Shown: positions 1-64,000 of the stretch, piece after piece | How positions within the stretch are numbered: position 1 is the first letter of the stretch | Layout of the letters: each line of letters starts with the position of its first letter | Source: Rugosimonospora africana | GTDB taxonomy: Bacteria; Actinomycetota; Actinomycetes; Mycobacteriales; Micromonosporaceae | Direction: 5' to 3' | Length of the DNA: 64,000 nucleotides | NCBI RefSeq assembly: GCF_016862975.1 | Contig: NZ_BONZ01000022.1 | Coordinates: forward strand, 1 to 64,000 | The notes under the pieces: model-generated | What the model was told of the DNA's origin: nothing | The model's input: only the letters and a program-made list of their open reading frames with translations | The model's database searches: none | Position numbers and translations under genes: made by a program

Positions 1-77
1 AGCCGGCTGCCGGGCCCTTCGCGGACTGAGGGCCCGGCTGCGGCGCGATCCTGCGGCCGTCGTCGGGGGCCGCCCGG

Positions 78-917
78 CTACCGGAAGGCGTCCAGGTTGT
101 CGGCCACCCATTGCGCATAGGTGCGACCGGGGCGTCCGACCGCCCGCTGGTAGTCGGGCGACACCGGGTCGGAGTTCGGGCTCAGCGAGCCCGGCGGGCG
201 GATGATGTACTCGATCGCGTCGTCCGGAACGCCCAGGCCGCGCCAGCGTTCGCGAGCCTGGTCCAGGGTGATGTCGACGAACCGGAGCTCATGACCGAGG
301 AGGTCGCCGATGACCCGGACCTGCTCTCGCCGGGTGATCGGTGCGGGTCCGGTCACCGCGTACGCCGAGCCCGCGTGACCGTCTTCGAGTAGCGCCGCGA
401 CGGCGACGTCGGCGACATCGGCCTCGTGTACCGGGACGCCGCGCACGTCGCCGTGCAGCTCCCGCACCACGTGCTCGTCCCGGATGCTGCCGGCCCACCC
501 CAGCGTGTTCGCCATGAACTCGCCACCGCGCACGAGCGTCCACATCAGACCGGACTGTTGGACCGCGTGCTCGACGGGGAGGTAGACGGCGTTGGCGTAG
601 TACGTCGGGTCACCCGTCGTGGTGTCCACCGCCGACGAGGAGAGCGCCACGATTCGCCGTACGCCCGCCTGACGGGCCAGGGCGACCACGTCCCGAGCTG
701 TCTCCGCGTGTGGCAGCAGCAGCATCCGGTCCACGCCCGCGAACGCGGGCGCGAGCGTCTCGGGCCGGGCGAGGTCACCCGTCGCCACCTCCACCCCATC
801 GGGGAGGGTCTTCCCTGCGGGGTCACGGGTGAGTGCACGTATCGGCTCCCCGGCCCGGCGGAGTTGGGCGACCACGTGCCGACCAACGTTCCCGGTCGCG
901 CCGGTGACCAGAATCAT
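78..917 (-). CDS. NmrA-like NAD(P)-binding SDR protein
   Basis: This 279-residue atypical short-chain dehydrogenase of the NmrA/quinone-reductase-like group starts directly with the Rossmann motif VTGATGNVGRHV (residues 3-14), the GxxGxxG fold that binds NAD(P)H. It has the 'ALSSSAVDTTT' strand near residue 91 but no clear YxxxK catalytic pair. This agrees with family members that act as redox sensors or reduce quinones and ketones rather than being classical dehydrogenases. It is divergent from a TetR gene at 1046. The 128-base gap holds a perfect inverted repeat at 958-975, so TetR control is likely. A second NmrA-like gene at 4330 is a paralogue with the same opening (MILVTGxTGNVG) and the same C-terminal 'TYAQWV/TYAEWV' end. 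The substrate is unknown. Confidence 0.85.
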   Translation of the reverse strand: MILVTGATGNVGRHVVAQLRRAGEPIRALTRDPAGKTLPDGVEVATGDLARPETLAPAFAGVDRMLLLPHAETARDVVALARQAGVRRIVALSSSAVDTTTGDPTYYANAVYLPVEHAVQQSGLMWTLVRGGEFMANTLGWAGSIRDEHVVRELHGDVRGVPVHEADVADVAVAALLEDGHAGSAYAVTGPAPITRREQVRVIGDLLGHELRFVDITLDQARERWRGLGVPDDAIEYIIRPPGSLSPNSDPVSPDYQRAVGRPGRTYAQWVADNLDAFR

Positions 918-957
918 CTACTTCCTCCCGTATTCCTGCCCGTTGGGTGCCCTACTG

Positions 958-975
958 TGCGACATCAGTGTCGCA
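958..975. promoter_or_regulatory. perfect inverted repeat, likely TetR operator
   Basis: TGCGACA-TCAG-TGTCGCA is a perfect 7-base inverted repeat with a 4-base spacer. It lies between the divergent NmrA-like gene (start 917) and the TetR gene (start 1046). Size, symmetry and position are typical of TetR-family operators, so binding by the neighbouring regulator is the simplest inference. Confidence 0.65.
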
Positions 976-1033
976 TATTGATTCTCAGACGTGTGAATAG
1001 GCGACCCTGGAGTCCGGAAATCGGACGTAGCTG

Positions 1034-1045
1034 TAGACTGCTCGA
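1034..1045 (+). promoter_or_regulatory. -10-like hexamer set for leaderless start
   Basis: TAGACT lies exactly six bases before the GTG at 1046 and no Shine-Dalgarno sequence is visible. This places the expected transcription start at or next to the start codon, as in leaderless actinobacterial mRNAs. The same TAnnnT-N6-start arrangement occurs before the genes at 6337, 8133 and 11228. No good -35 was found. Confidence 0.4.
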
Positions 1046-1627
1046 GTGGACAGCCCCCGCACAACGGAGACCGGGACGCGGAATCGGACCCGCCGCGCGA
1101 TCCTGCGGGCCGCCGCCTCGGTGCTGGCCCGTCAACGCACCGCGACGTTGGCCGACATCGCCCGTGCCGCCGAGGTCAACCGGAGCACGGTGCACCGCTA
1201 CTTCGCCGACCGGGACGATCTGATCCGGGCCGCCGTCGACGACTCGGTCGAGGCCATCGGGCGGTCGGTCGAGGAGGCGGGGATCCACGAGGGGCCGGCA
1301 GCGGAGGCGATGCGACGTCTGGTGCTGGCGCACCTGAATGTCGGCGATCGGCTGATGTTCTTGTTCGGCGACCGGCACACGATGCGGCGCTACGGCGTGG
1401 TCGAGCCGGAGAAGCCCCCGCCCGACCCGATGATCGATCTGATCGAGCGGGGGCAGGCTGACGGTGTCTTCGACCCGGACCTGGATCCGCAGTGGATTCA
1501 GCACGTGCTCTGGTCACTGGTCTACGCGGGCATCGAGGAGGTCGACCGGGGGAGGATGTCGCGGCACAGTGTCGCCGCCACGGTGGTCCGGACCCTCGAG
1601 AACGGCATCCGCACCCGCCCGAGGTGA
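1046..1627 (+). CDS. TetR-family transcriptional regulator
   Basis: This 193-residue repressor has an N-terminal TetR HTH at about residues 12-58 (RRAILRAAASVLARQRTATLAD then AAEVNRSTVHRYFADRDDL), with the conserved YF after the recognition helix. The rest is an all-helical ligand and dimerisation domain. The GTG start is chosen because it fits the HTH position and because a -10-like TAGACT sits six bases upstream, suggesting a leaderless transcript. It probably represses itself and the divergent NmrA-like gene through the palindrome at 958-975. The inducer is not predictable. The next gene downstream (1841) has its own ECF41-type promoter. Confidence 0.88.
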   Translation: MDSPRTTETGTRNRTRRAILRAAASVLARQRTATLADIARAAEVNRSTVHRYFADRDDLIRAAVDDSVEAIGRSVEEAGIHEGPAAEAMRRLVLAHLNVGDRLMFLFGDRHTMRRYGVVEPEKPPPDPMIDLIERGQADGVFDPDLDPQWIQHVLWSLVYAGIEEVDRGRMSRHSVAATVVRTLENGIRTRPR

Positions 1628-1727
1628 CGCGGTTGGCCGCCCACCTGGCCGCCGAGGAGATTTCGGACTGGGGCCGGCTGCACCGGCAGCCCGCCCCGGC
1701 GTACCGGTAGACACACTCCCGAACGCG

Positions 1728-1754
1728 TGTCACGTCGGCGGCGTGCGAATCGTC
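1728..1754 (+). promoter_or_regulatory. ECF41 (SigJ-type) promoter motif
   Basis: TGTCACG, a 16-base spacer and CGTC are found here. This matches the promoter motif reported for ECF41 sigma factors (TGTCACA-N16-CGTC) at ten of eleven fixed positions with the exact spacing. It lies 87 bases before the start of the carboxymuconolactone-decarboxylase gene at 1841. The ECF41 factor itself is encoded just downstream on the other strand, so direct control is likely. Confidence 0.65.
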
Positions 1755-1840
1755 ATAGTCAGTGACACATCGCAGGGGCCGGACGGGGAAGCGCTGAGCA
1801 CACCCGCCGCCTGCACAAACTCGACCGTTCAGGAGCCCCG

Positions 1841-2758
1841 ATGAGACTGGCAATCCTCGATCACGGACACCGCCGCCGCGCCAAGGTGTTTCTCGCGCTC
1901 ACCTCGGCCATGTCGCGGGTGGACAGCCCGGACATCGTCAAGATGCTGCTCTACCGGCCCGGGTTCCTCACCGGTCCGCTGCTGGACCTGACCGCCGACG
2001 TGATGCGCGGGCCGTCGTACTGGACCGCGGGGGAGCGCGAGTACCTGGCGATGTGCACGTCCCAGCTGCTGCAGTGCCCGTTCTGCATCGACACGCACGC
2101 CGAACTCACCCGCATCGCCGGCCAGGGCGACATCGACCCGGACGATCCCGCCACCACCCGGACCGAACTGCACGCCGTGCGCGCCTTCGTGGCCACCGTC
2201 ACCCGCACCCCGGACCGGGTTGACGCCACCGCGGTCGCCGGCCTGCCGGAGCAGGCGGTGCTGGAAGCGCTCCACGTCAGCCTGGTGTTCGGCATCATCA
2301 ACCGGCTGGCCAACGCGTTCGGCTTCACCCTCCGTGACGGCCAGTTGCACAGCGGTACCCGCGCCCTGCACCGGGCCGGCTACCGTTTCCCGCGGTTCCT
2401 GCTCGCCGAGGGCGACACCACCGGCCCCGGCGACACCACCGGCCCCGGCGACACTGCGGGCTCCGGCGATGCCGTGGAGAAGCTTCGTCACGCGGTACTG
2501 GACGCGCCCGCCACCATCGACCCGGCGGTGCGGAAGGCCGCCGCGGCCGGCGACCCGCTTCCCGAAGCGTGGCAGTCCTACGCCACGACCGTCCGCGACG
2601 CCTCGTACAAGGTCACCGACGCCGACATCGACCGCCTCACCGCCGCGGGGCACACCGAAGAGGAAATCTACGAGGTCACCGTCGCCGCGGCGGTCGGCGC
2701 GGCGATGCGCGGCTTCGACGCGGGCCGGCACGCGATCGGGTACAAGACCGTGGGCTGA
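1841..2758 (+). CDS. double-domain AhpD/carboxymuconolactone decarboxylase-like protein
   Basis: This 305-residue protein has an AhpD/CMD-type helical domain in its first 170 residues. The domain carries the redox motif CPFCIDTH near residues 80-87 (CxxC plus the following His), which in AhpD relays electrons to a peroxiredoxin. A linker with a GDTTGPGDTTGPGD repeat (about residues 188-205) joins it to a second, shorter CMD-like helical half that has lost the CxxC. A ribosome site (CAGGAG) precedes the ATG. An ECF41-type promoter lies at 1728-1754, and the ECF41 sigma gene follows convergently. Carboxymuconolactone decarboxylases, oxidoreductases and epimerases are the known partners of ECF41 factors. 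An antioxidant or peroxide-linked role is inferred; the substrate is unknown. Confidence 0.85.
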   Translation: MRLAILDHGHRRRAKVFLALTSAMSRVDSPDIVKMLLYRPGFLTGPLLDLTADVMRGPSYWTAGEREYLAMCTSQLLQCPFCIDTHAELTRIAGQGDIDPDDPATTRTELHAVRAFVATVTRTPDRVDATAVAGLPEQAVLEALHVSLVFGIINRLANAFGFTLRDGQLHSGTRALHRAGYRFPRFLLAEGDTTGPGDTTGPGDTAGSGDAVEKLRHAVLDAPATIDPAVRKAAAAGDPLPEAWQSYATTVRDASYKVTDADIDRLTAAGHTEEEIYEVTVAAAVGAAMRGFDAGRHAIGYKTVG

Positions 2759-2773
2759 ACCGGACAGCCTTGC

Positions 2774-2827
2774 GCCGGAGTCACCGATGCACCGCGAGGA
2801 CGAGTCACCGCGAGGACGAGTCACCGA
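2774..2827. repeat. short direct repeats between convergent genes
   Basis: The 15-base unit GAGGACGAGTCACCG occurs twice in a row (around 2797-2826), with a partial third copy (GAGTCACCGATGC) before it. They fill the gap between the decarboxylase and sigma genes and run into the 3' end of the sigma gene. No terminator stem is obvious here. Confidence 0.6.
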
Positions 2828-3726
2828 TCCGCCGGGAGGACGGTGGCGGCGATCCGCCGGACGCGTGCGGGATCGGCGATGGTGTCGATCCTGGTGATCC
2901 TGCCTGCCTCGACGGTGAAGCCCATGACGATGACCGGGTGCCCGTCCAGGGTGACGATGACACCGGCCGACCCGTTGACCAGTACGGGACGTAACGCGGC
3001 GCCCCGGTTGCCCAGCCACTGCCGCAGCCCCGTCGTCGCCTGCTTCGCCACCGCGGCCGCGCCACGGATCAGCATCGACGCGTCGGCGCGCTCGGTACCC
3101 CCGTCGGTCCGCGACAGCACCTCGGGGTGGAGCAGGCAGACGAGGGCATCGAACTCGCCCTCGCGCGCCGCGGCGAAGAAGGCGTCAACGAGCTGCCGTT
3201 GACGGACTGGGTCTGGGCTGGTCGGCGGCTCCGCTCCACGGATCCGCTGGCGCGCCCTGCTGGCGAGTTGCTTCGTGGCGTTCGGCGTCCGGCCCACGAT
3301 GCCGGCCAGCGTGTCGAACGGCAGCTCGAACATGTCGTGGAGGACGAACACCAGACGTTCGTCGGGGGTCAACGAGTCGAGTACGACCAGGAGGCCGAGC
3401 CCGACCGAATCGCTGAGCAGCGCGGCGTCTTCCGGCTGCGACTCTCCCTCCGGGCTCACAACTGGGTCCGGCAGGTGGGTGTCGAGGGGCTCTTCGCGTC
3501 GGTTGTTGCGCGAGCGCAGCATGTTCAGGCACACGCGGGCCACGATGGTGGTCAGCCAGCCGCCGAGGTTCTCGACCCCGTCGGTACCGGCTCGGTTCAG
3601 CCGCAGCCAGGCGTCCTGGACGGCGTCGTCGGCCTCGGTCGCCGAACCGAGCATGCGGTAGGCGACCGCCCGCAGGTGGGAACGGTGCTCCTCGAAGCGA
3701 CCGGCCAACCACTCGCTGTCGTCCAT
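2821..3726 (-). CDS. sigJ: ECF41-type RNA polymerase sigma factor (SigJ-like)
   Basis: This 301-residue sigma-70-like ECF factor has region 2 at about residues 10-75 (RMLGSATEADDAVQDAWLRL), region 4 at about 115-175 (LTPDERLVFVLHDMFELPFDTLA), and a SnoaL/NTF2-like C-terminal extension of about 115 residues. The extension is the mark of group ECF41. It keeps a DGG motif (RTDGGTE), and the inter-region linker has HLPDP, similar to the family's WLPEP. In this group the extension replaces a separate anti-sigma factor and modulates activity. The ATG at 3726 is chosen because GGAGGAG precedes it. Its likely targets are the decarboxylase gene (1841) and perhaps its own gene: a GTCACA-N17-CGTC motif lies on the minus strand at 3785-3811. 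Confidence 0.88.
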   Translation of the reverse strand: MDDSEWLAGRFEEHRSHLRAVAYRMLGSATEADDAVQDAWLRLNRAGTDGVENLGGWLTTIVARVCLNMLRSRNNRREEPLDTHLPDPVVSPEGESQPEDAALLSDSVGLGLLVVLDSLTPDERLVFVLHDMFELPFDTLAGIVGRTPNATKQLASRARQRIRGAEPPTSPDPVRQRQLVDAFFAAAREGEFDALVCLLHPEVLSRTDGGTERADASMLIRGAAAVAKQATTGLRQWLGNRGAALRPVLVNGSAGVIVTLDGHPVIVMGFTVEAGRITRIDTIADPARVRRIAATVLPADR

Positions 3727-3780
3727 CGTCTCCTCCTCGCGTGGCACGGCTCCACGACAGTGACGCGCGGGCGGCCACCG

Positions 3781-3821
3781 ATGTGACGGGCTCCGCGGCG
3801 GCCGGTGTGACGCGCTCCGCG
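3781..3821. promoter_or_regulatory. direct repeat with ECF41-like elements
   Basis: TGTGACGSGCTCCGCG occurs twice (from about 3782 and 3806) in the divergent region between the sigma gene and the ABM-monooxygenase gene. Read on the minus strand this gives GTCACA, 17 bases, CGTC, one base from the ideal ECF41 spacing. It is a candidate autoregulatory promoter of the sigma gene. I see no convincing ECF41 promoter for the plus-strand genes. Confidence 0.35.
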
Positions 3822-3914
3822 TTACCTCTGCGCCCTGTGCGGTGTCATCAAGACAGCAGGCGCCACCACGACTCCGGTGTCCACCGATCACCGGCCCGAG
3901 AAGAAGGAGTACGC

Positions 3915-4256
3915 ATGGCCCTCACGCCACCCGGCGACGGACCGATCACGCTGATCAACGTCTTTGACGTTCCCGTCGAGACAGTCGACGAATTCATCGA
4001 GCGGTGGCGTGTTCGAGCCCAGCTCATGACCGCGGCACCCGGCTTCCGGGACGCGCGGCTGCACCGTGCCGTCACCCCCGACGCACGCTTCCCACTCGTG
4101 AACGTGGCGCACTGGGACAGCCAGGCGGACCTGGAGGCCGCCCATGCCGCCGACGCCTTCCAGGAACAGATTCGCGCACTGCGCGACGATGCTCGGATGG
4201 CGTTCTCCGCCTACGCGGCCTCGTACGAACTCGCCGTCGTGCTGAACAGAGCATGA
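3915..4256 (+). CDS. antibiotic biosynthesis monooxygenase (ABM) domain protein
   Basis: This 113-residue single ABM-type ferredoxin-like domain has the features FDVPVETVDEFIERW and the 'APGFRDARLHRAV' strand followed by 'FPLVNVAHWDSQADLEAAHA'. It resembles small cofactor-free monooxygenases and quinol-type oxygenases such as YgiN and ActVA-Orf6. A strong site (AAGGAG) precedes the ATG at 3915. It is divergent from the ECF41 sigma gene and is followed after 73 bases by an NmrA-like gene in the same direction, probably one operon. A dedicated substrate cannot be named. Confidence 0.82.
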   Translation: MALTPPGDGPITLINVFDVPVETVDEFIERWRVRAQLMTAAPGFRDARLHRAVTPDARFPLVNVAHWDSQADLEAAHAADAFQEQIRALRDDARMAFSAYAASYELAVVLNRA

Positions 4257-4276
4257 CGGTACCCCTGGCGCACGGT

Positions 4277-4306
4277 CGGCTGCTCGCCGTTGCCGGCGAG
4301 CAGCCG
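4277..4306 (+). terminator. intercistronic hairpin
   Basis: CGGCTGCTCGCC and GGCGAGCAGCCG form a perfect 12-base stem around a 6-base loop, between the ABM gene and the NmrA-like gene. No T-run follows and the Shine-Dalgarno AAGGAG of the next gene lies just downstream. It may act as a partial terminator or as an mRNA-stability element rather than a full stop. Confidence 0.5.
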
Positions 4307-4329
4307 CGAACAGAAGGAGTATTTCGACA

Positions 4330-5184
4330 GTGATTCTGGTAACTGGCGGGACCGGCAACGTCGGCGGCAGCGTCATTCGGCAACTTCTCGACGCGGGCGA
4401 GCAGGTACGCGTTGTCACCCGAACGGACGCGGCCACCCGCGCCTCGCGTGGGCGCACGATCCCCGACGGGGTCGAGGTCGTGCCCGGCGATCTGAGGCAG
4501 CCGCAGACCCTGCGCACGGCGCTGACCGGTGTCGACCGGGCGTTTCTCTTCCCGGTTTTCGACGCGGTCGACGGATTTCTCGACGCGGCGCGGCAGGCCG
4601 ACCTGCGGCAGGTCGTGCTGCTGTCCTCGTCGGCGGTCACCTACTCGACGCCCGGGTGGATCGGCGAGCAGCACCTGCGGGTGGAGAGGGCCGTTGCCGC
4701 GTCGGGGCTGCCGTGGACTTTCGTGCGCCCCGACGCGTTCATGACCAATGACCTGGCCTGGGCGCATCAGATCGCCAACGGCGGTGTCGTGCGCGGGATC
4801 TATGGCAAGTCCGCGTGCGCACCGATCGATCCGCGCGACATCGCGGCGGTCGCCGTACGCGCGATCCTCGACCGACTCGTCGGCGAGGCGTACCTGCTCA
4901 CCGGACCGCAGTCGCTGACCCAGATCGATCGGGTCCACATCATCGGTGAGGTTCTCGGGAAGCCCCTGCGGTTCGAGGAGCAGACTCGCGAGCAGTTCGG
5001 CGAGCAGCTGCTTCGTGAGCTGCCGGCGGCGGCGGTCGAGGCGCTCCTCGACATACTCGCCGCGACCGACGGCACCACGGCGGCGGTGCTGCCGACCGTC
5101 GAGGAAGTCACCGGACGACCGGCGTTCACCTACGCCGAGTGGGTCGCGACCCGCGCGGCGGACTTCGGCGCGGCGCCGATCTGA
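4330..5184 (+). CDS. NmrA-like NAD(P)-binding SDR protein (second copy)
   Basis: This 284-residue NmrA-like Rossmann protein opens with VTGGTGNVGGSV (residues 4-15) and has the strand 'VVLLSSSAVTYSTPGW' and 'WTFVRPDAFMTNDLAWA', as in azoreductase- and quinone-reductase-like atypical SDRs. It uses a GTG start with AAGGAG about ten bases upstream. It is a paralogue of the gene at 78-917. It lies downstream of the ABM monooxygenase and across from the ECF41 sigma gene, which agrees with the known link between ECF41 factors and oxidoreductase or epimerase partners. The substrate is unknown. Confidence 0.85.
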   Translation: MILVTGGTGNVGGSVIRQLLDAGEQVRVVTRTDAATRASRGRTIPDGVEVVPGDLRQPQTLRTALTGVDRAFLFPVFDAVDGFLDAARQADLRQVVLLSSSAVTYSTPGWIGEQHLRVERAVAASGLPWTFVRPDAFMTNDLAWAHQIANGGVVRGIYGKSACAPIDPRDIAAVAVRAILDRLVGEAYLLTGPQSLTQIDRVHIIGEVLGKPLRFEEQTREQFGEQLLRELPAAAVEALLDILAATDGTTAAVLPTVEEVTGRPAFTYAEWVATRAADFGAAPI

Positions 5185-5231
5185 CGATGCCCGACGGTTG
5201 CCGGGCCAGGCGTCGATCCGGCAAGGCCGCA

Positions 5232-5266
5232 GGACTCCTGGATACCGGTGTCGTATCCAGGAGTCC
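5232..5266 (+). terminator. strong hairpin terminator
   Basis: GGACTCCTGGATAC and GTATCCAGGAGTCC form a perfect 14-base stem around a 7-base loop, 47 bases after the NmrA-like stop codon. There is no U-tract, as is usual for actinobacterial intrinsic terminators. Confidence 0.7.
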
Positions 5267-5425
5267 GAGAACGCAGCCGGGCGGCGGCTGGGCCCGCCGC
5301 AGGCCGGCGAATGATCGGCAGGACAGGCCCTTACCCGGGAATGAGCCGCATGTCTTGCGGTGTCGGCCCGGAATGCGCCGTATCGCTTGCGCGTGGTTAC
5401 CCCGAGGCCCGACCGGTGCGGGCTG

Positions 5426-6175
5426 TCAGCGTCCCCGGCGCCGGGGCGTGCGCGGGTTCGAGCCGCCGGAGCGTCCGCCCGGGCGCTCCGGGTTCGCGCG
5501 CGGGGCACGGCCGCCCGGTGTCCGGCCGGTCGGCGCGGGCGCGGGCGGCTGGGCCCGTCCCCGGGTGCTGTTCGCGGTCCGGCCGCGGACGATCCCAATC
5601 ATCTCCTCGACCAGGTCGGTGTAGCGCTCGCGGATCCAGGCGAGCGCGACCGACGACGTCGGCGCGTCGGTGACCGGCCGGTACGTCAGGTCACGGCGGT
5701 GATACAGGCGCGCCAGCGACAGCGGTACGACCAGGACACCGGCCTGCGCCGCCACCAGCTCGACGGCGGCGGCCGTCGTGGCGGGGCGGTCCGTCACCGT
5801 GGCCGTGGCCGGGACCGGTGCGCCGGCCCAGTCGAGCACGTCGTCCAGCGGCCTCAGCAGCGGCTCGTCCGCGAGGTCCGCGAGGGTCACCTCGTCGGCC
5901 GCGGTGAGTACGTGGTCCCGCGGAACCACGACAACCGTCACCTCGGTGTAGAGCGGGATGGCGTCGAGGGAGTCCCGCTCGACCGGCAGCCGGACGAGGC
6001 CGGCGTCGGCCTCGGCGGCTAACAGGGCGGCGGCCCGCTCGGCCTCGGCGGCCATCAGCCGCAGCTCGACGTCCGGCAGCCGCTCGGCCCAGGTGCGGCT
6101 CCACCGGTCCACGATGACACCGGGGACCACCAGCAGGCGGAAGGCCGGGGATTGACGATCTTCGGGGACGGACAC
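5426..6175 (-). CDS. LysR substrate-binding domain protein lacking an HTH
   Basis: This 249-residue protein matches the effector-binding domain of LysR regulators. It has FRLLVVPGVIVDRWSRTWAERLPDVELRL, then 'AALLAAEADAGLVRLPVERDSLDAIPLYTEVTVVVVPRDHVLT' and 'VELVAAQAGVLVVPLSLARLYHRRDLTYRPV'. No winged-helix DNA-binding domain precedes it in this or a neighbouring frame. The GTG at 6175 is chosen because GAGAGG lies just upstream. The last 45 residues are a Pro/Arg/Gly-rich disordered tail. It is divergent from a DUF5997 gene, a pairing I recall from many actinomycete genomes. It may be a small-molecule sensor acting through protein contacts, perhaps with the DUF5997 product. Confidence 0.8.
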   Translation of the reverse strand: MSVPEDRQSPAFRLLVVPGVIVDRWSRTWAERLPDVELRLMAAEAERAAALLAAEADAGLVRLPVERDSLDAIPLYTEVTVVVVPRDHVLTAADEVTLADLADEPLLRPLDDVLDWAGAPVPATATVTDRPATTAAAVELVAAQAGVLVVPLSLARLYHRRDLTYRPVTDAPTSSVALAWIRERYTDLVEEMIGIVRGRTANSTRGRAQPPAPAPTGRTPGGRAPRANPERPGGRSGGSNPRTPRRRGR

Positions 6176-6336
6176 GGAACCTCTCAGGCGTCGACCGGCG
6201 GTGGCCGGCGGCGGGTGCCGGCGTCGTGACGACACAGGACCTGGCCAGGGTACCCGGACCGGTACCGGGCGGGCGTCGCCGGTTCGCCGGGGCGGGTCAG
6301 CTGCCCGGCCGGCGCCGGGATCGCTACCCTGACCAG

Positions 6337-6729
6337 GTGAGCAAGCCGAAAAAGTCCCAGGTGATGAAACCCTCCACGGCGGCGGAGAAGCTCGACGTGT
6401 ACCTGCCCGCGATGCCCCGAGAGTTCCAGGAACGCCTGATCTCCCGCGAGGAGCTGGACGAACTCCAGCGCAACCCGCCGCAGTGGCTGGTGGACCTGCG
6501 GCGGAACGGGCCCCACCCGCGCAATGTGGTTGCCGCGCGCCTGCGGATCTCGAACAGCGGGCTGGCCCGCGGGGGGATCACCGAGCCGCTCACGACCGCG
6601 CAGATCGCGGCCCTGGTCGCCGACCCACCCGAGTGGCTGGCGCGTGAGCGTGAGACGCACGCGGAGGTGCTGCGCGAGCAGCGACGGCTGCGGGAGCGGC
6701 GCGAGGGGACCGGTGGGGCTACCGCCTGA
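6337..6729 (+). CDS. DUF5997 family protein
   Basis: This 130-residue basic protein of unknown function is recognised as DUF5997 by 'MKPSTAAEKLDVYLPAMPREFQ', 'LQRNPPQWLVDLRRNGPHPRNVVAARLRISNSGLARGGI' and the C-terminal 'PPEWLARERETH'. The middle contains a segment that looks like a small helix-turn-helix (VAARLRISNSGLARGGI). The GTG start at 6337 fits the family N-terminus, and a -10-like TACCCT six bases before it suggests a leaderless message. The gene diverges from the HTH-less LysR-like gene, so the two products may work as one split regulator. That is inference only. Confidence 0.75.
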   Translation: MSKPKKSQVMKPSTAAEKLDVYLPAMPREFQERLISREELDELQRNPPQWLVDLRRNGPHPRNVVAARLRISNSGLARGGITEPLTTAQIAALVADPPEWLARERETHAEVLREQRRLRERREGTGGATA

Positions 6730-6743
6730 CCAACGGTCGGGGT

Positions 6744-6778
6744 GGGGCGCCGTCCCGAGCCTTCGGGCACGGCGCCCC
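6744..6778. terminator. bidirectional hairpin terminator
   Basis: GGGGCGCCGT and ACGGCGCCCC pair, with an inner CCCGA/TCGGG extension. The stem lies exactly between the convergent DUF5997 gene and the CBM2 gene, so it can serve both. Confidence 0.7.
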
Positions 6779-6783
6779 GTTCA

Positions 6784-7902
6784 CTAGGTACGGGTACAGG
6801 TCGCCACGGGGGCGGTGTTGGTGCCGTTCCAGCTACCGAGGAAGCCGAACGTGGTGGACGCCCCCGGGGACAGTGTCGCGTTGTAGGCCAGGCTGCCGAA
6901 CGTGTACGGGTTCGCGGTGCTCGTCAGGCTCGCCCCCCAGACCTGGGTGACCGTCTGGCCATTGGCGAAGGCGAGGGTGACCGTCCAGGACTTCGCGGCG
7001 TCGGTGCCGGTGTTCTTCACCGTCACCTGCCCCTGGAAGCCACCCGGCCAGCTTGAGCCGAGGCGGTACGCGGCGGTGCAGGTCCCGTGGTCCGCCGGGT
7101 GGGTCGGGCACGGCGAGGGCGGCGGCGCGACCAGGCGCGGTGCGGTGAAGTCCGAGGTGTTGCCGGCAGCGTCCCGTGCCCGTACCTCGAAGTACCCGAG
7201 CGTGACGGGCTGAGTGTACGAAGTCGTCGCGGTGGTGGCGACGAAGCCGAACGAGCTGGAGGAGACTCCCTGTGTCGCATAGACGTCGTATCCGGTGACG
7301 CCGACGTTGTCGGTGGACGCGGTCCAGTTCAGGGTGACGAGGACGCCTTGCGTGCTGTCGCACCGGAACGAGGCCGTCAGGTTGGTCGGTGTCGTTGGCG
7401 CCTGGATGTCCGCCGGCGGGGGCGATGTCGGGTTGGTCGGGCATGGCGACGGTGGCGGCAGGACCAGGAGCGGCGCGGTGAAGTCCGAGGTGTTGCCGGC
7501 CGCGTCCCGCGCCCGTACCTCGTAACTTCCGGCGGTGACGGGCTGGGTGTACGAGGTCGTCGCGGTGGTGGCGACGAAGGCGAACGGGCCGGACGAGGCT
7601 CCTCGCGCGAAGTAGACGTCGTACCCGGTGACGCCGACGTTGTCGGTGGACGCGGTCCAGCTCAGGGTGAGCAGGACACCTTGTGTGCTGTCGCACCTGA
7701 ATGAGGCGGCCAGGTTGGTCGGTGTCGTCGGCGGTTGGGTGTCCGTGGACGAGGAACCGGTGGCGACGGTGCCCGCGAGCGAGGTGACCTGGTTCGCGGG
7801 AGCGGCCTGTGCGTCGGGCATGGCGACGATCGCGAGTCCGGCCGCGGTCACCCCGGCCAGCGTGGCCCAGTAGAGCGGACTCTTGAACATTCTCCTGAAC
7901 AT
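6784..7902 (-). CDS. secreted protein with two FN3 domains and a CBM2 cellulose-binding domain
   Basis: This 372-residue exported protein has a signal peptide (MFRRMFKSPLYW, then a hydrophobic stretch ending AMPDAQAAPA). It is followed by two fibronectin type III modules and a C-terminal family 2 carbohydrate-binding module (about residues 272-372; CTAAYRLGSSWPGGFQGQVTVKNTG, paired Cys, exposed Trp). No catalytic domain is present, so it may be an accessory protein that clings to cellulose or chitin. The two FN3 modules are close DNA copies offset by 333 bases. The ATG at 7902 is chosen for its GGGAG site and signal peptide. It stands alone between terminators and a divergent gene. Confidence 0.85.
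   Translation of the reverse strand: MFRRMFKSPLYWATLAGVTAAGLAIVAMPDAQAAPANQVTSLAGTVATGSSSTDTQPPTTPTNLAASFRCDSTQGVLLTLSWTASTDNVGVTGYDVYFARGASSGPFAFVATTATTSYTQPVTAGSYEVRARDAAGNTSDFTAPLLVLPPPSPCPTNPTSPPPADIQAPTTPTNLTASFRCDSTQGVLVTLNWTASTDNVGVTGYDVYATQGVSSSSFGFVATTATTSYTQPVTLGYFEVRARDAAGNTSDFTAPRLVAPPPSPCPTHPADHGTCTAAYRLGSSWPGGFQGQVTVKNTGTDAAKSWTVTLAFANGQTVTQVWGASLTSTANPYTFGSLAYNATLSPGASTTFGFLGSWNGTNTAPVATCTRT
7131..7750 (-). repeat. tandem FN3-encoding duplication, 333-base period
   Basis: Two adjacent copies of a 333-base unit (111 codons) encode the two FN3 modules. They share long identical runs, for example around 7145-7165 and 7478-7498. The high nucleotide identity indicates recent duplication or gene conversion inside the gene. 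Confidence 0.75.
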
Positions 7903-8132
7903 CAAGACTCCCGGGGAGGTGGTGAGGCTGACAACTGAGCATTCCAATGCAGACTGAGATGTATGTCAATGTTTCGAATTATCAACTCGGGGACGGCGCG
8001 AAGAGTGACCGGTTTTCTTCCAGCCAACGCACCCGGTCGGCCGCCTCACCCTGAACCTGCCGATCCCGGTGTCTGTGCGAGGGCCGTGACGTGCGGTACA
8101 TGCTGCCCGGTCTCGGCAGTTAGTCTGCCGCC
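7903..8132. other. divergent intergenic region
   Basis: This region contains the Shine-Dalgarno of the CBM2 protein gene on the minus strand and a -10-like TAGTCT (8121-8126) exactly six bases before the ATG of the gene at 8133. No palindromic operator or hairpin of note was seen. Confidence 0.4.
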
Positions 8133-9635
8133 ATGGCCACGATGACACCAGCGACCGGGGATGTGGCGGCGATCCAACTGCCGGGCGGCGGTTACGGTGC
8201 TTGTCGGGTCGTCAGTAGCGGCAGGGCCACGGTTGTCGCCTGTGCGTTGGCTTGGCACTCGGAAGATCCGCCCGAATTGCGGCAACTGGCCGATGCCGGG
8301 CCGCTGATCCTGGACCACCATGCCCATCAAGGCGAGCCCGCAAAGATCAACATCGATGTCGACGAGTTGCCTCCACCGGGATGGATGTGGCTCGGTCGGC
8401 TACCGGTCCCAGCGGGTCTGCCCGCAGGCGGCCGCAACGCCTACTCCGGATGGTCGTGGTTGCCCACGCAGATCGCCGCCCAGCGGCGATGGGACCGGAA
8501 GCTGCCGGCCGCGGCCAAGCAGGCGTACCGGGCCGGGGCGACCCGGGGCCAGGTTGCGGTCGATTTCGGGGCAGGGCCGGCCGTCATCGGCGGCGCGACC
8601 GGACGGCTGGACCTGACGGGCGCGGGCCCGCTCGGTCCACCCGCCACCGGGGCGGTGCGCTGGTCAGCACTGGACGATCTACCGCGCTGCACGTCGCTGA
8701 CCTGGGCCGGCCCCGACCGAGGACTCACGGCCGCGCTGACCGACCATCCCATCATCCAGAACCTCACCTGGACGGACGCCCCGTCCAACCTGGATCTGCG
8801 CCATACCGGCCTGACCAGCGTGTCCGTCCGCGGCCCCATCGACCTGCTCCAGCTACCCGAAGACCTGACCTCTCTCGACCTGCTCGACGGTGCCCGTGTA
8901 CATGCCGTGACAGCCGTCGACCACGGCCGGTGGTTGAACCTGTGGATCTCCAGCCCGACGCCCACCGTCCACATTCCGGCCGGGCTCGATCAGGTCCGGG
9001 AACTGCGCCTGGCCGGGAGAGCAACGATCGACGCCGCACCGCTGCGTGTCTTGCAGCGTCTGGAAACCCTGTGGCTTGATTGGCAGGCCGCGCCCGGCGC
9101 GCTCAACGACGCCGCGGTGCTGGCCGAACTGCCCCGGCTCGCTCGACTCACGCTGACCGACGCCTACGATCTCGACGCCGACACGCTGCCCGACCTGCCC
9201 ACGCTGACCAGTCTGGCGATCCACGGCCTGCGTCGCACCGCCGCGACCGGCATCAAAGCCCGCTACCGGGGTAGCGACACCCACCTCAGCATCACCGGCG
9301 CCAAGAACGACATCTGGTTGGCCGCCAACCTCACCAACCCGCTTCGCGACTGGGCCGACGACGATCCACGCGGCGGAGCGGCAGCCTGCAAGGCGTATGC
9401 GGCGGCCGTCCGCGCGGTGGACGCTCTGCCCGTTGACCCGCGGGACCCCGCCACAGCCGCCGAGCCGATTCTGCGAAGCTTCGTACGGCAGCTCAATCGC
9501 ATCGACGAGCGGTGGGAACTCATCGACACCCTGCGCCGCGAACAAGCCGGCGACGCGTTCGTCGCTCTCGCCACCCGCGCCGGAGTACCCACCGATGTGG
9601 CTGACGAGTGGTTCGACGACTGGCGTGACTTCTAG
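8133..9635 (+). CDS. leucine-rich protein with an immunity-like N-terminus, function unknown
   Basis: This 500-residue soluble protein has no signal peptide or membrane segment. Residues 8-60 (GDVAAIQLPGGGYGACRVVSSG) resemble the opening strands of Imm26-type bacterial immunity proteins. Residues about 160-400 contain irregular leucine-rich strands ('LDLRHTGLTSVSVRG', 'LTSLDLLDGARV', 'LRLAGRATIDAAPLRVLQRLETLWLDW', 'LPTLTSLAIHGL') of the kind found in LRR solenoids. The C-terminal 100 residues are helical and acidic, ending 'ADEWFDDWRDF'. No Shine-Dalgarno is visible; TAGTCT lies six bases before the ATG, suggesting leaderless expression. It stands alone, with no recognisable toxin next to it. 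The assignment of both regions is by eye and uncertain. Confidence 0.6.
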   Translation: MATMTPATGDVAAIQLPGGGYGACRVVSSGRATVVACALAWHSEDPPELRQLADAGPLILDHHAHQGEPAKINIDVDELPPPGWMWLGRLPVPAGLPAGGRNAYSGWSWLPTQIAAQRRWDRKLPAAAKQAYRAGATRGQVAVDFGAGPAVIGGATGRLDLTGAGPLGPPATGAVRWSALDDLPRCTSLTWAGPDRGLTAALTDHPIIQNLTWTDAPSNLDLRHTGLTSVSVRGPIDLLQLPEDLTSLDLLDGARVHAVTAVDHGRWLNLWISSPTPTVHIPAGLDQVRELRLAGRATIDAAPLRVLQRLETLWLDWQAAPGALNDAAVLAELPRLARLTLTDAYDLDADTLPDLPTLTSLAIHGLRRTAATGIKARYRGSDTHLSITGAKNDIWLAANLTNPLRDWADDDPRGGAAACKAYAAAVRAVDALPVDPRDPATAAEPILRSFVRQLNRIDERWELIDTLRREQAGDAFVALATRAGVPTDVADEWFDDWRDF

Positions 9636-9804
9636 TGCGGTCGGCGGCCCTGGAAAACGGTTCGACGGCCAGTTTGGCCCGCGCCCGCCGGCACAGCGAC
9701 AGCGCTGATCATCGGCGTGGTCGAGCCGTCAAGTTCTTGTCAAGCAAATGACCAAACGCGCACTTCTAGCCTCGGTGGAGTCCATCACCATCGGGGAGGC
9801 AACG

Positions 9805-11130
9805 TTGCGCGAATCAAACAGCCACAGGCCCGTCGAGTCCACGGGTGCCGGATCGGAGCAGCCCGAGCCGGTCTGGAAGACCGTGATGTCGACGGCTCGC
9901 AGAAGGGCACTGGTCGCCGCAGCCGTCGCGGTCGGCATGGGCGTTTTCGGCGCCGTGACGATCCATCCGGCCGCGGCGGGACCCCCGTCCGGGCGTCCCG
10001 CGATACCACCGGCCGGTGGCAAGGCGCCGACCGGCAACGAGATCCAGGAGGGGATCGAGGGCGCGCTGAAGAAGACGCTTCCGAAGCTCAACATGCAGCC
10101 CGGCGTCCCGCCACAACCCGATCAGCCCCAGGCTCCGCCGAAGAGGTATTTCGAGCCGTTCGATCCCACCAAGCCGTTCACGATGCCGGAGCCTCCGCAC
10201 ATCACGTGGGAGAACACGCTGCCGGGTCTGATTCAGCGGAAGTGGCACGAGTACTTCCATCCGGAGGACACGCCGCAGGATCAGCCGCAGCAGCCACAGA
10301 CGGATCCGCAGCAGGCGACTCCGCCCCAGGGCGTTCCGGCGCAACCACCGGCGGCGCAGCAACCACCGGCCGCGCAGCAACCGCCGGCCGCGCAGCAACC
10401 ACTGGCGGACCCGGATCGGGATCAACCGATCCAGGACGCGCCCGACGATTCGGTGCCCACCATCGACGACCTTCAGAGCCTGGCGCCACCCGGCGTCACG
10501 GTGGCGGATCCGGATGCTGACCTCGGTACGCAGGATCCAGCCGCGTCGGCCGACCAGCCTGACGACTCTTCCCAGACGGCGCAGGAGACACCCGACTCGG
10601 CAATCCCCTCGATCCAGGACCTTCAGCAGCTGGCCCCGCCCGGAATCAGCGTCGTCGACCCCGCCGACGATCCGGCGGATCAGACTCCCGACGTGGACCC
10701 GCAGACACCGAACGAACCCGGTCCGGACGCGGTCGATCCGGACGCGGCGATCTCGCGGAGCGAGGACGCCGACCCGGCCGGGGTGCAGGTCGCGTCCGCC
10801 GATGGCGTGGACACCGGCAGCGCCGACGCCACCGGAGACGCCGGCGAGCCGGGCTCCGACGATTTGCACAGTGCGTCTGGCGACGAAGCGTCCGGTACAG
10901 CCAATGGGTCGGACGACTCCGGCACCAGCGGCGACACCTCCGCCAGCGGTGACAGCGCGGGTGGTGACAGCGGGGACAGTGCCAGTGGAGACAGTGCCAG
11001 CGGGGACAGCGCCAGCGGCGGTCTCGGCGGCGACTCGACCGGCGGTGGCGACGGCGGCGGCGGTGACGGCGGCGGTGGCGCTGGCGGTGACGGCGGTTCT
11101 GGTGGTGACGGCGGCGCCGGCGGTTTCTGA
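9805..11130 (+). CDS. secreted Pro/Gln- and Asp/Ser/Gly-rich protein
   Basis: This is an exported protein of about 441 residues with a twin-Arg-like signal segment (STARRRALVAAAVAVGMGVFGAV...AAAG). A Pro/Gln-rich stretch follows, with a near-perfect (AAQQPP)n repeat near residues 185-210. Two copies of a short motif ('PTIDDLQSLAPPGVTVADPD' and the like, ending 'SIQDLQQLAPPGISVVDP') come next, then a very acidic SGDSASGDS-repeat and a GGDGG tail. The TTG at 9805 is chosen for GGGGAGG five bases upstream. The ATG at 9886 would give a more normal, shorter signal peptide. No known enzyme domain is seen. The IS630 element is inserted 28 bases beyond its stop codon. A surface or cell-wall role is a guess. 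Confidence 0.65.
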   Translation: MRESNSHRPVESTGAGSEQPEPVWKTVMSTARRRALVAAAVAVGMGVFGAVTIHPAAAGPPSGRPAIPPAGGKAPTGNEIQEGIEGALKKTLPKLNMQPGVPPQPDQPQAPPKRYFEPFDPTKPFTMPEPPHITWENTLPGLIQRKWHEYFHPEDTPQDQPQQPQTDPQQATPPQGVPAQPPAAQQPPAAQQPPAAQQPLADPDRDQPIQDAPDDSVPTIDDLQSLAPPGVTVADPDADLGTQDPAASADQPDDSSQTAQETPDSAIPSIQDLQQLAPPGISVVDPADDPADQTPDVDPQTPNEPGPDAVDPDAAISRSEDADPAGVQVASADGVDTGSADATGDAGEPGSDDLHSASGDEASGTANGSDDSGTSGDTSASGDSAGGDSGDSASGDSASGDSASGGLGGDSTGGGDGGGGDGGGGAGGDGGSGGDGGAGGF

Positions 11131-11158
11131 CGGTCGATCCCGAAGCAGGTGAACAATC

Positions 11159-11180
11159 TAGTGCCCTGACCACTAACGTT
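11159..11180 (+). repeat. left terminal inverted repeat of IS630 element with TA duplication
   Basis: The TA target duplication at 11159-11160 is followed by the 20-base inverted repeat. Confidence 0.9.
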
Positions 11181-11227
11181 GACCGGCTTGGGATCGTTGG
11201 CTCGTAGGGCCCGAGTAGCCTCGGCTC

Positions 11228-11551
11228 GTGGAAGATCGCGAACAGTACCTGCGATATCAGCAGGATCGGACGGTGCTGGCGGCGATCGGGGCTTGTCTTG
11301 ATCGCCAGGTCAGTCGGATCAGCGTGCGGTTGCCTCGGTCTCTGGCCGAGTCGGCCGTCGCCGCCTGGAATCGCGAAGAACTGGGCGGGATCGGCGAGGA
11401 GAGTCGCGAAGAGTTCGAACTGCGTGACGATGCCGCCGAACTGGCCTGGATCGGTCTGGCGATCAGTGAGCGCGGCGTTCGCGACGGTGAGGAGGTCGTT
11501 GTCGACCTGGATGTCGTCGAGGTCGCGGCAGCGTTGCAGGCCGCGCGATAG
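11228..11551 (+). CDS. passenger ORF inside IS630 element, function unknown
   Basis: This 107-residue acidic protein (MEDREQYLRYQQDRTVLAAIG...) is predicted largely helical, with no signal or membrane segment. It lies wholly inside the terminal repeats of the IS630 element, convergent with the transposase and ending one base before its stop. It would move with the element. The GTG start has no Shine-Dalgarno but has TAGCCT six bases upstream, suggesting leaderless expression. I do not recognise the family. Transposition accessory, regulator and cargo are all possible. Confidence 0.65.
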   Translation: MEDREQYLRYQQDRTVLAAIGACLDRQVSRISVRLPRSLAESAVAAWNREELGGIGEESREEFELRDDAAELAWIGLAISERGVRDGEEVVVDLDVVEVAAALQAAR

Positions 11552-11552
11552 G

Positions 11553-12677
11553 TCAGGCCGCGGTAGCGAGAGGGCGTCTACCCCAGCGGATGCCTTTCTC
11601 ACTGCGGATGCGGGCGCGTTCGCGGCGTTGTGCGGCCAGGACGTCGGGATGGCGGGCGTTGGCGTTGCGCCAGCGCAGGTAGGCGTGGATAGCCTTGGTC
11701 GAGGCCGGGTGGTTGGCGCGGTTGGAGCCGGCGACGGTGAACATGCGCAAGGGCCCGAAGTGGGCCTCGATCGGGTTGGCCCAGGACGAGTAGGTCGGGG
11801 TGAAGCACAGTTCGACCTTGTGCCGGGCCGCCCACTGGCGGATCGCCGCGCCGCGGTGGGCGGAAAGATTGTCCAGGATGACGTAGATCGGTGCGCCGTC
11901 TGGCCGGGCGGCGCGGATCGACTTAAGCGCGGCCAGGGTGTTCGTGGCGGATTTGCGGCGGCGCACGACACCCCAGAGGGAGTCGTCGCCGACCGAGTAG
12001 CAGCCGTGGAACTGCCGCACTCCGTGCAGCTTGTGGTAGTTCGCTGGCAGCCGGTCCGGATGCCCGGCCGGTGCCCATCCCGCCCCGCCATGCGGGCGGA
12101 TCGTGAGCGGGCCGAATTCGTCGAAGGCGAAAACCCGGTCCGGGACCTCGGTCATGACCTGCTCGATGCGGGCCAGTTTGGCCTCTTTGGCCGGGTCGTT
12201 GGATTCCTTCCACGTCTTCGTGCGCTGGAAGGTCAGGTCGTATTTGCGCAGCAGCTGCCGGAGCCGTTCCCGACCGATCTGGACGCGGCGGGTGCCGTGG
12301 TTGTGGGCGAGGTAGTCGGCGAGTTTCCGCACGCTCCAGCGGGTGAACGGCTGGTCGAGCGCTTCGGGTCTGGTGCTGGCCGTCGCGACGATCAACGCTT
12401 CGTCGTCTTCACTGATCAGGCGGGGACGGCCACCCGCCCACTGAGGGTTGAGGCTGGCCATGCCCATCTCGTTGAACCGGTGGATGACCTGCCGGACCGA
12501 GTCCTCATCGGCCTGGACCAGCCGCGCGATCACCGGCACGCTGTTGCCGCCGGCCGACGCGAGGACGACCATCGCCCGGCGCAGCCGGATCGCGGAGCCG
12601 GTACCTCGTCTGGTTATCCGCAGCAACTGCTGACCCTCCTGGTCAGTCAGCCGCCGCACCCACACAGGTTCTGCCAC
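11553..12677 (-). CDS. IS630-family transposase
   Basis: This DDE transposase has an N-terminal HTH region of about 130 residues ('GNSVPVIARLVQADEDSVRQVIHRFNEMGMASLNPQWAGGRPR'). The catalytic triad lies in 'FAFDEFGPLT', 'YVILDNLSAHRG' and 'YSSWANPIEAHFGPL' (D, D and E, with the NPIE signature of IS630). The frame is open throughout, giving 374 residues from the GTG at 12677. A longer start at 12740 (395 residues) is possible but would run into the terminal repeat. It acts in trans at the inverted repeats and inserts at TA. Confidence 0.92.
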   Translation of the reverse strand: MAEPVWVRRLTDQEGQQLLRITRRGTGSAIRLRRAMVVLASAGGNSVPVIARLVQADEDSVRQVIHRFNEMGMASLNPQWAGGRPRLISEDDEALIVATASTRPEALDQPFTRWSVRKLADYLAHNHGTRRVQIGRERLRQLLRKYDLTFQRTKTWKESNDPAKEAKLARIEQVMTEVPDRVFAFDEFGPLTIRPHGGAGWAPAGHPDRLPANYHKLHGVRQFHGCYSVGDDSLWGVVRRRKSATNTLAALKSIRAARPDGAPIYVILDNLSAHRGAAIRQWAARHKVELCFTPTYSSWANPIEAHFGPLRMFTVAGSNRANHPASTKAIHAYLRWRNANARHPDVLAAQRRERARIRSEKGIRWGRRPLATAA

Positions 12678-12744
12678 CCCGACAGCCTGACCGCGACAAC
12701 GCCGCCCGGCTTGCAGGCTGGGCGGCGTGTCATCCAACACCGCG

Positions 12745-12766
12745 AACGTTTGTGGTCAGGGCACTA
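12745..12766 (-). repeat. right terminal inverted repeat of IS630 element with TA duplication
   Basis: The inverted copy of the left end (one mismatch) ends at 12764 and is followed by the second TA copy at 12765-12766. Confidence 0.9.
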
Positions 12767-12802
12767 GCGGGGCGGGACCTCCCGCCCCGCCGCCTGCCTC
12801 GA

Positions 12803-13570
12803 CTACCGCTCCTGGCGCCGTCGCGCGAAATGGACGATGAGGTCGGCGGCGATCTCGACCGTCTCGGGCAGGACCCGGCCGATCCGGCGATACACCTGCT
12901 CCCGCTGCGAGGGTGGCAGTTCGAGATAGGCCGAGACGGTCGAGAGATGGCCGACGTACTCGTGGGCGCTCATCGTCAGGCGCCGCTCGATGACGACCTG
13001 CCGGACGTCGGTGAACCATGCGGAGCGTTGCAGCTCCGTACCCGGCCACTGCATGTCGTGCTCCGGGGGCGTCCCGTCCGGCGACGGAATCTCGTCGGTC
13101 TCCAGGAACGGCGCCCGGGCCGCGTGAACGGCTTCCCGCACCCCCCGGTCGGCCAGCTGGACCGGTCCGCCGCACGAGGCGAACACGGCCCCCGGCTCCA
13201 GCAGTGCCGCCACCCGCGACCACCGCCCCTCCGGGTTGGTCCAGTGCAGCGCCGCCGCCGCGAAGACCAGCCCGTAGCGCTCGCCCAGGGGCAGGTCCTC
13301 GAAGGCCGCCCGCACGGTCGTGACGTTCGCCGGCACGTGCTCACCCAACTCGGCGAGCATGGCCCCGTCGGGATCGGTCGCGGTGACCGTGACTCCCCGC
13401 TGAGCGAACAGGCGGGTCGCCTTGCCCGTCCCGGCGCCGATCTCGAGGGCGGTCCGGACCGGTCGGCCCGCGTATGCCATCACGGTGTCGAACAGCTCCA
13501 CCGGGTACCCCGGCCGGAACCGTTCGTACGCCTCCGCCACCACACCGAAGCTCAGCGCGCGATCGGGCAT
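12803..13570 (-). CDS. class I SAM-dependent methyltransferase
   Basis: This 255-residue methyltransferase has motif I 'TALEIGAGTGKATRLFAQRG' (about residues 39-58), the acidic end of strand 2 'TATDPDGAMLAELG' and motif IV 'FAAAALHWTNPEGRW'. This is the layout of methyltransferase type 11/25 proteins that modify small molecules. The ATG at 13570 follows CAGGA; an in-frame ATG three codons earlier is also possible. It stands alone between the IS630 element and an empty region, and its natural neighbour may have been cut off by the insertion. The substrate is unknown. Confidence 0.82.
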   Translation of the reverse strand: MPDRALSFGVVAEAYERFRPGYPVELFDTVMAYAGRPVRTALEIGAGTGKATRLFAQRGVTVTATDPDGAMLAELGEHVPANVTTVRAAFEDLPLGERYGLVFAAAALHWTNPEGRWSRVAALLEPGAVFASCGGPVQLADRGVREAVHAARAPFLETDEIPSPDGTPPEHDMQWPGTELQRSAWFTDVRQVVIERRLTMSAHEYVGHLSTVSAYLELPPSQREQVYRRIGRVLPETVEIAADLIVHFARRRQER

Positions 13571-13866
13571 GCCGAGCATCCTGGCACGATCCGGAGGCGG
13601 GTGCTCGGTGTTTTTGCCTTCCCGCATGCCGGGAACGCGTAACGCTCACCGGTGCCGGTTCGATCGCGCACAGCTCGGGTTGGCTGTCGATTCAAACGAA
13701 GGGCACGTCTCCCCGGCACGGCCTGCGGACAGCATCCGGCGCCGGCGCTGGTCAACCGGCGCATCGCGAAACGCACACCGCTCCGGTGATGTCTCCCACG
13801 CCGACCCTCCGGTTTCGCCTCTCACCGCTCGGGAATTCGACGGTCGTCGTATAGAGAGGGGGACTC
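13571..13866. other. intergenic region without recognised features
   Basis: About 300 bases separate the methyltransferase from the small secreted protein gene. Only the Shine-Dalgarno GAGAGGGGG before 13867 is evident. Confidence 0.4.
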
Positions 13867-14193
13867 ATGAAGTTCACCGGTTTACGCACCACCCTCGCGG
13901 CCGGGGTGCTCGCCTTGGCCGTCGGCGGCCTTGCCACGCTCCCCGCGACTGCCGCCTCCGCACGCCCCGCCGCGCCCGCCGCCGCGAGTGCCAGCGACGA
14001 TCTCGGCTCGCTGACGTCCGATGTGCACGGCACCTACACCGACGCGACGGGCGGCACCGGTACCTTCACCGGTACCTTCGTGCCGAGCCAGTTCTCCGCG
14101 GTGGGGGACCGGGTGATGATGCTCAACGGCGCCGGTACGGCCAGCCAGATCGCCGCGCTACTGAGTCAGATCCTGGGCCTACTGGGCCTGTAG
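13867..14193 (+). CDS. small secreted protein of unknown function
   Basis: This 108-residue protein has a clear Sec signal peptide (MKFTGLRTTLAAGVLALAVGGLATLPATAASA, cleavage near residue 30). A Thr/Gly-rich beta segment follows ('VHGTYTDATGGTGTFTGTFVPSQFSAVGDRVMMLNG') and a hydrophobic leucine-rich C-terminus ('IAALLSQILGLLGL') that could be a membrane-active or anchoring helix. A very strong site (GAGAGGGGG) precedes the ATG. It is convergent with the phosphodiester glycosidase gene and shares a terminator with it. No homologous family is recognised. Confidence 0.75.
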   Translation: MKFTGLRTTLAAGVLALAVGGLATLPATAASARPAAPAAASASDDLGSLTSDVHGTYTDATGGTGTFTGTFVPSQFSAVGDRVMMLNGAGTASQIAALLSQILGLLGL

Positions 14194-14208
14194 AGTCCGC
14201 TGTCACCT

Positions 14209-14240
14209 CGGGCGTCCGGCGCGTTTCCGCCGGACGCCCG
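14209..14240. terminator. bidirectional hairpin terminator
   Basis: CGGGCGTCCGGCG and CGCCGGACGCCCG form a 13-base perfect stem with a CGTTTC loop, placed between the convergent small secreted protein gene and the phosphodiester glycosidase gene. Confidence 0.75.
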
Positions 14241-14269
14241 AGCACGTCGCCGTCGTGTTGACCCACGGC

Positions 14270-15502
14270 CTAGCGGCTGAATATCCCGATCCCGTTGGCC
14301 ACCGCTCGTTCGGACGCGCCGTCGGGCAGCTGGTTGACCAGGCTCACGGCGTCGCTGCCGGGAAGCTTGGCGGCGCAGGTGGTCGATCCGCCGCCGTCGA
14401 GGTTCACTCCGTCGCTGGCGCCGAAGCTCGCCAGCAGGCTGGCCAGTTGCGCCAGAGTCAGGCCGTTGCCGGCCTCGGCGGCACCGTCCACGGTGACCAG
14501 ATACAGCCGGTGGCCGTTCGCGCTGATGCCGGCGCCGGTACGGGTGGCCGCCGTCTTCGCGTCCACCCCCGGCATGACGGCGCCGTCGCGCAGGATCGGC
14601 GCGGCGCCCACGGCGAACCGGAACGGCACCCCGGGACCGGTCAGCCGGTACCGCACCGAGACGTGTTGGCCGACTGCCAGGCCGCGCAGCTCGTCGGCGC
14701 CGGTCTCCCGGCCGACCAGGACCGTGTCGCCGGCCGCGATGGCACCCGCGCCGGGCGTGTCGCTGATCGCGGCGACCCGGCCGTGGCGCACCAGCACCTC
14801 TTCGGCGTCCTGCGTGCAGGCATCGGCCCGCTTCGCGTCGCTGCCGCAGACCGCCCGCTCGCGGGACACGGTGCCCCAGGCGGCCGTGAACACGCCGATC
14901 GAGTTCTGGGGAAGTGCGTACTGGTTGAGCCCGGCGACCGGGTACTGCGACCGGCCGGCCGCGACGGTGCCGGCCAGCGTCAGGGTGCCGAGCCGGGCCC
15001 GGCCGTCGACGCCGACGCCGATGACGTCACGTGTCGAGGTACCCGGTGCCATCGCAGGGCCGAACCGCTGCGCGTCCGGTACGGCCGCCTTCAACGGTCG
15101 CGAGCCGGTGACCTCTGGCCCGTCGGACGAGCCGGTGGGCGTCACTCCGGGATGCTGGGACTCCTCGATGTTGAAGAAGTCCGCGTTGACACCGGCCACC
15201 GCGCCCTGGCGGGCCACCATCGAGGAGACCTGTTCGCGCGAGCCGACGTCGGCCGGGTGGAGCAGGTCGACCCGGACCCGGGGGTCGGTCAGGTCGACGG
15301 TGAGGAGCTCGCCGCTGGCGCCGGAGTACGAGAAATGGCTCAGCGTCACGCCGTGCGCCAGGCGCCCGGGGTCGGTCTCGCCGGCGGAGGATGCGCCGGC
15401 GGCAGAAACGGCGGCGGCCGGCGCGGCGGAGACGGGCGCGGCGGCGCCGAGCGCCGTGAGCGTGGCGGCGAACGCCAGGGCCACGGTACGGATGGGGGGC
15501 AT
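14270..15502 (-). CDS. secreted phosphodiester glycosidase (NAGPA-domain) protein
   Basis: This 410-residue exported protein has a signal peptide (MPPIRTVALAFAATLTALGAAAPVSAAPA) and a NAGPA/phosphodiester glycosidase domain. The key blocks are 'AVAGVNADFFNIEE' with the N-A-D-F-F core, 'PVAGLNQYALPQNSIGVFTAAWG', 'LYLVTVDGAAEAGNGLTLAQLASLLASFGASDGVNLDGGGSTTCAAKLPG' and a final 'ERAVANGIGIF'. Family members hydrolyse sugar-1-phosphodiesters such as GlcNAc-1-P linked to other groups, as found in wall or capsule polymers. AGGAGG precedes the ATG. It lies 74 bases downstream of the PL8 lyase gene on the same strand, so both are probably co-expressed for glycan breakdown. Confidence 0.86.
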   Translation of the reverse strand: MPPIRTVALAFAATLTALGAAAPVSAAPAAAVSAAGASSAGETDPGRLAHGVTLSHFSYSGASGELLTVDLTDPRVRVDLLHPADVGSREQVSSMVARQGAVAGVNADFFNIEESQHPGVTPTGSSDGPEVTGSRPLKAAVPDAQRFGPAMAPGTSTRDVIGVGVDGRARLGTLTLAGTVAAGRSQYPVAGLNQYALPQNSIGVFTAAWGTVSRERAVCGSDAKRADACTQDAEEVLVRHGRVAAISDTPGAGAIAAGDTVLVGRETGADELRGLAVGQHVSVRYRLTGPGVPFRFAVGAAPILRDGAVMPGVDAKTAATRTGAGISANGHRLYLVTVDGAAEAGNGLTLAQLASLLASFGASDGVNLDGGGSTTCAAKLPGSDAVSLVNQLPDGASERAVANGIGIFSR

Positions 15503-15576
15503 CTTGCCTCCTGATCGCGGGTGGTGATGTCGTCGCGGGTGGTGGTGTCTCGGACCGTCCACTGTGGTCATCCGCG

Positions 15577-18123
15577 CTACCGCAGCGTGACGGTGAAGGT
15601 CCGGCCGTAGGCGTGCCGGGTGGCCACGTCGATGCGCGTGCCGCCGGCGACCCGGCTCACCCGTACGCCGCCGTCGGCCGACCGTACGCCGCGGTGCGGG
15701 CCGTGCAGCGTCACCGAGATGGTGTCCCGGTTCATGGTGGGGTCGGACACGGCGACGGAGACGGTGCCGTCCTTCTGCTCGCTCAGGATCACCGACGCCG
15801 GGCCGTCGACCGACAGCCGCTGCACCGAATGCCGCCCGGCGGCGAAGACGTTGACCGCGGTCAGTCCCAGCCGCGCGTGCCTGACCGCCTGCACGGCCGT
15901 GGTGTTGGCGAGGACGGACAGCGGACCGTGGGCGTACCCGTCGAGCTGCCGCTGTGTCGCGTGCGGCACCACGGCATAGGCCAACGACGTGTGCGGTGTG
16001 CCGGCGGCCTGCTCGACGACCGCGCCGAACACCTTCTTGGTCACCGCGGTGTCCGGGTTGCTGGCGCGCACCACGCGACGGCTGCCGGTGACGGTGTCCA
16101 GGGTGACGGTGACTGGCCGCGGCTGCAGGAAGGCGTACCCGACCGCGATCGCCTGGCTGTCGTTGGCATAGCGGAGCCAGGCGAGGTCGGCGGTGCCCGG
16201 GCCAGTCCACGGCCTCCGGTCGCGCCGCTGGCCGCTCAGCGTGATCGAGTCGGCCGCGCCCGCGATGCGGGTGTCGATGGTCGTGGTCACCGCGCGGCCG
16301 GCGGAGTCGCCGACCCCGGCGGCCAGTACCACGATCTCGTCGTCGAACATGAACCACGACTTGGTGGCGTCGGCGTTGCGGTACACGACGAAGTCGTCGG
16401 GCAGCGTGCCCGCCTGCTTGGCGGCGTACGCCACGTCGCTGGACTGGACCCATCCCACCGCACCGTAGGCGCCGAGGGTGGCGCCGCCGGAGTGTTCGTT
16501 GGTGCCGCATGGGAAGTAGACGTAGGTGTTCTGTGACTCGGAGGACGAGGTGAACCCGGCCGCCGGATTGTCGTACCACTGGGTGCCGTACAGCTCGGGG
16601 ACGGTGTGCCGGGTCTCGACGGGCGCCGTGACGCCGGCCAGCCTGTACGGCGAGACGGTGGTGTAGTAGTCGACGCCGAACGCTTGGGTCTGGTCCTGGC
16701 CGGACAGGTACAGGTAGTGCGCCCCGTCGCCCTGGAACCAGGGCAGCTGGTTCTCCCCGCTCATGTACTCGTACTTGCTGATCCGCTTGGAGTTGCGGGC
16801 CAGGGCGAACGCGTAGCCCGGCCGGCGGTGCACGGTCCGCTCCATCGCGTTGAAGGCGACATTGCGCGCCGGGGGATTGAGGTCGGCGGCCGGGATGGCC
16901 GGATCGGCGAGGATGTCGGCGTAGCGCGCGACGCTGACCGGGGACACGAAGCCCGCGGGGTCGAGGGTCGCCTTCGAGGTCTGCCGGACGAACTTCGTGT
17001 AGCCCGACAGCGTCGTGGCGGCGGCTCCGGTGGCGTACGCCGAAAGGCCGACGACCGCCTCGACCACCGCGGCCACGTCGGCGTAGCCGGTTCCCGTCCG
17101 GGACACCGCGCGACCCTTGACGATCTCCATCATCCAGCCCTCGAAGATGAGCGGGGCGAAGCCGTTGACCACCCAGCCCTGGACGACGCCGACCAGGTCG
17201 TCGCTCGGCGTGTAGCTCGTGCCGTCGAGCGTCTTGACGGTCTGCACGATGCGGGTGAGCAGACCGGCGCCGTACGAGCCGGTGTAGGCGACGGAGGCGT
17301 GCTGGATGAACGAGCCGTCGGCGTAGTAGCCATCGGTCACGCCGTGCTGGAGGTGGTAGGGGTCGACGGTGGCGAAGACGGTCAGTTGGTCGGCGACCGC
17401 CTTGCTCACCCGCGCGTCGTCGCCGAGCACGGCGCCCTGCAGGATCCGGTTGGTGGTGATGTCGGCGAGGTTGGCGCCGGTGTGGAAGCGCGAGTCGAGG
17501 TTGACGTCGCCGTCGATGCCGTTGCGCAGGTACCCGTCCATCGCGGCGACGTACGTGCTCACCAGGTCCGGCCGGTATCCGGCGACCTGGCTGCCCAGCA
17601 ACGCCAGCGTCTTGCTGACGTGGGTGGAGATGCCGATCTCCCAGTTGAACCAGTTGCCGTAGTAGCCGGCCGCCTGGTCGCCGTAGTAGTGGTCGTAGAG
17701 CCAGCCGAGGCCGTCGATCACGCGTCGCTGCACGGTGGCGTTGTCCAGCAGATCCGCGGCGGCACCCGGGGTGCGGGTCGCCAGGGCGATCTCGTGCAGG
17801 TACTGGTAGGCGGTCGTGAGGTTGCTGTCGCTCGTACCCAGGGGGAGGTTCGCGAACAGCGCGCCCGATCCGGCGCCGTCCATCGCCGCGAGCCTCGTGC
17901 GGGCGGTCGTCTGGATGGCGGCGAGCTTGGCCGCCACCTCGGGCCGGGCGTTGGACGCGCCGGTGCCGGCGAACATGGCGACGGTGTTGTCGATGATGGT
18001 GGCGTGGTCGGTGGAGGCGGCGGGGGCCGGCGCGGTGGCCGCGCGTGCCCGCAGGGGCCGTGCCGCCGCCAGCAGTGTCGCCGCCGGAACCGTGGACAGC
18101 AGGGCGCGACGCGATATCGGCAT
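15577..18123 (-). CDS. secreted polysaccharide lyase family 8
   Basis: This 848-residue lyase has a Tat-type signal (MPISRRALLSTVPAATLLAAARPLRARAA). An N-terminal alpha/alpha toroid and C-terminal beta-sandwich domains follow, the normal length and layout for PL8 hyaluronate, chondroitin AC and xanthan lyases. The catalytic residues can be placed: Asn in 'NWFNWEIG', and His and Tyr in 'GSFIQHASVAYTGSYG'. It cleaves uronic-acid polysaccharides by beta-elimination outside the cell. Which polymer is cut cannot be told from the motifs. The ATG at 18123 is chosen for the SRR signal and GGAGA upstream. It diverges from a sugar ABC importer operon that probably takes up the products. Confidence 0.9.
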   Translation of the reverse strand: MPISRRALLSTVPAATLLAAARPLRARAATAPAPAASTDHATIIDNTVAMFAGTGASNARPEVAAKLAAIQTTARTRLAAMDGAGSGALFANLPLGTSDSNLTTAYQYLHEIALATRTPGAAADLLDNATVQRRVIDGLGWLYDHYYGDQAAGYYGNWFNWEIGISTHVSKTLALLGSQVAGYRPDLVSTYVAAMDGYLRNGIDGDVNLDSRFHTGANLADITTNRILQGAVLGDDARVSKAVADQLTVFATVDPYHLQHGVTDGYYADGSFIQHASVAYTGSYGAGLLTRIVQTVKTLDGTSYTPSDDLVGVVQGWVVNGFAPLIFEGWMMEIVKGRAVSRTGTGYADVAAVVEAVVGLSAYATGAAATTLSGYTKFVRQTSKATLDPAGFVSPVSVARYADILADPAIPAADLNPPARNVAFNAMERTVHRRPGYAFALARNSKRISKYEYMSGENQLPWFQGDGAHYLYLSGQDQTQAFGVDYYTTVSPYRLAGVTAPVETRHTVPELYGTQWYDNPAAGFTSSSESQNTYVYFPCGTNEHSGGATLGAYGAVGWVQSSDVAYAAKQAGTLPDDFVVYRNADATKSWFMFDDEIVVLAAGVGDSAGRAVTTTIDTRIAGAADSITLSGQRRDRRPWTGPGTADLAWLRYANDSQAIAVGYAFLQPRPVTVTLDTVTGSRRVVRASNPDTAVTKKVFGAVVEQAAGTPHTSLAYAVVPHATQRQLDGYAHGPLSVLANTTAVQAVRHARLGLTAVNVFAAGRHSVQRLSVDGPASVILSEQKDGTVSVAVSDPTMNRDTISVTLHGPHRGVRSADGGVRVSRVAGGTRIDVATRHAYGRTFTVTLR

Positions 18124-18496
18124 GAGGCGATCTCCATGGTGGAGTACGGACGCTTGCCGCATTCAATCAGTTCAAAGTCATCACATCAAGGACTTGCGAT
18201 GGCGGGCGCCCGTGGGGGACCATCGCGCCGCCCGCGACCCAGGCCGCTGCTCGGCGGTCTAACGCAATCTGTGCAGGTCAGGATTGATTCAGGCGCCGTC
18301 GGGCACCGTCTCGGGCTGGTACCGCAGGCGTGACCGCGCCACACGGCGGGCCGCCGGACCGCCGGAAACATATCTGATTCATTATGTGGTTTAGACATTG
18401 ACTAGGGACTGATTCCTCTAGCAGGATTCGGTGCGTCCCACGACCAGGCGGCGCACCCGGCATTCCGGCGTCCGCGGCTGCCAGAAGGGAGCGACC
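18124..18496. promoter_or_regulatory. divergent control region of lyase and sugar-importer operons
   Basis: This 373-base region separates the PL8 lyase from the ABC operon. It is visibly less GC-rich around 18366-18425 and has two direct CTGATTC repeats, the second inside CTGATTCC, plus a minus-strand CATAAT that could be a -10. TTGACT at 18398-18403 could be a plus-strand -35. No single strong palindrome was found. The GntR-LacI hybrid regulator of the operon is the likely ligand of this region. Confidence 0.4.
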
Positions 18497-19822
18497 ATGG
18501 ACAGCCTCATGCCCCGCCGGCAGGTGTTGCGCACGTTCGCCCTGGCGGCGACCGGTGCGGCCGTGCTCGGCAACGCGGCCTGCGGGGGCGGCTCGTCGCC
18601 GTCCGGCGCGGACGACAAGGAGTTCACCTACTGGTCCATGTGGCAGGACGGCGAGCCGTCGGCGGTGGTACTCAAGGCGGCGATCGAGCAGTTCACCAAG
18701 GACACCGGCATCAAGGTCAACGTCCAGTGGAAGGGCCGCAAGGTCGTCGACCAGATCGCGCCGACGCTGAACACGCACAACGTGCCGGCCGACCTGATCG
18801 ACTCCCAGGACCGGTTCGTCAAGGCCACGCTGTTCGGCACGAAGCAGGGACTGAACCTGAACTCCGTGTACGACCTGCAGATCCCCGGCGAGGGCAAGAA
18901 GGTCGCCGACGTGATCCCGGCCAAGTACCGCGACTTCGCCACCGCCGACGGTCAGGCGTGGCTGGTTCCCTACCAGGTACTGGCCGAGCAGATCTGGTAC
19001 GACGGAGCGGCGCTGCCGGGTGTCACCGCGTCGCCGCCGAAGACCTGGGACGAGTTCGTCACCCTGCTGGGCCAGCGCAAGGCCGCCCGCGGCGGCGGCG
19101 GTCCGCTGGCGCTCGACGGCGACATCGGCGACTACAACGCCTTCTGGACCTACCACGTCATTCTGCGTGACCTGGGTCCCGGCGCCTTCTCCGCCGCCGC
19201 CACCGACAAGAAGGGCGCGAAATTCGACGACCCGCGGATGCTCGCCGCGGTGTCGAAGATCGAGCAGCTCGTCAAGGGCGGGTACTTCATCAAGGGCTAC
19301 AACGGCAGCAAGTGGCCGGCGATCCAGCAGAAGTGGGCCGGCGGCCAGGCGGACTTCCTGCTGCTGGGCACGTTCGTGCCGAGCGAGACGAAGTCGGCGG
19401 CCAAGGCCGGCTTCCAGTACCGGTCGTTCCCGTTCCCCAGCGGTGCCGCCGGCGACACCAGCCAGGAGATCTCGCTGGTCGGCTTCGCCATCCCGGCGAA
19501 GGCGAAGCACGCCTCGGCGGCGCAGAAGTTCATCGCGTACTTCCTGAACAGCAGCCGGCTCGCCGGCATGTCGTCGACCGCGAACAACCTGACGCCGCGC
19601 ACCGACATCGCGGTGCCGGCGGTGCTCGCCGACGCGAAGAAGACCCTCGACCAGGCGCGGACCGTTCCGGCGCTGGACGGGGTCAAGATGGACCAGGCCG
19701 AGTGGTACATCAAGGTTTTCACCCCGACCAACAACGAGTTCCTGGCCGGCAAGCTGACCGCCGCGGCCTTCCTGGCCAAGCTCAAGAACACGACCGCCGA
19801 CTATTGGAAGGTCAACGGTTGA
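18497..19822 (+). CDS. ABC transporter sugar-binding lipoprotein
   Basis: This 441-residue family 1 extracellular solute-binding protein has a Tat/lipoprotein signal (MPRRQVLRTFALAATGAAVLGNAACGGG) with the lipid-modified Cys about 31 residues in. The mature part has the usual 'EFTYWSMWQDGEPSAVVLKAAIEQFTKDTGIKVNV' opening and 'QEISLVGFAIPAKAKHASAAQKFIAYFL'. The ATG at 18497 is preferred because AGAAGGGA precedes it. It is the first gene of an operon with two permeases, a regulator and an oxidoreductase, divergent from the PL8 lyase. Uptake of oligosaccharide lyase products is the likely job. Confidence 0.9.
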   Translation: MDSLMPRRQVLRTFALAATGAAVLGNAACGGGSSPSGADDKEFTYWSMWQDGEPSAVVLKAAIEQFTKDTGIKVNVQWKGRKVVDQIAPTLNTHNVPADLIDSQDRFVKATLFGTKQGLNLNSVYDLQIPGEGKKVADVIPAKYRDFATADGQAWLVPYQVLAEQIWYDGAALPGVTASPPKTWDEFVTLLGQRKAARGGGGPLALDGDIGDYNAFWTYHVILRDLGPGAFSAAATDKKGAKFDDPRMLAAVSKIEQLVKGGYFIKGYNGSKWPAIQQKWAGGQADFLLLGTFVPSETKSAAKAGFQYRSFPFPSGAAGDTSQEISLVGFAIPAKAKHASAAQKFIAYFLNSSRLAGMSSTANNLTPRTDIAVPAVLADAKKTLDQARTVPALDGVKMDQAEWYIKVFTPTNNEFLAGKLTAAAFLAKLKNTTADYWKVNG

Positions 19823-20778
19823 TGGCCTCGACCGTCGTGCCGGGCAGCCCGGCGCGGACGGCACGCCGATCCGTTCTCGTCGCCGGGTCGTCCAGCCCGC
19901 TGGCGCGGCGCCGGGGACGGCTGTTCTGGCCGCTGGTCGCGCCGGCCCTGGTGCTGTACCTGGTGTTCTACATCGCGCCGACCGCGGCCACCGCGTGGAT
20001 CAGCCTCAACAAGTGGGCCGGGGCGGGGCCGATGCAGTTCGCCGGGTGGGGCAACTACCGGCGGCTGTTGCTCGACCCCACGTTCCACAGCTCGTTCGTC
20101 AACACGCTGTGGATCCTGTTCGGAGTCGGCGGCGCCACGTTCCTGCTGAGCTTCCTGCTGACCATGGTGCTGCGCCACCTGGCCGGCAGGAAGGCGCTCC
20201 GGTCGATCATCTTCTTCCCGAACGTGGTGTCCGGGGTGGTCATCTCCATCCTGTGGGGTTTCCTGTTCCAGACCGACGGCCTGGTCAACTCGCTGCTGGG
20301 CGCGCTGGGCGTGGACAACCCGCCGGCCTGGCTCGCCGAGGACCATCTGTTCCTCGTCATCATGGCCGGCCTGGTCTGGGTGCAGACCGGCTTCTACACC
20401 ACGATCCTGATGGCGGCAGTCGACCGCATCCCGCCGGACCTCTACGAGGACGCCGAGCTTGTCGGGGTGAACGCCTGGCAGCGTTTCCGCTACGTCACCC
20501 TGCCGCTGATGTGGGACGTGGTCGGCGTCTGCGCGGTCCTGTGGAGCATCAGCTCCATCAAGATATTCGAGTTCATCTACGCACTGGCGGGTGCGGCCGG
20601 TCAGCTGCCGTCCACCAAGGTGTGGAACATGGCCGTGTACGCCTACGGCGAGGCGTTCTCCTCCGGCGTACCGCGCTACGGCACGTCGGCCGCCACGGCG
20701 ATGGTGATGCTCGCGATGGTCGCCGTGCTCGTCGTGCTGATCCGGCGCGTGGTCCGCCGGGACAGCGTGGAGTACTGA
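19822..20778 (+). CDS. sugar ABC transporter permease, MalF-type
   Basis: This 318-residue integral membrane protein has six predicted helices and the EAA loop 'YEDAELVGVNAWQRFRYVTLPLM', which contacts the ATPase. Its start overlaps the stop of the binding-protein gene (TGATG), showing translational coupling. No ATPase gene is in this operon. Actinobacteria commonly energise such importers with a shared MsiK-type ATPase encoded elsewhere. Confidence 0.92.
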   Translation: MASTVVPGSPARTARRSVLVAGSSSPLARRRGRLFWPLVAPALVLYLVFYIAPTAATAWISLNKWAGAGPMQFAGWGNYRRLLLDPTFHSSFVNTLWILFGVGGATFLLSFLLTMVLRHLAGRKALRSIIFFPNVVSGVVISILWGFLFQTDGLVNSLLGALGVDNPPAWLAEDHLFLVIMAGLVWVQTGFYTTILMAAVDRIPPDLYEDAELVGVNAWQRFRYVTLPLMWDVVGVCAVLWSISSIKIFEFIYALAGAAGQLPSTKVWNMAVYAYGEAFSSGVPRYGTSAATAMVMLAMVAVLVVLIRRVVRRDSVEY

Positions 20779-20790
20779 GGTGGCCCGCGA

Positions 20791-21702
20791 ATGAGCGTGA
20801 CGACGAGGACGGTGCCCGGACGCGTGCGGCCGGCCGGCACCGGTGGTCGACGGCGTGGCCGCCGATCGCGCCGCGGTGGCTGGATCGAGCGGTTCGGTGG
20901 CGGCGGCCTGGTCTGGGCACTGGCGCTGTTCAACATCGCGGTGGCGGTGTGGATGCTGCTCGCGTCGCTCAAGTCGACACGCGAGATCTTCGCCAGGCCC
21001 TGGGCGCTGCCCGCACACTGGCTGTGGTCCAACTACACGTCGGCGTGGGAAGCCAGCAACTTCGGTCCGGCGTTCCTGAACACCCTGTTCGTGGTCGCCG
21101 GTACCGCGCTGTCCACCATCGCGCTGTCGGCCCCGGCCGCGTACGTGCTGTCCCGGGTCACCCACCGGCTGTCCGGCGCGCTGACCGTGTTCTTCGCCGT
21201 GGGCCTCGGCATTCCGGCCCAGGCCATCACGCTGCCGCTGTTCGTGCTGATGAACCAGCTCGGTCTGGTCGACAGCCTGCCCGGCCTGTGGCTGCTCTAC
21301 ACCGCGACCTCGGTACCGTTCACCGTCTTCTTCCTGACTGGGTTCTTCGGCTCGCTGCCCGGTGCCCTGGAAGAGGCCGCCGCGCTGGACGGGGCGTCAC
21401 CGTGGCGTACCTTCTGGCAGATCATGATGCCGGTGGCCCGCAGCGGCATCGTCACCGCGCTGATTCTCAACATCATCCAGCACTGGGGTGAGACTCTGTT
21501 CGCGCTCATCTTCCTGCAGTCCGAGCAGAACCAGACGCTGTCGCTGGCCCTGCTCGGCTTCCTGCAACGCATGCAGTACAACGACGGAGACTGGGGAGTC
21601 CTGTTCGCCGGCGTGTGTACTGTCGTGCTGCCCGTACTGGTCTGCTACGTGTGGCTGGGACGGCGAATCATCGAAGGCATGACCCTGGGATCGGTGAAGT
21701 GA
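20791..21702 (+). CDS. sugar ABC transporter permease, MalG-type
   Basis: This 303-residue permease partner has an Arg-rich cytoplasmic N-terminus (RRRGRRSRRGG), then six helices and the EAA motif 'LEEAAALDGASPWRTFWQIMMPVARSG'. It follows the first permease by 12 bases. Its stop overlaps the GTG of the regulator gene (GTGA), so the operon continues. Confidence 0.92.
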   Translation: MSVTTRTVPGRVRPAGTGGRRRGRRSRRGGWIERFGGGGLVWALALFNIAVAVWMLLASLKSTREIFARPWALPAHWLWSNYTSAWEASNFGPAFLNTLFVVAGTALSTIALSAPAAYVLSRVTHRLSGALTVFFAVGLGIPAQAITLPLFVLMNQLGLVDSLPGLWLLYTATSVPFTVFFLTGFFGSLPGALEEAAALDGASPWRTFWQIMMPVARSGIVTALILNIIQHWGETLFALIFLQSEQNQTLSLALLGFLQRMQYNDGDWGVLFAGVCTVVLPVLVCYVWLGRRIIEGMTLGSVK

Positions 21703-22886
21703 ACACACCCAATCCACCGGGCCGCGACCTCAAATCACGGCGGCTGGCCACCCACCTCCGCGACGCGATCAGATCACGCGCCTACCTGCCGGGCGGGAAG
21801 CTGCCGACCGAGCAGGAGATCGCCACCGCGCACACGGTGAGCCTGACCACGGTGCGGCGGGCCATGCAGATGCTGGCCGCCGAGGGCCTGGTGGTACGGC
21901 GGCAGGGCGCGGGCACCTTCGTCTCCGAGGGGGCGGCACCGGCCGGCCAGCGGGGGAGCGAGGTCGCGGTGGGAGTCGTCGTACCCGACACCACGATGTA
22001 CTTCCCGCGGGTACTCAAGGGCATCGAGCAGACCCTGACCCGGGCCGGGGTCCGGTTGATGCTGGCCTGTTCGCACTATGACGTGGAGGAGGACGAGCGC
22101 GCCGTGGCGGGGCTGTTGAACGCCGGGGTGGCCGGACTGCTGCTGGTACCCACCTTGATCGAGCGCAACGATCCGGAGGCGTACGTGGCCCGGCTCAACC
22201 GCGCGCAGGTGCCCGTGGTCCTCGTCGAACGAGCCCTGGACCCGAGCGGTCCCGCGGACGTGTCGGAGTATGTCCGGACCGACCACGAGGCGGGTGGCTA
22301 TCAGGCCGTCGCGCACCTGGCCGGGCTCGGGCACCGGCGTCTGGGACTGGTGCTGCGCGGCGGCAACCCCACCTCCAAGCAGGTCGAGACCGGCTTCCTG
22401 AAAGCCACCGCCGAACTCGGGGTCGAGGTGGTCGACCGGATCGCCGTGGCGCCCGCGGGTTGGCAGCCGGGGCAGGCCGATCCGGTGCTGCGTACGCTGG
22501 TCGACGGCGGGGCCACCGGTCTGGTCAGCCTCGGCGAACGGGAGGCCACCATGCTCCTGTCGGCCGCGCGCCGCGCCGGTGTCGGCGTGCCCGAGCGGTT
22601 GGCGATCGTCGCGTACGACGACGACATCGCCGATCTGGCCGACGTGCCGCTGACCGCGGTCTCGCCGCCGAAATACCATCTCGGCCGGCTGGCCGCCGAA
22701 GTGCTGCTGCGCCGCCTTGCCGAACCGGACCTGCCCCGGCACCAGGTCCGGCTGCGACCGTCCATTGTGGTGCGTGACTCGTGCGGAGCGAAGGCGGCGG
22801 GCATGCGAGCGCAGCGGGAGCCGGTCCCAGTGACCGAGCCGGCTGCTGTGTCTGAGCCGATCCCCGCGTCTGGGGTCATCGCGTGA
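21699..22886 (+). CDS. GntR-LacI hybrid transcriptional regulator
   Basis: This 395-residue protein has an N-terminal GntR winged helix (about residues 10-78; 'LATHLRDAIRSRAYLPGGKLPTEQEIATAHTVSLTTVRRAMQMLAAEGLVVRRQGAGTFV'). It is joined to a LacI-type sugar-binding effector domain ('VAVGVVVPDTTMYFPRVLKGIEQTL ... LAIVAYDDDIADLADVPLTAVSPPKYHLGRLAAEVLLRRL'), the architecture of AraR. The GTG at 21699 is chosen because it gives the family N-terminus and overlaps the previous stop. It probably represses the lyase and importer operons until a sugar binds. A Pro/Glu/Val-rich tail of about 25 residues is extra. Confidence 0.9.
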   Translation: MNTPNPPGRDLKSRRLATHLRDAIRSRAYLPGGKLPTEQEIATAHTVSLTTVRRAMQMLAAEGLVVRRQGAGTFVSEGAAPAGQRGSEVAVGVVVPDTTMYFPRVLKGIEQTLTRAGVRLMLACSHYDVEEDERAVAGLLNAGVAGLLLVPTLIERNDPEAYVARLNRAQVPVVLVERALDPSGPADVSEYVRTDHEAGGYQAVAHLAGLGHRRLGLVLRGGNPTSKQVETGFLKATAELGVEVVDRIAVAPAGWQPGQADPVLRTLVDGGATGLVSLGEREATMLLSAARRAGVGVPERLAIVAYDDDIADLADVPLTAVSPPKYHLGRLAAEVLLRRLAEPDLPRHQVRLRPSIVVRDSCGAKAAGMRAQREPVPVTEPAAVSEPIPASGVIA

Positions 22887-23917
22887 GCGGCGTGCGGCTG
22901 GGCCTCATCGGCGCCGGCGCGGTCGGCGTCCTGCACGCGCAGGCCGCCACGTGCACTCCGGGCGCGGCGGTCACGGCGGTCTGCGACATCGATCGGCAGC
23001 TCGCCCAGCGCGTCGGGGACCGGTACGGCGCCCGGGCGTTCGTCGACCACCGGGAACTGCTCGACGCCGGCATCGTCGACGCGTTCGTGGTCAACACCCC
23101 GCACGCGCTGCATACCGACATCGTCTGCGACGCGGCCGCCGCCGGCCTGCACGTGCTGGTGGAGAAGCCGATGGCGACCTCGGTGGCCGACTGCCAGCGG
23201 ATGATCGACGCCTGCGCCGACGCCGGGGTGCGGCTGGTGGTCGGGCACGTGCAGCACTTCCTGCCGGAAAAGGTCGCGGCCCGGAAGGCCATCGACGCCG
23301 GTGAGATCGGGCGCCCTCTGTTCATCGCCGACTCGCGGACCATCGACTACCGCGCCGGTACCCGTCCCGCGTGGTTCCTGGACCAGGGCGTCGCCGGCGG
23401 TGGAGTCCTGATGAACATCGGCGCCCACTCGGTGGACCGGGCACTGTGGCTGATGGACGGCCGGGCACGCCGGGTCAGCGCGACCGTGGTGGTCCCGCCG
23501 GGGTCGGGGGTCGAGACGGATGCGTTGGTACGCATGGAGTTCGTGGACGGCCGGGCCGCCCAGATCGCCATCACCAGCACCGGTGCCCCGGCGGCGTACG
23601 ACCGGCTGCGGATCGTCGGCGAGCGCGGCTCGCTGACCGTGTCCCCGTACAGCGGGACGGTGTTGTACCTGGACGGTCGGGCGAAGGTGCTGCACGAACC
23701 CACGGAGGACGACATCGCCGCGGCGTTCGCCGCTCAGTTGGCGGCGTTCGTCGACTGCGTGGCCGGGTCGTCCGGGCCGGCCGTCGACGGCCTGCACGGC
23801 CGGCGGGTCATCGAGGTGATTCTCGCCGCGTACGCGGCGTCGGCAGCCGGCGAGCCGATGGTGTTGGACGGGCAGCGCGGTTGGGCGGGCGGCGGTCCTG
23901 ACGAGCAGCGGTCCTGA
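22883..23917 (+). CDS. Gfo/Idh/MocA-family oxidoreductase
   Basis: This 344-residue NAD(P)-dependent sugar dehydrogenase has a Rossmann domain with 'LGLIGAGAVGVLHAQAA' at the N-terminus and the EKPMA motif (VEKPMATSVADC), whose Lys is catalytic. The C-terminal alpha/beta domain contains 'GGGVLMNIGAHSVDRALWLM' with the expected His. The GTG start overlaps the regulator's stop by four bases, making it the last gene of the importer operon. It likely oxidises or epimerises the imported sugar or uronic acid. Confidence 0.9.
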   Translation: MSGVRLGLIGAGAVGVLHAQAATCTPGAAVTAVCDIDRQLAQRVGDRYGARAFVDHRELLDAGIVDAFVVNTPHALHTDIVCDAAAAGLHVLVEKPMATSVADCQRMIDACADAGVRLVVGHVQHFLPEKVAARKAIDAGEIGRPLFIADSRTIDYRAGTRPAWFLDQGVAGGGVLMNIGAHSVDRALWLMDGRARRVSATVVVPPGSGVETDALVRMEFVDGRAAQIAITSTGAPAAYDRLRIVGERGSLTVSPYSGTVLYLDGRAKVLHEPTEDDIAAAFAAQLAAFVDCVAGSSGPAVDGLHGRRVIEVILAAYAASAAGEPMVLDGQRGWAGGGPDEQRS

Positions 23918-24139
23918 CGGAGCGGCTCGGCGGCGGCTCGCGCCGGTTCAGGCCAAGTCTGGCCGGCTGGTCGCCGCGGAAGACGGGGGCGCGGCGGCCG
24001 GTCGGCGTCGTTTCAGCCCCGGCCCGGTCCGTGTCGGTTGGGGCCGGCCCGGTCGGCGTCGGTTGCCGCCGGCCCGGTCCGCGCCGGTTCGGCCCGGCCC
24101 GCTTCGCGCCGGTTGAGGCCGGCCCGGCTTGCGCCGGGT
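23918..24139. repeat. degenerate GC-rich repeats with a copy of the neighbouring gene's 3' end
   Basis: The gap between convergent genes is filled with degenerate GGCCCGGTCCGnGnCGGTT-type repeats. A near copy of the last 30 bases of the enoyl-CoA hydratase gene appears at about 23959-23989: CCGGCTGGTCGCCGCGGAAG, against CCGGCTGGTCGCCACGGAAG at 24145-24164. This looks like slippage or unequal exchange that stretched the 3' flank. No gene is supported here. Confidence 0.6.
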
Positions 24140-24952
24140 TCAAGCCGGCTGGTCGCCACGGAAGACCGGGTCGCGCTTGGCGATGAACGCCGCGACGCCC
24201 TCCTTGCCGTCCGGCCCGGCGAACAGCCGGGCGAGGACCCGCTGCTCGGTGTCCAGGGCGAGGTCGAGCGGCATCCGCAGCCCGTCGTCGATCAGGCGCT
24301 TGCCCGCGCGCACGGCGAGCGGGGCGAGGCCGGCGATCGTGCCCGCCAGCTCGGCCGCCTCGGTCATCAGCCGGTCCGCCGGGCACACCCGGGCCACCAG
24401 GCCGCGCCCGGCGAGTTCGGCCGCCGTGGCGAAGCGTCCGGTCAACACCAGTTCCTTGGTGAACGCCGCGCCCGCGGCGCGGGACAGGCGCTGCGTCCCG
24501 CCGCCGCCGGGAAGCAGGCCGAGCTTCACCTCCGGCAGCCCGAACTTCGCCTTCTCGGCGGCGAGGACCAGGTCGCAGCAGAGCACGACCTCGAACCCGC
24601 CGCCGAGCGCGAAGCCGTTGACCGCCGCGATGGTGACCTGGGGCAGGGCGGCCAGGCTGTCGAAGGTGGCCCGCCCGAGCCGCTGGTAGTCCTCGAACGC
24701 GACCTGGCTGGCGCCGTCGTACTCGCCGATGTCCGCGCCGGCGATGAACCCGCGACCGGTACCGGTGAGGATCAGCACCCGGATGTCCGGATCGGTACGC
24801 AGCCTGTCGAAGTAGTCGCGCAGGTGCGTCAGGATGTCGCGGGACAGCGCGCCGAGAGCCTCGGGCCGGTCGATGCGCAGGGTCGCGACGCCGCCATCCC
24901 GAGTCTCGGCGAGGTGGGGATGGAGGCGCTGCTCCTCGGTCGTCACGGTCAT
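24140..24952 (-). CDS. enoyl-CoA hydratase/isomerase family protein
   Basis: This 270-residue crotonase-fold enzyme has the oxyanion-hole segment 'GRGFIAGADIGEYD' and the catalytic blocks 'NGFALGGGFEVVLCCDLVLA' and 'FGLPEVKLGLLPGGGGTQRLSRAAG', both with the expected Glu. It therefore should hydrate enoyl-CoA. The ATG at 24952 overlaps the stop of the preceding gene (ATGA), so its translation is coupled to the signal-less binding-protein-like gene. With the SDR and the CoA-transferase further on, it suggests conversion of a CoA-activated compound. The true substrate is unknown. Confidence 0.9.
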   Translation of the reverse strand: MTVTTEEQRLHPHLAETRDGGVATLRIDRPEALGALSRDILTHLRDYFDRLRTDPDIRVLILTGTGRGFIAGADIGEYDGASQVAFEDYQRLGRATFDSLAALPQVTIAAVNGFALGGGFEVVLCCDLVLAAEKAKFGLPEVKLGLLPGGGGTQRLSRAAGAAFTKELVLTGRFATAAELAGRGLVARVCPADRLMTEAAELAGTIAGLAPLAVRAGKRLIDDGLRMPLDLALDTEQRVLARLFAGPDGKEGVAAFIAKRDPVFRGDQPA

Positions 24953-26163
24953 GGCGTGGTCTCCTCGGCTCGGTACCGGTCGAGCATGGCGCTGATGTCC
25001 GCGTGTATCCGCGGCGCGGGAATCCGGTCGCGCAGCGCGGCCGCGAGCCGCACGCCGGCGGCCTGCTGGAACCGCGGCCACCACGGCACGCGTGGCCGGG
25101 TGCGGGCCGCGCGCATGGTCTGCCGGACTCCGCTGAAGAAGCCGCCGACGAGCGCGTCGGCCGCGGGATCCCACCACACCCGGGCGTTGGCCGGCTGGCC
25201 GCCGGACACACAGACGATGTCGCGTTGCGCGTCGTGGCCGGCCACCCACGCGGCGAACTCCGCCGCCTCGTGCGGGTGCGAAGAGGTCGCGGGTACTGCG
25301 AGCCCGGCGCCGCCCAGCACGGCCGCGGCGGGGCCGGCGTCCATGGTGGGCGGGGCGGTGAACGCGAGCCGATGGCGGCGGGCCGGCCGCTGGTAGTCGG
25401 TGTACCCGAAGGTCAGCGGCGCGTAGCCGGGTGCGGTCGGGTCGTCGCTGGCCATGGCGTCCAGCAGGGCCGGCGGGTTGAGGTCGAAGCAGCGCGGGTC
25501 GACGGTGCGCGCCAATGCGGCCAGCACCTCGACCGCCGGCTCGGTGACCAGGCGGTCGAGCGCCGCGATGACGCCCGGCGCCTCCATGTCGGGCACGGCG
25601 TCGCCGAGTATCGAGTCGCCGGACATGGAATCGCTGGACGTGGCGACTCCGGACCTGGCGACGCTGGACATGGAGATGAGGGAGATGATGGCGTCGCTCG
25701 GGTACAGCGGGATGGCCACCAGGCCCCGGGCCGCCAGGCGGAGCACGGCGTCCCAGGTGGCGGGCGGCTGCCCGGTGAACCGGCGCGGGTTGACGGCGGC
25801 CACCTGGCAGGCGGCGTCCACGGCCAGCGCCCACTGCCGCCCGGCGTGACCGTAGGACTCGTGGCTGCCGCCCAGCGAGTCGCGGGCGAGCGCGGCCAGG
25901 GTGGCGGGGTCGAGGAGGCCGTCGAGGGGGCGCAGGCAACCGGTCCCGACCGCCTCCGGGATCGTCGGGTGGTCGACGAAGACCAGATCGTACCCGTCGA
26001 TGATGTCCGCCACCGGCTGGTCGTTGAACGCGGCCAGCGGCCGGGCGTCCCAGTGCAGGGTCACCTGCGGGCGGCGGGCCGACCAGGCGTGGGCCGCGGC
26101 GGCCATCGGTGCGACACAGCGCGGATGGTCCCAACACAGGCCGCGCAGGACGATGTCCGCCAC
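24949..26163 (-). CDS. binding-protein-like protein without signal peptide
   Basis: This 404-residue protein has the fold signs of family 1 extracellular solute-binding proteins ('LRPLDGLLDPATLAALARDS', 'ATWDAVLRLAARG', 'TSSHPHEAAEFAAWVAG'). It begins at once with 'ADIVLRGLCWDHPRCVAPMAAAA' and has no signal sequence or lipobox, so it should stay in the cytoplasm. A Ser/Asp/Met-rich repeat-like insertion lies near residues 160-195. It starts one base after the SDR gene and overlaps the enoyl-CoA hydratase gene by four bases, so all three are coupled. A cytoplasmic sensor, a chaperone or a domesticated ligand carrier are possible; none is proven. Confidence 0.7.
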   Translation of the reverse strand: MADIVLRGLCWDHPRCVAPMAAAAHAWSARRPQVTLHWDARPLAAFNDQPVADIIDGYDLVFVDHPTIPEAVGTGCLRPLDGLLDPATLAALARDSLGGSHESYGHAGRQWALAVDAACQVAAVNPRRFTGQPPATWDAVLRLAARGLVAIPLYPSDAIISLISMSSVARSGVATSSDSMSGDSILGDAVPDMEAPGVIAALDRLVTEPAVEVLAALARTVDPRCFDLNPPALLDAMASDDPTAPGYAPLTFGYTDYQRPARRHRLAFTAPPTMDAGPAAAVLGGAGLAVPATSSHPHEAAEFAAWVAGHDAQRDIVCVSGGQPANARVWWDPAADALVGGFFSGVRQTMRAARTRPRVPWWPRFQQAAGVRLAAALRDRIPAPRIHADISAMLDRYRAEETTP

Positions 26164-26164
26164 G

Positions 26165-26953
26165 CTACGCCGGGCTGCCGCTCGGGCCGGCGATCGCGAG
26201 ACCGCCGTCGACTCGCAGGCACACCCCGGTGATGAACGACGCGTCGGGGCTGAGCAGGAAGGCCACCGCCGCGGCGACCTCGTCGGGCTGCCCGAACCGG
26301 CCGATCGGGTGCATCGAGTTCCACGACCGGATCAGCGCGTCCGGATCTGGTGCGGTCTCGAAGATCCGCTCGTTCATCGGGGTCATGATGGTGCCCGGCG
26401 CGACGCAGTTGACCCGGACGCCGGCCGGCGCGTATTCCACCGCGGCCTGCTGGCTCAGCGAGATGATCGCGCCCTTGGTGGCCGCGTAGGCCGCCCACTG
26501 CGGGAAGCCGAGCATGGCCTGGACGCTGGACAGGTTCACCACGGCGCCGCCACCATTGGCCTGCAGGTGGGGGATGGCGCTGCGCATGCCGAGCCAGACT
26601 CCGCGCAGGTTGACCGCCAGCACGCGGTCCCAGTCGGCCTCGGAGGTGGTGGTGACGCTGCCCGGCAGCGCGATGCCGGCGTTGTTGACCAGCGCGTCCA
26701 GCCGCCCGTATGCCGCGACGGCGCCGGCCATCAGCGCCTCCATCTGGCCGAGGTCGCTGACGTCGGTGCGTGCCGTGGCGGCCCGGCCGCCGGCGTCGCC
26801 GATGGCGGCCGCGGTCTCGGCCAGCCCGGCGGTGTCGACGTCGCCGAGCATGGTGGCCGCACCCTCGGCGGCCAGCCGCAGGGCCACTGCGCGCCCGATG
26901 CCCGCTGCGGCGCCGGTGACGACCGCGACGGTGCCGTCGAGTCGACCAGACAT
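26165..26953 (-). CDS. short-chain dehydrogenase/reductase
   Basis: This 262-residue classical SDR has the cofactor motif 'VTGAAAGIGRAVAL' (TGxxxGxG), 'NNAGIA', the active-site Ser in 'VVNLSSVQAM', YxxxK in 'YAATKGAI', and 'PGTIMTPM'. It should be an NAD(P)-dependent oxidoreductase of an alcohol or 3-hydroxyacyl substrate. The ATG at 26953 is chosen as the family start. It is the first gene of a minus-strand operon with the binding-like protein and the enoyl-CoA hydratase. It diverges from a LacI regulator, with a LacI-like operator in the gap. Confidence 0.92.
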   Translation of the reverse strand: MSGRLDGTVAVVTGAAAGIGRAVALRLAAEGAATMLGDVDTAGLAETAAAIGDAGGRAATARTDVSDLGQMEALMAGAVAAYGRLDALVNNAGIALPGSVTTTSEADWDRVLAVNLRGVWLGMRSAIPHLQANGGGAVVNLSSVQAMLGFPQWAAYAATKGAIISLSQQAAVEYAPAGVRVNCVAPGTIMTPMNERIFETAPDPDALIRSWNSMHPIGRFGQPDEVAAAVAFLLSPDASFITGVCLRVDGGLAIAGPSGSPA

Positions 26954-27006
26954 GAAGACTCCCTGTGCTGGCGTCGTTCGTGGTGGGCCAGTCGTGGTGG
27001 GCAACT

Positions 27007-27021
27007 GGTAAATCGTTTATC
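27007..27021. promoter_or_regulatory. LacI-type operator (copy 1)
   Basis: GGTAAATCGTTTATC lies between the divergent SDR operon and the LacI regulator gene. It matches the site before the binding-protein operon (28281-28295, opposite strand) at 13 of 15 positions and has the central CG typical of LacI-family operators. Confidence 0.6.
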
Positions 27022-27078
27022 TTGATACCGTGACTCCGGTGGGCTGTCAACCTCGCCGGCGACGAGGAAGAGGTGCCG

Positions 27079-28098
27079 ATGGCCACGATCGTGGAGGTCG
27101 CACGGCAGGCGGGCGTCACAGCATCGGTGGTCTCCCGGCTGCTCAACGGCGATCCGACGCTGCGCATCCGGGCCGAGACCAGGGACCGGGTGCTCGCCGT
27201 CGCGGCGGCGCTGGACTACACGCCCAACCACGCCGCACGCGCCCTGCGCCGGGCCAGGGCCGGCACCCTCGGCCTGGCCGTGCACGACCTCCACAATCCC
27301 GTGTATGCCGAGATCATCGCCGGCGCCGAGGCGGAGGCGCGGGAGCGCGGCAGCGTGCTGCTGGTCGCCGACGTCAACAGCCTCGCGTCGGACGACGAGA
27401 CGTTCCGCCGGGTGGTGCAGGGCGGCGCCATCGACGGCCTCATGCTGCAACGCGACGGGGACGCCTCGGACAAGGTGGTCGCCCGGGTCGCCGGCTCCCG
27501 GGTGCCGGTGGTCATCCTCAACGAACGGGTCCGGTCCCCGCTGTCCGGCGTGGCCGTCGACGACCGCCGCGCCGCGATGCTGGCCACCCGGCACCTCATC
27601 GCGCTGGGCCACCGTGACATCGCGTACCTGCAGGTCAGCGGCTCCAACTCGCGCGCCCGTGACCGGCGGGCCGGCTGGCAGGCGGCGATGCGCGACGCCG
27701 GCCTGGACGCGACCGGGCGCATGGTGGTCGGCGGCGTCCGGCCGGAGACCGGGTATCGAGCCATGACCGACCTGCTGGCGGCGCACACCCCGCCCACGGC
27801 GGTGTTCGCCGGGACCCTGCTGGCCGGGGTCGGCGCGCTGACGGCGGCGCGGGACGCCGGGGTGAGCGTGCCGGCGCGGCTGTCCGTCATCGGGTTCCAC
27901 GACGGGTGGTTCGCCGAGCACGTATACCCGGCGCTGACCGTGGTCCGGTTGCCGCTGCGGGAACTGGGCCGGCAGGCGGTGCGGCTGCTCGCCCGGCGCA
28001 TCGACGGCGCCGAGGCGGAGCAGATCCTGGTGTCTTCGCCGGAGCCGGAACTCGTGCCGCGCGGCAGCACCGGCCCGGCGCCCGCCCGCCGCGGCTGA
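27079..28098 (+). CDS. LacI-family transcriptional regulator
   Basis: This 339-residue repressor begins with the LacI HTH 'ATIVEVARQAGVTASVVSRLLNGDPTLRIRAETRDRVLAVAAALDYTPNHAARAL' (residues 2-57), including the hinge. A periplasmic-binding-protein-like effector domain follows ('TLGLAVHDLHNPVYAEIIAGAEAEA', 'SVIGFHDGWFAEHVYPALTVVRLPLRELGRQAVRLL'). The ATG at 27079 is chosen because GAGGAAGAGG lies just upstream; a GTG two codons earlier is possible. Matching operator-like sites before both flanking operons indicate that it controls the SDR and enoyl-CoA hydratase genes on one side and the ribose-type importer on the other. Confidence 0.92.
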   Translation: MATIVEVARQAGVTASVVSRLLNGDPTLRIRAETRDRVLAVAAALDYTPNHAARALRRARAGTLGLAVHDLHNPVYAEIIAGAEAEARERGSVLLVADVNSLASDDETFRRVVQGGAIDGLMLQRDGDASDKVVARVAGSRVPVVILNERVRSPLSGVAVDDRRAAMLATRHLIALGHRDIAYLQVSGSNSRARDRRAGWQAAMRDAGLDATGRMVVGGVRPETGYRAMTDLLAAHTPPTAVFAGTLLAGVGALTAARDAGVSVPARLSVIGFHDGWFAEHVYPALTVVRLPLRELGRQAVRLLARRIDGAEAEQILVSSPEPELVPRGSTGPAPARRG

Positions 28099-28357
28099 CC
28101 GGCGAGCGCCGGCCAACCCGACCCGCCGCTCCCGACCGGCGCCCGCGCCGGCCAACCCGACGCGCCGCACCTGACCGGCGCCGGCGCCAACCCGACCGAC
28201 CCGCAGCGACTGACCGACGGCGGGTGCCGGCGCGGCTCGACTCTTGACGTCCCCCGCCGGTGTGGACTAGAACGCTCCAGAGAAACGTTTTACCGATCGC
28301 CCTCCGAAAGCCATTCCAGCCGGGCGTCCCCGGCGACTGATACAGGAGGTCCACCCC
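28099..28357. repeat. degenerate GC-rich repeats, then promoter region
   Basis: Three imperfect copies of a roughly 40-base unit built on GACCGGCGCCCGCGCCGGCC-AACCCGAC fill 28099-28215. After this the sequence holds the operator-like site at 28281-28295 and the Shine-Dalgarno AGGAGGT of the short upstream ORF. Confidence 0.55.
28281..28295. promoter_or_regulatory. LacI-type operator (copy 2)
   Basis: AGAAACGTTTTACCG contains the palindrome AAACGTTT. Its reverse strand reads GGTAAAACGTTTCT, nearly the same as copy 1 at 27007. It lies about 65 bases before the first start codon of the importer operon. Confidence 0.6.
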
Positions 28358-28426
28358 ATGAGCGAGCAGATTTGCGGTGCGTCCATGCCCGGCGTGGCCG
28401 GCATGCGAAGCGAGGGGATCGCATGA
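28358..28426 (+). CDS. 22-codon upstream ORF with strong ribosome site
   Basis: This short ORF encodes 22 residues (it begins MSEQICGASM and ends RSEGIA) and has the best Shine-Dalgarno of the area (AGGAGGT, six bases before the ATG). Its TGA overlaps the ATG of the binding-protein gene (ATGA), a classical coupling arrangement. It could be a leader peptide that opens the mRNA for the next gene, or a small peptide in its own right. No known family is seen. It is too short to judge by codon use. Confidence 0.5.
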   Translation: MSEQICGASMPGVAGMRSEGIA

Positions 28427-29421
28427 ACAGCCCGCGGAGGATGCGTGCCGTCGGAGTCCTCGCCCTCGGCGTCGCCGCGACACTCGTGGCCGCCACCGGC
28501 TGCGGGTCCACGTCGAATGCCGGCGCCGGCTCCGGCAAGCACTACAAAATCAGCCTGATCGTCGGGCTCAAGGGCGATGACTTCTACGGCTCCCTGGCGT
28601 GCGGGGCGAAGTCCGCCGCGCGCAGCCTCGGCGCCGACGTCAACGTTCAGGGTCCGAGCAAGTGGGACGCGCCGGAGCAGATCAGCGTCCTGAACTCGGT
28701 GATCGCCAGCCGGCCGGACGCCATCCTGATCGCACCGGTCGACGACACCGCGCTGCAGGCGCCGCTGGAGCAGGCCGCCGCGCAGAACATCAAGATTGTG
28801 CTGGTGGACACGACGCTCAAGGATCCGTCGATCGCCGCCGCCCAGGTGACCTCCGACGACCAGCTCGCCGGCAAGGACGCCGCGACCGAGGTGGCCAAGC
28901 AGACCGGCGGGAAGGGGTCGGTGGTGACCATCAACACCCAGCCCGGTGTGTCCACAGTGGAGGCCCGGGTGCGGGGATTCGAGACCGGCATCAAGGAAGC
29001 GGCCGGACTGAACTACCTGGGACAGCAGTACTCCGGCGACGATGCCGCCAAGGCGTCCGGCGTGGTGACCTCGAGCCTGGCCGCCCACCCCGACCTCGCG
29101 GCGGTGTTCGCCACCAACACGCTCACCGGCCAGGGCGCGGCCACCGGCATCAAGGACGCGCACAAGACCGGGCAGATCAAGCTGGTCGGCTTCGACGCCA
29201 ACCCCAGCGGCGTGCAGGCGCTGCAGGACGGCTCGGCCCAGGCACAGGTGGTGCTCAAGCCGCTGGACATCGGCACGCAGGGCGTGCAGCAGGCGGTCAA
29301 CGCCCTGTCCGGCAAGCCGGTCGAGAAGCTGGTGCACACCGGTGCGTTGATGGCGACGAAGGACAACCTCAACACTCCGGACGTGCAGAAGTACCTGTAC
29401 CACTCGAACTGCACCGGCTGA
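28423..29421 (+). CDS. ribose-type sugar ABC transporter binding lipoprotein
   Basis: This 332-residue periplasmic-binding-protein (family 4, RbsB-like) lipoprotein has the signal 'MNSPRRMRAVGVLALGVAATLVAATGCGS' with Cys as lipid anchor. The mature region has 'YKISLIVGLKGDDFYGSLACGAKSAARSLGADVNVQGPSKWD', 'RPDAILIAPVDDTALQAPLEQAAAQNIKIVLVDTTL' and 'AVFATNTLTGQGAATGIKDA'. The ATG at 28423 is preferred, with GAGGGGA upstream. It starts an operon that includes a large secreted protein, a CoA-transferase, an ABC ATPase and a permease. LacI control is likely through 28281-28295. Confidence 0.9.
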   Translation: MNSPRRMRAVGVLALGVAATLVAATGCGSTSNAGAGSGKHYKISLIVGLKGDDFYGSLACGAKSAARSLGADVNVQGPSKWDAPEQISVLNSVIASRPDAILIAPVDDTALQAPLEQAAAQNIKIVLVDTTLKDPSIAAAQVTSDDQLAGKDAATEVAKQTGGKGSVVTINTQPGVSTVEARVRGFETGIKEAAGLNYLGQQYSGDDAAKASGVVTSSLAAHPDLAAVFATNTLTGQGAATGIKDAHKTGQIKLVGFDANPSGVQALQDGSAQAQVVLKPLDIGTQGVQQAVNALSGKPVEKLVHTGALMATKDNLNTPDVQKYLYHSNCTG

Positions 29422-29436
29422 CGAGGGGAGTACGAG

Positions 29437-32400
29437 ATGCGCAGGCGCAACCTCCTCCGTACCGCGCTGGCCGTACCGGCCACCGTGGCGGCCGCCCGGC
29501 TCGCCGCTCCGGCGGCGGCAGCCGCATCCCCGGGCGCGGCCCCGGCGAAGGGCCCGGCCTCGGCTCCGGCACCGGCCGGGTCGCAGGATGCCCTGGCCGG
29601 CGTGTATTACCAGGCCCTGCTGCTGAACACTCCGTTCGTCGAGAGCATGTGGGATCCGGCCACCGGGAGCTACCCGATCCCGGACTTCTACTTCGTCAGC
29701 GTCCTGGGCAACGCCGTGCTGTGCACCAGCGGCACGTACGACGCGCAGGCCGCCGGCATCGAGCGGGAAACCCTGCTGGAGCACACGCTGAGCACCATCC
29801 GGTACGCGGCGGCGCACAACAGGTGGAACTCCGCGGCCGGCACCTGGGGCAAGCAGCTGTACTTCGACTCCACAATGGAGTCATACTTCGTGGCCGCCGC
29901 GAAGCTGCTGTGGCCGCAGCTGGACGCGGCCACCCGCGACCAGATCGACGCCATCGTCCGGGGTACCGCCAACTACGTCGTCTCGCTGGGCACCGACCCC
30001 GACCCGCTCTCCCCGGGATGGACCACCAACGGCCTGGCCGGCGGCTACGCCGGGGACAGCAAGATGGAGGAGATGGGCACCCGGACCATGCCGCTGGCCA
30101 CCGCGCTGGCCTGGCTGCCGGACGACCCGGACGCCGGGGCCTGGGCACAGTGGCTGTCCCGCTGGACCACCAACATGTCCGGGCTGCCGCCGGCCGACCG
30201 GGCCAACCCGTCGCCGGCCGGCGGCACCACGATCGCCGCGGCCAACCAGGCGGACAACATCTGGGACACCTTCCTGGTGGAGAACCACGGCACCTACGCG
30301 CCCATCTACCAGCAGTCGATCGGGGCGTACCCGGGCCGCAACGTGGCCCAGTTCCTCATCGCCGGGCGTGACGTGCCGGCCGCGGTGACCACGGTGCCCA
30401 ACGCCGACCGGCTCTGGTTCGTGATGGGTCAGACCGGCACCGACGCCGGTGTACCGGAAGACTTCATGGTCGCCGACCGGCACCACCTGTACGGGCGCAA
30501 CCTGCTGCCGCTGACCTACCGCGCGATGGTCGACGGCGACCGGTACGTCGCCCGGGCCGAGCGGATGCTCGCCGACCACCTGATCCCGTACGAGCGCTAC
30601 GCGCCGGCCGGCCGGCTGACGAAGTTCAGCGGGGAACCCAAGTACGAGCCCGAGGCGCGCGCCGAGACCGCCATGGCCTACCTGCTGCACTACCACCGTG
30701 ACCGGCTCGCCGGAGACGTGCGCGCGGCCAGCGCCGCGGAATACTTCGCCCACCACAGCGGCGCCATCGACTACGGCGTCGGTCCGGGCCTCGCGGTGCA
30801 CCAGTCGGCCCGGGCGCTGGCCGGTTCGGTCACCAAGCCCGGCTACGTGAAGTTCGCCTACCTGCCCCAGCACGATGACTGGCTGTTCGACATCGCCGGC
30901 GCGAGCCCCGCCCTGCTGCCGTCGACGGCCACCACGGTGCTGTCCCGCACCTGCCGCGTCTACACCAGCGCGCGGGACGGCATCGACGCCACCGCCACGG
31001 TCCTGCGCACCCCCGGCGGCGTGGCCGGATTCGCCACTCTGCCGGACGGCACCGTCGCCTACGCCAGCGGCGGTGTGGGCGCGGGGGAGGGCGTACTGCG
31101 CCTGACCAACCTGTCCATGCCCGGCATCGACGGCCTGGACGGCGACCGCACGTTCCGTTGGGCGGGCGGCTCCGTCACCCTCGCTCCACAGACCGGGCTC
31201 GGCGACGGCGGCGTCGATGACATCGCCTTCGCCGCGACCACGGCACGGTACCTGCGGATGTACGGCGACCGCGCGGCGACCGCCTACGGATTCTCGCTGT
31301 ACGAGCTGGAGGTGTACGGCGACGGCGGCACCGACCTGGCCGTCGGCGCGACCGCGACCGCCTCCTCCTACGACTCCGGCAACCAGGCGGCCGGCGGCCC
31401 GTTCCCGCCGGCGCTGGCTGTGGACGGGCGCACCGACACCCGGTGGGCCGTCGCGCCCGCACAGCGGCCGAACCCCGGTTGGCTCTGCGTGGACCTCGGC
31501 GCCGACCACAGCGTGAACCGGGTGGTGCTGCGCTGGGAGACCGCGTACGCGTCGCAGTACCGCATCGAGGTCTCCGGCGACGGCCAGACCTGGCGCACGG
31601 TGGCCGCGGTGCCGGCGACCGTAGAGGCGGCCGGCAACTGGCTCAACGTGGACGGTCGGGCTGGCTTCGTGGTGCGCGGGGGAACGAACCCGATCACCGT
31701 GACCGGGGCCGGCATCGTGCTGTCCGACGGGCCGGCGGCCGGTTCTGCCGGGATGGTCATCGAGGGGTACCCGGCACAGTCCGATGTGGACACCGCCCGG
31801 CGGGCCGCCGCGCCGGCCCCCTCCGACCTGCCGGCCGGGCTCGCGGCAAGCCTGGTCGGTGGCCAGCTCAGCGTGTTCAACCTGACCGGCGCGTCGGTCG
31901 CCGGGGAGTTCACCGTGCCGCGGACCGGTCCGGCGCTCGTCGCCTACCAGGGCACCCAGCGGGTCAGCGGGACGCGGGCCAGCCGGTACGCGGTGGACCT
32001 GCCGGGCGCCGACGCGGTCGTGGCAGCGGCCCGGTTCACCGTCGCCACCCCGGGCAACGGGAGCCCACCGGTCGGGCTGACCGTCCGCGTCGACGGGTCG
32101 CGGTCGCTGCGCCTGTCAGCGCCGGCCGGCACCGGACCGGTACGGCTGCTGGTGCGCTCGCTGGCCAACGGGCAGACCGCACCGGCGACGGTACCGGACG
32201 GCGGCGACACCACGGTCACGTTCCCGCACGGCCCGGACGTGCCGACCTCCGATCTCGCCCGGGGCGCGACGACCTACCCCACCTCGCCGCTGCCGCCCGG
32301 CATGTCCTCGCCGGCCACCGCGGTCGACGGTGACCCGGGTACGTCGTGGCGACCCGGACCGGACGGGCGGATGGTGATCGACCTGGGAGCCGCGGTACCG

Positions 32401-32622
32401 GCCGGCAGCGTGAAGCTGACCTGGTCGCGGCCGGGTACCCCGGCGGTCCGGGTCGCGGTGTCCACCGACGGCCTGACCTACACCGACGTCGCCGCGCTCG
32501 CCCCGGCGACCGGACCGACCCAGCAGGCGCCGCTGCACGTCACCGCACGGTACGTGGCGGTGTCGGCGACCGGCTGGCGTCCCGGCCAGGCCACGCTCGT
32601 GGAGGCCGCCATCCTGCCGTGA
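29437..32622 (+). CDS. large secreted protein with discoidin (F5/8 type C) domains, probable glycan-active enzyme
   Basis: This 1061-residue exported protein has a twin-Arg signal (MRRRNLLRTALAVPATVAAARLAAPAAAAA). Residues about 50-440 form an alpha-helical domain rich in Trp and aromatic motifs ('DNIWDTFLVENHGTYAPIYQQSIGAYPGRNVAQ', 'PEDFMVADRHHLYGRNLLPLTYR'), reminiscent of alpha/alpha-toroid glycosidases and lyases. A beta region follows, then an F5/8 C domain about 600-735 ('ARYLRMYGDRAATAYGFSLYELEVYGDGG', 'PALAVDGRTDTRWAVAP', 'WLCVDLG') and a second discoidin-like domain at the C-terminus ('SSPATAVDGDPGTSWRPGPDGRMVIDLG'). It sits inside an ABC-importer operon, so it probably attacks the polymer whose fragments are imported. 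The enzyme family was not recognised. Confidence 0.75.
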   Translation: MRRRNLLRTALAVPATVAAARLAAPAAAAASPGAAPAKGPASAPAPAGSQDALAGVYYQALLLNTPFVESMWDPATGSYPIPDFYFVSVLGNAVLCTSGTYDAQAAGIERETLLEHTLSTIRYAAAHNRWNSAAGTWGKQLYFDSTMESYFVAAAKLLWPQLDAATRDQIDAIVRGTANYVVSLGTDPDPLSPGWTTNGLAGGYAGDSKMEEMGTRTMPLATALAWLPDDPDAGAWAQWLSRWTTNMSGLPPADRANPSPAGGTTIAAANQADNIWDTFLVENHGTYAPIYQQSIGAYPGRNVAQFLIAGRDVPAAVTTVPNADRLWFVMGQTGTDAGVPEDFMVADRHHLYGRNLLPLTYRAMVDGDRYVARAERMLADHLIPYERYAPAGRLTKFSGEPKYEPEARAETAMAYLLHYHRDRLAGDVRAASAAEYFAHHSGAIDYGVGPGLAVHQSARALAGSVTKPGYVKFAYLPQHDDWLFDIAGASPALLPSTATTVLSRTCRVYTSARDGIDATATVLRTPGGVAGFATLPDGTVAYASGGVGAGEGVLRLTNLSMPGIDGLDGDRTFRWAGGSVTLAPQTGLGDGGVDDIAFAATTARYLRMYGDRAATAYGFSLYELEVYGDGGTDLAVGATATASSYDSGNQAAGGPFPPALAVDGRTDTRWAVAPAQRPNPGWLCVDLGADHSVNRVVLRWETAYASQYRIEVSGDGQTWRTVAAVPATVEAAGNWLNVDGRAGFVVRGGTNPITVTGAGIVLSDGPAAGSAGMVIEGYPAQSDVDTARRAAAPAPSDLPAGLAASLVGGQLSVFNLTGASVAGEFTVPRTGPALVAYQGTQRVSGTRASRYAVDLPGADAVVAAARFTVATPGNGSPPVGLTVRVDGSRSLRLSAPAGTGPVRLLVRSLANGQTAPATVPDGGDTTVTFPHGPDVPTSDLARGATTYPTSPLPPGMSSPATAVDGDPGTSWRPGPDGRMVIDLGAAVPAGSVKLTWSRPGTPAVRVAVSTDGLTYTDVAALAPATGPTQQAPLHVTARYVAVSATGWRPGQATLVEAAILP

Positions 32623-32684
32623 GGGCGGGCACTGCCGCCATCGCCCACAGCACCGGAACGACCAGACAGAAAGGCAGCACCAGC

Positions 32685-33863
32685 ATGGCCGACGCCCTTG
32701 AGGGAATCAGGGTTCTCGACTTCAGCCAGATGATGCTCGGCCCGTACGCCACCCAGCTACTGGGCGATCTCGGCGCGGACGTGATCAAGATCGAACGGCC
32801 CGGCGCCGGCGAGTGGGAACGCGGCCTGGAGATGATGGGCGACCTGGTCGCGGGGGAGTCGGCAGCGTTCCTGGCGATGAACCGCAACAAGCGCTCCGTC
32901 GCCGTCGACCTCAAGGACCCCGTGGCCCGGGACGCTCTGCTCAGGCTCGCCGCGACCTGCGACGTGGTGGTGGAGAACTTCCGGCCGGGCGTCATGGCCC
33001 GGCTCGGCCTGGGCTACGAGCACGTACGGGCGCTGCGCCCGGACATCATCTACTGCTCGGGATCGGGGTGGGGGCAGGACACTCCGGCCGCGCGGGACAA
33101 CCGGCCGGGTCAGGACCTGCTCATCCAGGCCGCGTCGGGGCTGGCGTACCACACCGGGCGGGTCGGCGAGGCGCCGACGTTCGCCGGTACCTCCATTGTG
33201 GACGCCAGCACCGCGCTCACCCTCGCCACCGGCATTTTGGCCGCGCTCGTGGCCCGCGAGCGCCAGGGCATCGGCCAGTGGGTGCAGGTGGACCTGTTCT
33301 CCACCGCCATGGCCGTCCAGTGCCAGGAGATTTCCGCGATCGTCAACCAGCACGCCGAGCCGCCGCGGTCGGCCGCCGGGATCCCGTCGCCGTGGCTGTC
33401 CGCGCCGGCCGGCATGTACCGCACCGCCGACGGCTGGCTCGCCGTGGCGATGGCGCCGCTGGACCGCGTCGCCGAGCTGACCGGTGACGCGGAACTGTCC
33501 ACCTTGGACGCCTGGCGCGACCGGGACGAGGCGAAGCGGCGGCTCGACGCGGTCTTCGTCCGGCGCACCACCGAGGAGTGGCTGAGCGTGCTGCTTCCGG
33601 GTGGCCTGTGGGCGGCGCCCGCCCGCACGGTCAGCGAGGCGGTGGACGAACTGCGTGCCCAACAGTCGCCGATGGTGACCACAGTGGAGCATCCGGCGGC
33701 CGGAACGGTGGAGCTGATCGGCTGCCCGATCACGTTCTCGGAGACCCCGTGGCGGCTGCGGCTGCCACCGCCGCTGGTCGGCCAGCACACCGAGGAGGTC
33801 CTGAGCGAGGTGCTGAGCCCGGACGAGCTTTCCGCGCTGGGCGGGGACCGGGTGCAGCTGTGA
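32685..33863 (+). CDS. CaiB/BaiF class III CoA-transferase
   Basis: This 392-residue enzyme transfers CoA between carboxylic acids. It shows the family features 'LEGIRVLDFSQMMLGPYATQLLGDLGADVIKIERPGAGEWERG', 'NKRSVAVDLKDP', 'VVVENFRPGVMARLGLGYEHVRALRPDIIYCSGSGWGQ' and 'RPGQDLLIQAASGL', where the Asp after GQ is the expected catalytic residue. It lies between the secreted discoidin protein and the ABC ATPase, and its stop overlaps the ATPase start (GTGA). A CoA-transferase coupled to a ribose-type importer suggests that the imported compound is an acid that is activated to a CoA thioester. Confidence 0.9.
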   Translation: MADALEGIRVLDFSQMMLGPYATQLLGDLGADVIKIERPGAGEWERGLEMMGDLVAGESAAFLAMNRNKRSVAVDLKDPVARDALLRLAATCDVVVENFRPGVMARLGLGYEHVRALRPDIIYCSGSGWGQDTPAARDNRPGQDLLIQAASGLAYHTGRVGEAPTFAGTSIVDASTALTLATGILAALVARERQGIGQWVQVDLFSTAMAVQCQEISAIVNQHAEPPRSAAGIPSPWLSAPAGMYRTADGWLAVAMAPLDRVAELTGDAELSTLDAWRDRDEAKRRLDAVFVRRTTEEWLSVLLPGGLWAAPARTVSEAVDELRAQQSPMVTTVEHPAAGTVELIGCPITFSETPWRLRLPPPLVGQHTEEVLSEVLSPDELSALGGDRVQL

Positions 33864-34633
33864 GCACCGGCGACGAGGTGCTGCTGGAGGCACGGGGGCT
33901 GTCGAAGACCTTCGGCCACGTACGTGCCCTGCAGGACGCGAACTTCAGCGCGGGGGCCGGCGAGGTCACCGCGCTGATCGGAGACAACGGCGCGGGCAAG
34001 AGCACGCTGGTGAAGTGCCTGTCCGGCGCCCAGCAGCCGGACCACGGCGAGATCAGATTCGGAGGCCGCCCGCTGCGGCTGGACTCGCCGGCCACCGCAC
34101 AGCGGGCCGGCATCGAGACAGTCTTCCAGGATCTGGCGCTGGCATCGGATCTGGACGCGGCGACCAACCTGTTCCTCGGCCGCGAACTGGTCCGGCCCGG
34201 CGTGCTGGGACGTTTCGGCTTCCTGGACCGCCGCCGGATGCGCGCCGAGGCCGTGCAGGCTTTCGCGGAACTCGGCGTCAACCTCTCCGACGTACGCGCC
34301 CCGGTCGCCGGGCTCTCCGGTGGCCAGCGCCAGTCCGTCGCGGTGGCCCGGTCGGTGGCCTGGGCGACCCGGCTCATCTTCATGGACGAGCCGACCGCGG
34401 CGCTCGGCGTGGTGCAACGCGAGCGGGTGCTCGACACCATCCGGCGCGTGCGCGACCGCGGCGTCGCCGTCGTCCTGATCAGTCACAACATGCCCGAGGT
34501 GTTGGCCGTCGCCGACCGCGTCGAGGTGCTGCGCCTGGGTCGGCGGGTGGCCCGCTTCCGCGCCGCCGACACCACGCTGGAGGAGTTGGTGGGCGCCATG
34601 ACCGGCGCGATCGACAGGGAGGACCAGCAATGA
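33860..34633 (+). CDS. sugar ABC transporter ATPase, single-domain RbsA type
   Basis: This 257-residue ATPase has Walker A 'GDNGAGKSTLVKCL', signature 'LSGGQRQSVAVARSVAW', Walker B 'LIFMDEPTAAL' and the switch His in 'VVLISHN'. It is only half the length of classical RbsA, which has two fused domains, so it must act as a homodimer. The GTG at 33860 overlaps the CoA-transferase stop, and its own stop overlaps the permease start (ATGA). Confidence 0.93.
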   Translation: MSTGDEVLLEARGLSKTFGHVRALQDANFSAGAGEVTALIGDNGAGKSTLVKCLSGAQQPDHGEIRFGGRPLRLDSPATAQRAGIETVFQDLALASDLDAATNLFLGRELVRPGVLGRFGFLDRRRMRAEAVQAFAELGVNLSDVRAPVAGLSGGQRQSVAVARSVAWATRLIFMDEPTAALGVVQRERVLDTIRRVRDRGVAVVLISHNMPEVLAVADRVEVLRLGRRVARFRAADTTLEELVGAMTGAIDREDQQ

Positions 34634-35739
34634 CCGAGACCGGGACCGAGGCGGCGACCCCGCCGCCGGCCGGGGCGCCGCAGCCTTCGCGGCCGGACAC
34701 CGGAGGCGAGCCGGGCCGCGGGCGCCGGGTGCTGCCGCCGGCCGTGGCGCGGCTGGCATACACCAACACGTTCTGGATTTTCCTGGTACTGGTCGCCCTG
34801 GTGGTCTTCTTCGGCGCCATGCAGCCGAACTTCATCAGCGCCGTGAGCCTGCGCAGCCTCGCCGCCGACACCGCACCGCTGCTGCTGATCGCGGTCGGCA
34901 TGACGTACGTCATCATCTCGGCCGGCATCGACCTGTCGGTCGGCTCGGTGCTCATCTTCTCCGGTGTCATCGCGGCCAAGACGATGCTGTGGCTCGGCGG
35001 CGACGGCGCGCACCCGGATGCCGGCGCCACCAGTGCCGGATGGACGGTCACCCTCGCCGGGTGCCTCGCCGGCATGCTCGGAGGGTTGGCCTGGGGGTTG
35101 CTCAACGGGTTCATGGTGGCGCGGATGAAGATTCCCGCACTGATCGCCACCCTCGGCACGCTGGGCATGGCGTTGGGTGCCACGTACCTCATCACCGGCG
35201 GTACCGACGTGCGCGGGATTCCGCTGAACTTCGCCCGTACCGTCGGGTTCGGCCTGGTGGCCGGGGTGCCCTGGCTGGTCATCATCGCCGTACTGGTGAC
35301 CGTGCTGCTCGGCGTGGTGCTGGCCGCCACTCGGTTCGGGTCGCACACCTACGCCATCGGATCCAACGCGGAGGCGGCCCGCCGGGTCGGCATCCGGGTG
35401 GACCGCCACCTCATCAAGGTGTACGGCATCAGCGGATTGCTCGCCGGGATCGCCGGTTGCCTGTCGCTCGCCCACTTCACCACCACCACGATCAGCGGTC
35501 ACACAGCCGACAACCTGTCGGCCATCGCGGCCGTGGTACTCGGCGGCGCGAGCCTCTTCGGCGGCAGCGGTACGGTCACCGGCAGCGCCGTCGGCCTGCT
35601 CGTCCCCGCGGTCCTGCAGAGCGGCTTCGTGACCATCCAGGTCAACCCGTACTGGCAGTATCTGGCCGTCGGCGCCGTCCTGGTACTCGCGGTCTATGTG
35701 GACCAGTTGCGCCGCAAGGCCCGCTCGGCCGGCAGGTGA
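34630..35739 (+). CDS. sugar ABC transporter permease, RbsC type
   Basis: This 369-residue membrane protein of the RbsC/XylH family has a Pro-rich cytoplasmic N-terminus of about 40 residues and then about eight to ten helices. It carries the family segments 'GIDLSVGSVLIFSGVIAAK', 'GLLNGFMVARMKIPALIATLGTLGMALGATYLITGG' and 'VVLGGASLFGGSGTVTGSAVGLLV'. It is the last gene of the operon that begins with the binding lipoprotein at 28423. Confidence 0.93.
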   Translation: MTETGTEAATPPPAGAPQPSRPDTGGEPGRGRRVLPPAVARLAYTNTFWIFLVLVALVVFFGAMQPNFISAVSLRSLAADTAPLLLIAVGMTYVIISAGIDLSVGSVLIFSGVIAAKTMLWLGGDGAHPDAGATSAGWTVTLAGCLAGMLGGLAWGLLNGFMVARMKIPALIATLGTLGMALGATYLITGGTDVRGIPLNFARTVGFGLVAGVPWLVIIAVLVTVLLGVVLAATRFGSHTYAIGSNAEAARRVGIRVDRHLIKVYGISGLLAGIAGCLSLAHFTTTTISGHTADNLSAIAAVVLGGASLFGGSGTVTGSAVGLLVPAVLQSGFVTIQVNPYWQYLAVGAVLVLAVYVDQLRRKARSAGR

Positions 35740-36004
35740 CCGAGAAACTCTCGCGCCAAACGTGAATTGCCGTCGGGTCATCCCGTGAGCCGTCGCCACC
35801 AGCGCGGCCGGGGATGGCCCGCCTCCGGTGAATCGGTCACACCCCAGACGCACCCAGGCTATCGTTGGCTGTCCGGTGTGGACGGAACCGTTCTGCCGAA
35901 GGGCCGCTGGCCGACGACTGGTCTGGGTCGTGGCGCGGCGACAGACGCGCCGAGCCAGACTGGCCGGACGAAGGACGGCAATTCACGGTCGTGAGGAGAG
36001 CGTT
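35740..36004. other. intergenic region without recognised genes
   Basis: These 265 bases separate the permease gene from the acyl-CoA dehydrogenase-like gene. A CAAACGTGAATTG sequence just after the permease stop vaguely resembles the LacI-type sites but is not symmetrical. The region ends with GAGGAGAG before the GTG at 36005. No strong hairpin was seen. Confidence 0.4.
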
Positions 36005-37135
36005 GTGACCGATCAGTACCTGTCGCGGCTGGAGGGAGTCATCGCCGACGTCGTCGCGCCGACGTCGACCATGGTGGACCGCGAAGGGGCGTTCCCGCGC
36101 AAGGCCGTCGACGCGCTCGGCGCCGCCGGAATTCTCGGCCTCACCAGTCCGGTGGAGGCGGGTGGTGCCGGTGCCGGGATGCGCGCCGCCGCCACGGTCG
36201 TGGAGCGGCTGAGCCAGGAGTGCGGGTCCACGGCCATGGTCGTGCTCATGCATTACGCGGCGGTACCAGTCATCGCGGCGCACGGCCCGGACGACGTGTG
36301 CGCCGCGATCGCCGGCGGTCATCACCTCACCACCCTCGCCTTTTCGGAGGCCGGCTCCCGTAGCCATTTCTGGTCTCCGATGAGCACCGCGACGCGCTCC
36401 GCGGGCGGCGTACACCTGTCCGCGAACAAGAGTTGGGTGACGTCGGCCGGCGAGGCCGACAGCTACGTGTGGTCCAGCCGACCGCTGATCGCCGACGCCG
36501 GGACCACATTGTGGCTCGTGCCGTCCGACAACCCGGGGTTGGCGGTCGCCGGTGCCTTCGACGGGCTGGGGTTGCGTGGCAACGCGTCCCGACCGATCCG
36601 CGCCGAGAGCGCCGAGGTGCCGGTCTCGGCCATGCTCGGTGCCGACGGCGCCGGCATGGACGCCTCGATGCAACTGGTCCTGCCGTGGTTCCTGGTGCTC
36701 AGCGCGGCGTTCAGCCTCGGCCTGATGCGTGGCACCGTTCGTGAGGCGGTCGCCCACCTGACCGGTACCCGGCTGGAGCACCTGAACCAGACGCTGGCCG
36801 AGCAGCCGCTAGTGAGGTACGACATCGGGCGCATGCAGATCCAGCTGGACCACACGGCGGCACTGATCGAACACACGCTCTCCGGGCTGGAAAACGGCAC
36901 CGACGACGCCCTGCTGCGGGTTCTCGAGGTGAAGGCAGCGTCGGCGGAGGCGGCCATCACGGTCACCGACCTGGCGATGAAGGCGTGCGGCGGAGCCGCC
37001 TTCCGTCGCGAGCTCGGCATCGAACGACGCTTCCGGGACGCCCGGGCCGCGCGGGTGATGGCACCGACCACGGATCGGCTGGTGGACTTCGTCGGCCGTG
37101 CGGTCTGCGGGATGCCGCTGCTGGATCCGGCGTGA
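36005..37135 (+). CDS. acyl-CoA dehydrogenase-fold flavoprotein, atypical active site
   Basis: This 376-residue protein of the acyl-CoA dehydrogenase superfamily has the N-terminal helical domain ('FPRKAVDALGAAGILGLTSPVEAGGAGAGMRAAATVVERLSQECGSTAMVVLMHY'), a central beta domain ('LAFSEAGSRSHFW', 'KSWVTSAGEADSYVW') and a C-terminal helical domain. Where normal dehydrogenases have the YEGT-E type segment near the C-terminus, this one reads 'RVMAPTTDRLVDFVG'. That pattern is nearer to DszC/SfnB-like flavin-dependent monooxygenases, so ordinary CoA-ester oxidation is doubtful. The GTG start follows GAGGAGAG. It is the first of three genes joined by 4-base overlaps. Confidence 0.82.
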   Translation: MTDQYLSRLEGVIADVVAPTSTMVDREGAFPRKAVDALGAAGILGLTSPVEAGGAGAGMRAAATVVERLSQECGSTAMVVLMHYAAVPVIAAHGPDDVCAAIAGGHHLTTLAFSEAGSRSHFWSPMSTATRSAGGVHLSANKSWVTSAGEADSYVWSSRPLIADAGTTLWLVPSDNPGLAVAGAFDGLGLRGNASRPIRAESAEVPVSAMLGADGAGMDASMQLVLPWFLVLSAAFSLGLMRGTVREAVAHLTGTRLEHLNQTLAEQPLVRYDIGRMQIQLDHTAALIEHTLSGLENGTDDALLRVLEVKAASAEAAITVTDLAMKACGGAAFRRELGIERRFRDARAARVMAPTTDRLVDFVGRAVCGMPLLDPA

Positions 37136-37980
37136 CGGAGGAGAGCCTGCTGCTCGGCGCGGTCGCGTACGACCCGAAGGTCGTCGCCATCTGGACCGGC
37201 TTCCGCCACTGGTTGCGCGAGCACGAGCTGCCCTTCGACTATGTGCTCTATTCGAACTACGAACGGCAGGTCGAGGACCTTGTCGCCGGCCGGATCCACG
37301 TGGCATGGAACTCGCCGCTCGCCTGGGTGCGCGCGTTGCGGCTGGCGGCCGCGGTGGGACGGACGGTGCGACCGCTGGTGATGCGGGACACCGACCGGGA
37401 CCTGACCTCGGTGGTGGTGGTACGCGCCGAATCCCGGATCGGTCGAGCGTCCGATCTGGACGGACGGTCGGTGGGCGTCGGCGCCGTCGACTCGCCGCAG
37501 GCCACCCTGATTCCTCTGGCACACCTGGCCGCGCTCGGGGTGAAGGTGGAGGTGCGGCGGTTCGACGTCGGCGTCGGCCTGCACGGCGACCATGTCGGCG
37601 GTGAGCGGGACGCCGTCCGGGCGTTGCTGGCCGGCGAGGTCGACGCGGCCGTCATGCTCGACGGCAGTCACCTGACGTTCACCCGGGAGGGGGTGCTGCC
37701 GCGCGGGGCGGTCCGGATCCTCGCGCAGACCGCACCGTACGACCACTGCAACATGTCGGTGGTCGACCTGGCACCGGCCGACCTGGTCGACCGGTTCGGG
37801 TCGTTGCTGCTCGGCATGGCATACGAGGACCCGGCCGTGCGACCGCTGCTGGACCTGGAGGGCCTGACCCGCTGGATGACCGGCCGTACCGGCGGCTACC
37901 ACGCGCTGGACGCGGCGGTCGAGCTGTTCGGCTTCTACGGTCCGCGCGGTGAACTGGTGTTGCCGGAATACTCACCGTGA
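37132..37980 (+). CDS. PhnD/SsuA-like binding protein without signal peptide
   Basis: This 282-residue type II periplasmic-binding-protein fold is close to PhnD phosphonate- and phosphite-binding proteins: 'LLLGAVAYDPKVVAIWTGFRHWLREHELPFDYVLYSNYERQVEDLVAGRIHVAWNSPLAWV' and 'DLTSVVVVRAESRIGRASDLDGRSVGVGAVDSPQATLIPLAHL'. It starts right at the first beta strand and has no signal sequence, so it should act in the cytoplasm. Both ends overlap neighbouring genes (GTGA), coupling it to the dehydrogenase-fold protein and the diiron fusion protein. No ABC ATPase or permease of the phosphonate type is nearby, so transport is unlikely. Ligand delivery or sensing for the flanking enzymes is an inference. 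Confidence 0.78.
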   Translation: MTEESLLLGAVAYDPKVVAIWTGFRHWLREHELPFDYVLYSNYERQVEDLVAGRIHVAWNSPLAWVRALRLAAAVGRTVRPLVMRDTDRDLTSVVVVRAESRIGRASDLDGRSVGVGAVDSPQATLIPLAHLAALGVKVEVRRFDVGVGLHGDHVGGERDAVRALLAGEVDAAVMLDGSHLTFTREGVLPRGAVRILAQTAPYDHCNMSVVDLAPADLVDRFGSLLLGMAYEDPAVRPLLDLEGLTRWMTGRTGGYHALDAAVELFGFYGPRGELVLPEYSP

Positions 37981-39179
37981 CGCGGCATCGGGTGGACCTG
38001 GCCGGGCTGGGTGTGGACCGCGGTGGCCACCTGTTGCTGCGCCGGGCGCTCGCACCGCTGCCGCTGGGCGAGCGGCTTCAGGTGTTCGGGCACGACCCCG
38101 CGTTGCGGGTGCACCTGCCGGCGTGGTGCCGTTCGGAGGGGCACCGGGTGGAGTCGCCCGAACCGGATTCGGAGTCCGGCCTGGTCGCGGTCGTCGTGCG
38201 GGGCGAAGGACACGACGGGCGGTGGGCCGGCGCCGGCCGGGCCGGATCGGGGCGCCGCGGTGAGGTGGAGAAGGCGCCGCCGGCCCGGTGGGGTCTGGCC
38301 GTCCGCGGCGCTCGACTGGAGGAGGGCGGCCCGGAACCGTACTTCGACCTGGACGACCGCGACCTGGTGTGGGCGAAGGTGGCGCCGCAGCTGTATGCCC
38401 ACGCCGCAGCCCGGCAGTGGGACCCGGACACGGCGGTCGCCTGGGACGAGCCGTTCTCGACACCACCGGACGTCGAGGCCGCGGTGGTTCAGGTGATGAC
38501 GTACCTGGTGGAGAACGAACAGGTCGCACTCGTTGTCCCCGCCCGCTTCCTGGGCCGCGTCCACCCCCACTTTCGCGAGGTGGTGCAACTGCTCGCGGTA
38601 CAGGTCGCGGACGAGGCACGTCACATGGAGGTGTTCACCCGGCGTGCGCTGCTGCGCGGCGACGAGCTGGGCAGTTCCTCGGTCGGCGGTCGGGCCTCAC
38701 TGTTCACTCTCGTCGAGGAGACCGACTTCACGACCTCCTCGTTTCTGCTGTCCGTGCTCGGTGAGGGCAGCTTCGTCAACCTGCTGGACTTTCTCGTCAC
38801 GCACGCGCCCGATCCGGTGACCCGGCGGATCGCGTGGCTGGCCATGCAGGACGAGCGCCGGCACGTCCTGTTCGGCGTGTCCCACCTGGCCGAGCAGTCC
38901 GCGGCGGATCCGAAGCTGCGCGGCCGGCTCCGTGCCTCGATCGAACGCCGCAGTGACGCGCTACGGGACACCGTCGGGCTCAACGCCGACGTCTTCGACG
39001 CGCTGCTGCTGCTGTCCGCCGGCTCCTGGCATCCGGAGGAGATCGAGGCCGGTTACGCCCGCGTCCAGCGGCTGCGGCACGCGATGGACGAGGGGCGGCG
39101 CCGCCGGCTCGAGCGCCTCGGCTTTCCCGCCGACGAGGCCGCCGCGCTGTCCGCGCTGCACACCCGCAACTTCATGTGA
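37977..39179 (+). CDS. TusA-like domain fused to ferritin-like diiron protein
   Basis: This 400-residue fusion protein has a TusA/SirA-like domain at residues about 15-75 ('LLLRRALAPLPLGERLQVFGHDPALRVHLPAWCRSEGHRVES'), but without the N-terminal Cys-Pro that carries sulfur in TusA. Residues about 130-330 are a ferritin-like four-helix bundle with a full diiron ligand set: E179, E213 and H216 in 'DEARHMEV', E263, and E293 and H296 in 'DERRHVLF'. Such bundles bind two irons and activate oxygen. The GTG start overlaps the previous stop. The link to a sulfur-carrier fold and to the two upstream genes suggests an oxygen-dependent step on a sulfur- or CoA-linked substrate; this is not proven. Confidence 0.72.
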   Translation: MTRHRVDLAGLGVDRGGHLLLRRALAPLPLGERLQVFGHDPALRVHLPAWCRSEGHRVESPEPDSESGLVAVVVRGEGHDGRWAGAGRAGSGRRGEVEKAPPARWGLAVRGARLEEGGPEPYFDLDDRDLVWAKVAPQLYAHAAARQWDPDTAVAWDEPFSTPPDVEAAVVQVMTYLVENEQVALVVPARFLGRVHPHFREVVQLLAVQVADEARHMEVFTRRALLRGDELGSSSVGGRASLFTLVEETDFTTSSFLLSVLGEGSFVNLLDFLVTHAPDPVTRRIAWLAMQDERRHVLFGVSHLAEQSAADPKLRGRLRASIERRSDALRDTVGLNADVFDALLLLSAGSWHPEEIEAGYARVQRLRHAMDEGRRRRLERLGFPADEAAALSALHTRNFM

Positions 39180-39187
39180 TCGACGCA

Positions 39188-39236
39188 CCGGTGACCCGGC
39201 CGCCCTCTCGCCCGGCCCCCTGTCGCCGGTCACCGG
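39188..39236. terminator. long-loop inverted repeat between convergent operons
   Basis: CCGGTGACC (39188-39196) pairs with GGTCACCGG (39228-39236) across a 31-base loop. It sits just after the diiron gene and overlaps the last codons of the convergent small gene, so it may act in both directions. Confidence 0.45.
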
Positions 39237-39478
39237 CCGCCGCGCCGCCGCTGCTCGGCTTCGAGTTGGTCGGCGAGCGCTGACCGCTCGGCCTGGTGCC
39301 GGGCGAGCAGCGGAGCGCTGAAGGTCTCCCACTCGTCCTCCTGGCCCATCGTCATCCCGCCACCGTCCACTTCGGACTCGACGTCCGGGTGGTCGTCGAG
39401 GAACGCCGCGAACAGCACACCCATCTCCTGGCTGTGCCGGCGGTTGAGCGCGATGCGTCGTGGGTCCATCGTCCTCAC
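39230..39478 (-). CDS. small protein of unknown function, end of kinase operon
   Basis: This 82-residue hydrophilic, charge-rich protein ('MDPRRIALNRRHSQEMGVLFAAFLDDHPDVESEVDGGGMTMGQEDEWETF...') is probably helical, with no signal or Cys. The GTG at 39478 overlaps the stop of the preceding gene; an ATG three codons later (39469) is also possible. It is the last of five overlapping minus-strand genes headed by an FHA protein and two Ser/Thr kinases. It may be a kinase substrate or adaptor, given its Thr and Ser residues, but I do not recognise the family. Confidence 0.65.
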   Translation of the reverse strand: MRTMDPRRIALNRRHSQEMGVLFAAFLDDHPDVESEVDGGGMTMGQEDEWETFSAPLLARHQAERSALADQLEAEQRRRGGR

Positions 39479-39741
39479 GTTTCTCTCCGTGGATCTTCGC
39501 AGAGCGCCAACTGGTCGTAGACGACCAGAGCGATGCGCGTGGGGTCGTCCGGCGGGTGTACCCGCAGGGTGTGGTGCGGGTTTGGGTGATCGTCAAGGAT
39601 GACAACCGTTTCGATCCCGGCCGGCAGGTCGGCGGGCCAGTCGATCTCGTTGGTGGGTTCCTCCACGAGGACCCGGGCGAGCTTCCCCCGAAGGCCGGCC
39701 TGGTGGTAGCCCAGCGGTGTGAGGCCCTGGTTTTCGGTCAC
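39475..39741 (-). CDS. small protein of unknown function in kinase operon
   Basis: This 88-residue soluble protein has an N-terminal 'TENQGLTPLGYHQAG' and central beta-strand-like segments ('GIETVVILDDHPNPHHTLRVHPPDDPTRIALVVYDQLALCE'). The GTG at 39741 follows GGAAGGGAG and overlaps the stop of the FHA-kinase gene; its own stop overlaps the next start. The conserved-looking 'TPLGYHQAGLRGKLARVLVEEPTNEIDWP' could be a kinase-binding or phosphorylation segment, with several Thr. Function is unknown, and the tight coupling argues for a dedicated partner of the kinases. Confidence 0.65.
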   Translation of the reverse strand: MTENQGLTPLGYHQAGLRGKLARVLVEEPTNEIDWPADLPAGIETVVILDDHPNPHHTLRVHPPDDPTRIALVVYDQLALCEDPRRET

Positions 39742-41129
39742 GGTCCGCTCCCTTCCTCGTCGCCGGGGTGCCGCACCCTCGGCTGATTCCCCGCGACGGC
39801 GAGCAACGCCTGACGCAACTGTTCGGCCGTCTGGAAGGCGCCCTTCGGATCCTCGCGGAGCGCCTCGTCGATCACCTCGGCGAGGGCCGCCGGGATGCCC
39901 GGCTCGCGCTGGCGAACCGGTACCGGCCTGGTTTCCAGGATGGTCTGCCAGGGATCCCTGCCGTGCGCGAAGTCCCGCGGGTGCGCACCGGTCAGGGCGT
40001 GGTACAGGCACGCGGCGAGTGCCCACACGTCCACGGCCGGGGTGACGTGCCGGAAGTTGATCACCTGCTGGCGCGGAACGTACCAGGGCTTGCCGGCGGT
40101 CGTGCCGGTCCGGGTCAGACCGCTGAGCCCGGCCTGGTCGAACGCCTTGGCGAGGCCGAAATCGCCGACCTTCGCCACCGGTGAGCCCTCGGTGCCGCCC
40201 AGCAGAACGTTGTGCGGCGTCAGGTCGCGGTGCACGACACCCTCACCGTGCGCGTACGCCAGCCCCTCCAGGGCCTGGCAGGCCAGCCGCACGGCCGCGG
40301 TGGCTTCCAGCCGCCCACCCTCGCGGGCCAGGAGTTGGTCCAGGCTGCCGCCGGCGCAGTACTCGGTGGTGAAGTAGAACGTGCCATCCGCGAAGCCGGT
40401 GTCGTAGAGCGCCGCGATCTGGGGATGCCGCAGCGCGGCGGTGAGTTCGACCTCGCGGAAGAACCGCGTCCGGGCGGCCTCGCTCGCGGCGACCCTGGGC
40501 AGCATGACCTTCAGTGCCACCTCCCGGCCGGTGTGCTCGTGGCGGGCGAGGTACACCGCGCCCGTCCCGCCGCGACCGAGTTCCCGAAGCAGCGTGTACC
40601 CGGCGATCGGAGCGAGTTCGCGGCGCCCGCCCTGGGCGAGGTTGACCAGGTGCTCGGCCGCGACGCCCGGCTCGGCCTGGCAGCCGGCGCAGCACTCGGA
40701 TTGGCTGCCCAATTCCCGATCGCACGCCACGCACCGGTCCAGGGTGAGGGTGCGCTGCTTCGGGGGAAGGCGGATGTCCACCCGGAAGACGGTCTCGCCG
40801 AGCCGGAGTTCGTCGCCGTCGGCCAGGTCGTGTTCCGGGAAGGGCAGTGCCGCGCCCTCCTCCGGCGTCTGGTGGGACTCGCGTTGGCCGATCTTCTTCC
40901 CGTTGACGAACGTGCCGTTGAGGCTGCCGAAGTCGCGGACGCGCGCGTCGGGCGGGTTGATGTCGAGCAGGCAGTGATGGCGGGAGACGGTGCGGTGGTA
41001 CTCGTCGCTGGGCAGTCGGGGCACGCAGCCGGTGGCGCGGCCGATGACGCAGGTGGTCCGCTCGTCGAACACGTACTCGGTGCGGTCGAGCCGGCCCCGG
41101 ATAAGCCGTAGCGTCACGGTGGCTGTCAT
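39738..41129 (-). CDS. FHA - zinc ribbon - Ser/Thr protein kinase
   Basis: This 463-residue protein has an N-terminal FHA domain (about residues 5-120; G30-R31, S49-R50-H51, N71-G72) that binds phosphothreonine. A CxxC...CxxC ribbon (C133, C136, C147, C150) and a kinase domain (about 178-445) follow. The kinase has a Gly loop 'LGRGGTGAVYLA', Lys207, HRD at 300-302 and DFG at 323-325. The usual Lys of HRDLKPxN is Thr304 (HRDLTPHN), and the APE region reads 'PWYVPRQQ', so the active site is unusual. No membrane segment is present, unlike PknB-type kinases. It overlaps both neighbouring genes by four bases. It probably reads phosphorylation by the WD40 kinase upstream. Confidence 0.88.
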   Translation of the reverse strand: MTATVTLRLIRGRLDRTEYVFDERTTCVIGRATGCVPRLPSDEYHRTVSRHHCLLDINPPDARVRDFGSLNGTFVNGKKIGQRESHQTPEEGAALPFPEHDLADGDELRLGETVFRVDIRLPPKQRTLTLDRCVACDRELGSQSECCAGCQAEPGVAAEHLVNLAQGGRRELAPIAGYTLLRELGRGGTGAVYLARHEHTGREVALKVMLPRVAASEAARTRFFREVELTAALRHPQIAALYDTGFADGTFYFTTEYCAGGSLDQLLAREGGRLEATAAVRLACQALEGLAYAHGEGVVHRDLTPHNVLLGGTEGSPVAKVGDFGLAKAFDQAGLSGLTRTGTTAGKPWYVPRQQVINFRHVTPAVDVWALAACLYHALTGAHPRDFAHGRDPWQTILETRPVPVRQREPGIPAALAEVIDEALREDPKGAFQTAEQLRQALLAVAGNQPRVRHPGDEEGSGP

Positions 41130-44100
41130 CCGCCGGTACCGTCATCCCGCTCGGCCGCGTCCGCAGCCTCGAGGTCCCAGTCGAGTTCCCAGCGCCGCAG
41201 GCCGTTGACGCCCCCGGTGAGCAGGAAACGACCGTCCGTCGTCAACGCGAGGCAGCTGACGCCCTTCTCATAGCCGTCGAGGACCCGCACGCACCGTCCA
41301 CTGCGGACGTTCCACACCGTCATGAACGACCAGTGGGCGCCGGCCACCGCGAAATGCCCGTCCGCGGTCATCCGGATAGTGTGAAACCCGTCCGGCGGGG
41401 GTTGGTCGAACGTCCGCACGACCTTCCCGGTCGTGGCATCCCACAACCGGAGGCCGTCGTCGTCGCCGGAGAGCGCGAGACGCCCGTCCGCGCTGAGGGA
41501 GACGCTGCGGATCTGGGCGGTGAGCCCCCTCCGCGACGGGTCACTCAACCGGCGCACGGGCCGGTCGCCGGGCGGGTCCCACACTTCCACCGCGCCGCCC
41601 CGGACCGTGACGAGACGGCCGTCGTCACCGACGCACAGGTCGTCGATGCTCCAGCCGGCGTGCCGCAGCTCTCGTGTCGGGGACCCGGTCTCCACGTCCC
41701 AGTACCGGACGATGCCGTCTCCGCCGCCGACCACAGCCTGCCGACCGTCCGGATGGAACCGTACCGGCATCGAGCGGTGCATCAAACCCTTCGTCTGGTT
41801 CAGCACGCGCAGGCACGCACCGGTGTCGAGGTCCCACAGCCGCACCGTGCCGTCCCGGCTGGAGGACAGGGCCCGCCGCCGGTCGGGGCCCAGGGACACC
41901 GACTCGACCATCTTCTGGTGGCCTTCGAGTACCCGCAGGCACGTCCCGCCCTCGAGGTCCCACACCCGCACCGTCCCCTCGCCGTCGCCGGAGAGCCCGG
42001 TCCCGCCGTCGTCGGACACGTCCACCGCCAGTACCTGCTTGCTGTGTCCGGCCAGCCACATCGACGACCAGGCGGTGCGCAGCTCCGTCCGCTCGACGCG
42101 GCGGGCAAGTGCCCACCAGGCCGACATGACGCGCGGAGCCCGCTCGTACCCCTCGATCGCGCGCGCCTGCCGGAGCAGGTCGAGCGCCGCCGGCAGACGA
42201 CCGCCCGCCATGGACTGGTCGGCCTCGGCCAGCAGCGCGTTCACCCGGCCGCTGATCCGGCTCAACTCGACGTGCCGGCGCGGCCGGGACAACCGTGGCG
42301 TGCCGCGGTACTCACCCGGCAGCTGCCACTGTCGCACCGTCCCGTCCTGGCCGGCCGACAGCCCGAACCTCGTGTCCGCGTCCAGCTGGACCACGCTGGT
42401 GTCGCCGCGGTGCCCCTCGAAGGTCCGCAGGCACCGTTCGCTGTCCAGTTCCCACAGCCGGACGTGACCGCCGTCGCCGGAGAGAAGGAAACGACCGTCG
42501 GCGCTGAGGGAGAGGCTGTCGGGTGTGCTCCCGCCGGTCAGCAGGCGCACACAGCGACCGTCGCTGAGGTCCCAGACCCGGATCGTCCCGCCGTGTTGTC
42601 CGGTGGCGGCGAACCGGCCGTCGGTACTGAGACACAGGGCGGTCACCCCGGAGTCGTGTCCGGCCAGCTCCCGCCGGCACCGCCCGCCGGCCAGGTCCCA
42701 CAGCCGCACGACGGTCTCCCGGTCGCCTTCGCGCCCGCGCCAACCGACCGACAGCCCAAGGCGGCCGTCGGCACTGACCGACACCAACCGTCCCGCCGCC
42801 GCCCCGTCGAGCGTCCTTTCCCGCCCACCGGGGATGTCCCACATGCGGAGCACGCCGTCCAGGCCGGAATAGAGTGCCAGGCGCCCGTCGGGAGTCAGCC
42901 GGACCGCGGTGTGTTGCACCCGCAGGGCCAGCTCGCCGATCCCGTCGCTGCCGTCCCAGGACGGCGGGTTCGGGCTGGCGTAGAGGCGGCGGGCCCTGGG
43001 TGAGCCTCCGAACCGGCTCTTGGTCAGCTCCCAGAACCACACGGTCTCGTCCTCACAGACGGAGACGGCGAACCGCTCGTCGGGCGTGAGGTCGACCGCG
43101 TGTACCGGCCGGCGGTGCTTCTTGAGCGTGCGCACGCACCGTCCACTATGGACGTCCCAGAGCCGGACCGCGCCGTCCCAGTCGCCGGACAGCATCGAGT
43201 GTCCGTCGGGGGTCAGGGCCACCGCGACCCGGTGCTCGTTCTCCTTCAGTGAGTACCGGTCACGCGGGCGTCGGGGCCACGGCACCTGCCACTCGCGGGC
43301 GCAGCGGGCGTCGACGACCTCGTGGGAACGGACCAGGGTCAGGGCCGCGAGGATCTCGGGTTCCTCCGGCCGTTCCCTCGCCACCTCGTCGAGCAACGCA
43401 CGCGCCGTGCTCAGGTCGCCGCGTTCCAGATGGATCTGGGCGAGCACGTACCGGATCTCCCAGGGGTCACTGGTGTCCGCGCGGGTCGCCTCGATCTCGG
43501 CGATGAACGCGTGGTCCGGGAGCACCCCGCGGCGCCACCTCGCCAGTCCGGCGTTGTACCTGGCCCGCGCGTTGCGCGGATCGGCTGCCAGCGCCTGCGC
43601 GAACGCCTTGTCGGCCTCGGCCGGCCGGTCGAGGTCGAGCAGCGACACCGCCCGGTTGTTGAGTTCGTCGGTGAGCAGGTCGGCCGTGGCGGGTACCGGT
43701 CGCGGATAGGCGTGGCCGGCGACGCCCGGGTAGATGCCGATCAGCTCGGTGGCGATGTCGGCCATGGAACCCGGCCGGTCGGCGGGATCCCGGCGCAGGC
43801 ACCGCGCGAGCAGATCGCCGAGGGCCGGCGGGATGGCGACGACGCTTTCCGCGTCACCCGTCCGGTAGCCGGTCAAGGCGGCACCCGCGATGGGTCCGGC
43901 CATCCAGGTCGCCTCGCCGGCGCACATCTCCAGCACCGACACGGCGAAGCTGTAGATGTCGGTGCGCCGCCCCACCGGCTTTCCCGCCGCCTGCTCGGGT
44001 GAGGCGTACAACGGCGTCATCCCGGTGCCGCCGGGCACCAGAATGCTGGCACCGGGCGGCGCGTCGGGGCCGGCCGTGGCCTCCAGCTCCCGTGCCCGGG

Positions 44101-44617
44101 CCATGCCGAAGTCGGTGACCTTCGCGGTGACCGAACCATCCTCGGTGTCGAGCAACACGTTGGCGGGCTTGACGTCCCGGTGCACCAGGCCGCGGCTGTG
44201 CGCGTGGTCGAGTCCCCACGCGGTCTGGATCGCCACGTCCAGGATCCGAGCCAGCACCTCGGGGGGCTCACCCTGGTACAGCCGCCGGTCGCGGATCCAC
44301 TCATGCAGGCTGCCGCCGGGAACGTACTCGGCGAACACCCGGGGCACCCCGCCGAGCACGCGGACGTAATAGCAGTTGCACACGTGCGGATGCAGCCCCA
44401 GCGACACCCACGTCTCCGCCTCGGCGACGAACCGCCGCTGATCCTCCGCACTGCGGAACAACTCCGGTCGCGGGCTCTTCACGGCGAGGTCGATGTCCCA
44501 GATCAGGTGCCGGACCCGGTGCACCAGGCCCATCCCGCCGAGTTCGTGTACGAGGGTCACCTCGTACCGGCCGTCGACCACCTCGCCGACCCGCCAGGTG
44601 TCCGTGGCCTCACCCAT
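41126..44617 (-). CDS. Ser/Thr kinase - TPR - WD40 repeat protein
   Basis: This 1163-residue cytoplasmic protein has a kinase domain at about residues 18-285, with Lys47 in 'LAVKSPR', HRDVKPAN at 147-154 and DFG at 169-171, so it is probably active. Helical TPR-like repeats at about 315-425 ('LLDLDRPAEADKAFAQALAADPRNARARYNAGLARWRRG') follow. The rest is roughly a dozen WD40 repeats, such as 'GHDSGVTALCLSTDGRFAATGQHGGTIRVWDL', in two blocks. A helical insert ('ALLAEADQSMAGGRLPAALDLLRQARAIEGY') separates the blocks, giving perhaps two propellers. It overlaps the FHA gene by eight bases and the FHA-kinase gene by four. The WD40 part probably senses or scaffolds partners. Confidence 0.9.
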   Translation of the reverse strand: MGEATDTWRVGEVVDGRYEVTLVHELGGMGLVHRVRHLIWDIDLAVKSPRPELFRSAEDQRRFVAEAETWVSLGLHPHVCNCYYVRVLGGVPRVFAEYVPGGSLHEWIRDRRLYQGEPPEVLARILDVAIQTAWGLDHAHSRGLVHRDVKPANVLLDTEDGSVTAKVTDFGMARARELEATAGPDAPPGASILVPGGTGMTPLYASPEQAAGKPVGRRTDIYSFAVSVLEMCAGEATWMAGPIAGAALTGYRTGDAESVVAIPPALGDLLARCLRRDPADRPGSMADIATELIGIYPGVAGHAYPRPVPATADLLTDELNNRAVSLLDLDRPAEADKAFAQALAADPRNARARYNAGLARWRRGVLPDHAFIAEIEATRADTSDPWEIRYVLAQIHLERGDLSTARALLDEVARERPEEPEILAALTLVRSHEVVDARCAREWQVPWPRRPRDRYSLKENEHRVAVALTPDGHSMLSGDWDGAVRLWDVHSGRCVRTLKKHRRPVHAVDLTPDERFAVSVCEDETVWFWELTKSRFGGSPRARRLYASPNPPSWDGSDGIGELALRVQHTAVRLTPDGRLALYSGLDGVLRMWDIPGGRERTLDGAAAGRLVSVSADGRLGLSVGWRGREGDRETVVRLWDLAGGRCRRELAGHDSGVTALCLSTDGRFAATGQHGGTIRVWDLSDGRCVRLLTGGSTPDSLSLSADGRFLLSGDGGHVRLWELDSERCLRTFEGHRGDTSVVQLDADTRFGLSAGQDGTVRQWQLPGEYRGTPRLSRPRRHVELSRISGRVNALLAEADQSMAGGRLPAALDLLRQARAIEGYERAPRVMSAWWALARRVERTELRTAWSSMWLAGHSKQVLAVDVSDDGGTGLSGDGEGTVRVWDLEGGTCLRVLEGHQKMVESVSLGPDRRRALSSSRDGTVRLWDLDTGACLRVLNQTKGLMHRSMPVRFHPDGRQAVVGGGDGIVRYWDVETGSPTRELRHAGWSIDDLCVGDDGRLVTVRGGAVEVWDPPGDRPVRRLSDPSRRGLTAQIRSVSLSADGRLALSGDDDGLRLWDATTGKVVRTFDQPPPDGFHTIRMTADGHFAVAGAHWSFMTVWNVRSGRCVRVLDGYEKGVSCLALTTDGRFLLTGGVNGLRRWELDWDLEAADAAERDDGTGG

Positions 44618-45419
44618 GGTCTTCGTCTGGCTCCTCGCCGAGCAGGTGCAGATCCGACGGCATCAGCGTGGTGCTGAGCAGCAGAGCCTGGATGAGGTTG
44701 TGGTTCAGCGTGTTGCCCACCGGTTCGCCGACCCCGTCCTCTCGACGGATGCCCGGAATCGGATCGGGGCCTTCGGCCAGGCGCTCGCGTACCGCCCCGA
44801 CGATGTGCGCCGCGACCTTCGGAGTCCACTGCCTACCGTCCGGTAGCCGGCTGAGGTCGTGAGCCACCTGGTTCCACGACACCGGTTGCGGGTAGGGCTC
44901 CTGGCGCAGGTACCGCTGGGCGAGCGCGGTCAGCACCAGCCGCTCCACCAGACTCAGGTCGTACACATCCGGCGACCTGGTCCGGCTGTGTTCACCGGTG
45001 GCGGCGTCGGCGGTTCGGGAACCGACGACGTGAATCTCCAACAGATGCGAGCGGCGCCTCGGGGAACCGAGGAGCAGCGGGGTGTAGCCCGGTTCGATCA
45101 GCAATTCGTGGCCGGACAACAGCATCGCCTCGCCCGGCAGGCGGATCGGCAGCTTGCCCCGGTTGCGGAGCCACCACTCCCGGCCGTCACCCACAATCAC
45201 ACCGTGCAGTCGGCTGACATACGGATCGTTGACGCCGATGGGCACGTGGACGTCGTCCTTGTCGCGGCCGAAGTGAAGGGTGAACTTCCGGGGCGGTACG
45301 GCGAATCCGCCGTCGGCGGCCAGAGCGAAAATGGTGCCGGGCGGCGCCGGCGGCACCCCGTCCGCCAGGCTGCGGATGGAGTCCGGTAACACCTGCGGCA
45401 CGAATTCCCTGGTCGTCAC
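44610..45419 (-). CDS. FHA domain protein with C-terminal winged-helix-like region
   Basis: This 269-residue soluble protein has an FHA domain at about residues 40-130 (G51-R52 in 'LHFGRDKDD', 'VSRLHGVIV' with S69, R70 and H72, 'LRNRGKLPIRL'). The C-terminal helical region 'LSLVERLVLTALAQRYLRQEPYPQPVSWNQVAHDLSRLPDGRQWTPKVAAHIVGAVRERLAEG' (about 155-218) looks like a winged helix. It is the first gene of the five-gene kinase operon and overlaps the WD40 kinase gene. It may read phosphothreonine on the kinases and carry the signal to DNA or to another partner. It diverges from the immunity-like gene at 45515. Confidence 0.85.
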   Translation of the reverse strand: MTTREFVPQVLPDSIRSLADGVPPAPPGTIFALAADGGFAVPPRKFTLHFGRDKDDVHVPIGVNDPYVSRLHGVIVGDGREWWLRNRGKLPIRLPGEAMLLSGHELLIEPGYTPLLLGSPRRRSHLLEIHVVGSRTADAATGEHSRTRSPDVYDLSLVERLVLTALAQRYLRQEPYPQPVSWNQVAHDLSRLPDGRQWTPKVAAHIVGAVRERLAEGPDPIPGIRREDGVGEPVGNTLNHNLIQALLLSTTLMPSDLHLLGEEPDEDHG

Positions 45420-45514
45420 CCCGCGCTCCCAACCTCGCGCTTTCTGCGCCCAAACCGCACGTTAGCGCATCCGGTCCGGGACCGGTCCCGGTCGCCCCGT
45501 GCTGTCATCTGCGT

Positions 45515-47029
45515 ATGGATGCGGCGCGCGCGGTCTCGTTGGTGGTGGATTGGATCCGGTCCCACGGCCTGGACTACCCGACCGAGGGGTTGGAGGCGGA
45601 CCGGTTCGATGTGGGTTGGTCCGTGTACGCGCCGGTGGACATCGACGAGACCGATCCGATGGCATTCCTGGAACTTCCGGTGGGGAGGTCCGTGTTCCTC
45701 ATCGGCGACTGCGGGCGCGTCCAGGAATTTTCGTCTTCGGTACCCCCGCAGCAGGCGCTCGACCGCTTCATCGCCGATGAGCTCGCGCTGGGGTGCCTCG
45801 GCGGTGGATCCGACGAGTCACGGCTCCTGGCCGAGTTCGAGCTGCAGTTCGAGCGGATCCCGTCCGGGGCTCCGCGGGCGGTCAACGAACTCAGCGTCGT
45901 TCACGCCCCATCCGACAGCGCCAGCGTCGCCGCGGAAGCGTCCCGGCTGATCGATCCGATCGTCCAGCAACTGGCCCAGCTCGGGCCGTCCGGCTGGGAG
46001 CGGTTCTCGGCCGAATTCGCGTACACCGTCTCCGCCGAGATCGGCGACCTGCGGTTCTGGGTCCGTGGCCGGTCGGGGCTCGTGTCGGGGCTCGTGCCGG
46101 TGCCGGAGTCGATCGGCGAGCTGGTCCGGCGCCAGCGACGGGTCGCCGCGCAGATGCCGGCCGGGCCCTGGTGGCGGCTGCTGCTGAGCGTCACCAACCG
46201 GGGCGAGACAACGGTGAACTACGACTACGGGGACGAGCCCTTCCCCGACGGCCACCTCATGCTCCCCGAGCACTACCGCGACGACCTGGCGAGCTATCCC
46301 CGCGCACACGTCCCGGTATGGCTCGCCGGATACGTTGCCGGACCCGCCGCACAGGGCCGCGACCCGCACCAGGCCGCGACCGCGGCAGCCGCCGACGCCG
46401 CCGCGGGTCGTGCCGCTGCCGCCACCGACGAGATCCCGTCGCTTCCCGAGGTCTGGGCGCGCTGGGCGGTGCTCTCGGCGACCTACGCCGGCGCCGGAGC
46501 GGAGCCGGGACCGGAGCCGCGCATCTTCCCGGGCTACGCCTGGTATGAGAACGGACACCGCGACGGGTCCGTCCTCTTCCTGCTGCCCGGCGAACGCGCG
46601 GTGCTCTCCGGCGGAAGCTGGAACTCCGAGCTGCTCGATGCCGCCTACAACGGTGCCGGGCAGCTGCCCGACCTCTACGCCGGGGCTCCGGCCTGGGTCA
46701 CTGACGGTGTCCTCAACACGCGCAACCGCAACGGCCTGCTCACCTTCTGCTTCTGGTGGGCCAACGGCCGGTGGTACCGGGGCGCCACCGACACGGACGA
46801 CGAACTCGACGCCTGCCTCCCCGACGTCTGGACCCTCGACGAATCCATCCGGGCGATGACCGAGCTCACCGGTCCGCGCACGGCGCGCGCGTGCCGAACC
46901 CTGCTCACCGCGGCGACCGACCGCCAAGCCACCGCCGACCAGGTGGCCGCGCTCTTCACCGACCAGCCCGGCGCCGACGTCGACACCGCGGTCAACCAAC
47001 TCGACCTGGCCGGCCTGCTGGCCCGGTGA
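45515..47029 (+). CDS. multi-domain immunity-like protein, function unknown
   Basis: This 504-residue cytoplasmic protein has residues 1-110 resembling small YrhB/Imm-type domains ('GWSVYAPVDIDETDPMAFLELPVGRSVFLIGDCGRVQEFSSSVPPQQALDRFIADE'). Residues about 145-270 resemble the YezG/DUF600 immunity fold ('GWERFSAEFAYTVSAEIGDLRFWVRG', 'LVRRQRRVAAQMPAGPWWRLLLSVTNRGETTVNYDYGDEPFPDG', 'YPRAHVPVWLAGYV'). The C-terminal 200 residues have no recognised family, though the segment 'ERAVLSGGSWNSELLDAAYNGAGQLPDLY' stands out. Arrays of immunity domains in one chain are known as polyimmunity proteins. It diverges from the kinase operon; no toxin is adjacent. The domain calls are by eye. Confidence 0.6.
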   Translation: MDAARAVSLVVDWIRSHGLDYPTEGLEADRFDVGWSVYAPVDIDETDPMAFLELPVGRSVFLIGDCGRVQEFSSSVPPQQALDRFIADELALGCLGGGSDESRLLAEFELQFERIPSGAPRAVNELSVVHAPSDSASVAAEASRLIDPIVQQLAQLGPSGWERFSAEFAYTVSAEIGDLRFWVRGRSGLVSGLVPVPESIGELVRRQRRVAAQMPAGPWWRLLLSVTNRGETTVNYDYGDEPFPDGHLMLPEHYRDDLASYPRAHVPVWLAGYVAGPAAQGRDPHQAATAAAADAAAGRAAAATDEIPSLPEVWARWAVLSATYAGAGAEPGPEPRIFPGYAWYENGHRDGSVLFLLPGERAVLSGGSWNSELLDAAYNGAGQLPDLYAGAPAWVTDGVLNTRNRNGLLTFCFWWANGRWYRGATDTDDELDACLPDVWTLDESIRAMTELTGPRTARACRTLLTAATDRQATADQVAALFTDQPGADVDTAVNQLDLAGLLAR

Positions 47030-47119
47030 GCCCTGCTGGCCCGGCGAACTCAACCGGGTCGACGAGCGTGGCGGACCGCCGGATGCCACTCCCGCGGCCG
47101 CACCGCGGAAGGCGCCCGA

Positions 47120-47527
47120 TCAGGCACGCCCGGCGAACAGGGCGGCGGGCGGCAGGAGCCGGCCCTGCTGGACATGCGAATAGTCGCGGGCCTCGACCAC
47201 CAGCCCATCGTGGTCGAAGCGCAGCAGCGTGCAGCCGGAAATGGTCAGCGGCTGGTCGTCCGGATAGGTGACCGCCCAATACTCCACGGCCGCCGAGTCG
47301 CCGTCGACCTGGGGTTCACCGAACCAGACCTCCGCCGGACGGGTCTCCTCGTCGAAGCATTCCTGGACGTAGGCGCGCAGCCCTTCCCGGCCGCGGTACG
47401 GGCGGAACATCGAGGCCCAGTGGTCGCCGTTTTCCGCCTGCAGGCCGACGATCCCGTCGACGTCCTTCGCGGGCCAGCCCTGGGCCCACGCGTCCGCCCA
47501 CCGCTTGGCCGCCTCGCGGGTGTCCAT
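47120..47527 (-). CDS. SnoaL-like/NTF2-fold protein
   Basis: This 135-residue small alpha+beta-barrel protein of the SnoaL-like polyketide-cyclase/ketosteroid-isomerase superfamily has 'AAKRWADAWAQGWPAKDVDGIVGLQAENGDHWASMFRPYRGREGLRAYVQECFDEE', then strands 'AAVEYWAVTYPDDQPLTISGCTLLRFDHDGLVVEARDYSHVQQGRLLPP'. This fold serves many enzymes and sensors. The ATG at 47527 follows GAGGAAGGA. It stands alone and diverges from the APH-like kinase gene. A substrate cannot be named. Confidence 0.85.
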   Translation of the reverse strand: MDTREAAKRWADAWAQGWPAKDVDGIVGLQAENGDHWASMFRPYRGREGLRAYVQECFDEETRPAEVWFGEPQVDGDSAAVEYWAVTYPDDQPLTISGCTLLRFDHDGLVVEARDYSHVQQGRLLPPAALFAGRA

Positions 47528-47726
47528 GATGATGTCCTTCCTCGGATGGCTCGTTCGTCTGGCTCGTTCGTCTCGCCCGGCTCGTCTGGCTCGGCACGTC
47601 TGGCCCGGCTTGTCGGGAGTCGCGCCGCGACACAGACCAGTCGTAGCAGAGACGTACGACATAACCGCCTCGGGCGCGGCCCGATACGAGTGGCGTGCGC
47701 CTCGGAGTACCGGTTCAATTGCCGGC

Positions 47727-48614
47727 ATGACTTTGGACGAACGACTGCAGTCGTGGGCGGTGGCCGCGGCGGCCCCGGGGGCGGACGTCATGGAGGTGCG
47801 CGGGCTGCGCGACGGCGGCTCGCCCTGGCTGCTGCGACTGAGCAGCGATGGCCGCGAGCGCGGCGTGGTGCTCCGGGTCGGACGGGATCCCGCGCCGCTG
47901 CGGACCGAGGTGGCCGCACTGCGGCTTGCGGAGCAGGCCGGTGTTTCCGCACCTGGGCTCGTCGCAGCCGACCTTGACGGCGACCCTCCCGTGATTCTGA
48001 TCGAGCGGCTGGCGGGTGGCAGCGCCATCCCGGTTCACCCGTCGGTCGCGCGGCTTCGTGCGTTGGGTGCGGCGGCCGCCGCGCTGCACGCGGTTCCGCT
48101 CACACCCGCGCCGGCGCTGCCGAGGCGCGAACGGCCCATCGCGGTCGAGGACTTCGCCGCCCTGCGCCGCGCGGCCCAGCCGGATCCGTTGCTGGCCGAA
48201 GCAGAGAAGGCGGCGAACGACCGACCGGTACCGGGGGAGAACGTCTTCGTGCACGGCGACCTCTGGCAGGGCAACGTCCTGTGGACCGGCGACAACCTGG
48301 TGGCGTTGATCGACTGGGACTGTGCGGGCGCCGGGCCGGCCGGGGTCGACCTCGGGTCGCTGCGCTGCGACGCGGCGCTGTGCTACGGCCTCGACGCGGC
48401 CGACGACATCCTGCGCGGCTGGGAGGAGGCCGCCGGCCGTCCGGCGGAGGACGTCGCGTACTGGGACGTGGTGGCCGCGCTCAGCACGCCACCGGACATG
48501 GGCTGGTTCGTCCAGGCAATCAATGGGCAGGGCCGCCCAGACCTCGACCAGCAAACGCTCGTACGGCGTCGGAACGAGTTCGTCCGGGCCGCCCTCGACA
48601 GGCTGGCCGGCTAG
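47727..48614 (+). CDS. aminoglycoside phosphotransferase-family kinase
   Basis: This 295-residue APH/choline-kinase-like small-molecule kinase has the catalytic loop 'VFVHGDLWQGNVLW' (HGDxxxxN) and the metal-binding 'LIDWDCAGAGPAGVDLGSL' (DxD). The N-lobe is short, with 'PWLLRLSSDGRERGVVLRVGRD'. Family members phosphorylate antibiotics, sugars or amino alcohols, and this sequence does not resolve which. It is not clearly part of an operon. The cobalamin riboswitch begins 53 bases after its stop. Confidence 0.85.
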   Translation: MTLDERLQSWAVAAAAPGADVMEVRGLRDGGSPWLLRLSSDGRERGVVLRVGRDPAPLRTEVAALRLAEQAGVSAPGLVAADLDGDPPVILIERLAGGSAIPVHPSVARLRALGAAAAALHAVPLTPAPALPRRERPIAVEDFAALRRAAQPDPLLAEAEKAANDRPVPGENVFVHGDLWQGNVLWTGDNLVALIDWDCAGAGPAGVDLGSLRCDAALCYGLDAADDILRGWEEAAGRPAEDVAYWDVVAALSTPPDMGWFVQAINGQGRPDLDQQTLVRRRNEFVRAALDRLAG

Positions 48615-48666
48615 CCGGTGTCGGGATGTTTGACGCGGACCGCAGGTGTCCGTACTGTCGAACCCA

Positions 48667-48766
48667 CGTGATGGCGTGAGGAAGCTGGTGAAAATCCAGC
48701 ACGGTCGCGCCACTGTGAGTGAGCCCCCCGCCAGGTGGCCACGGAGTCAGATACTTCGCCATCACG
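48667..48766 (+). ncRNA. cobalamin riboswitch (short form) upstream of cbtB
   Basis: The closing stem is CGTGATGGCG paired with CGCCATCACG. Inside it are the conserved blocks GAAGCTGGTGAAAATCCAGC, CGGTCGCGCCACTGTGAGTG and GCCAGGTGGC...GAGTCAGA. These are the hallmarks of a cobalamin riboswitch of the compact type often found before cbtBA. The aptamer ends 46 bases before the cbtB start, whose Shine-Dalgarno AAGGAGG it could sequester. Expression should fall when B12 is plentiful. Confidence 0.88.
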
Positions 48767-48812
48767 CAGCCCCGTGAGAAGAGGGACGCAAGATCCCTGA
48801 AGGAGGCCCTTC

Positions 48813-49028
48813 GTGAGTTCCGTATCTGGTTCCCGGGAAACGTCGACACCGCTCGTGCTGCCGATCTCGCGATCGGTGTTCTGGCTGGTCGGCACCGCTG
48901 TCGTGGCGCTACTGGTCTATTACTTCATCGGGGTCGACCAGGGCGCCCTGTCGATCTTCGGCAGCGACATGCACGTGCACGAGTTCGTCCACGACGGCCG
49001 GCACTTCCTCGGTTTCCCCTGCCACTGA
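48813..49028 (+). CDS. cbtB: cobalt transporter subunit CbtB
   Basis: This 71-residue CbtB has one membrane helix ('SVFWLVGTAVVALLVYYFIGV') and the His-rich C-terminus 'MHVHEFVHDGRHFLGFPCH', which probably binds cobalt. The length is normal for the family. The GTG start follows AAGGAGG. It lies behind a cobalamin riboswitch and 31 bases before cbtA. CbtAB are known as B12-regulated cobalt importers. Confidence 0.93.
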   Translation: MSSVSGSRETSTPLVLPISRSVFWLVGTAVVALLVYYFIGVDQGALSIFGSDMHVHEFVHDGRHFLGFPCH

Positions 49029-49059
49029 CACCGATCAGCGGACGGGTGGACAACCGAAC

Positions 49060-49920
49060 ATGGAGAAGAGACTGATCCTGCGCGGCGTGCTCGCCGGCGC
49101 GGTGGGCGGCGTGCTGGCGTTCGTCTTCGCGAGGATCTTCGCGGAGCCGGTGATCCAGCGGGCGATCAACTACGAGAGCGGCCGGGACGCCGCCCAGGCG
49201 GTGCTGGACAAGGCCGCCGGCATGGCGATGCCCGCCGACGATCCAGACATCTTCAGCCGCACCATCCAGGCCGACGTGGGGGTCGGCGTCGCGCTGATCT
49301 TCTTCGGCGCGGCGATGGGCGCGCTGTTCGCTGTCGTGTATTGCGTGTGCCTCGGGCGTACCGGCCGGCTGCGGCCCAAGCCGCTGGCGATGCTGGTGGC
49401 AGCGGCCGGGTTCCTGGGCATGTACCTGGTGCCGTTCATCAAGTACCCGGCCAATCCGCCGGCGATCGGGCACGCGGACACGATCCGGCAGCGGGGCTTC
49501 CTGTACCTGCTGATGGTGGGTTGCACCGTGGCGCTGCTGATCCTGACCGTGTGGCTGGGACGGCGGCTGCGTGCCCGGTTCGGCAACTGGAACGCGAGCC
49601 TGCTGGCGGGTGGCGTCTTCATCGTCGCGGTCGGCATCGTGATGGCGGCCCTGCCGCCGTTGGGTCACCTGGCGGCCAACCACTCGTACGGCAACCACCT
49701 GACCGAGACGCCGCAGCCGCTGACCGACCCGAGCGGCCGCATCGTGTACCCGGGTTTCCCGGCGGACGCGCTGTTCAGCTTCCGGCTGTACTCGGTGGCC
49801 GCCCAGCTGCTGATGTGGACAGCCATCGGCCTGGTGTTCGGACCGCTGGCCGCCCGGCTGCTGGAGCCGAACGCCTCCGCGGCACGTCCGGCGCGGCAGC
49901 CCGAGCCGGCCGGCGCCTGA
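49060..49920 (+). CDS. cbtA: cobalt transporter subunit CbtA
   Basis: This 286-residue CbtA membrane protein has about six helices, starting 'LILRGVLAGAVGGVLAFVFARIFAEPVIQRAINYE'. It has the family segments 'FSRTIQADVGVGVALIFFGAAMGALFAVVYCV', 'YLVPFIKYPANPPAIG' and a His-bearing loop 'PPLGHLAANHSYGNHLTE'. It is co-transcribed with cbtB under the cobalamin riboswitch. The FhuF-like gene begins six bases after its stop. Confidence 0.93.
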   Translation: MEKRLILRGVLAGAVGGVLAFVFARIFAEPVIQRAINYESGRDAAQAVLDKAAGMAMPADDPDIFSRTIQADVGVGVALIFFGAAMGALFAVVYCVCLGRTGRLRPKPLAMLVAAAGFLGMYLVPFIKYPANPPAIGHADTIRQRGFLYLLMVGCTVALLILTVWLGRRLRARFGNWNASLLAGGVFIVAVGIVMAALPPLGHLAANHSYGNHLTETPQPLTDPSGRIVYPGFPADALFSFRLYSVAAQLLMWTAIGLVFGPLAARLLEPNASAARPARQPEPAGA

Positions 49921-49925
49921 CCCGG

Positions 49926-50876
49926 ATGAGCACCTGGTCGGGTGACGCCACGGCCGCGTCACCCGATCCGCCCGACCCGTCACCCAACGCCCGCTCGGAG
50001 GCCGCTGCCTGCTCGGAGGCCGCTGCCTGCTCGGAAGCCGACGCCTGCTCGGAGGCCGACGCCGGCTCGCAAGCCCACGCCGGCCCGGAAGCCGACGCCG
50101 AACCGGTGCTGCGTGCCGCGGCGGCGATCGGCCCCTACTTCACCTGGGAACCGTGGGACGGTGGCCCAGGCTGGCGGCCGCTGCGGGAGCTGCTGGACGC
50201 CGAGGTGATCGCGGAGCGGGTCGCCGTGGGGCGACGGGTACTCGCGCGGATGTCCGGGCAGAACCCCGACGACATCGGCGAGCGCGTGATCGCTTCGATC
50301 ACCTTCCTCGGTCTCGCCTCCCGGCTTCTGTCGCCGATGCTGGCCGCCGCGGCGATCGGGGATGCGCTGCCGGTGCCGGACGGTGAGCGGATGTGGTGGC
50401 GTGCGGTCGACGGTGGCCCGATCCCGATCGCCTACCGTGGCCTCACCGCCACCGCCACCGCCACCGCGGCCACCGCCAATGCCGGCCGCGCCGGCCGCGA
50501 TGCGATCGCCGGCCGCGATGCGGAGGCTATGGCGCACGCGCTGACCCGCACGGCGACGCGCGGCCTGGTCGCGCCGGTGCTCGAGGTCTTCCGCCGCAGG
50601 TTCGTCCTGTCGCCACAGGTGTTGTGGGGCAACGTGTCGTCGGCCCTCGGTGGCGCCGCGGGGATGATCGCCGACACGCTACCCGTCCACGCCGAGAAAG
50701 CCGCGGCCATCGTCGAACAGGCGCTCGCTCTGCCTCCGTTGCGCGGCACCGCCACCCTGACCCGCCCCGACCCGGCGCGGGCGCGGTGGTTCCTGGTACG
50801 GCGCAACTGTTGCCTCTACTACCGGATCCCCGGCGGCGGCATCTGCGGCGACTGTGTACTGGCGTCGAAGCGATAG
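49926..50876 (+). CDS. FhuF-like 2Fe-2S protein with hexapeptide repeats
   Basis: This 316-residue protein ends with the FhuF 2Fe-2S motif 'RRNCCLYYRIPGGGICGDCVL' (CC...CxxC). FhuF proteins are cytoplasmic ferric-siderophore reductases. Its first 60 residues contain six SEAxAC/G-type hexapeptides encoded by an 18-base tandem repeat at 49994-50101, adding several unusual Cys. It begins six bases after cbtA, so it lies in a cobalamin-repressed operon. A role in reducing cobalt or a corrinoid rather than iron is therefore possible. The ATG at 49926 is the only good start; repeat number may vary between strains. Confidence 0.82.
   Translation: MSTWSGDATAASPDPPDPSPNARSEAAACSEAAACSEADACSEADAGSQAHAGPEADAEPVLRAAAAIGPYFTWEPWDGGPGWRPLRELLDAEVIAERVAVGRRVLARMSGQNPDDIGERVIASITFLGLASRLLSPMLAAAAIGDALPVPDGERMWWRAVDGGPIPIAYRGLTATATATAATANAGRAGRDAIAGRDAEAMAHALTRTATRGLVAPVLEVFRRRFVLSPQVLWGNVSSALGGAAGMIADTLPVHAEKAAAIVEQALALPPLRGTATLTRPDPARARWFLVRRNCCLYYRIPGGGICGDCVLASKR
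49994..50101 (+). repeat. six 18-base tandem repeats
   Basis: There are six consecutive 18-base units. The first two are identical (CTCGGAGGCCGCTGCCTG), and the later units diverge gradually to CCCGGAAGCCGACGCCGA. They keep the reading frame and encode hexapeptides at the N-terminus of the FhuF-like protein. Confidence 0.85.
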
Positions 50877-50890
50877 CGGGCCGGTGTGCC

Positions 50891-50931
50891 GGCTGCCGCC
50901 CCGGGCGAGCGTGTCACCCGGGACGGCAGCC
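50891..50931. terminator. bidirectional hairpin between two cobalamin-controlled operons
   Basis: GGCTGCCG-CC-CCGGG pairs with CCCGGG-A-CGGCAGCC around an 11-base loop, in the 68-base gap between the convergent FhuF-like and nrdB genes. Confidence 0.75.
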
Positions 50932-50944
50932 CGACAGATCCCGG

Positions 50945-51997
50945 TCAGAAGTCGTCGTCGAAGCTGACGCTTCCGGCCACCCCGACCTGGTAGGCCGAGA
51001 CCCGCCGTTCGAAGAAGTTCGACAGCTCCTGCACGTCCTGCAATTCCATGAAGGCGAACGGGTTTCGGCTGCCGTACATCGGCGCGATGCCCAGCACGGC
51101 GAGCCGCCGGTCCGCGACGTGTTGCAGGTACTCGCGCATGTCGCTCAGCGACATTCCGGAGACCCCCTGCTCCAGCAGGTCCTCGGCGAACTGCGCTTCA
51201 CACTCGACCGCCTCGGCGAGCATGTCCCTGACCTGTTGCTCCAACTCGGCGTTGAACAGGTCGGGCTCCTCGGCGCGGACCGTCTCGACCACGTCGAACG
51301 CGAACGCCATGTGCATCGACTCGTCGCGGAACACCCAGTTGGTACCCGATGCCAGGCCGTGCAGCAGTCCGCGAGAACGCAGGAAGTACACGTAGGCGAA
51401 GGCACCGTAGAAGAACAGGCCCTCGATGCACGCCGCGAAACAGATCAGGTTGAGCAGGAACGCTCGCCGGTCTTCGCGTGTCCTCAGTTCGCGCAGTTCA
51501 AAGACGGAGTCGATCCACCTGAAGCAGAACTCGGCCTTGCGCGCGATCGAGGGGATGTTCTCCACCGCGGCGAAGGCTTCGAAGCGTTCGCGCTCATCCG
51601 GGACGTACGTGTCGAGCAGGTTCAGGTAGAACTGAACGTGTACGGCCTCCTCGAACAGTTGCCGGGACAGGTAGAGCCGGCCCTCCGGCGAGTTGATGTG
51701 CTGGTAGAGGTTGAGCACCAGATTGTTGGCGACGATGGTGTCGCCGGTGGCGAAGAACGCGACCAGCCGGGACACGAGGTGCCGCTCGGCCGCGGACAGC
51801 TTGCCCAGGTCGGCGAGGTCGGAGTGCAGGTCGACCTCCTCGACGGTCCAGGTGTTGCGGATGGCGTCCCTGAACCGGTCGAAGAACCGCGGGTACCGCA
51901 TCGGCCGCAGGGTCAGGTCCATGCCCGGGTCGAGCAGCAGGTTCCGGCCACCGGTGTGGGCGCCGGTGGTGGTGCGCTGTTCGGGAATGGTGGTCAC
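50945..51997 (-). CDS. nrdB: class Ia ribonucleotide reductase beta subunit
   Basis: This 350-residue radical-generating subunit has iron-ligand segments 'TWTVEEVDLHSD', 'SRQLFEEAVHVQFY' (ExxH, with the probable radical Tyr four residues after His), a central 'CFRWIDSVFELRELR' and 'FRDESMHMAFAFD'. The C-terminal peptide 'GSVSFDDDF' is the type that docks on NrdA. The GTG at 51997 overlaps the nrdA stop (GTGA) and has GAGG eight bases upstream; an ATG two codons earlier lies too close to that site. It supplies deoxynucleotides aerobically together with NrdA. A third gene, nrdS, known in Streptomyces operons, is not present. Confidence 0.93.
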   Translation of the reverse strand: MTTIPEQRTTTGAHTGGRNLLLDPGMDLTLRPMRYPRFFDRFRDAIRNTWTVEEVDLHSDLADLGKLSAAERHLVSRLVAFFATGDTIVANNLVLNLYQHINSPEGRLYLSRQLFEEAVHVQFYLNLLDTYVPDERERFEAFAAVENIPSIARKAEFCFRWIDSVFELRELRTREDRRAFLLNLICFAACIEGLFFYGAFAYVYFLRSRGLLHGLASGTNWVFRDESMHMAFAFDVVETVRAEEPDLFNAELEQQVRDMLAEAVECEAQFAEDLLEQGVSGMSLSDMREYLQHVADRRLAVLGIAPMYGSRNPFAFMELQDVQELSNFFERRVSAYQVGVAGSVSFDDDF

Positions 51998-54453
51998 TGG
52001 CATGCCTCGCAGGACTCGGGGTTCTCCAGGGAGCAGGCCAGCGCCTCGGCGTCCGGACCGGCCAGGATCGGGATGGCGGCTGCGGGCGCGAAGGCTGCGG
52101 GCGCGAAGGCTGCGGGCACGACGGCGGTGGGTGTGACGGCCGTTGGTGAGACGGCGGCGACCGTGGCCTGCTGGATCCGGGTGGCCGGGCGCGAACGCAG
52201 GTAGTAGCTGGTCTTCAGCCCGGCTTTCCAGGCGTACAGGTACATCGAGGAGAGCTTGCCGATGGTGGGTGCGGCGAGGAACAGGTTCAGCGACTGCGAC
52301 TGGTCGATGTAGGGTGCCCGGGCCGCCGCGAGGTCGATCAGTGCCCGCTGCGGTAGCTCCCACGCGGTGCGGAACAGCTCGCGCACGTCGGCGGGCAGCT
52401 CGGCGATGCCCTGCACGGAACCCTCCGTACGCTTGATCTGTTCCCGGATCGCCTGCGTCCACAGGCCGCGCGCCTTCAGCTCCCGTACCAGAAAGGTATT
52501 GATCTGAAGGAACTCGCCGGACATCGTCTCGCGCTTGAACAGGTTGGAGACCTGCGGTTCGATGCATTCGTAGCACCCGGCGATCGACGCGATCGTCGCG
52601 GTCGGCGCGATCGCCACGAGCAGGGAGTTGCGCAGGCCGTGCGCCGCGATCCGCGACCGCAGCGATGCCCACCGCTCGGTCTGCGACGGCTGCGCGCCCC
52701 ACAGGTCCGGGTGCAGATCGCCTTGGGCGGCGCGGGTTTCGGCGTAGGCGGGGTGCGCCCCGAACCGCTCCGCCAGGCCGGCCGAGGTCTCCAGCGCGGT
52801 GAGGAAGATTTCTTCCTGTACCCGGGTGGACAGCTCGCGCGCCTGCTCGGAGTCGAACGGCAGCCGCAGCGTGAAGAACGCGTCCTGCAGGCCCATCAAC
52901 CCCAGCCCGACCGGCCGCCAGCGCGGGTTAGACGCCGCCGCCTGCGGCGCCGGGTAGTAGTTGATGTCGACCACCCGGTCCAGGAAGACGACCGCGGTGC
53001 GCACGGTCGAGCGCAGCTTCTCCCAGTCGACGCCCTCGGCCGTGACGTGCGCACCGAGGTTGACCGAGCCGAGGTTGCACACCGCGGTCTCGTCGTCGTT
53101 GTTCACCTCGAGAATCTCTGTGCACAGGTTCGACAGGTGAATCGTGTTGCCCTTGTGTGACGGCGAGGATGCGCCGGTCTGGTTCGACAGCCGGTTCGAG
53201 CGGTCCTTGAACGTCATCCAGCCGTTGCCGGTCTGCGCGAGGGTGCGCATCATCCGGCCGTACAGGTCGCGGGCCTTGACGGTCCTGACCGCCTTCTTCT
53301 CCGCGGCGCGGTAGGCGTCGTCGAACGCCTCCCCGAACAGGTCGGGCAGTTCCGGCGCGTCGGACGGATCGATCAGCGACCAGTCCTCGTCGGCCTCGAC
53401 CCGGCGCATGAACTCGTCCGGGATCCAGTTGGCCAGGTTCAGGTTGTGGGTACGCCGGGACTCCTCACCGGTGTTGTCCCTCAGTTCCAGGAACTCCTCG
53501 ATGTCCGGGTGCCACGGCTCCAGGTACACGCAGGCCGCGCCCTTGCGCCGGCCGCCCTGGTTGACCGCCGCGACGCCGGCGTCGAGCGTCTTGAGGAACG
53601 GCACGATGCCGTTGGACTTGCCGTTCGTCCCGCGGATCAGCGCACCGCGTCCCCGCACCCGAGTCCAGGAGATGCCGATCCCACCGGAGAACTTCGACAG
53701 CCGGGCCACCTGCTGGTACCGCTCGTAGATGGAGTCCAGTTCGTCCTTCGGCGAGTCCACGAGGAAACACGACGACATCTGGGTGTGCCGGGTACCAGAG
53801 TTGAACAGCGTCGGCGAACTCGGCAGGTACGCAAGCGACGACATCAGCCGGTAGAAGCCGATCGCCTCGCCCGGCGTCTCGGACAGGCCGCACGCCACCC
53901 GCAGCAGCCAGTACTGCGGCGTCTCCACGACCAGCCGGGTCTCCGGGTGGCGCAGCAGGTACCGGTCGGCGACCGTGCGCAGGCCGAAGTACTCGAACCG
54001 CAGGTCGCCGTCCGGGTCGACGGCGTCGTCGAGCTTACGGGCATTCCGCGCGACGAACGCCGCCGTCTGGTCGCCGATCAGTCCCCGCTCGTGGGCGTAG
54101 CGGATGGACTGGGAGAAGCTCGCCACCCCCTGGCCGCGGACCTCCTTGTCCACGTACGCGGCCAGCAGCCGCGCCGCCAGCCGCGAGTACTGCGGCTCCT
54201 CACCGATCAGCTCGGCGGCCGTCTGGATCGACAGCTTGTCCAGCTCGGCCGTTGTCGCCCCGTCGTAGAGCCCGCTGATCGTCTTCGTCGCGACCCGCAA
54301 CGGGTCGACCTCATCGAGATCGGCGACCCACCGCTCCACCGCCCGGACGATCTTGTTGACGTCCACCGTTTCCAGGTCGCCGTTGCGCTTGCGTACCTGC
54401 ATCACGTGCCGCCGCTGCTCCGGCACCACGGTTCGTTCCCGCGTGACCGTCAT
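51994..54453 (-). CDS. nrdA: class Ia ribonucleotide reductase alpha subunit
   Basis: This 819-residue catalytic subunit has an ATP-cone at residues about 15-100 ('MQVRKRNGDLETVDVNKIVRAVERWV') and catalytic-core motifs 'QMSSCFLVDSPKDEL', the thiyl-radical Cys in 'LSNLCTEILEV', 'AVCNLGSVNLG' and 'NSLLVAIAPTATIASIAGCYECIEPQ'. The C-terminal redox pair is 'ESCEACQ'. An Ala/Pro/Val-rich linker with AFAPA repeats joins the core to the CxxC tail and is longer than usual. The ATG at 54453 follows GAGGAGGGGG. It is preceded by a cobalamin riboswitch and NrdR-like boxes, so it is turned down when B12 allows a class II enzyme to work. Confidence 0.95.
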   Translation of the reverse strand: MTVTRERTVVPEQRRHVMQVRKRNGDLETVDVNKIVRAVERWVADLDEVDPLRVATKTISGLYDGATTAELDKLSIQTAAELIGEEPQYSRLAARLLAAYVDKEVRGQGVASFSQSIRYAHERGLIGDQTAAFVARNARKLDDAVDPDGDLRFEYFGLRTVADRYLLRHPETRLVVETPQYWLLRVACGLSETPGEAIGFYRLMSSLAYLPSSPTLFNSGTRHTQMSSCFLVDSPKDELDSIYERYQQVARLSKFSGGIGISWTRVRGRGALIRGTNGKSNGIVPFLKTLDAGVAAVNQGGRRKGAACVYLEPWHPDIEEFLELRDNTGEESRRTHNLNLANWIPDEFMRRVEADEDWSLIDPSDAPELPDLFGEAFDDAYRAAEKKAVRTVKARDLYGRMMRTLAQTGNGWMTFKDRSNRLSNQTGASSPSHKGNTIHLSNLCTEILEVNNDDETAVCNLGSVNLGAHVTAEGVDWEKLRSTVRTAVVFLDRVVDINYYPAPQAAASNPRWRPVGLGLMGLQDAFFTLRLPFDSEQARELSTRVQEEIFLTALETSAGLAERFGAHPAYAETRAAQGDLHPDLWGAQPSQTERWASLRSRIAAHGLRNSLLVAIAPTATIASIAGCYECIEPQVSNLFKRETMSGEFLQINTFLVRELKARGLWTQAIREQIKRTEGSVQGIAELPADVRELFRTAWELPQRALIDLAAARAPYIDQSQSLNLFLAAPTIGKLSSMYLYAWKAGLKTSYYLRSRPATRIQQATVAAVSPTAVTPTAVVPAAFAPAAFAPAAAIPILAGPDAEALACSLENPESCEACQ

Positions 54454-54568
54454 GGTCCCCCTCCTCACGCACTGCCCGAGGTCGTCGGGCGCGCAGGGGG
54501 ACGCCACCGGGCGCGGCTTCTCACCGCCCCGGTTGCTGGCGTCGACCGTCCCGCGCGGCCTTCGACCG

Positions 54569-54588
54569 CCGCACGCGGGCGCGTGCGG
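54569..54588 (-). promoter_or_regulatory. hairpin downstream of nrdA riboswitch
   Basis: CCGCACGC and GCGTGCGG form a perfect 8-base stem with a GGGC loop between the aptamer and the nrdA start. It is a candidate for the expression platform (terminator or a competing pairing partner). Confidence 0.45.
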
Positions 54589-54594
54589 CGCGCT

Positions 54595-54775
54595 GGCAGG
54601 TCTTCGGACTCGCGGGCATGACCACGGACGGTCGCCTACTGGCCGTCGCTTCCCAGGCCGTCGTGGCCCAGTGCTGTATGACGGCGGTCGTTCCCACTCA
54701 CCGCTGCGGGGCAGTCCCGGACTCGCACCGGGTTCCCTCTTGCCTCGATCCTCCGGGGAGGATCGAACCAGCTGC
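54595..54775 (-). ncRNA. cobalamin riboswitch upstream of nrdAB
   Basis: Read on the minus strand the element shows GAGGCAAGAGGGAACCCGGTGCGAGTCCGGGACTGCCCCGC followed by AGCGGTGA and, at the far end, AGTCCGAAGACCTGCC. These are the classical B12-box and flanking conserved blocks of the long cobalamin riboswitch. It lies between the promoter (54785-54813) and the nrdA start at 54453. In Streptomyces the same arrangement represses class Ia reductase when cobalamin is present. Confidence 0.93.
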
Positions 54776-54780
54776 GAGAA

Positions 54781-54826
54781 GCACTATATATGGGTGGCCC
54801 GGCGAACAAGCAACACCAGATGGTGT
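54781..54826 (-). promoter_or_regulatory. nrdAB promoter covered by two NrdR-like boxes
   Basis: The minus strand carries TTGCTT (54813-54808), a 17-base spacer and TATATA (54790-54785), a good sigma-70-type promoter. Box 2, CACCCATATATAGTGC (54796-54781), fits the NrdR consensus acaCwAtATaTwGtgt well and covers the -10. Box 1, ACACCATCTGGTGTTG (54826-54811), is a weaker match and covers the -35. Their centres are 30 bases apart, about three helical turns, as for NrdR pairs. nrdR itself is not in the window. Confidence 0.75.
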
Positions 54827-54903
54827 GTCGGCGTGTCGTCGTGGCCGGCGTCACTCGACACGGGTCGAGGGCGTTGCCGGGTCACGCTGGCGGCGACAGG
54901 CGC

Positions 54904-56649
54904 TCACCGGGCCGCGGCGACATCCGTCTTGGTGGTGAGCAGCCCCACCAGATCGTCGGCCGGCCTCGGCGGACTGAGCAGGAAGCCCTGGGCATGCGGA
55001 ACGTTCAGCGCGCGGAGGGACTCCAACTGCGCCGGTCGTTCGACGCCCTCGGCGACCACCGCGAGGTTGAGATTGCGGCCGAGGTCGGTCAGCAGCCTGA
55101 CCACCGCGTGGTCGCTGCGGTTGTCCACCATCCCGCCGACGAACAGCTTGTCGATTTTTATCCCGCTGATCGGCAGCACCGACAGGTGCCGCAGCGTGGA
55201 GGAGCCGGCTCCCATGTCGTCCAGCGTGATGCCGACGCCGAGGGCACGCAGCCGCTCCAGCCCCGGGATGGCCTCGGTCAGCACCGTCAGGTCGGCCGAT
55301 TCGGGAAGCTCCAGGCACAGCCGCGTCGGGTGTAGCCCGGAGGCGCTCAACGCGGCCGCGACGCGGTCGTCGAAGTCGGCGGTTCGCAGCGTGTCGACCG
55401 TCAGATTGACGTTGACGAACTGCGGCGCGAGCGGCCCCAGCGCCGCACTCCAGCGCGCCGCGTCGGAGCAGGCGCGGGTGAGGATCCACCAGTCGAGAGC
55501 CGGCAGTTGGTTGGCGCGCTCGGCGTCGGCCAGGAACGCGTCGGGACCCAGCAGGCCGTGACGGGGATGACGCCACCGCACCAGCGCCTCGACGCCGGTC
55601 ACCCGTCCGGCCCGCAGGTCGACGATCGGCTGGTAGTGCAGCAACAGCTCGCCATCGTTGATCGCGTGGGCGAGTCCGTGGCCGGCGCCCGGGTGGTGCG
55701 CCTCAAGCTGTTGCCCCACACCGAGTACCACTCGCACGGCATCGCCACCCTGCTGCTTCGCCTGGTACATCGCCATGTCGGCTTCGGTCAGCAACGTGTG
55801 GCCGTCGGCGCGGACACCACTGACCGCCACCCCGACGCTGGCCCGGCTGTGCGCCCCGGTGGGCAGCGCCACGTCGGTGTTCGCGAGCGCGGCCCGGAAC
55901 CGTTCTCCGATGGTCAGCGCCACGCTTGCCACCGCGAGGTGCGCGGGCAGGCGCCCCAGTACCGCGAACTCGTCGCCACCGACCCGGGCCACCAGCTCGC
56001 CGGGCCAGGCGGCACCGATGAGCCGGCGTGCGGCGGACACGATCAGCCGGTCTCCGGCGTTGTGCCCGAGCGCGTCGTTGACCTGTTTCATCCGGTCCAG
56101 ATCGAGGTAGACCACCACGATCCGGTCGTCGCCGGCATCGCGACAGGCCGCGTTGAGCTGGTCGAGGAACTGGGCCCGGTTGGCCAGTCCGCTGAGCGGA
56201 TCGGTGACCGCCTGCACGGCCATGAGATGCGCCAGCGCCTCGAACAGCCGGGCCGCCGAGATCCGCCGCAGGCCCAGCTGGGGATCGAGGACGATGATGT
56301 CGTCGTACCGGCGGTCACGGTCGCGCCGGCGGGCCCACTCGCAGACCTCGACCACCGGTGCGTCCGCGGCCACGATCAACGGGTTCCAGTCGGCGACACG
56401 ACCCACCGGCGTGCGCGCCCACAGTGCCCGACCGTATCCGAACGGTCCCGACATCAAGTGCGCGAACGACTGTCGACCGATGAGCCCGATGTCCCGGGCG
56501 CCGGCCCAGACCACGACACAGGGCAGTTGCGGATCGGCACGGAACTGGCGGTCGAGATCCTCACAGGGCAGGTCGGCGGTCACCCAGGTCACCGGACGCG
56601 CGATGGCGCCGACGGTGATGGCCGGCGGTTGGTCGCCGATTGCACGCAT
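54904..56649 (-). CDS. CBS - GGDEF - EAL cyclic-di-GMP protein
   Basis: This 581-residue cytoplasmic protein has an N-terminal CBS-like pair (about residues 10-135). A GGDEF domain follows (about 150-315) with intact 'RVGGDEFAVL' and substrate motif 'YLDLDRMKQVNDALGHNAGD'. An EAL domain (about 325-570) has 'VEALVRWRHP', the Asn in 'FVNVNLTVDTL', 'LELPES', 'LDDMGAGSSTLRHL', 'IKIDKLFV', 'VAEGVE' and 'HAQGFLLSPP'. Most catalytic residues of both enzymes are kept, so it may both make and break c-di-GMP. In actinomycetes this messenger governs development and BldD activity. It is transcribed toward the nrd promoter region as a single gene. Confidence 0.9.
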   Translation of the reverse strand: MRAIGDQPPAITVGAIARPVTWVTADLPCEDLDRQFRADPQLPCVVVWAGARDIGLIGRQSFAHLMSGPFGYGRALWARTPVGRVADWNPLIVAADAPVVEVCEWARRRDRDRRYDDIIVLDPQLGLRRISAARLFEALAHLMAVQAVTDPLSGLANRAQFLDQLNAACRDAGDDRIVVVYLDLDRMKQVNDALGHNAGDRLIVSAARRLIGAAWPGELVARVGGDEFAVLGRLPAHLAVASVALTIGERFRAALANTDVALPTGAHSRASVGVAVSGVRADGHTLLTEADMAMYQAKQQGGDAVRVVLGVGQQLEAHHPGAGHGLAHAINDGELLLHYQPIVDLRAGRVTGVEALVRWRHPRHGLLGPDAFLADAERANQLPALDWWILTRACSDAARWSAALGPLAPQFVNVNLTVDTLRTADFDDRVAAALSASGLHPTRLCLELPESADLTVLTEAIPGLERLRALGVGITLDDMGAGSSTLRHLSVLPISGIKIDKLFVGGMVDNRSDHAVVRLLTDLGRNLNLAVVAEGVERPAQLESLRALNVPHAQGFLLSPPRPADDLVGLLTTKTDVAAAR

Positions 56650-56915
56650 TGCCCCGTCTTCCCCACGTCATCGGATGGAAGCCCGTCCGCCAGTATCCCA
56701 GCTTCAAACCATTCGCGAGTGCCGAAATTTGCCCGTACAGGGCCGGCCCGGTGCGCGCTTATCGGTCCCGGTTCGGTCGGAAATGCGCGTGCGGGGCGGC
56801 CGGCGTACCGGCTATCCTTCCCGCTGCTTGCCCAGGGTGCGGACGGCCCGGTCGGGGTCCTCGCGAAGCCAAGAGCGAGCCAGACATTGGCTCTTTCTTC
56901 CACCCCGGGGGTGCG
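56650..56915. other. divergent intergenic region
   Basis: 266 bases lie between the GGDEF-EAL gene and the ABC-2 exporter operon. Only the purine-rich GGGGG before the ATG at 56916 stands out. No palindrome or RNA element was recognised. Confidence 0.4.
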
Positions 56916-57713
56916 ATGGGTACCGCGTGGGCGCTTGCGGGCGCCGGCTTCCGCCGCTATTCGACCTACCGGCAGGCAACCGTTGCCGGCGCGTTCACCA
57001 ACACCGTGTTCGGTTTCCTGCGCTGCTACGTGATCCTGGCGGTGGCCGCGACGGCCGGCGGTATGGCCGCCGGCTACCGCGGCTCGCAGCTGGTCACGTA
57101 CGTCTGGATCGGCCAGGGTCTGCTCGCCGTCGTGCAGATCTGGGGCTGGACCGACCTGGCCGACCGGATCCGCACCGGCGACGTCCAGTCCGACCTGCTC
57201 CGGCCGCTCCACCCGGTGGCCAGCTACCTGGCCACCGACCTGGGCCGGGCCGGCCACGCGGCACTCACCCGCTTCGTGGTGCCGACCGCGGTCGGCGCGC
57301 TGTGCTTCGACATGTACGCCCCGCACACACTGCTCAGCTACCCGGCGTTCCTGGCCAGCACGCTGGTCGCGGTGGTGGTCTCGTTCGGGGTCCGCTACCT
57401 GGTCAACCTGACCGCCTTCTGGCTGCTGGACATCCGGGGCGTGATCACCCTGTGGCAGCTCGGTGCCGGCGTGCTGAGCGGCCTGTACTTCCCGCTGGCG
57501 TTCCTGCCCGGCTGGGCGCAGGGCGTGCTGTGGCTCGGCACGCCGTTCCCGGCGGCGTTCCAGGCGCCCATCGACATCCTGGTGGAGCGCGGCAGCGTGG
57601 GGCACCGCTCGCTGCTGCTGTTCGACCAGCTGTGCTGGGCGGCGCTGCTGATCGGGGCCTGCATGCTGGTCCAGCGGCGGGCCGAGCGGAAGCTGGTGGT
57701 ACAGGGTGGCTGA
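56916..57713 (+). CDS. ABC-2 type exporter permease (DUF990-like), first subunit
   Basis: This 265-residue membrane protein has about six helices, with 'RRYSTYRQATVAGAFTNTVFGFLRCYVIL', 'WIGQGLLAVVQIWGWTDLADRIRTGDVQSDLLRPLHPVASYLATDLGRAG' and 'FPLAFLPGWAQGVLWLGTPFPAAFQAPIDILV', the pattern of the ABC2_membrane_6/DUF990 family. The ATG at 56916 follows GGGGGTGCG. Its stop lies inside the next permease gene (8-base overlap). It forms a heterodimeric exporter channel with the next protein; the cargo is unknown. Confidence 0.88.
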   Translation: MGTAWALAGAGFRRYSTYRQATVAGAFTNTVFGFLRCYVILAVAATAGGMAAGYRGSQLVTYVWIGQGLLAVVQIWGWTDLADRIRTGDVQSDLLRPLHPVASYLATDLGRAGHAALTRFVVPTAVGALCFDMYAPHTLLSYPAFLASTLVAVVVSFGVRYLVNLTAFWLLDIRGVITLWQLGAGVLSGLYFPLAFLPGWAQGVLWLGTPFPAAFQAPIDILVERGSVGHRSLLLFDQLCWAALLIGACMLVQRRAERKLVVQGG

Positions 57714-58551
57714 CCTGCTCTGGCGCCGCGCCACGACGCCGACCGGTCGTCCCGGGGCGCTCGCCGGCTACCGGCAGCTTCTCGCCGCGCAGGTGCGCAG
57801 CCAACTGCAGTACCGCGCCTCGTTCGCCATGGACCTCGTCGGCAACCTGCTGCTCACGCTGATGGACGTGGCGGCCGTGGTGGTGCTGTTCCGCGTCACG
57901 CCGGTGCTGGGTGGCTTCACCCTGCCCGAGGTGCTGCTCATCAGCGGCCTGGCCAACCTGTCCTTCTCGCTCTGCGACCTGGCGGTCGGCAACATCGACA
58001 CGATGCGGCAGTACATCCGGACCGGCCGCTTCGACGCGGTGCTGACCCGGCCGCTGTCCGCGTTGCTCCAGCTCGTCTGCGGCGATCTGGCGCTGCGCCG
58101 GCTCGGCCGGGTCACGCAGGCGGTGGTGGTACTGGTGATTGCGCTGAACCTGGCCCACGTGCGGTGGACGCCCGCCCGGGCGGTACTGCTGGTGGTGGCG
58201 CCCTCGTTCGGCGCGGTGCTGTTCGGCAGCGTCTTCGTCGCGGGCTCCACGGTGTCGTTCTGGTTCATCGAGTCGGGGGAGTTCTCCAACGCGTTCACCT
58301 ACGGCGGGCGCGACTTCACCGCCTACCCGATCACTGTGTACGCGGGCTGGTTCCGCAAGGCTTTCGCATACGGGCTGGGGTTCGCGTTCGTCGCGTACTA
58401 CCCGGCGCTGGCCATCCTCGACAAGCCCGACCCGCTGGGCGGGCCACGGCTGCTGTCCTGGTCGTCGCCGGTGGTGGCGCTGGCCGCCGCTGGGGTGGCG
58501 GCGTTCATCTGGCGTATCGGCATCCGGCACTACCGAAGCACGGGGTCCTGA
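57706..58551 (+). CDS. ABC-2 type exporter permease (DUF990-like), second subunit
   Basis: This 281-residue membrane protein of the same family has a cytoplasmic N-terminus ending 'YRQLLAAQVRSQLQYRASFAMDLVGNLL'. It has 'ISGLANLSFSLCDLAVGNIDTMRQYIRTGRFDAVLTRPLSALLQLVCGDLALRRLGR' and a C-terminal segment 'YPITVYAGWFRKAFAYGLGFAFVAYYPALAILDKPDPLG', typical for the second subunit. The GTG start overlaps the first permease gene, and the ATPase gene follows after three bases. Confidence 0.9.
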   Translation: MADLLWRRATTPTGRPGALAGYRQLLAAQVRSQLQYRASFAMDLVGNLLLTLMDVAAVVVLFRVTPVLGGFTLPEVLLISGLANLSFSLCDLAVGNIDTMRQYIRTGRFDAVLTRPLSALLQLVCGDLALRRLGRVTQAVVVLVIALNLAHVRWTPARAVLLVVAPSFGAVLFGSVFVAGSTVSFWFIESGEFSNAFTYGGRDFTAYPITVYAGWFRKAFAYGLGFAFVAYYPALAILDKPDPLGGPRLLSWSSPVVALAAAGVAAFIWRIGIRHYRSTGS

Positions 58552-58554
58552 CAC

Positions 58555-59544
58555 ATGAGCGAGATCGTCATTTCCACCGCCGACCTGCGCAAGGAGTTCA
58601 CCGTGTCGACCCGGGTGGGGCTGCTGCGCCGCGCCCGGCGCACGGTGCCCGCGGTGGCCGGAGTCGACCTGACCGTGGCGCGCGGCGAGATGCTCGGGTA
58701 CATCGGCCCGAACGGCGCCGGGAAGTCCACCACGCTGAAGATGCTCACCGGCGTCTTGACCCCCAGCAGCGGCGAGGTGACCGTGTGCGGCTTCCGTCCG
58801 GTGGCGCAGCGCACCAGGCTGGCCCGACAGATCGGCGTGGTGTTCGGCCAGCGCTCCCAGCTGTGGTGGGACCTGCCGCTGGCCGAGTCGTTCCGGCTAC
58901 TGCGGTACATCTACCGGGTACCCGCCGCCGACCACGCGGCCCGGCTGGCCGAGTGCCGGCGGCTGCTCGACCTCGACGCCTTCCTGGACACCCCGGTCCG
59001 GCAGCTGTCGCTGGGACAGCGGATGCGCGGCGAGATCACCGCCGCCCTGCTGCACAGCCCCGAGGTGCTGTTCCTGGACGAGCCCACGATCGGCCTCGAC
59101 GTGGTCAGCAAGCAGGCGGTACGCGCGTTCCTCGCCGACCTGGGCTCGCGCGGCGACACCACGCTGGTGTTGACCACCCACGACCTGGCCGACATCGAGA
59201 AGCTCTGCCGCCGCCTGGTCGTCATCGATCACGGCCGCGTGGTGCACGACGGTACTCTGCCCGAACTGCACGCCCGGTACGATTCGCGGCGCCGCGTCGT
59301 CGTCGATCTCGACACTCCCTGGGCCGGCCGGACGGGAGTGCCCGGCGCGGTGGTGGAGGCCGTCGAGGCGGACGGCCACCGGGTGACGTTCGGTCTGTCC
59401 GGTGGCACGGCCGGCGAGCTGGTCGCGGCCCTGGCGCGGGACGGCGCCCTGCGCGACGTCGCGGTACTGGAACCGGACATCGAGGACGTGGTGGCCCGGC
59501 TCTACGCCGAGCCGGCCGGGGATGACCGGGTCGCCAGCCGCTGA
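58555..59544 (+). CDS. ABC-2 exporter ATPase
   Basis: This 329-residue ATPase has Walker A 'GYIGPNGAGKSTTLKMLTGVL', the Q-loop region 'VVFGQRSQLWWDLPLAESFRLLRYIYRV', signature 'LSLGQRMRGEITAALLHSPEVLFLDEPTIGLD' and switch His 'LVLTTHDL'. The 'GQRSQLWWDLP' segment is characteristic of ATPases that pair with DUF990-type permeases. A C-terminal regulatory extension of about 90 residues follows. It completes the three-gene exporter operon. Confidence 0.93.
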   Translation: MSEIVISTADLRKEFTVSTRVGLLRRARRTVPAVAGVDLTVARGEMLGYIGPNGAGKSTTLKMLTGVLTPSSGEVTVCGFRPVAQRTRLARQIGVVFGQRSQLWWDLPLAESFRLLRYIYRVPAADHAARLAECRRLLDLDAFLDTPVRQLSLGQRMRGEITAALLHSPEVLFLDEPTIGLDVVSKQAVRAFLADLGSRGDTTLVLTTHDLADIEKLCRRLVVIDHGRVVHDGTLPELHARYDSRRRVVVDLDTPWAGRTGVPGAVVEAVEADGHRVTFGLSGGTAGELVAALARDGALRDVAVLEPDIEDVVARLYAEPAGDDRVASR

Positions 59545-59676
59545 TCGGGCGCCCCGGGTGCCGGCCAGCCGCCAGCCGCCCGGGGCGGGTCCGACCGGGT
59601 ACTGTGTCCGAAGCCTCCGTCCCCGCGACACGGCGGGCACCGTCGGGGAAACCTCGCCAGCAGAAAGCGATGCATA

Positions 59677-60510
59677 GTGAGCGACGACCAAGCGACAGAG
59701 CTGGAAGCGGACTCGGCAGAATCGACCGAGAAGGACGGGTCGGCCGAGAAGGCCGGATCGGCTGAGGACGCTGGATCGACCGAGAAGGCCGCGTCGGCGC
59801 AGGACGCTGGATCGACAGAGAAGGCCGCGTCGGTTGAGAAGGCCGGATCGACTGAGAAGGACGCGTCCACGGGGCAGGGCGGTTCCGGGGAGAGCGGGCG
59901 GCCGATACTGTCCGACCGGGTCCGGCGCGACGCCGTGAAGCTGGTCAAGTCGGCCAACCAGGATGCCGTCGCCAGACGTCGCCGGATGCAGTCGCTGGCC
60001 GGTGGGTTGGCCGGGCTCCTCGCCGTCGTGCTGGTCGTCGTCGGGTACCTGGCGCTGAACAGTTCGCGCGACAACGACTCCGCCGGCAGCCCGGCGGTCT
60101 CCCCATCCGCCGCGGCCAACGGCCTGCCGCCGGGAGCCGATCCCGCGCTGGGTACGCCGCCGACCGTGACCGCCGGCAGCGGCGACGTCAGCAAGCTCGT
60201 CGTCACCACGCTGATCAAGGGCACCGGCCCGGCGGTCAAGGCGGGGCAGAACATCACCGTGAACTACGTCGGCGTCACCTACAAGGACGGGCAGAAGTTC
60301 GACGCGTCCTGGGACCGGGGCCAGCCGGCCACCTTCCCGATCGGCGTGGGCCAGGTGATTCCGGGCTGGGACCAGGGGCTGGTCGGTGTCCCGGTGGGCA
60401 GCCGGGTGCAGTTGGACATCCCGGCGAAGCTGGCCTACGGCGACAACCCCGCCAACGGCGCACCGGGCGGCCCGCTGCGCTTCGTGGTGGACCTGCTCGC
60501 GGCCCAGTAA
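59677..60510 (+). CDS. membrane-anchored FKBP-type peptidyl-prolyl isomerase
   Basis: This 277-residue protein has a hydrophilic N-terminus made of eight SxEKxG/A-type hexapeptides (about residues 16-63). A single membrane helix follows ('LAGGLAGLLAVVLVVVGYLAL', about residues 108-128), then an extracellular FKBP domain (about 175-277; 'AGQNITVNYVGVTYKDGQKFDASWDRGQPATFPIGVGQVIPGWDQGLVGVPVGSRVQLDIPAKLAYG'). The key FKBP residues (Tyr, Phe-Asp, Ile-Pro-Gly-Trp) are present, so it should fold exported proteins. The GTG at 59677 is chosen. The tandem repeat has an 18-base period. A strong terminator follows. Confidence 0.92.
   Translation: MSDDQATELEADSAESTEKDGSAEKAGSAEDAGSTEKAASAQDAGSTEKAASVEKAGSTEKDASTGQGGSGESGRPILSDRVRRDAVKLVKSANQDAVARRRRMQSLAGGLAGLLAVVLVVVGYLALNSSRDNDSAGSPAVSPSAAANGLPPGADPALGTPPTVTAGSGDVSKLVVTTLIKGTGPAVKAGQNITVNYVGVTYKDGQKFDASWDRGQPATFPIGVGQVIPGWDQGLVGVPVGSRVQLDIPAKLAYGDNPANGAPGGPLRFVVDLLAAQ
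59722..59865 (+). repeat. eight 18-base tandem repeats
   Basis: Eight imperfect 18-base units such as TCGACCGAGAAGGCCGCG encode acidic/basic hexapeptides at the cytoplasmic end of the FKBP protein. The period is the same as in the FhuF-like gene, but the sequence is unrelated. Confidence 0.8.
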
Positions 60511-60547
60511 TCCTCGCGGGTCGGTGACTCGCGCCGCACAGTGACTT

Positions 60548-60582
60548 CAGCGCTCCCCGGGCGGCACGCCCGGGGAGCGCTG
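60548..60582 (+). terminator. very strong hairpin terminator
   Basis: CAGCGCTCCCCGGGC and GCCCGGGGAGCGCTG form a perfect 15-base stem with a 5-base loop, followed by TCATTG, 38 bases after the FKBP stop codon. Confidence 0.85.
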
Positions 60583-60658
60583 TCATTGCCGCCGGCCGCC
60601 CCGCGCCCCTCGGCACCCGGAGGTTGGCAAAACTCGGTCGTGCGCCGGTGCCCGGCGT

Positions 60659-60718
60659 GGTTGACTCAGCCCAGCGGGTTGATTCAGCCAGCGGGTTGAT
60701 TCAGCGCCGCTGGCTCAG
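60659..60718. repeat. short direct repeats upstream of resistance gene
   Basis: The unit GTTGAnTCAGCCnAGCGG occurs about three times in a row (GTTGACTCAGCC, GTTGATTCAGCC, GTTGATTCAGC), followed by a related GGCTCAGCCGCC. They could mark a regulator site or slippage. The full gap 60583-60820 otherwise holds only the short ORF at 60760. Confidence 0.55.
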
Positions 60719-60759
60719 CCGCCCAACGACCTCAGCCGCCTATCCGTCAGGGAGACGAC

Positions 60760-60873
60760 ATGCGAGCGACCTTCACCTCCATCGGACAGAGGGTTCTCAT
60801 CTCGTCGAGGGGCGTGGCGGTTGCTGGGCAGAACGCTGAACTTGGGGATTCTGGCGCATGTCGACGCCGGTAA
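60760..60873 (+). CDS. 37-codon ORF overlapping the start of the ribosomal protection gene
   Basis: This ORF begins MRATFTSIGQRVLISSRG and has a good ribosome site (CAGGGAGA, spacing six). It extends 53 bases into the ribosomal protection gene in another frame. The main gene's own start is a TTG with a weaker site. This layout suits a leader peptide whose translation, slowed by a ribosome-binding drug, changes expression of the gene behind it. It may also simply be a chance ORF. Confidence 0.4.
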   Translation: MRATFTSIGQRVLISSRGVAVAGQNAELGDSGACRRR

Positions 60874-62899
60874 GACCACACTGACCGAACGGCTGCTTTA
60901 CGCGGCCGGAGTCATCGACGCCGTCGGCGACGTCGATGCGGGCACCACCCAGACCGACACCCTGGCGCTGGAACGCCAGCGTGGTATCACCATCAGGTCC
61001 GCCGTGGTGTCGTTCGAGATCGCCGGAGTGACGGTCAACCTGATCGACACGCCGGGGCATCCGGACTTCATCGCCGAGGTGGAGCGGGTACTGAGCCTGC
61101 TCGACGGCGCGGTACTGGTGATCTCGGCCGTCGAGGGCGTCCAGCCACAGACCCGCGTCCTGATGCGGGCGCTGCGCCGGCTACGGGTACCGACGCTGTT
61201 GTTCGTCAACAAGGTCGACCGCCGAGGCGCCGACACGAGACGCGTCGTCGAGACGATCGCGGACCGCCTCACGCCCGCGATCATTCCGATGGGTACCGTG
61301 GACGGGATCGGCACCCGGGCCGCGCGGTGCACGCCGTACCGCCTCGGAGATCCGGCTCTGCGCACCACACTCATCGAGGCGCTCACCGACCGGGACGAGT
61401 CGCTGCTTGCCGCCTACGTCGATAACGAGCACGCCGTCACCGACCTCCGGCTGGGCCGGGAACTCACCGCCCAGACCCGCCGGTCCCTGGTCCACCCGGT
61501 CTTCTTCGGATCGGCGATGACCGGGGAGGGCGTCCCGGCCCTGAGCGCCGGCCTGGTCGAGCTGCTCCCCGCAGAGGCGAGCGACCCGGAAGCCGTCGCC
61601 GCGGGCCGCGTCTTCAAAATCGACCGCGGACCGGCGGGGGAGAAGGTCGCCTACGTGCGCATGTTCGCGGGCAAAATACGTGCGCGGGAACGGTTGCCCA
61701 TCGCGACGGTGAGCGACACCGAGGTCAAGGTGGTCGAGTCCACAGTGGCTGAGTCCACAGTGGTCGGACGCCGGGCGGCCGAGGCCAAGGCGACGGTCAT
61801 CGAGGTCTCGGACGGTGGCGGCTGGGTTCGGCGCCCGCAACTCGTGGCCGGTGAGATCGGGCGGCTCTGGGGCCTGACCGAGGCCCGGGTCGGCGACACG
61901 ATCGGCCGCCCCGCGCGGGCCGCGACCGAGCACCACTTCGCACCGCCGACGATGGAGACGGTGATCGTTCCCGTACGCCTCAACGACGACGGTGCGCTGC
62001 GCGCCGCGCTGGCACGGTTGGCCGAGCAGGATCCGCTCATCAACGTCCGGGCGGACGACACCGGGCGGGAGGTCTACGTCTCGCTGTATGGCGAGGTCCA
62101 GAAGGAGGTCATCCAGGCGACGCTGGCGATGGAGTTCGGCATCGACGTCGACTTCCACGAGACGACGGTGATCTGCGTCGAGCGTCCGGTCCGCGCCGGT
62201 GAGGCCGTCGAGATCCTGAACACCGAGTCCAACCCGTTCCACGCCACCATCGGTCTGCGGGTCGAGCCGGGACCGCCCGACTCGGGAATCGAGTTCCGGG
62301 TGGCGGTCGAGCCGCCGAAGGTTCCGCTGTACGTCTACAAGAACCTCGACAACTTCACGGAGTACATGGGCGGGTACGTGCGCCAGACCCTGCGCGAGGG
62401 CCGCTTCGGCTGGCAGGTCACCGACTGCGTGGTGACGATGGTCGACAGCGGCTACAGCGTGGCCGACGGCCCGCCGTCGAAGCGGGGCCCGCTCAGCACG
62501 CCGGCCGACTTCCGCAACCTCACTCCGTTGGTGCTCATGCGCGCGCTCGAGCGGGCCGGCACCGTGGCCTGCGAGCCGATGCTCAGGGTCAGCCTGGAGG
62601 TCCCGGTATGGGCGATGAGCGCCGTGCTGACGGCGCTGGGCCGCCTCGGCGCGGCCGTACGGCACCAGTCGGTGTCGGGCGACCTGACCACCATCGAGAC
62701 CGTGATGCCGGCGGCGAGGACACCGCACCTGCAACGCCGCCTGCCCGCCCTGACCGCGGGGGAGGGGGTTCTGGAGTCCACATTCGACGGTTACCGGCCG
62801 GTGCACGGCGACCCGCCCACCCGACCGCGGACGACAGCGGACCCACGCCATCGCGAGGAGTACCTGACATCCCTGACCCGGCACGGCCGCCGGGGCTGA
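60821..62899 (+). CDS. tetracycline-resistance-type ribosomal protection protein (TetM/OtrA-like GTPase)
   Basis: This 692-residue EF-G-like GTPase has G1 'AHVDAGKTTLTERL', G2/G3 'RGITIRSAVVSFE' and 'LIDTPGHPDF', and G4 'NKVDRRG'. The C-terminal domains have the domain-IV region 'GYSVADGPPSKRGPLSTPADFRNLTPLVLMRAL', with the STPADFR signature of TetM-type proteins rather than EF-G. The length is also that of ribosomal protection proteins. Such factors dislodge tetracycline from the ribosome. The start is a TTG at 60821 behind GAGGGG. The TetR/MFS pair that follows supports a drug-resistance island. Whether it confers resistance or works in normal translation in this host is not known. Confidence 0.88.
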   Translation: MLGRTLNLGILAHVDAGKTTLTERLLYAAGVIDAVGDVDAGTTQTDTLALERQRGITIRSAVVSFEIAGVTVNLIDTPGHPDFIAEVERVLSLLDGAVLVISAVEGVQPQTRVLMRALRRLRVPTLLFVNKVDRRGADTRRVVETIADRLTPAIIPMGTVDGIGTRAARCTPYRLGDPALRTTLIEALTDRDESLLAAYVDNEHAVTDLRLGRELTAQTRRSLVHPVFFGSAMTGEGVPALSAGLVELLPAEASDPEAVAAGRVFKIDRGPAGEKVAYVRMFAGKIRARERLPIATVSDTEVKVVESTVAESTVVGRRAAEAKATVIEVSDGGGWVRRPQLVAGEIGRLWGLTEARVGDTIGRPARAATEHHFAPPTMETVIVPVRLNDDGALRAALARLAEQDPLINVRADDTGREVYVSLYGEVQKEVIQATLAMEFGIDVDFHETTVICVERPVRAGEAVEILNTESNPFHATIGLRVEPGPPDSGIEFRVAVEPPKVPLYVYKNLDNFTEYMGGYVRQTLREGRFGWQVTDCVVTMVDSGYSVADGPPSKRGPLSTPADFRNLTPLVLMRALERAGTVACEPMLRVSLEVPVWAMSAVLTALGRLGAAVRHQSVSGDLTTIETVMPAARTPHLQRRLPALTAGEGVLESTFDGYRPVHGDPPTRPRTTADPRHREEYLTSLTRHGRRG

Positions 62900-62965
62900 C
62901 CCGGCGCCGGCCGCACCACGGCCGCGCGGGTTCGTGCCGGCCGTGGCGCCGTCGCCCGTCGCGGG

Positions 62966-63661
62966 CTAGCGTGCCCGCGCCGCCGGATCGCGCTCGTTGT
63001 CCAGCCTGTCGAGGATCGCGTCAAGACCCAGTGCGAATCGTTGAGTGAACTTGCCCAGCGTGAGTTCGCCCCGCACGGCGGTGAGGTCAGGGTATTGGTC
63101 CGTGGACAGGCCGGCAAGGAACTCCTCGACCTGGTCGAGCCGTGCTCCTTGGCCGGGTCCCTTGCCGAACGCGGTCTCCTGGCTGGCGAAGCCGACGACG
63201 TAGTTGACGAGGACGACGTAGCCGTAGCTGGCCAGCTTGTCGGTGAAGCCATTGTCGCGCAGGGCGCCGACGACCTGGTCGGCCAGGCGCAGGCCGTTCG
63301 GACCGAGCATCGGGCGCCCGAGCAGCAGGTGCGGGGTAGCGGGGTGCTCGATGATCGCCTTGCGCAGTCCATGCCCGATGGTCTGAAGTTGCGAACGCCA
63401 GCCGGCCCGGCGCGACGGCAACTCGCACTGACCGACGACATAGTCGATCACCAGCGCGAACAGCTCCTCCTTCCCCTTGACATGCCAGTACAGCGACGGC
63501 GACTTGATGCCCAGCCGCGCTGCCAGCTTGCGCGTGCTGAACTGCTCGATCCCGTCGGCGTCCAGCAGTTCGAGGCTCGCCCGAACGATGTTCACGCGGT
63601 CCAGGCGGGCCTGGCTGTCGCCGCTGTCCGGCCATGGGTAGCGCCACGTCTGCCCGGCCAT
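62966..63661 (-). CDS. TetR-family repressor of the tetracycline type
   Basis: This 231-residue repressor has the HTH 'RASLELLDADGIEQFSTRKLAARLGIKSPSLYWHVKGKEELFALVIDYVV' (residues about 28-77), which shares the LYWHVKxK signature of true TetR proteins. A TetR_C-like ligand domain follows. It diverges from an MFS exporter gene, and the gap holds two tetO-like operators at 63709-63743. It is convergent with the ribosomal protection gene. It probably represses itself and the exporter until a drug binds. Confidence 0.92.
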   Translation of the reverse strand: MAGQTWRYPWPDSGDSQARLDRVNIVRASLELLDADGIEQFSTRKLAARLGIKSPSLYWHVKGKEELFALVIDYVVGQCELPSRRAGWRSQLQTIGHGLRKAIIEHPATPHLLLGRPMLGPNGLRLADQVVGALRDNGFTDKLASYGYVVLVNYVVGFASQETAFGKGPGQGARLDQVEEFLAGLSTDQYPDLTAVRGELTLGKFTQRFALGLDAILDRLDNERDPAARAR

Positions 63662-63708
63662 CGCACCCCTCTCACCCGTTCGCCTCAGCCTACCATTGCA
63701 AGGGACTC

Positions 63709-63743
63709 CCTATCGTTGTTAGTCTGCGCCTATCGACGATAGG
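63709..63743. promoter_or_regulatory. twin tetO-like operators
   Basis: CCTATCG-A-CGATAGG (63729-63743) is a perfect palindrome, and CCTATCGTTGTTAGT (63709-63723) is a weaker copy with the same left half. The copies are 20 bases apart, two helical turns. The core resembles the classical tetO CTATCATTGATAG. They lie between the divergent TetR and MFS genes. Confidence 0.8.
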
Positions 63744-63752
63744 GGAGGCCCG

Positions 63753-64000
63753 ATGGCGACCGTTTCTGTGGCGAGACCGACCCGCGAACGCACGAGTTGG
63801 CTTCCGCTCGTCGGGATCGTCCTCGCGGTGTTCATGCTGATGCTCGACGCGACGGTGGTGACCGTGGCGTTGCCGGCCATGGCGCGCGATCTCAACGGCA
63901 ACCTCACCGACCTGCAATGGGTGATGAACGCCTACACGGTCGCGATGGCCGCCGTTCAGCTCACCGCCGGTGCAATGGCCGACCGCTATGGACGGCGAAG
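63753..64000 (+). CDS. MFS drug exporter, DHA2 family (5' part, cut by window end)
   Basis: Eighty-two residues of a major-facilitator protein are visible. They show the first helix with 'LVGIVLAVFMLMLDATVVTVALPAMARDL', whose LDxTVVxVALP motif (motif D1) marks the 14-helix DHA2 drug:H+ antiporters. 'LQWVMNAYTVAMAAVQLTAGAMADRYGRR' follows, with the motif A loop. The ATG at 63753 follows GGGGAGG. It is divergent from its likely repressor, with tetO-like operators between. Export of a drug by proton antiport is the family role. Confidence 0.9.
   Translation, partial: MATVSVARPTRERTSWLPLVGIVLAVFMLMLDATVVTVALPAMARDLNGNLTDLQWVMNAYTVAMAAVQLTAGAMADRYGRR

Follow-up and report, generated by a model that had tools for sequence, protein, structure and literature searches.

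Three adjacent genes in the window, the whole 64,000-nucleotide stretch of Rugosimonospora africana DNA analysed here, raise the question of which pathway would combine a protein of the acyl-CoA dehydrogenase fold, a PhnD-like protein and a fusion of a TusA-like domain with a diiron bundle. A preliminary description of this DNA had the three genes joined by 4-base overlaps, and its coordinates, frames and overlaps all prove correct. The features are as follows.

36005-37135, plus strand: P1, acyl-CoA dehydrogenase-fold flavoprotein, Rv1679/FadE16-like, catalytic Glu absent (Pfam; NF049984; A353).
37058-37069, plus strand: MAPT motif of P1 replacing YEGT, A353 codon at 37061-37063 (alignment with human SCAD; common to Rv1679-type proteins).
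37132-37980, plus strand: P2, predicted cytoplasmic PhnD/PtxB-fold binding-type protein, Rv1680-like (PF12974; NF049985; model; Foldseek).
37744-37749, plus strand: H205-C206 codons of P2, with C206 aligned opposite the ligand-capping Tyr of PtxB/PhnD.
37977-39179, plus strand: P3, fusion of a TusA-like domain with a bundle resembling diiron oxygenases (sub-threshold Pfam TusA and AurF; model; VIA-align).
37986-38201, plus strand: residues 4-75 of P3, TusA-like domain lacking the carrier Cys (secondary structure order; PDB profile matches).
38454-39167, plus strand: residues 160-397 of P3, the diiron bundle (first bases of the six ligand codons: 38511, 38613, 38622, 38763, 38853 and 38862).

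The trio is a conserved unit whose three families are kept together in other genomes. Among the best 80 of 201 P3 matches, P2 and P3 are adjacent in 80/80 other loci and P1 precedes them in 72/80. Automatic gene calls, which place the start of the window's P3 late, gave a P2-P3 gap of −4 in 64/79 measurable pairs and a P1-P2 gap of ≤30 bp in 68/71 pairs, pairs split by gene calling being left out; these recurrent gaps rule out a chance arrangement. A plasmid origin was considered and rejected, P3 having no match in PLSDB (tblastn).

P1 scores above the Pfam cut-offs for the N, M and C domains of the three-domain acyl-CoA dehydrogenase fold. In acyl-CoA dehydrogenases the glutamate represented in SCAD has a catalytic role. 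In the alignment, MAPTT of P1 lies opposite YEGTS of human SCAD, which places A353 at the catalytic Glu position, and this alanine is identical in all 71 P1 sequences kept (conservation counts refer to 71 P1, 79 P2 and 81 P3 rows, one P1 and one P2 of unusual length having been dropped). Isovaleryl-CoA dehydrogenase represents the second known position of the catalytic Glu, and no glutamate was seen by eye at that site in 16 P1-type sequences. The alignments support the view that P1 departs from ordinary acyl-CoA dehydrogenases, as had been claimed from MAPT standing in place of YEGT.

P2 belongs to PF12974 (1.8e-30, above the Pfam cut-off), and its model (pLDDT 96.4) has PhnD and PtxB as best Foldseek matches. 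The first strand of the model already occupies residues 6-11, and the relatives compared begin there too, which leaves no space for a signal peptide; the earlier claim that P2 lacks one stands, and a cytoplasmic location is supported on this basis. Equally, comparison of 81 loci shows no ABC partner of constant position next to P2, in agreement with the claim that no transporter is paired with it. A joint transport function with the ATPase and permease genes of an ABC system upstream was rejected because the ATPase family occurs in only 9/81 loci, in variable place and on either strand.

The pocket residues of PtxB/PhnD-type proteins have been named, and the R1 substituent of the ligand packs against a cap residue (PMC5700983), the position of which aligns with Cys206 of P2. 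H205 and C206 are present in 79/79 A-type P2 sequences and invariant in a set of 44 (36 A-type, 8 B-type). P2 shares with PhnD and PtxB the fold, a conserved tyrosine (Y43, equivalent to Y55 of Te_PtxB) and one serine of the STS-H motif. It differs from them in its predicted cytoplasmic location, in having no recurrent ABC partner and in lacking both the STS-H oxyanion motif and the capping tyrosine of phosphonate-binding proteins: STS is replaced by S121-P122-Q123, the histidine by R159 and the tyrosine by the invariant cysteine. Because only one serine of the motif is kept and the cap has changed from Tyr to Cys, a phosphonate appears the less likely ligand.

P3 matches the Pfam families TusA (5.7e-6, 26.5 bits) and AurF (1.3e-4, 21.6 bits) below their cut-offs of 28.6 and 29.6, respectively. 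Its AlphaFold model (pLDDT 85.9, pTM 0.88) consists of an N-terminal domain of the order β-α-β-α-β-β, a topology in keeping with TusA, followed by the bundle; the best PDB profile matches of the domain are also TusA, at weak E values of 0.047 and 0.051. In TusA sulfurtransferases the sulfur is carried by the cysteine of the CPxP motif. The aligned residue is R15 in the window's P3, and no cysteine is found at this column among the letters listed for 79/81 P3 sequences, which bears out the reported loss of the carrier; a second cysteine, C51, is present in 69/81. The six residues noted previously as a complete diiron ligand set (E179, E213, H216, E263, E293 and H296) are identical in 81/81 P3 sequences, the window included. 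A VIA structural search covering P3 residues 140-397 listed 50 matches with Z values of 16.7-19.9, all diiron proteins, among them VlmB (19.9), aldehyde-deformylating oxygenase (19.5) and R2lox (∼17). P3 has the bundle fold and complete ligand set in common with these proteins and with AurF, but differs by its TusA-like N-terminal domain, by 12-22% identity to the listed structures and by the sub-threshold AurF score. Judged from sequence and model, P3 resembles diiron proteins that activate O2. A scattered trio, variable diiron ligands and an ordinary dehydrogenase as P1 had been named beforehand as outcomes speaking against the preliminary description; none of them occurred.

The genomes that carry the trio point to selenium. 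Haft and Self describe selenium genes by homologues that are confined to selD genomes far down a match list, some being colocalised with selD (PMC2276186). The trio follows this pattern with one exception: SelD exceeds its curated cut-off in 79 of the genomes of the best 80 of 201 P3 matches (49/50 and 30/30), the remaining 121 of which might hold further SelD-less genomes, and lies near the trio in 14/80 loci, against about 0.16 expected by chance. In the background sample of the class, SelD occurs in 81/296 genomes (Fisher 1e-34, for sampling frames that differ, samples that overlap and genomes that are related). Within one class sample, from which a genome with a 32% partial P3 match (G111) was dropped, SelD is present in 5/5 genomes that contain a P3 orthologue, compared with 76/291 others (p 0.0014). 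In the genus of G333, taken as Streptomyces on the ground that the SelD contig positions of G220, G443 and G501 are those of L086, L056 and L066, the figures are 5/6 P3 genomes versus 23/153 (p 6.5e-4); in the sixth, SelD-less genome, P1 and P2 are split between two frames and P3 aligns only from residue 38. The exception is Saccharothrix algeriensis (L080/G394), in which a full-length trio is accompanied by no SelD, SelA or SenB match. Since 76 of the 81 SelD genomes in the class sample are without the trio, it is accessory.

Selenium genes lie within ∼8 kb of the trio in 19/80 loci (best 80 of 201 P3 matches), in several gene orders, the linked genes being selABD, formate dehydrogenase or senAB. 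The window's genome itself contains selD, tRNA-Sec, selA, selB and a UGA-containing fdhA. SelA was found in 47 of 50 trio genomes tested and SenB in only six. Two SelD trio genomes without a SelA match both carry SenB (one of them, G365, being a metagenome bin of 3.0 Mb that is possibly incomplete), which suggests that the module is not tied to a single selenium sink. A role in selenocysteine alone was rejected on account of these two genomes, and one in selenoneine alone on account of the SenB count. Among the 92 SelA genomes of the class sample, 17 have no SelD above the cut-off; in 16 of these the matches are weaker, mostly partial and in one family (f32).

Because SelD is present in 79/80 trio genomes and the trio is often linked to genes for selABD, senAB or formate dehydrogenase, selenium rather than sulfur is indicated, and we regard a selenium link of the trio as very probable. 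The oxygen-dependent pathway on a sulfur- or phosphonate-like molecule proposed in the preliminary description holds in part: P3 does look O2-activating and sulfur-like chemistry is close, but the SelD association and linkage indicate selenium, and the phosphonate has become less likely. Our main reading, to which we give a probability of roughly 0.5 with the supply chemistry included, is that the trio serves actinobacteria, together with SelD, as an oxygen-dependent module of selenium metabolism. It builds on what comparative genomics establishes, namely a conserved operon of near-exclusive SelD occurrence and selenium-gene linkage, with a conserved diiron site, a lost dehydrogenase base and an invariant cysteine at the cap position. 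The direction of supply, toward SelD, and the chemistry are more tentative, and we put them somewhat short of even odds. P2 would capture a small cytoplasmic selenium species, either selenite or a short organoselenium acid (methylseleninate, for example), which Cys206 may contact or trap. Oxidation of this species by the flavoprotein P1 together with diiron P3 would break the C-Se bond, with the TusA-like domain of P3 serving as a putative docking domain. The inorganic selenium freed would, once reduced, go through SelD into selenocysteine or selenoneine.

The trio could instead represent another SelD-dependent way of using selenium: P2 would bind selenophosphate and take its selenium, and P1 and P3 would make a small molecule or cofactor that contains selenium. 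SBP-fold proteins can indeed be enzymes, as those acting in menaquinone synthesis. This reading, which we consider rather unlikely, has the same SelD dependence (79 of the best 80 genomes). Selenophosphate is a phosphonate-shaped anion, its selenium would face Cys206, and the nearest solved P2 relatives bind phosphite and phosphonates with R1 packed against the equivalent residue (PMC5700983). On the other hand, the STS-H motif is mostly lost, a radical SAM variant with the same cysteine exists without SelD, and 0/49 SelD trio genomes lack both SelA and SenB, a count of low background power: SelA is present in 75/81 SelD class genomes anyway, so that the sink pattern has little power on supply versus sink.

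The radical SAM variant is the Rv1679-Rv1681 cluster, in which P1 and P2 homologues are found with a radical SAM protein. The cluster also occurs in SelD-less genomes (4/9), which means that the chemistry common to both P1-P2 pairs may do without selenium. An oxygen-dependent Rv1679-Rv1681 pathway on sulfur or another non-selenium compound, linked to SelD indirectly through habitat or gene islands, would fit the common P1-P2 pair, the DoxD-type proteins near the cluster in the two loci scanned, its weak SelD association (5/9 against 71/282, p 0.055) and the one SelD-less genome that retains the trio. We nevertheless judge it improbable, as the 79/80 co-occurrence, the decayed trio of the SelD-less Streptomyces and the sel/sen clustering in varied orders are hard to explain indirectly. 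Very improbable is a role in maturing formate dehydrogenase, at its Mo cofactor or its selenocysteine site, in an FdhD- or TusA-like manner: fdhA/B/C adjoin the trio in loci of Streptomyces and Mycobacterium, and the Rv1681 relative has weak MoaA matches and formerly bore the name MoeX, but the two SelD trio genomes without SelA (one a metagenome bin) presumably have no selenocysteine, and several trios adjoin senAB instead of fdh.

The trio-SelD association (79 of the best 80) offers a concrete handle on how aerobic bacteria obtain selenium for SelD, and on which uses selenium has besides selenocysteine, tRNA, Mo hydroxylases and selenoneine: one operon, three proteins and named candidate ligands. 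In the available portions of the literature on Rv1679/Rv1680/FadE16/MoeX, on selenium with TusA, acyl-CoA dehydrogenase or diiron proteins, and of selenium gene surveys, no description of the trio was found. The earlier claim that no system of this composition had been described needs qualifying in one respect, since NCBIfam already has names for the P1-P2 pair, taken from Rv1679 and Rv1680.

Among known systems, flavin monooxygenases of the DszC/SfnB/MsuC type share with P1 an acyl-CoA dehydrogenase fold without the dehydrogenase glutamate, which is absent from DszC and MsuC; P1 nonetheless falls far under both NCBIfam cut-offs (87 bits for SfnB, cut-off 431; 35 bits for DszC, cut-off 850). 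SenABC, the selenoneine pathway, is likewise a SelD-linked selenium module of actinobacteria and adjoins the trio in some loci, but has no protein family in common with it, neither SenA nor SenB being among the Pfam and NCBIfam profile matches of P1-P3, and SenB accompanies the trio in just 6/50 genomes. YedF (TIGR03527), a SirA/TusA-DsrE fusion, resembles P3 in having a TusA-like N-terminal domain in a fusion confined nearly to SelD genomes, according to PMC5322559 and PMC2276186; in the former, the candidate selenium genes are YedE, YedF, a LysR-like gene and DUF3343. YedF differs by its DsrE partner in place of the diiron bundle and by its CPXP motif (PMC5322559), which P3 lacks.

Also close to the trio is the functionally uncharacterised Rv1679-Rv1680-Rv1681 cluster (NF049984, NF049985 and NF049973), whose first two genes encode homologues of P1 and P2, likewise in this order and with the same MAPT and HC motifs. 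It differs in its third gene, a radical SAM protein rather than a TusA-diiron fusion, in the DoxD-like and Rv1678-type membrane genes nearby in two loci scanned, and in sequence, the window's P1 and P2 remaining under the curated cut-offs (396 bits against 600 for NF049984 and 223 against 400 for NF049985). In chlorophyll synthesis, BchE and AcsF are O2-independent radical SAM and O2-dependent counterparts. The trio may be an undescribed SelD-linked pathway in which PhnD-fold P2 holds selenophosphate or a seleninate under its invariant cysteine and hands it to the TusA-diiron oxygenase and the repurposed acyl-CoA dehydrogenase, with Rv1679-Rv1681 as its O2-independent counterpart in the manner of BchE and AcsF, a possible but doubtful picture as a whole. 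The trio is, to our knowledge, the first functional lead for the Rv1679-Rv1681 genes.

The trio comprises three genes joined by GTGA overlaps:

36005-37135, plus strand, P1, acyl-CoA dehydrogenase fold (376 aa)
37132-37980, plus strand, P2, PhnD-type binding protein (282 aa)
37977-39179, plus strand, P3, TusA-like domain fused to a diiron bundle (400 aa)

All three acyl-CoA dehydrogenase domains are present in P1, and its MAPTT segment aligns with YEGTS of human short-chain acyl-CoA dehydrogenase, placing A353 at the position of the catalytic Glu. P2 belongs to the PhnD-type binding proteins (PF12974, 1.8e-30); in the model its first strand, residues 6-11, lies almost directly at the protein start. 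Both parts of P3 score below the Pfam cut-offs, the TusA-like domain just so (5.7e-6), and the diiron bundle as AurF (1.3e-4). Upstream of the trio, at 32685-35739, lie mutually overlapping genes for a CoA-transferase III, a sugar-type ABC ATPase and a BPD_transp_2 permease. The minus-strand segment 39738-44617 holds an FHA and Ser/Thr kinase gene, with a kinase-WD40 repeat fusion upstream of it (Pfam). Neighbour clustering revealed no fixed-place recurrence of these flanks (CoA-transferase, ABC genes, kinases) at other trio loci.

P3 relatives were sought once across 84,980 species genomes, giving 201 matches, of which the best 80 loci were kept; by record title these are actinobacterial, bar one short contig from a bin called Chloroflexota. 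P2 adjoins P3 in all 80 of these best loci of the 201. The three-gene unit proposed in the preliminary description is confirmed. P1 lies upstream of the pair with more than 200 bits in 72 of the same 80 loci; it is a fragment in L060, and seven loci (L049, L063, L071, L073, L074, L088 and L097) hold a P2-P3 pair with no P1 nearby. According to automatic gene calls, window included, the P2-P3 gap is -4 in 64 of 79 pairs and the P1-P2 gap at most 30 bp in 68 of 71. At L038:5568-9110, trio-type P2 and P3 accompany a P1 that resembles the Rv1679 type of a radical SAM cluster, with 373 bp between P1 and P2. Also with the window included, all six diiron ligands of P3 are identical in 81/81 sequences, and Cys206 of P2 is kept in 79/79.

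The trio is strongly associated with SelD, which exceeded the curated cut-off in 49/50 and 30/30 of the genomes that contributed the 80 loci (best 80 of 201). Among 296 genomes of the window organism's class, 81 carry SelD and five a P3 orthologue of at least 60% identity (G000, G104, G220, G331 and G333; a 32% partial match in G111 was left out). All five have SelD. The genus to which G333 belongs, presumed Streptomyces, was sampled with 159 genomes; P3 occurs in six of them and SelD in 28; SelD is present in 5/6 P3 genomes versus 23/153 others. The p-values (0.0014 for the class, 6.5e-4 for the genus) serve as guides, given the relatedness of the genomes and the choice of the 80 loci as the best of 201 matches. 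The class, genus and trio-genome samples also overlap: G220, G443 and G501 carry SelD at contig positions identical to those in the named genomes of L086, L056 and L066, which is also why the genus is presumed to be Streptomyces. G467, the sixth P3 genome of the genus, lacks SelD, and its trio (L135:7535-9879) is in decay: P1 is reduced to a C-terminal part in two frames, P2 is split over two frames and P3 aligns only from residue 38 onward. The remaining exception to the association is Saccharothrix algeriensis, which carries a full-length trio (L080:6022-9200) and gave no SelD, SelA or SenB match.

Selenium genes also stand beside the trio. Neighbour families were found by all-against-all clustering, and their representatives exceeded the NCBIfam cut-offs for SelD, SelA and SelB (from L076) and for SenA and SenB (from L042); formate dehydrogenase parts beside these genes break at the usual selenocysteine position. 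In tblastn searches with the family representatives, at least one selenium gene was present in 19 of the 80 loci (best 80 of 201), and SelD in 14, compared with 0.16 expected by chance if 16 kb in 8 Mb are assumed. Gene orders differ among loci: selA-selB-selD upstream and fdh downstream (L048, L052, L076), the trio followed by selAB-selD (L061), fdh upstream and selD-selA-selB downstream (L091, L095, L096), or senA and senB nearby (L042, L046, L067, L070, L077). Co-occurrence with SelD and linkage to selenium genes shift the reading from the sulfur- or phosphonate-like compound previously suggested to selenium.

SelA was found in 47 and SenB in 6 of 50 trio genomes. Two of these genomes carry SelD but gave no SelA match, G388 and G365, the latter a metagenome bin of 3.0 Mb; both have SenB, indicating that the trio goes with SelD and not with one selenium sink. 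A role in selenium supply fits this pattern; the SelA counts do not prove it, because 75 of the 81 SelD genomes of the class carry SelA anyway. The window genome itself has selD, tRNA-Sec, selA, selB and fdhCBA; fdhA contains an in-frame UGA following ENQARI, and selD is one open frame with a GGCACK motif. These selenium and Sec-formate dehydrogenase genes lie on contig 67 (L134), where SelD shows a long insertion downstream of its catalytic motif.

The P2 model (pLDDT 96.4) is closest to PhnD and PtxB. As described in PMC5700983, the Te_PtxB pocket comprises Y55, Y100, S130-T131-S132, H160 and a capping Y208 that packs against the ligand R1 group. In alignments with these residues, P2 keeps Y55 (as Y43) and S130 (as S121), has Pro and Gln at T131 and S132 and Arg159 at H160, and places Cys206 at Y208. 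H205 and C206 are also invariant in the radical SAM variant (8 sequences). AioX, which requires Cys108 for arsenite binding (PMC7533571), is a precedent for a needed Cys in this superfamily, though perhaps at another position than Cys206. The P3 model matches azoxy synthase VlmB (Z 19.9, rmsd 3.7, 254 residues), aldehyde-deformylating oxygenase (Z 19.5, rmsd 2.6, 214 residues) and R2lox (Z about 17). Judging from the parts of P2 and P3, P2 would capture a small selenium species that P1 and P3 would process in an oxygen-dependent manner; we infer every chemical step.

No description of the trio was found in open-access literature, and selenium candidate lists in PMC5322559 and PMC9312934 name YedE, YedF, LysR and DUF3343. 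The individual folds are known; their assembly and the tie to SelD appear to be new.

In nine genomes of the class sample, the sole P2 homologue is a more distant one (36-41% over long matches). At eight of these loci (all but that of G066), a gene of 332-453 codons comes next after P1 and P2, an arrangement like the Rv1679-Rv1680-Rv1681 cluster; in the two loci scanned of the eight, its product exceeds the cut-off as an Rv1681-family radical SAM protein. Among scanned loci, DoxD-like genes lie near the cluster in L127 and L129, and Rv1678-type membrane genes in L126 and L127. SelD is present in 5/9 of these genomes versus 71/282 (p 0.055), and the loci (L126-L133, e.g. L127:5783-8789) are found in SelD and SelD-less genomes. 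The radical SAM protein and the diiron protein exchange places beside the same P1-P2 partners, which suggests a single pathway in an O2-independent and an O2-dependent version, a pairing paralleled by BchE and AcsF.
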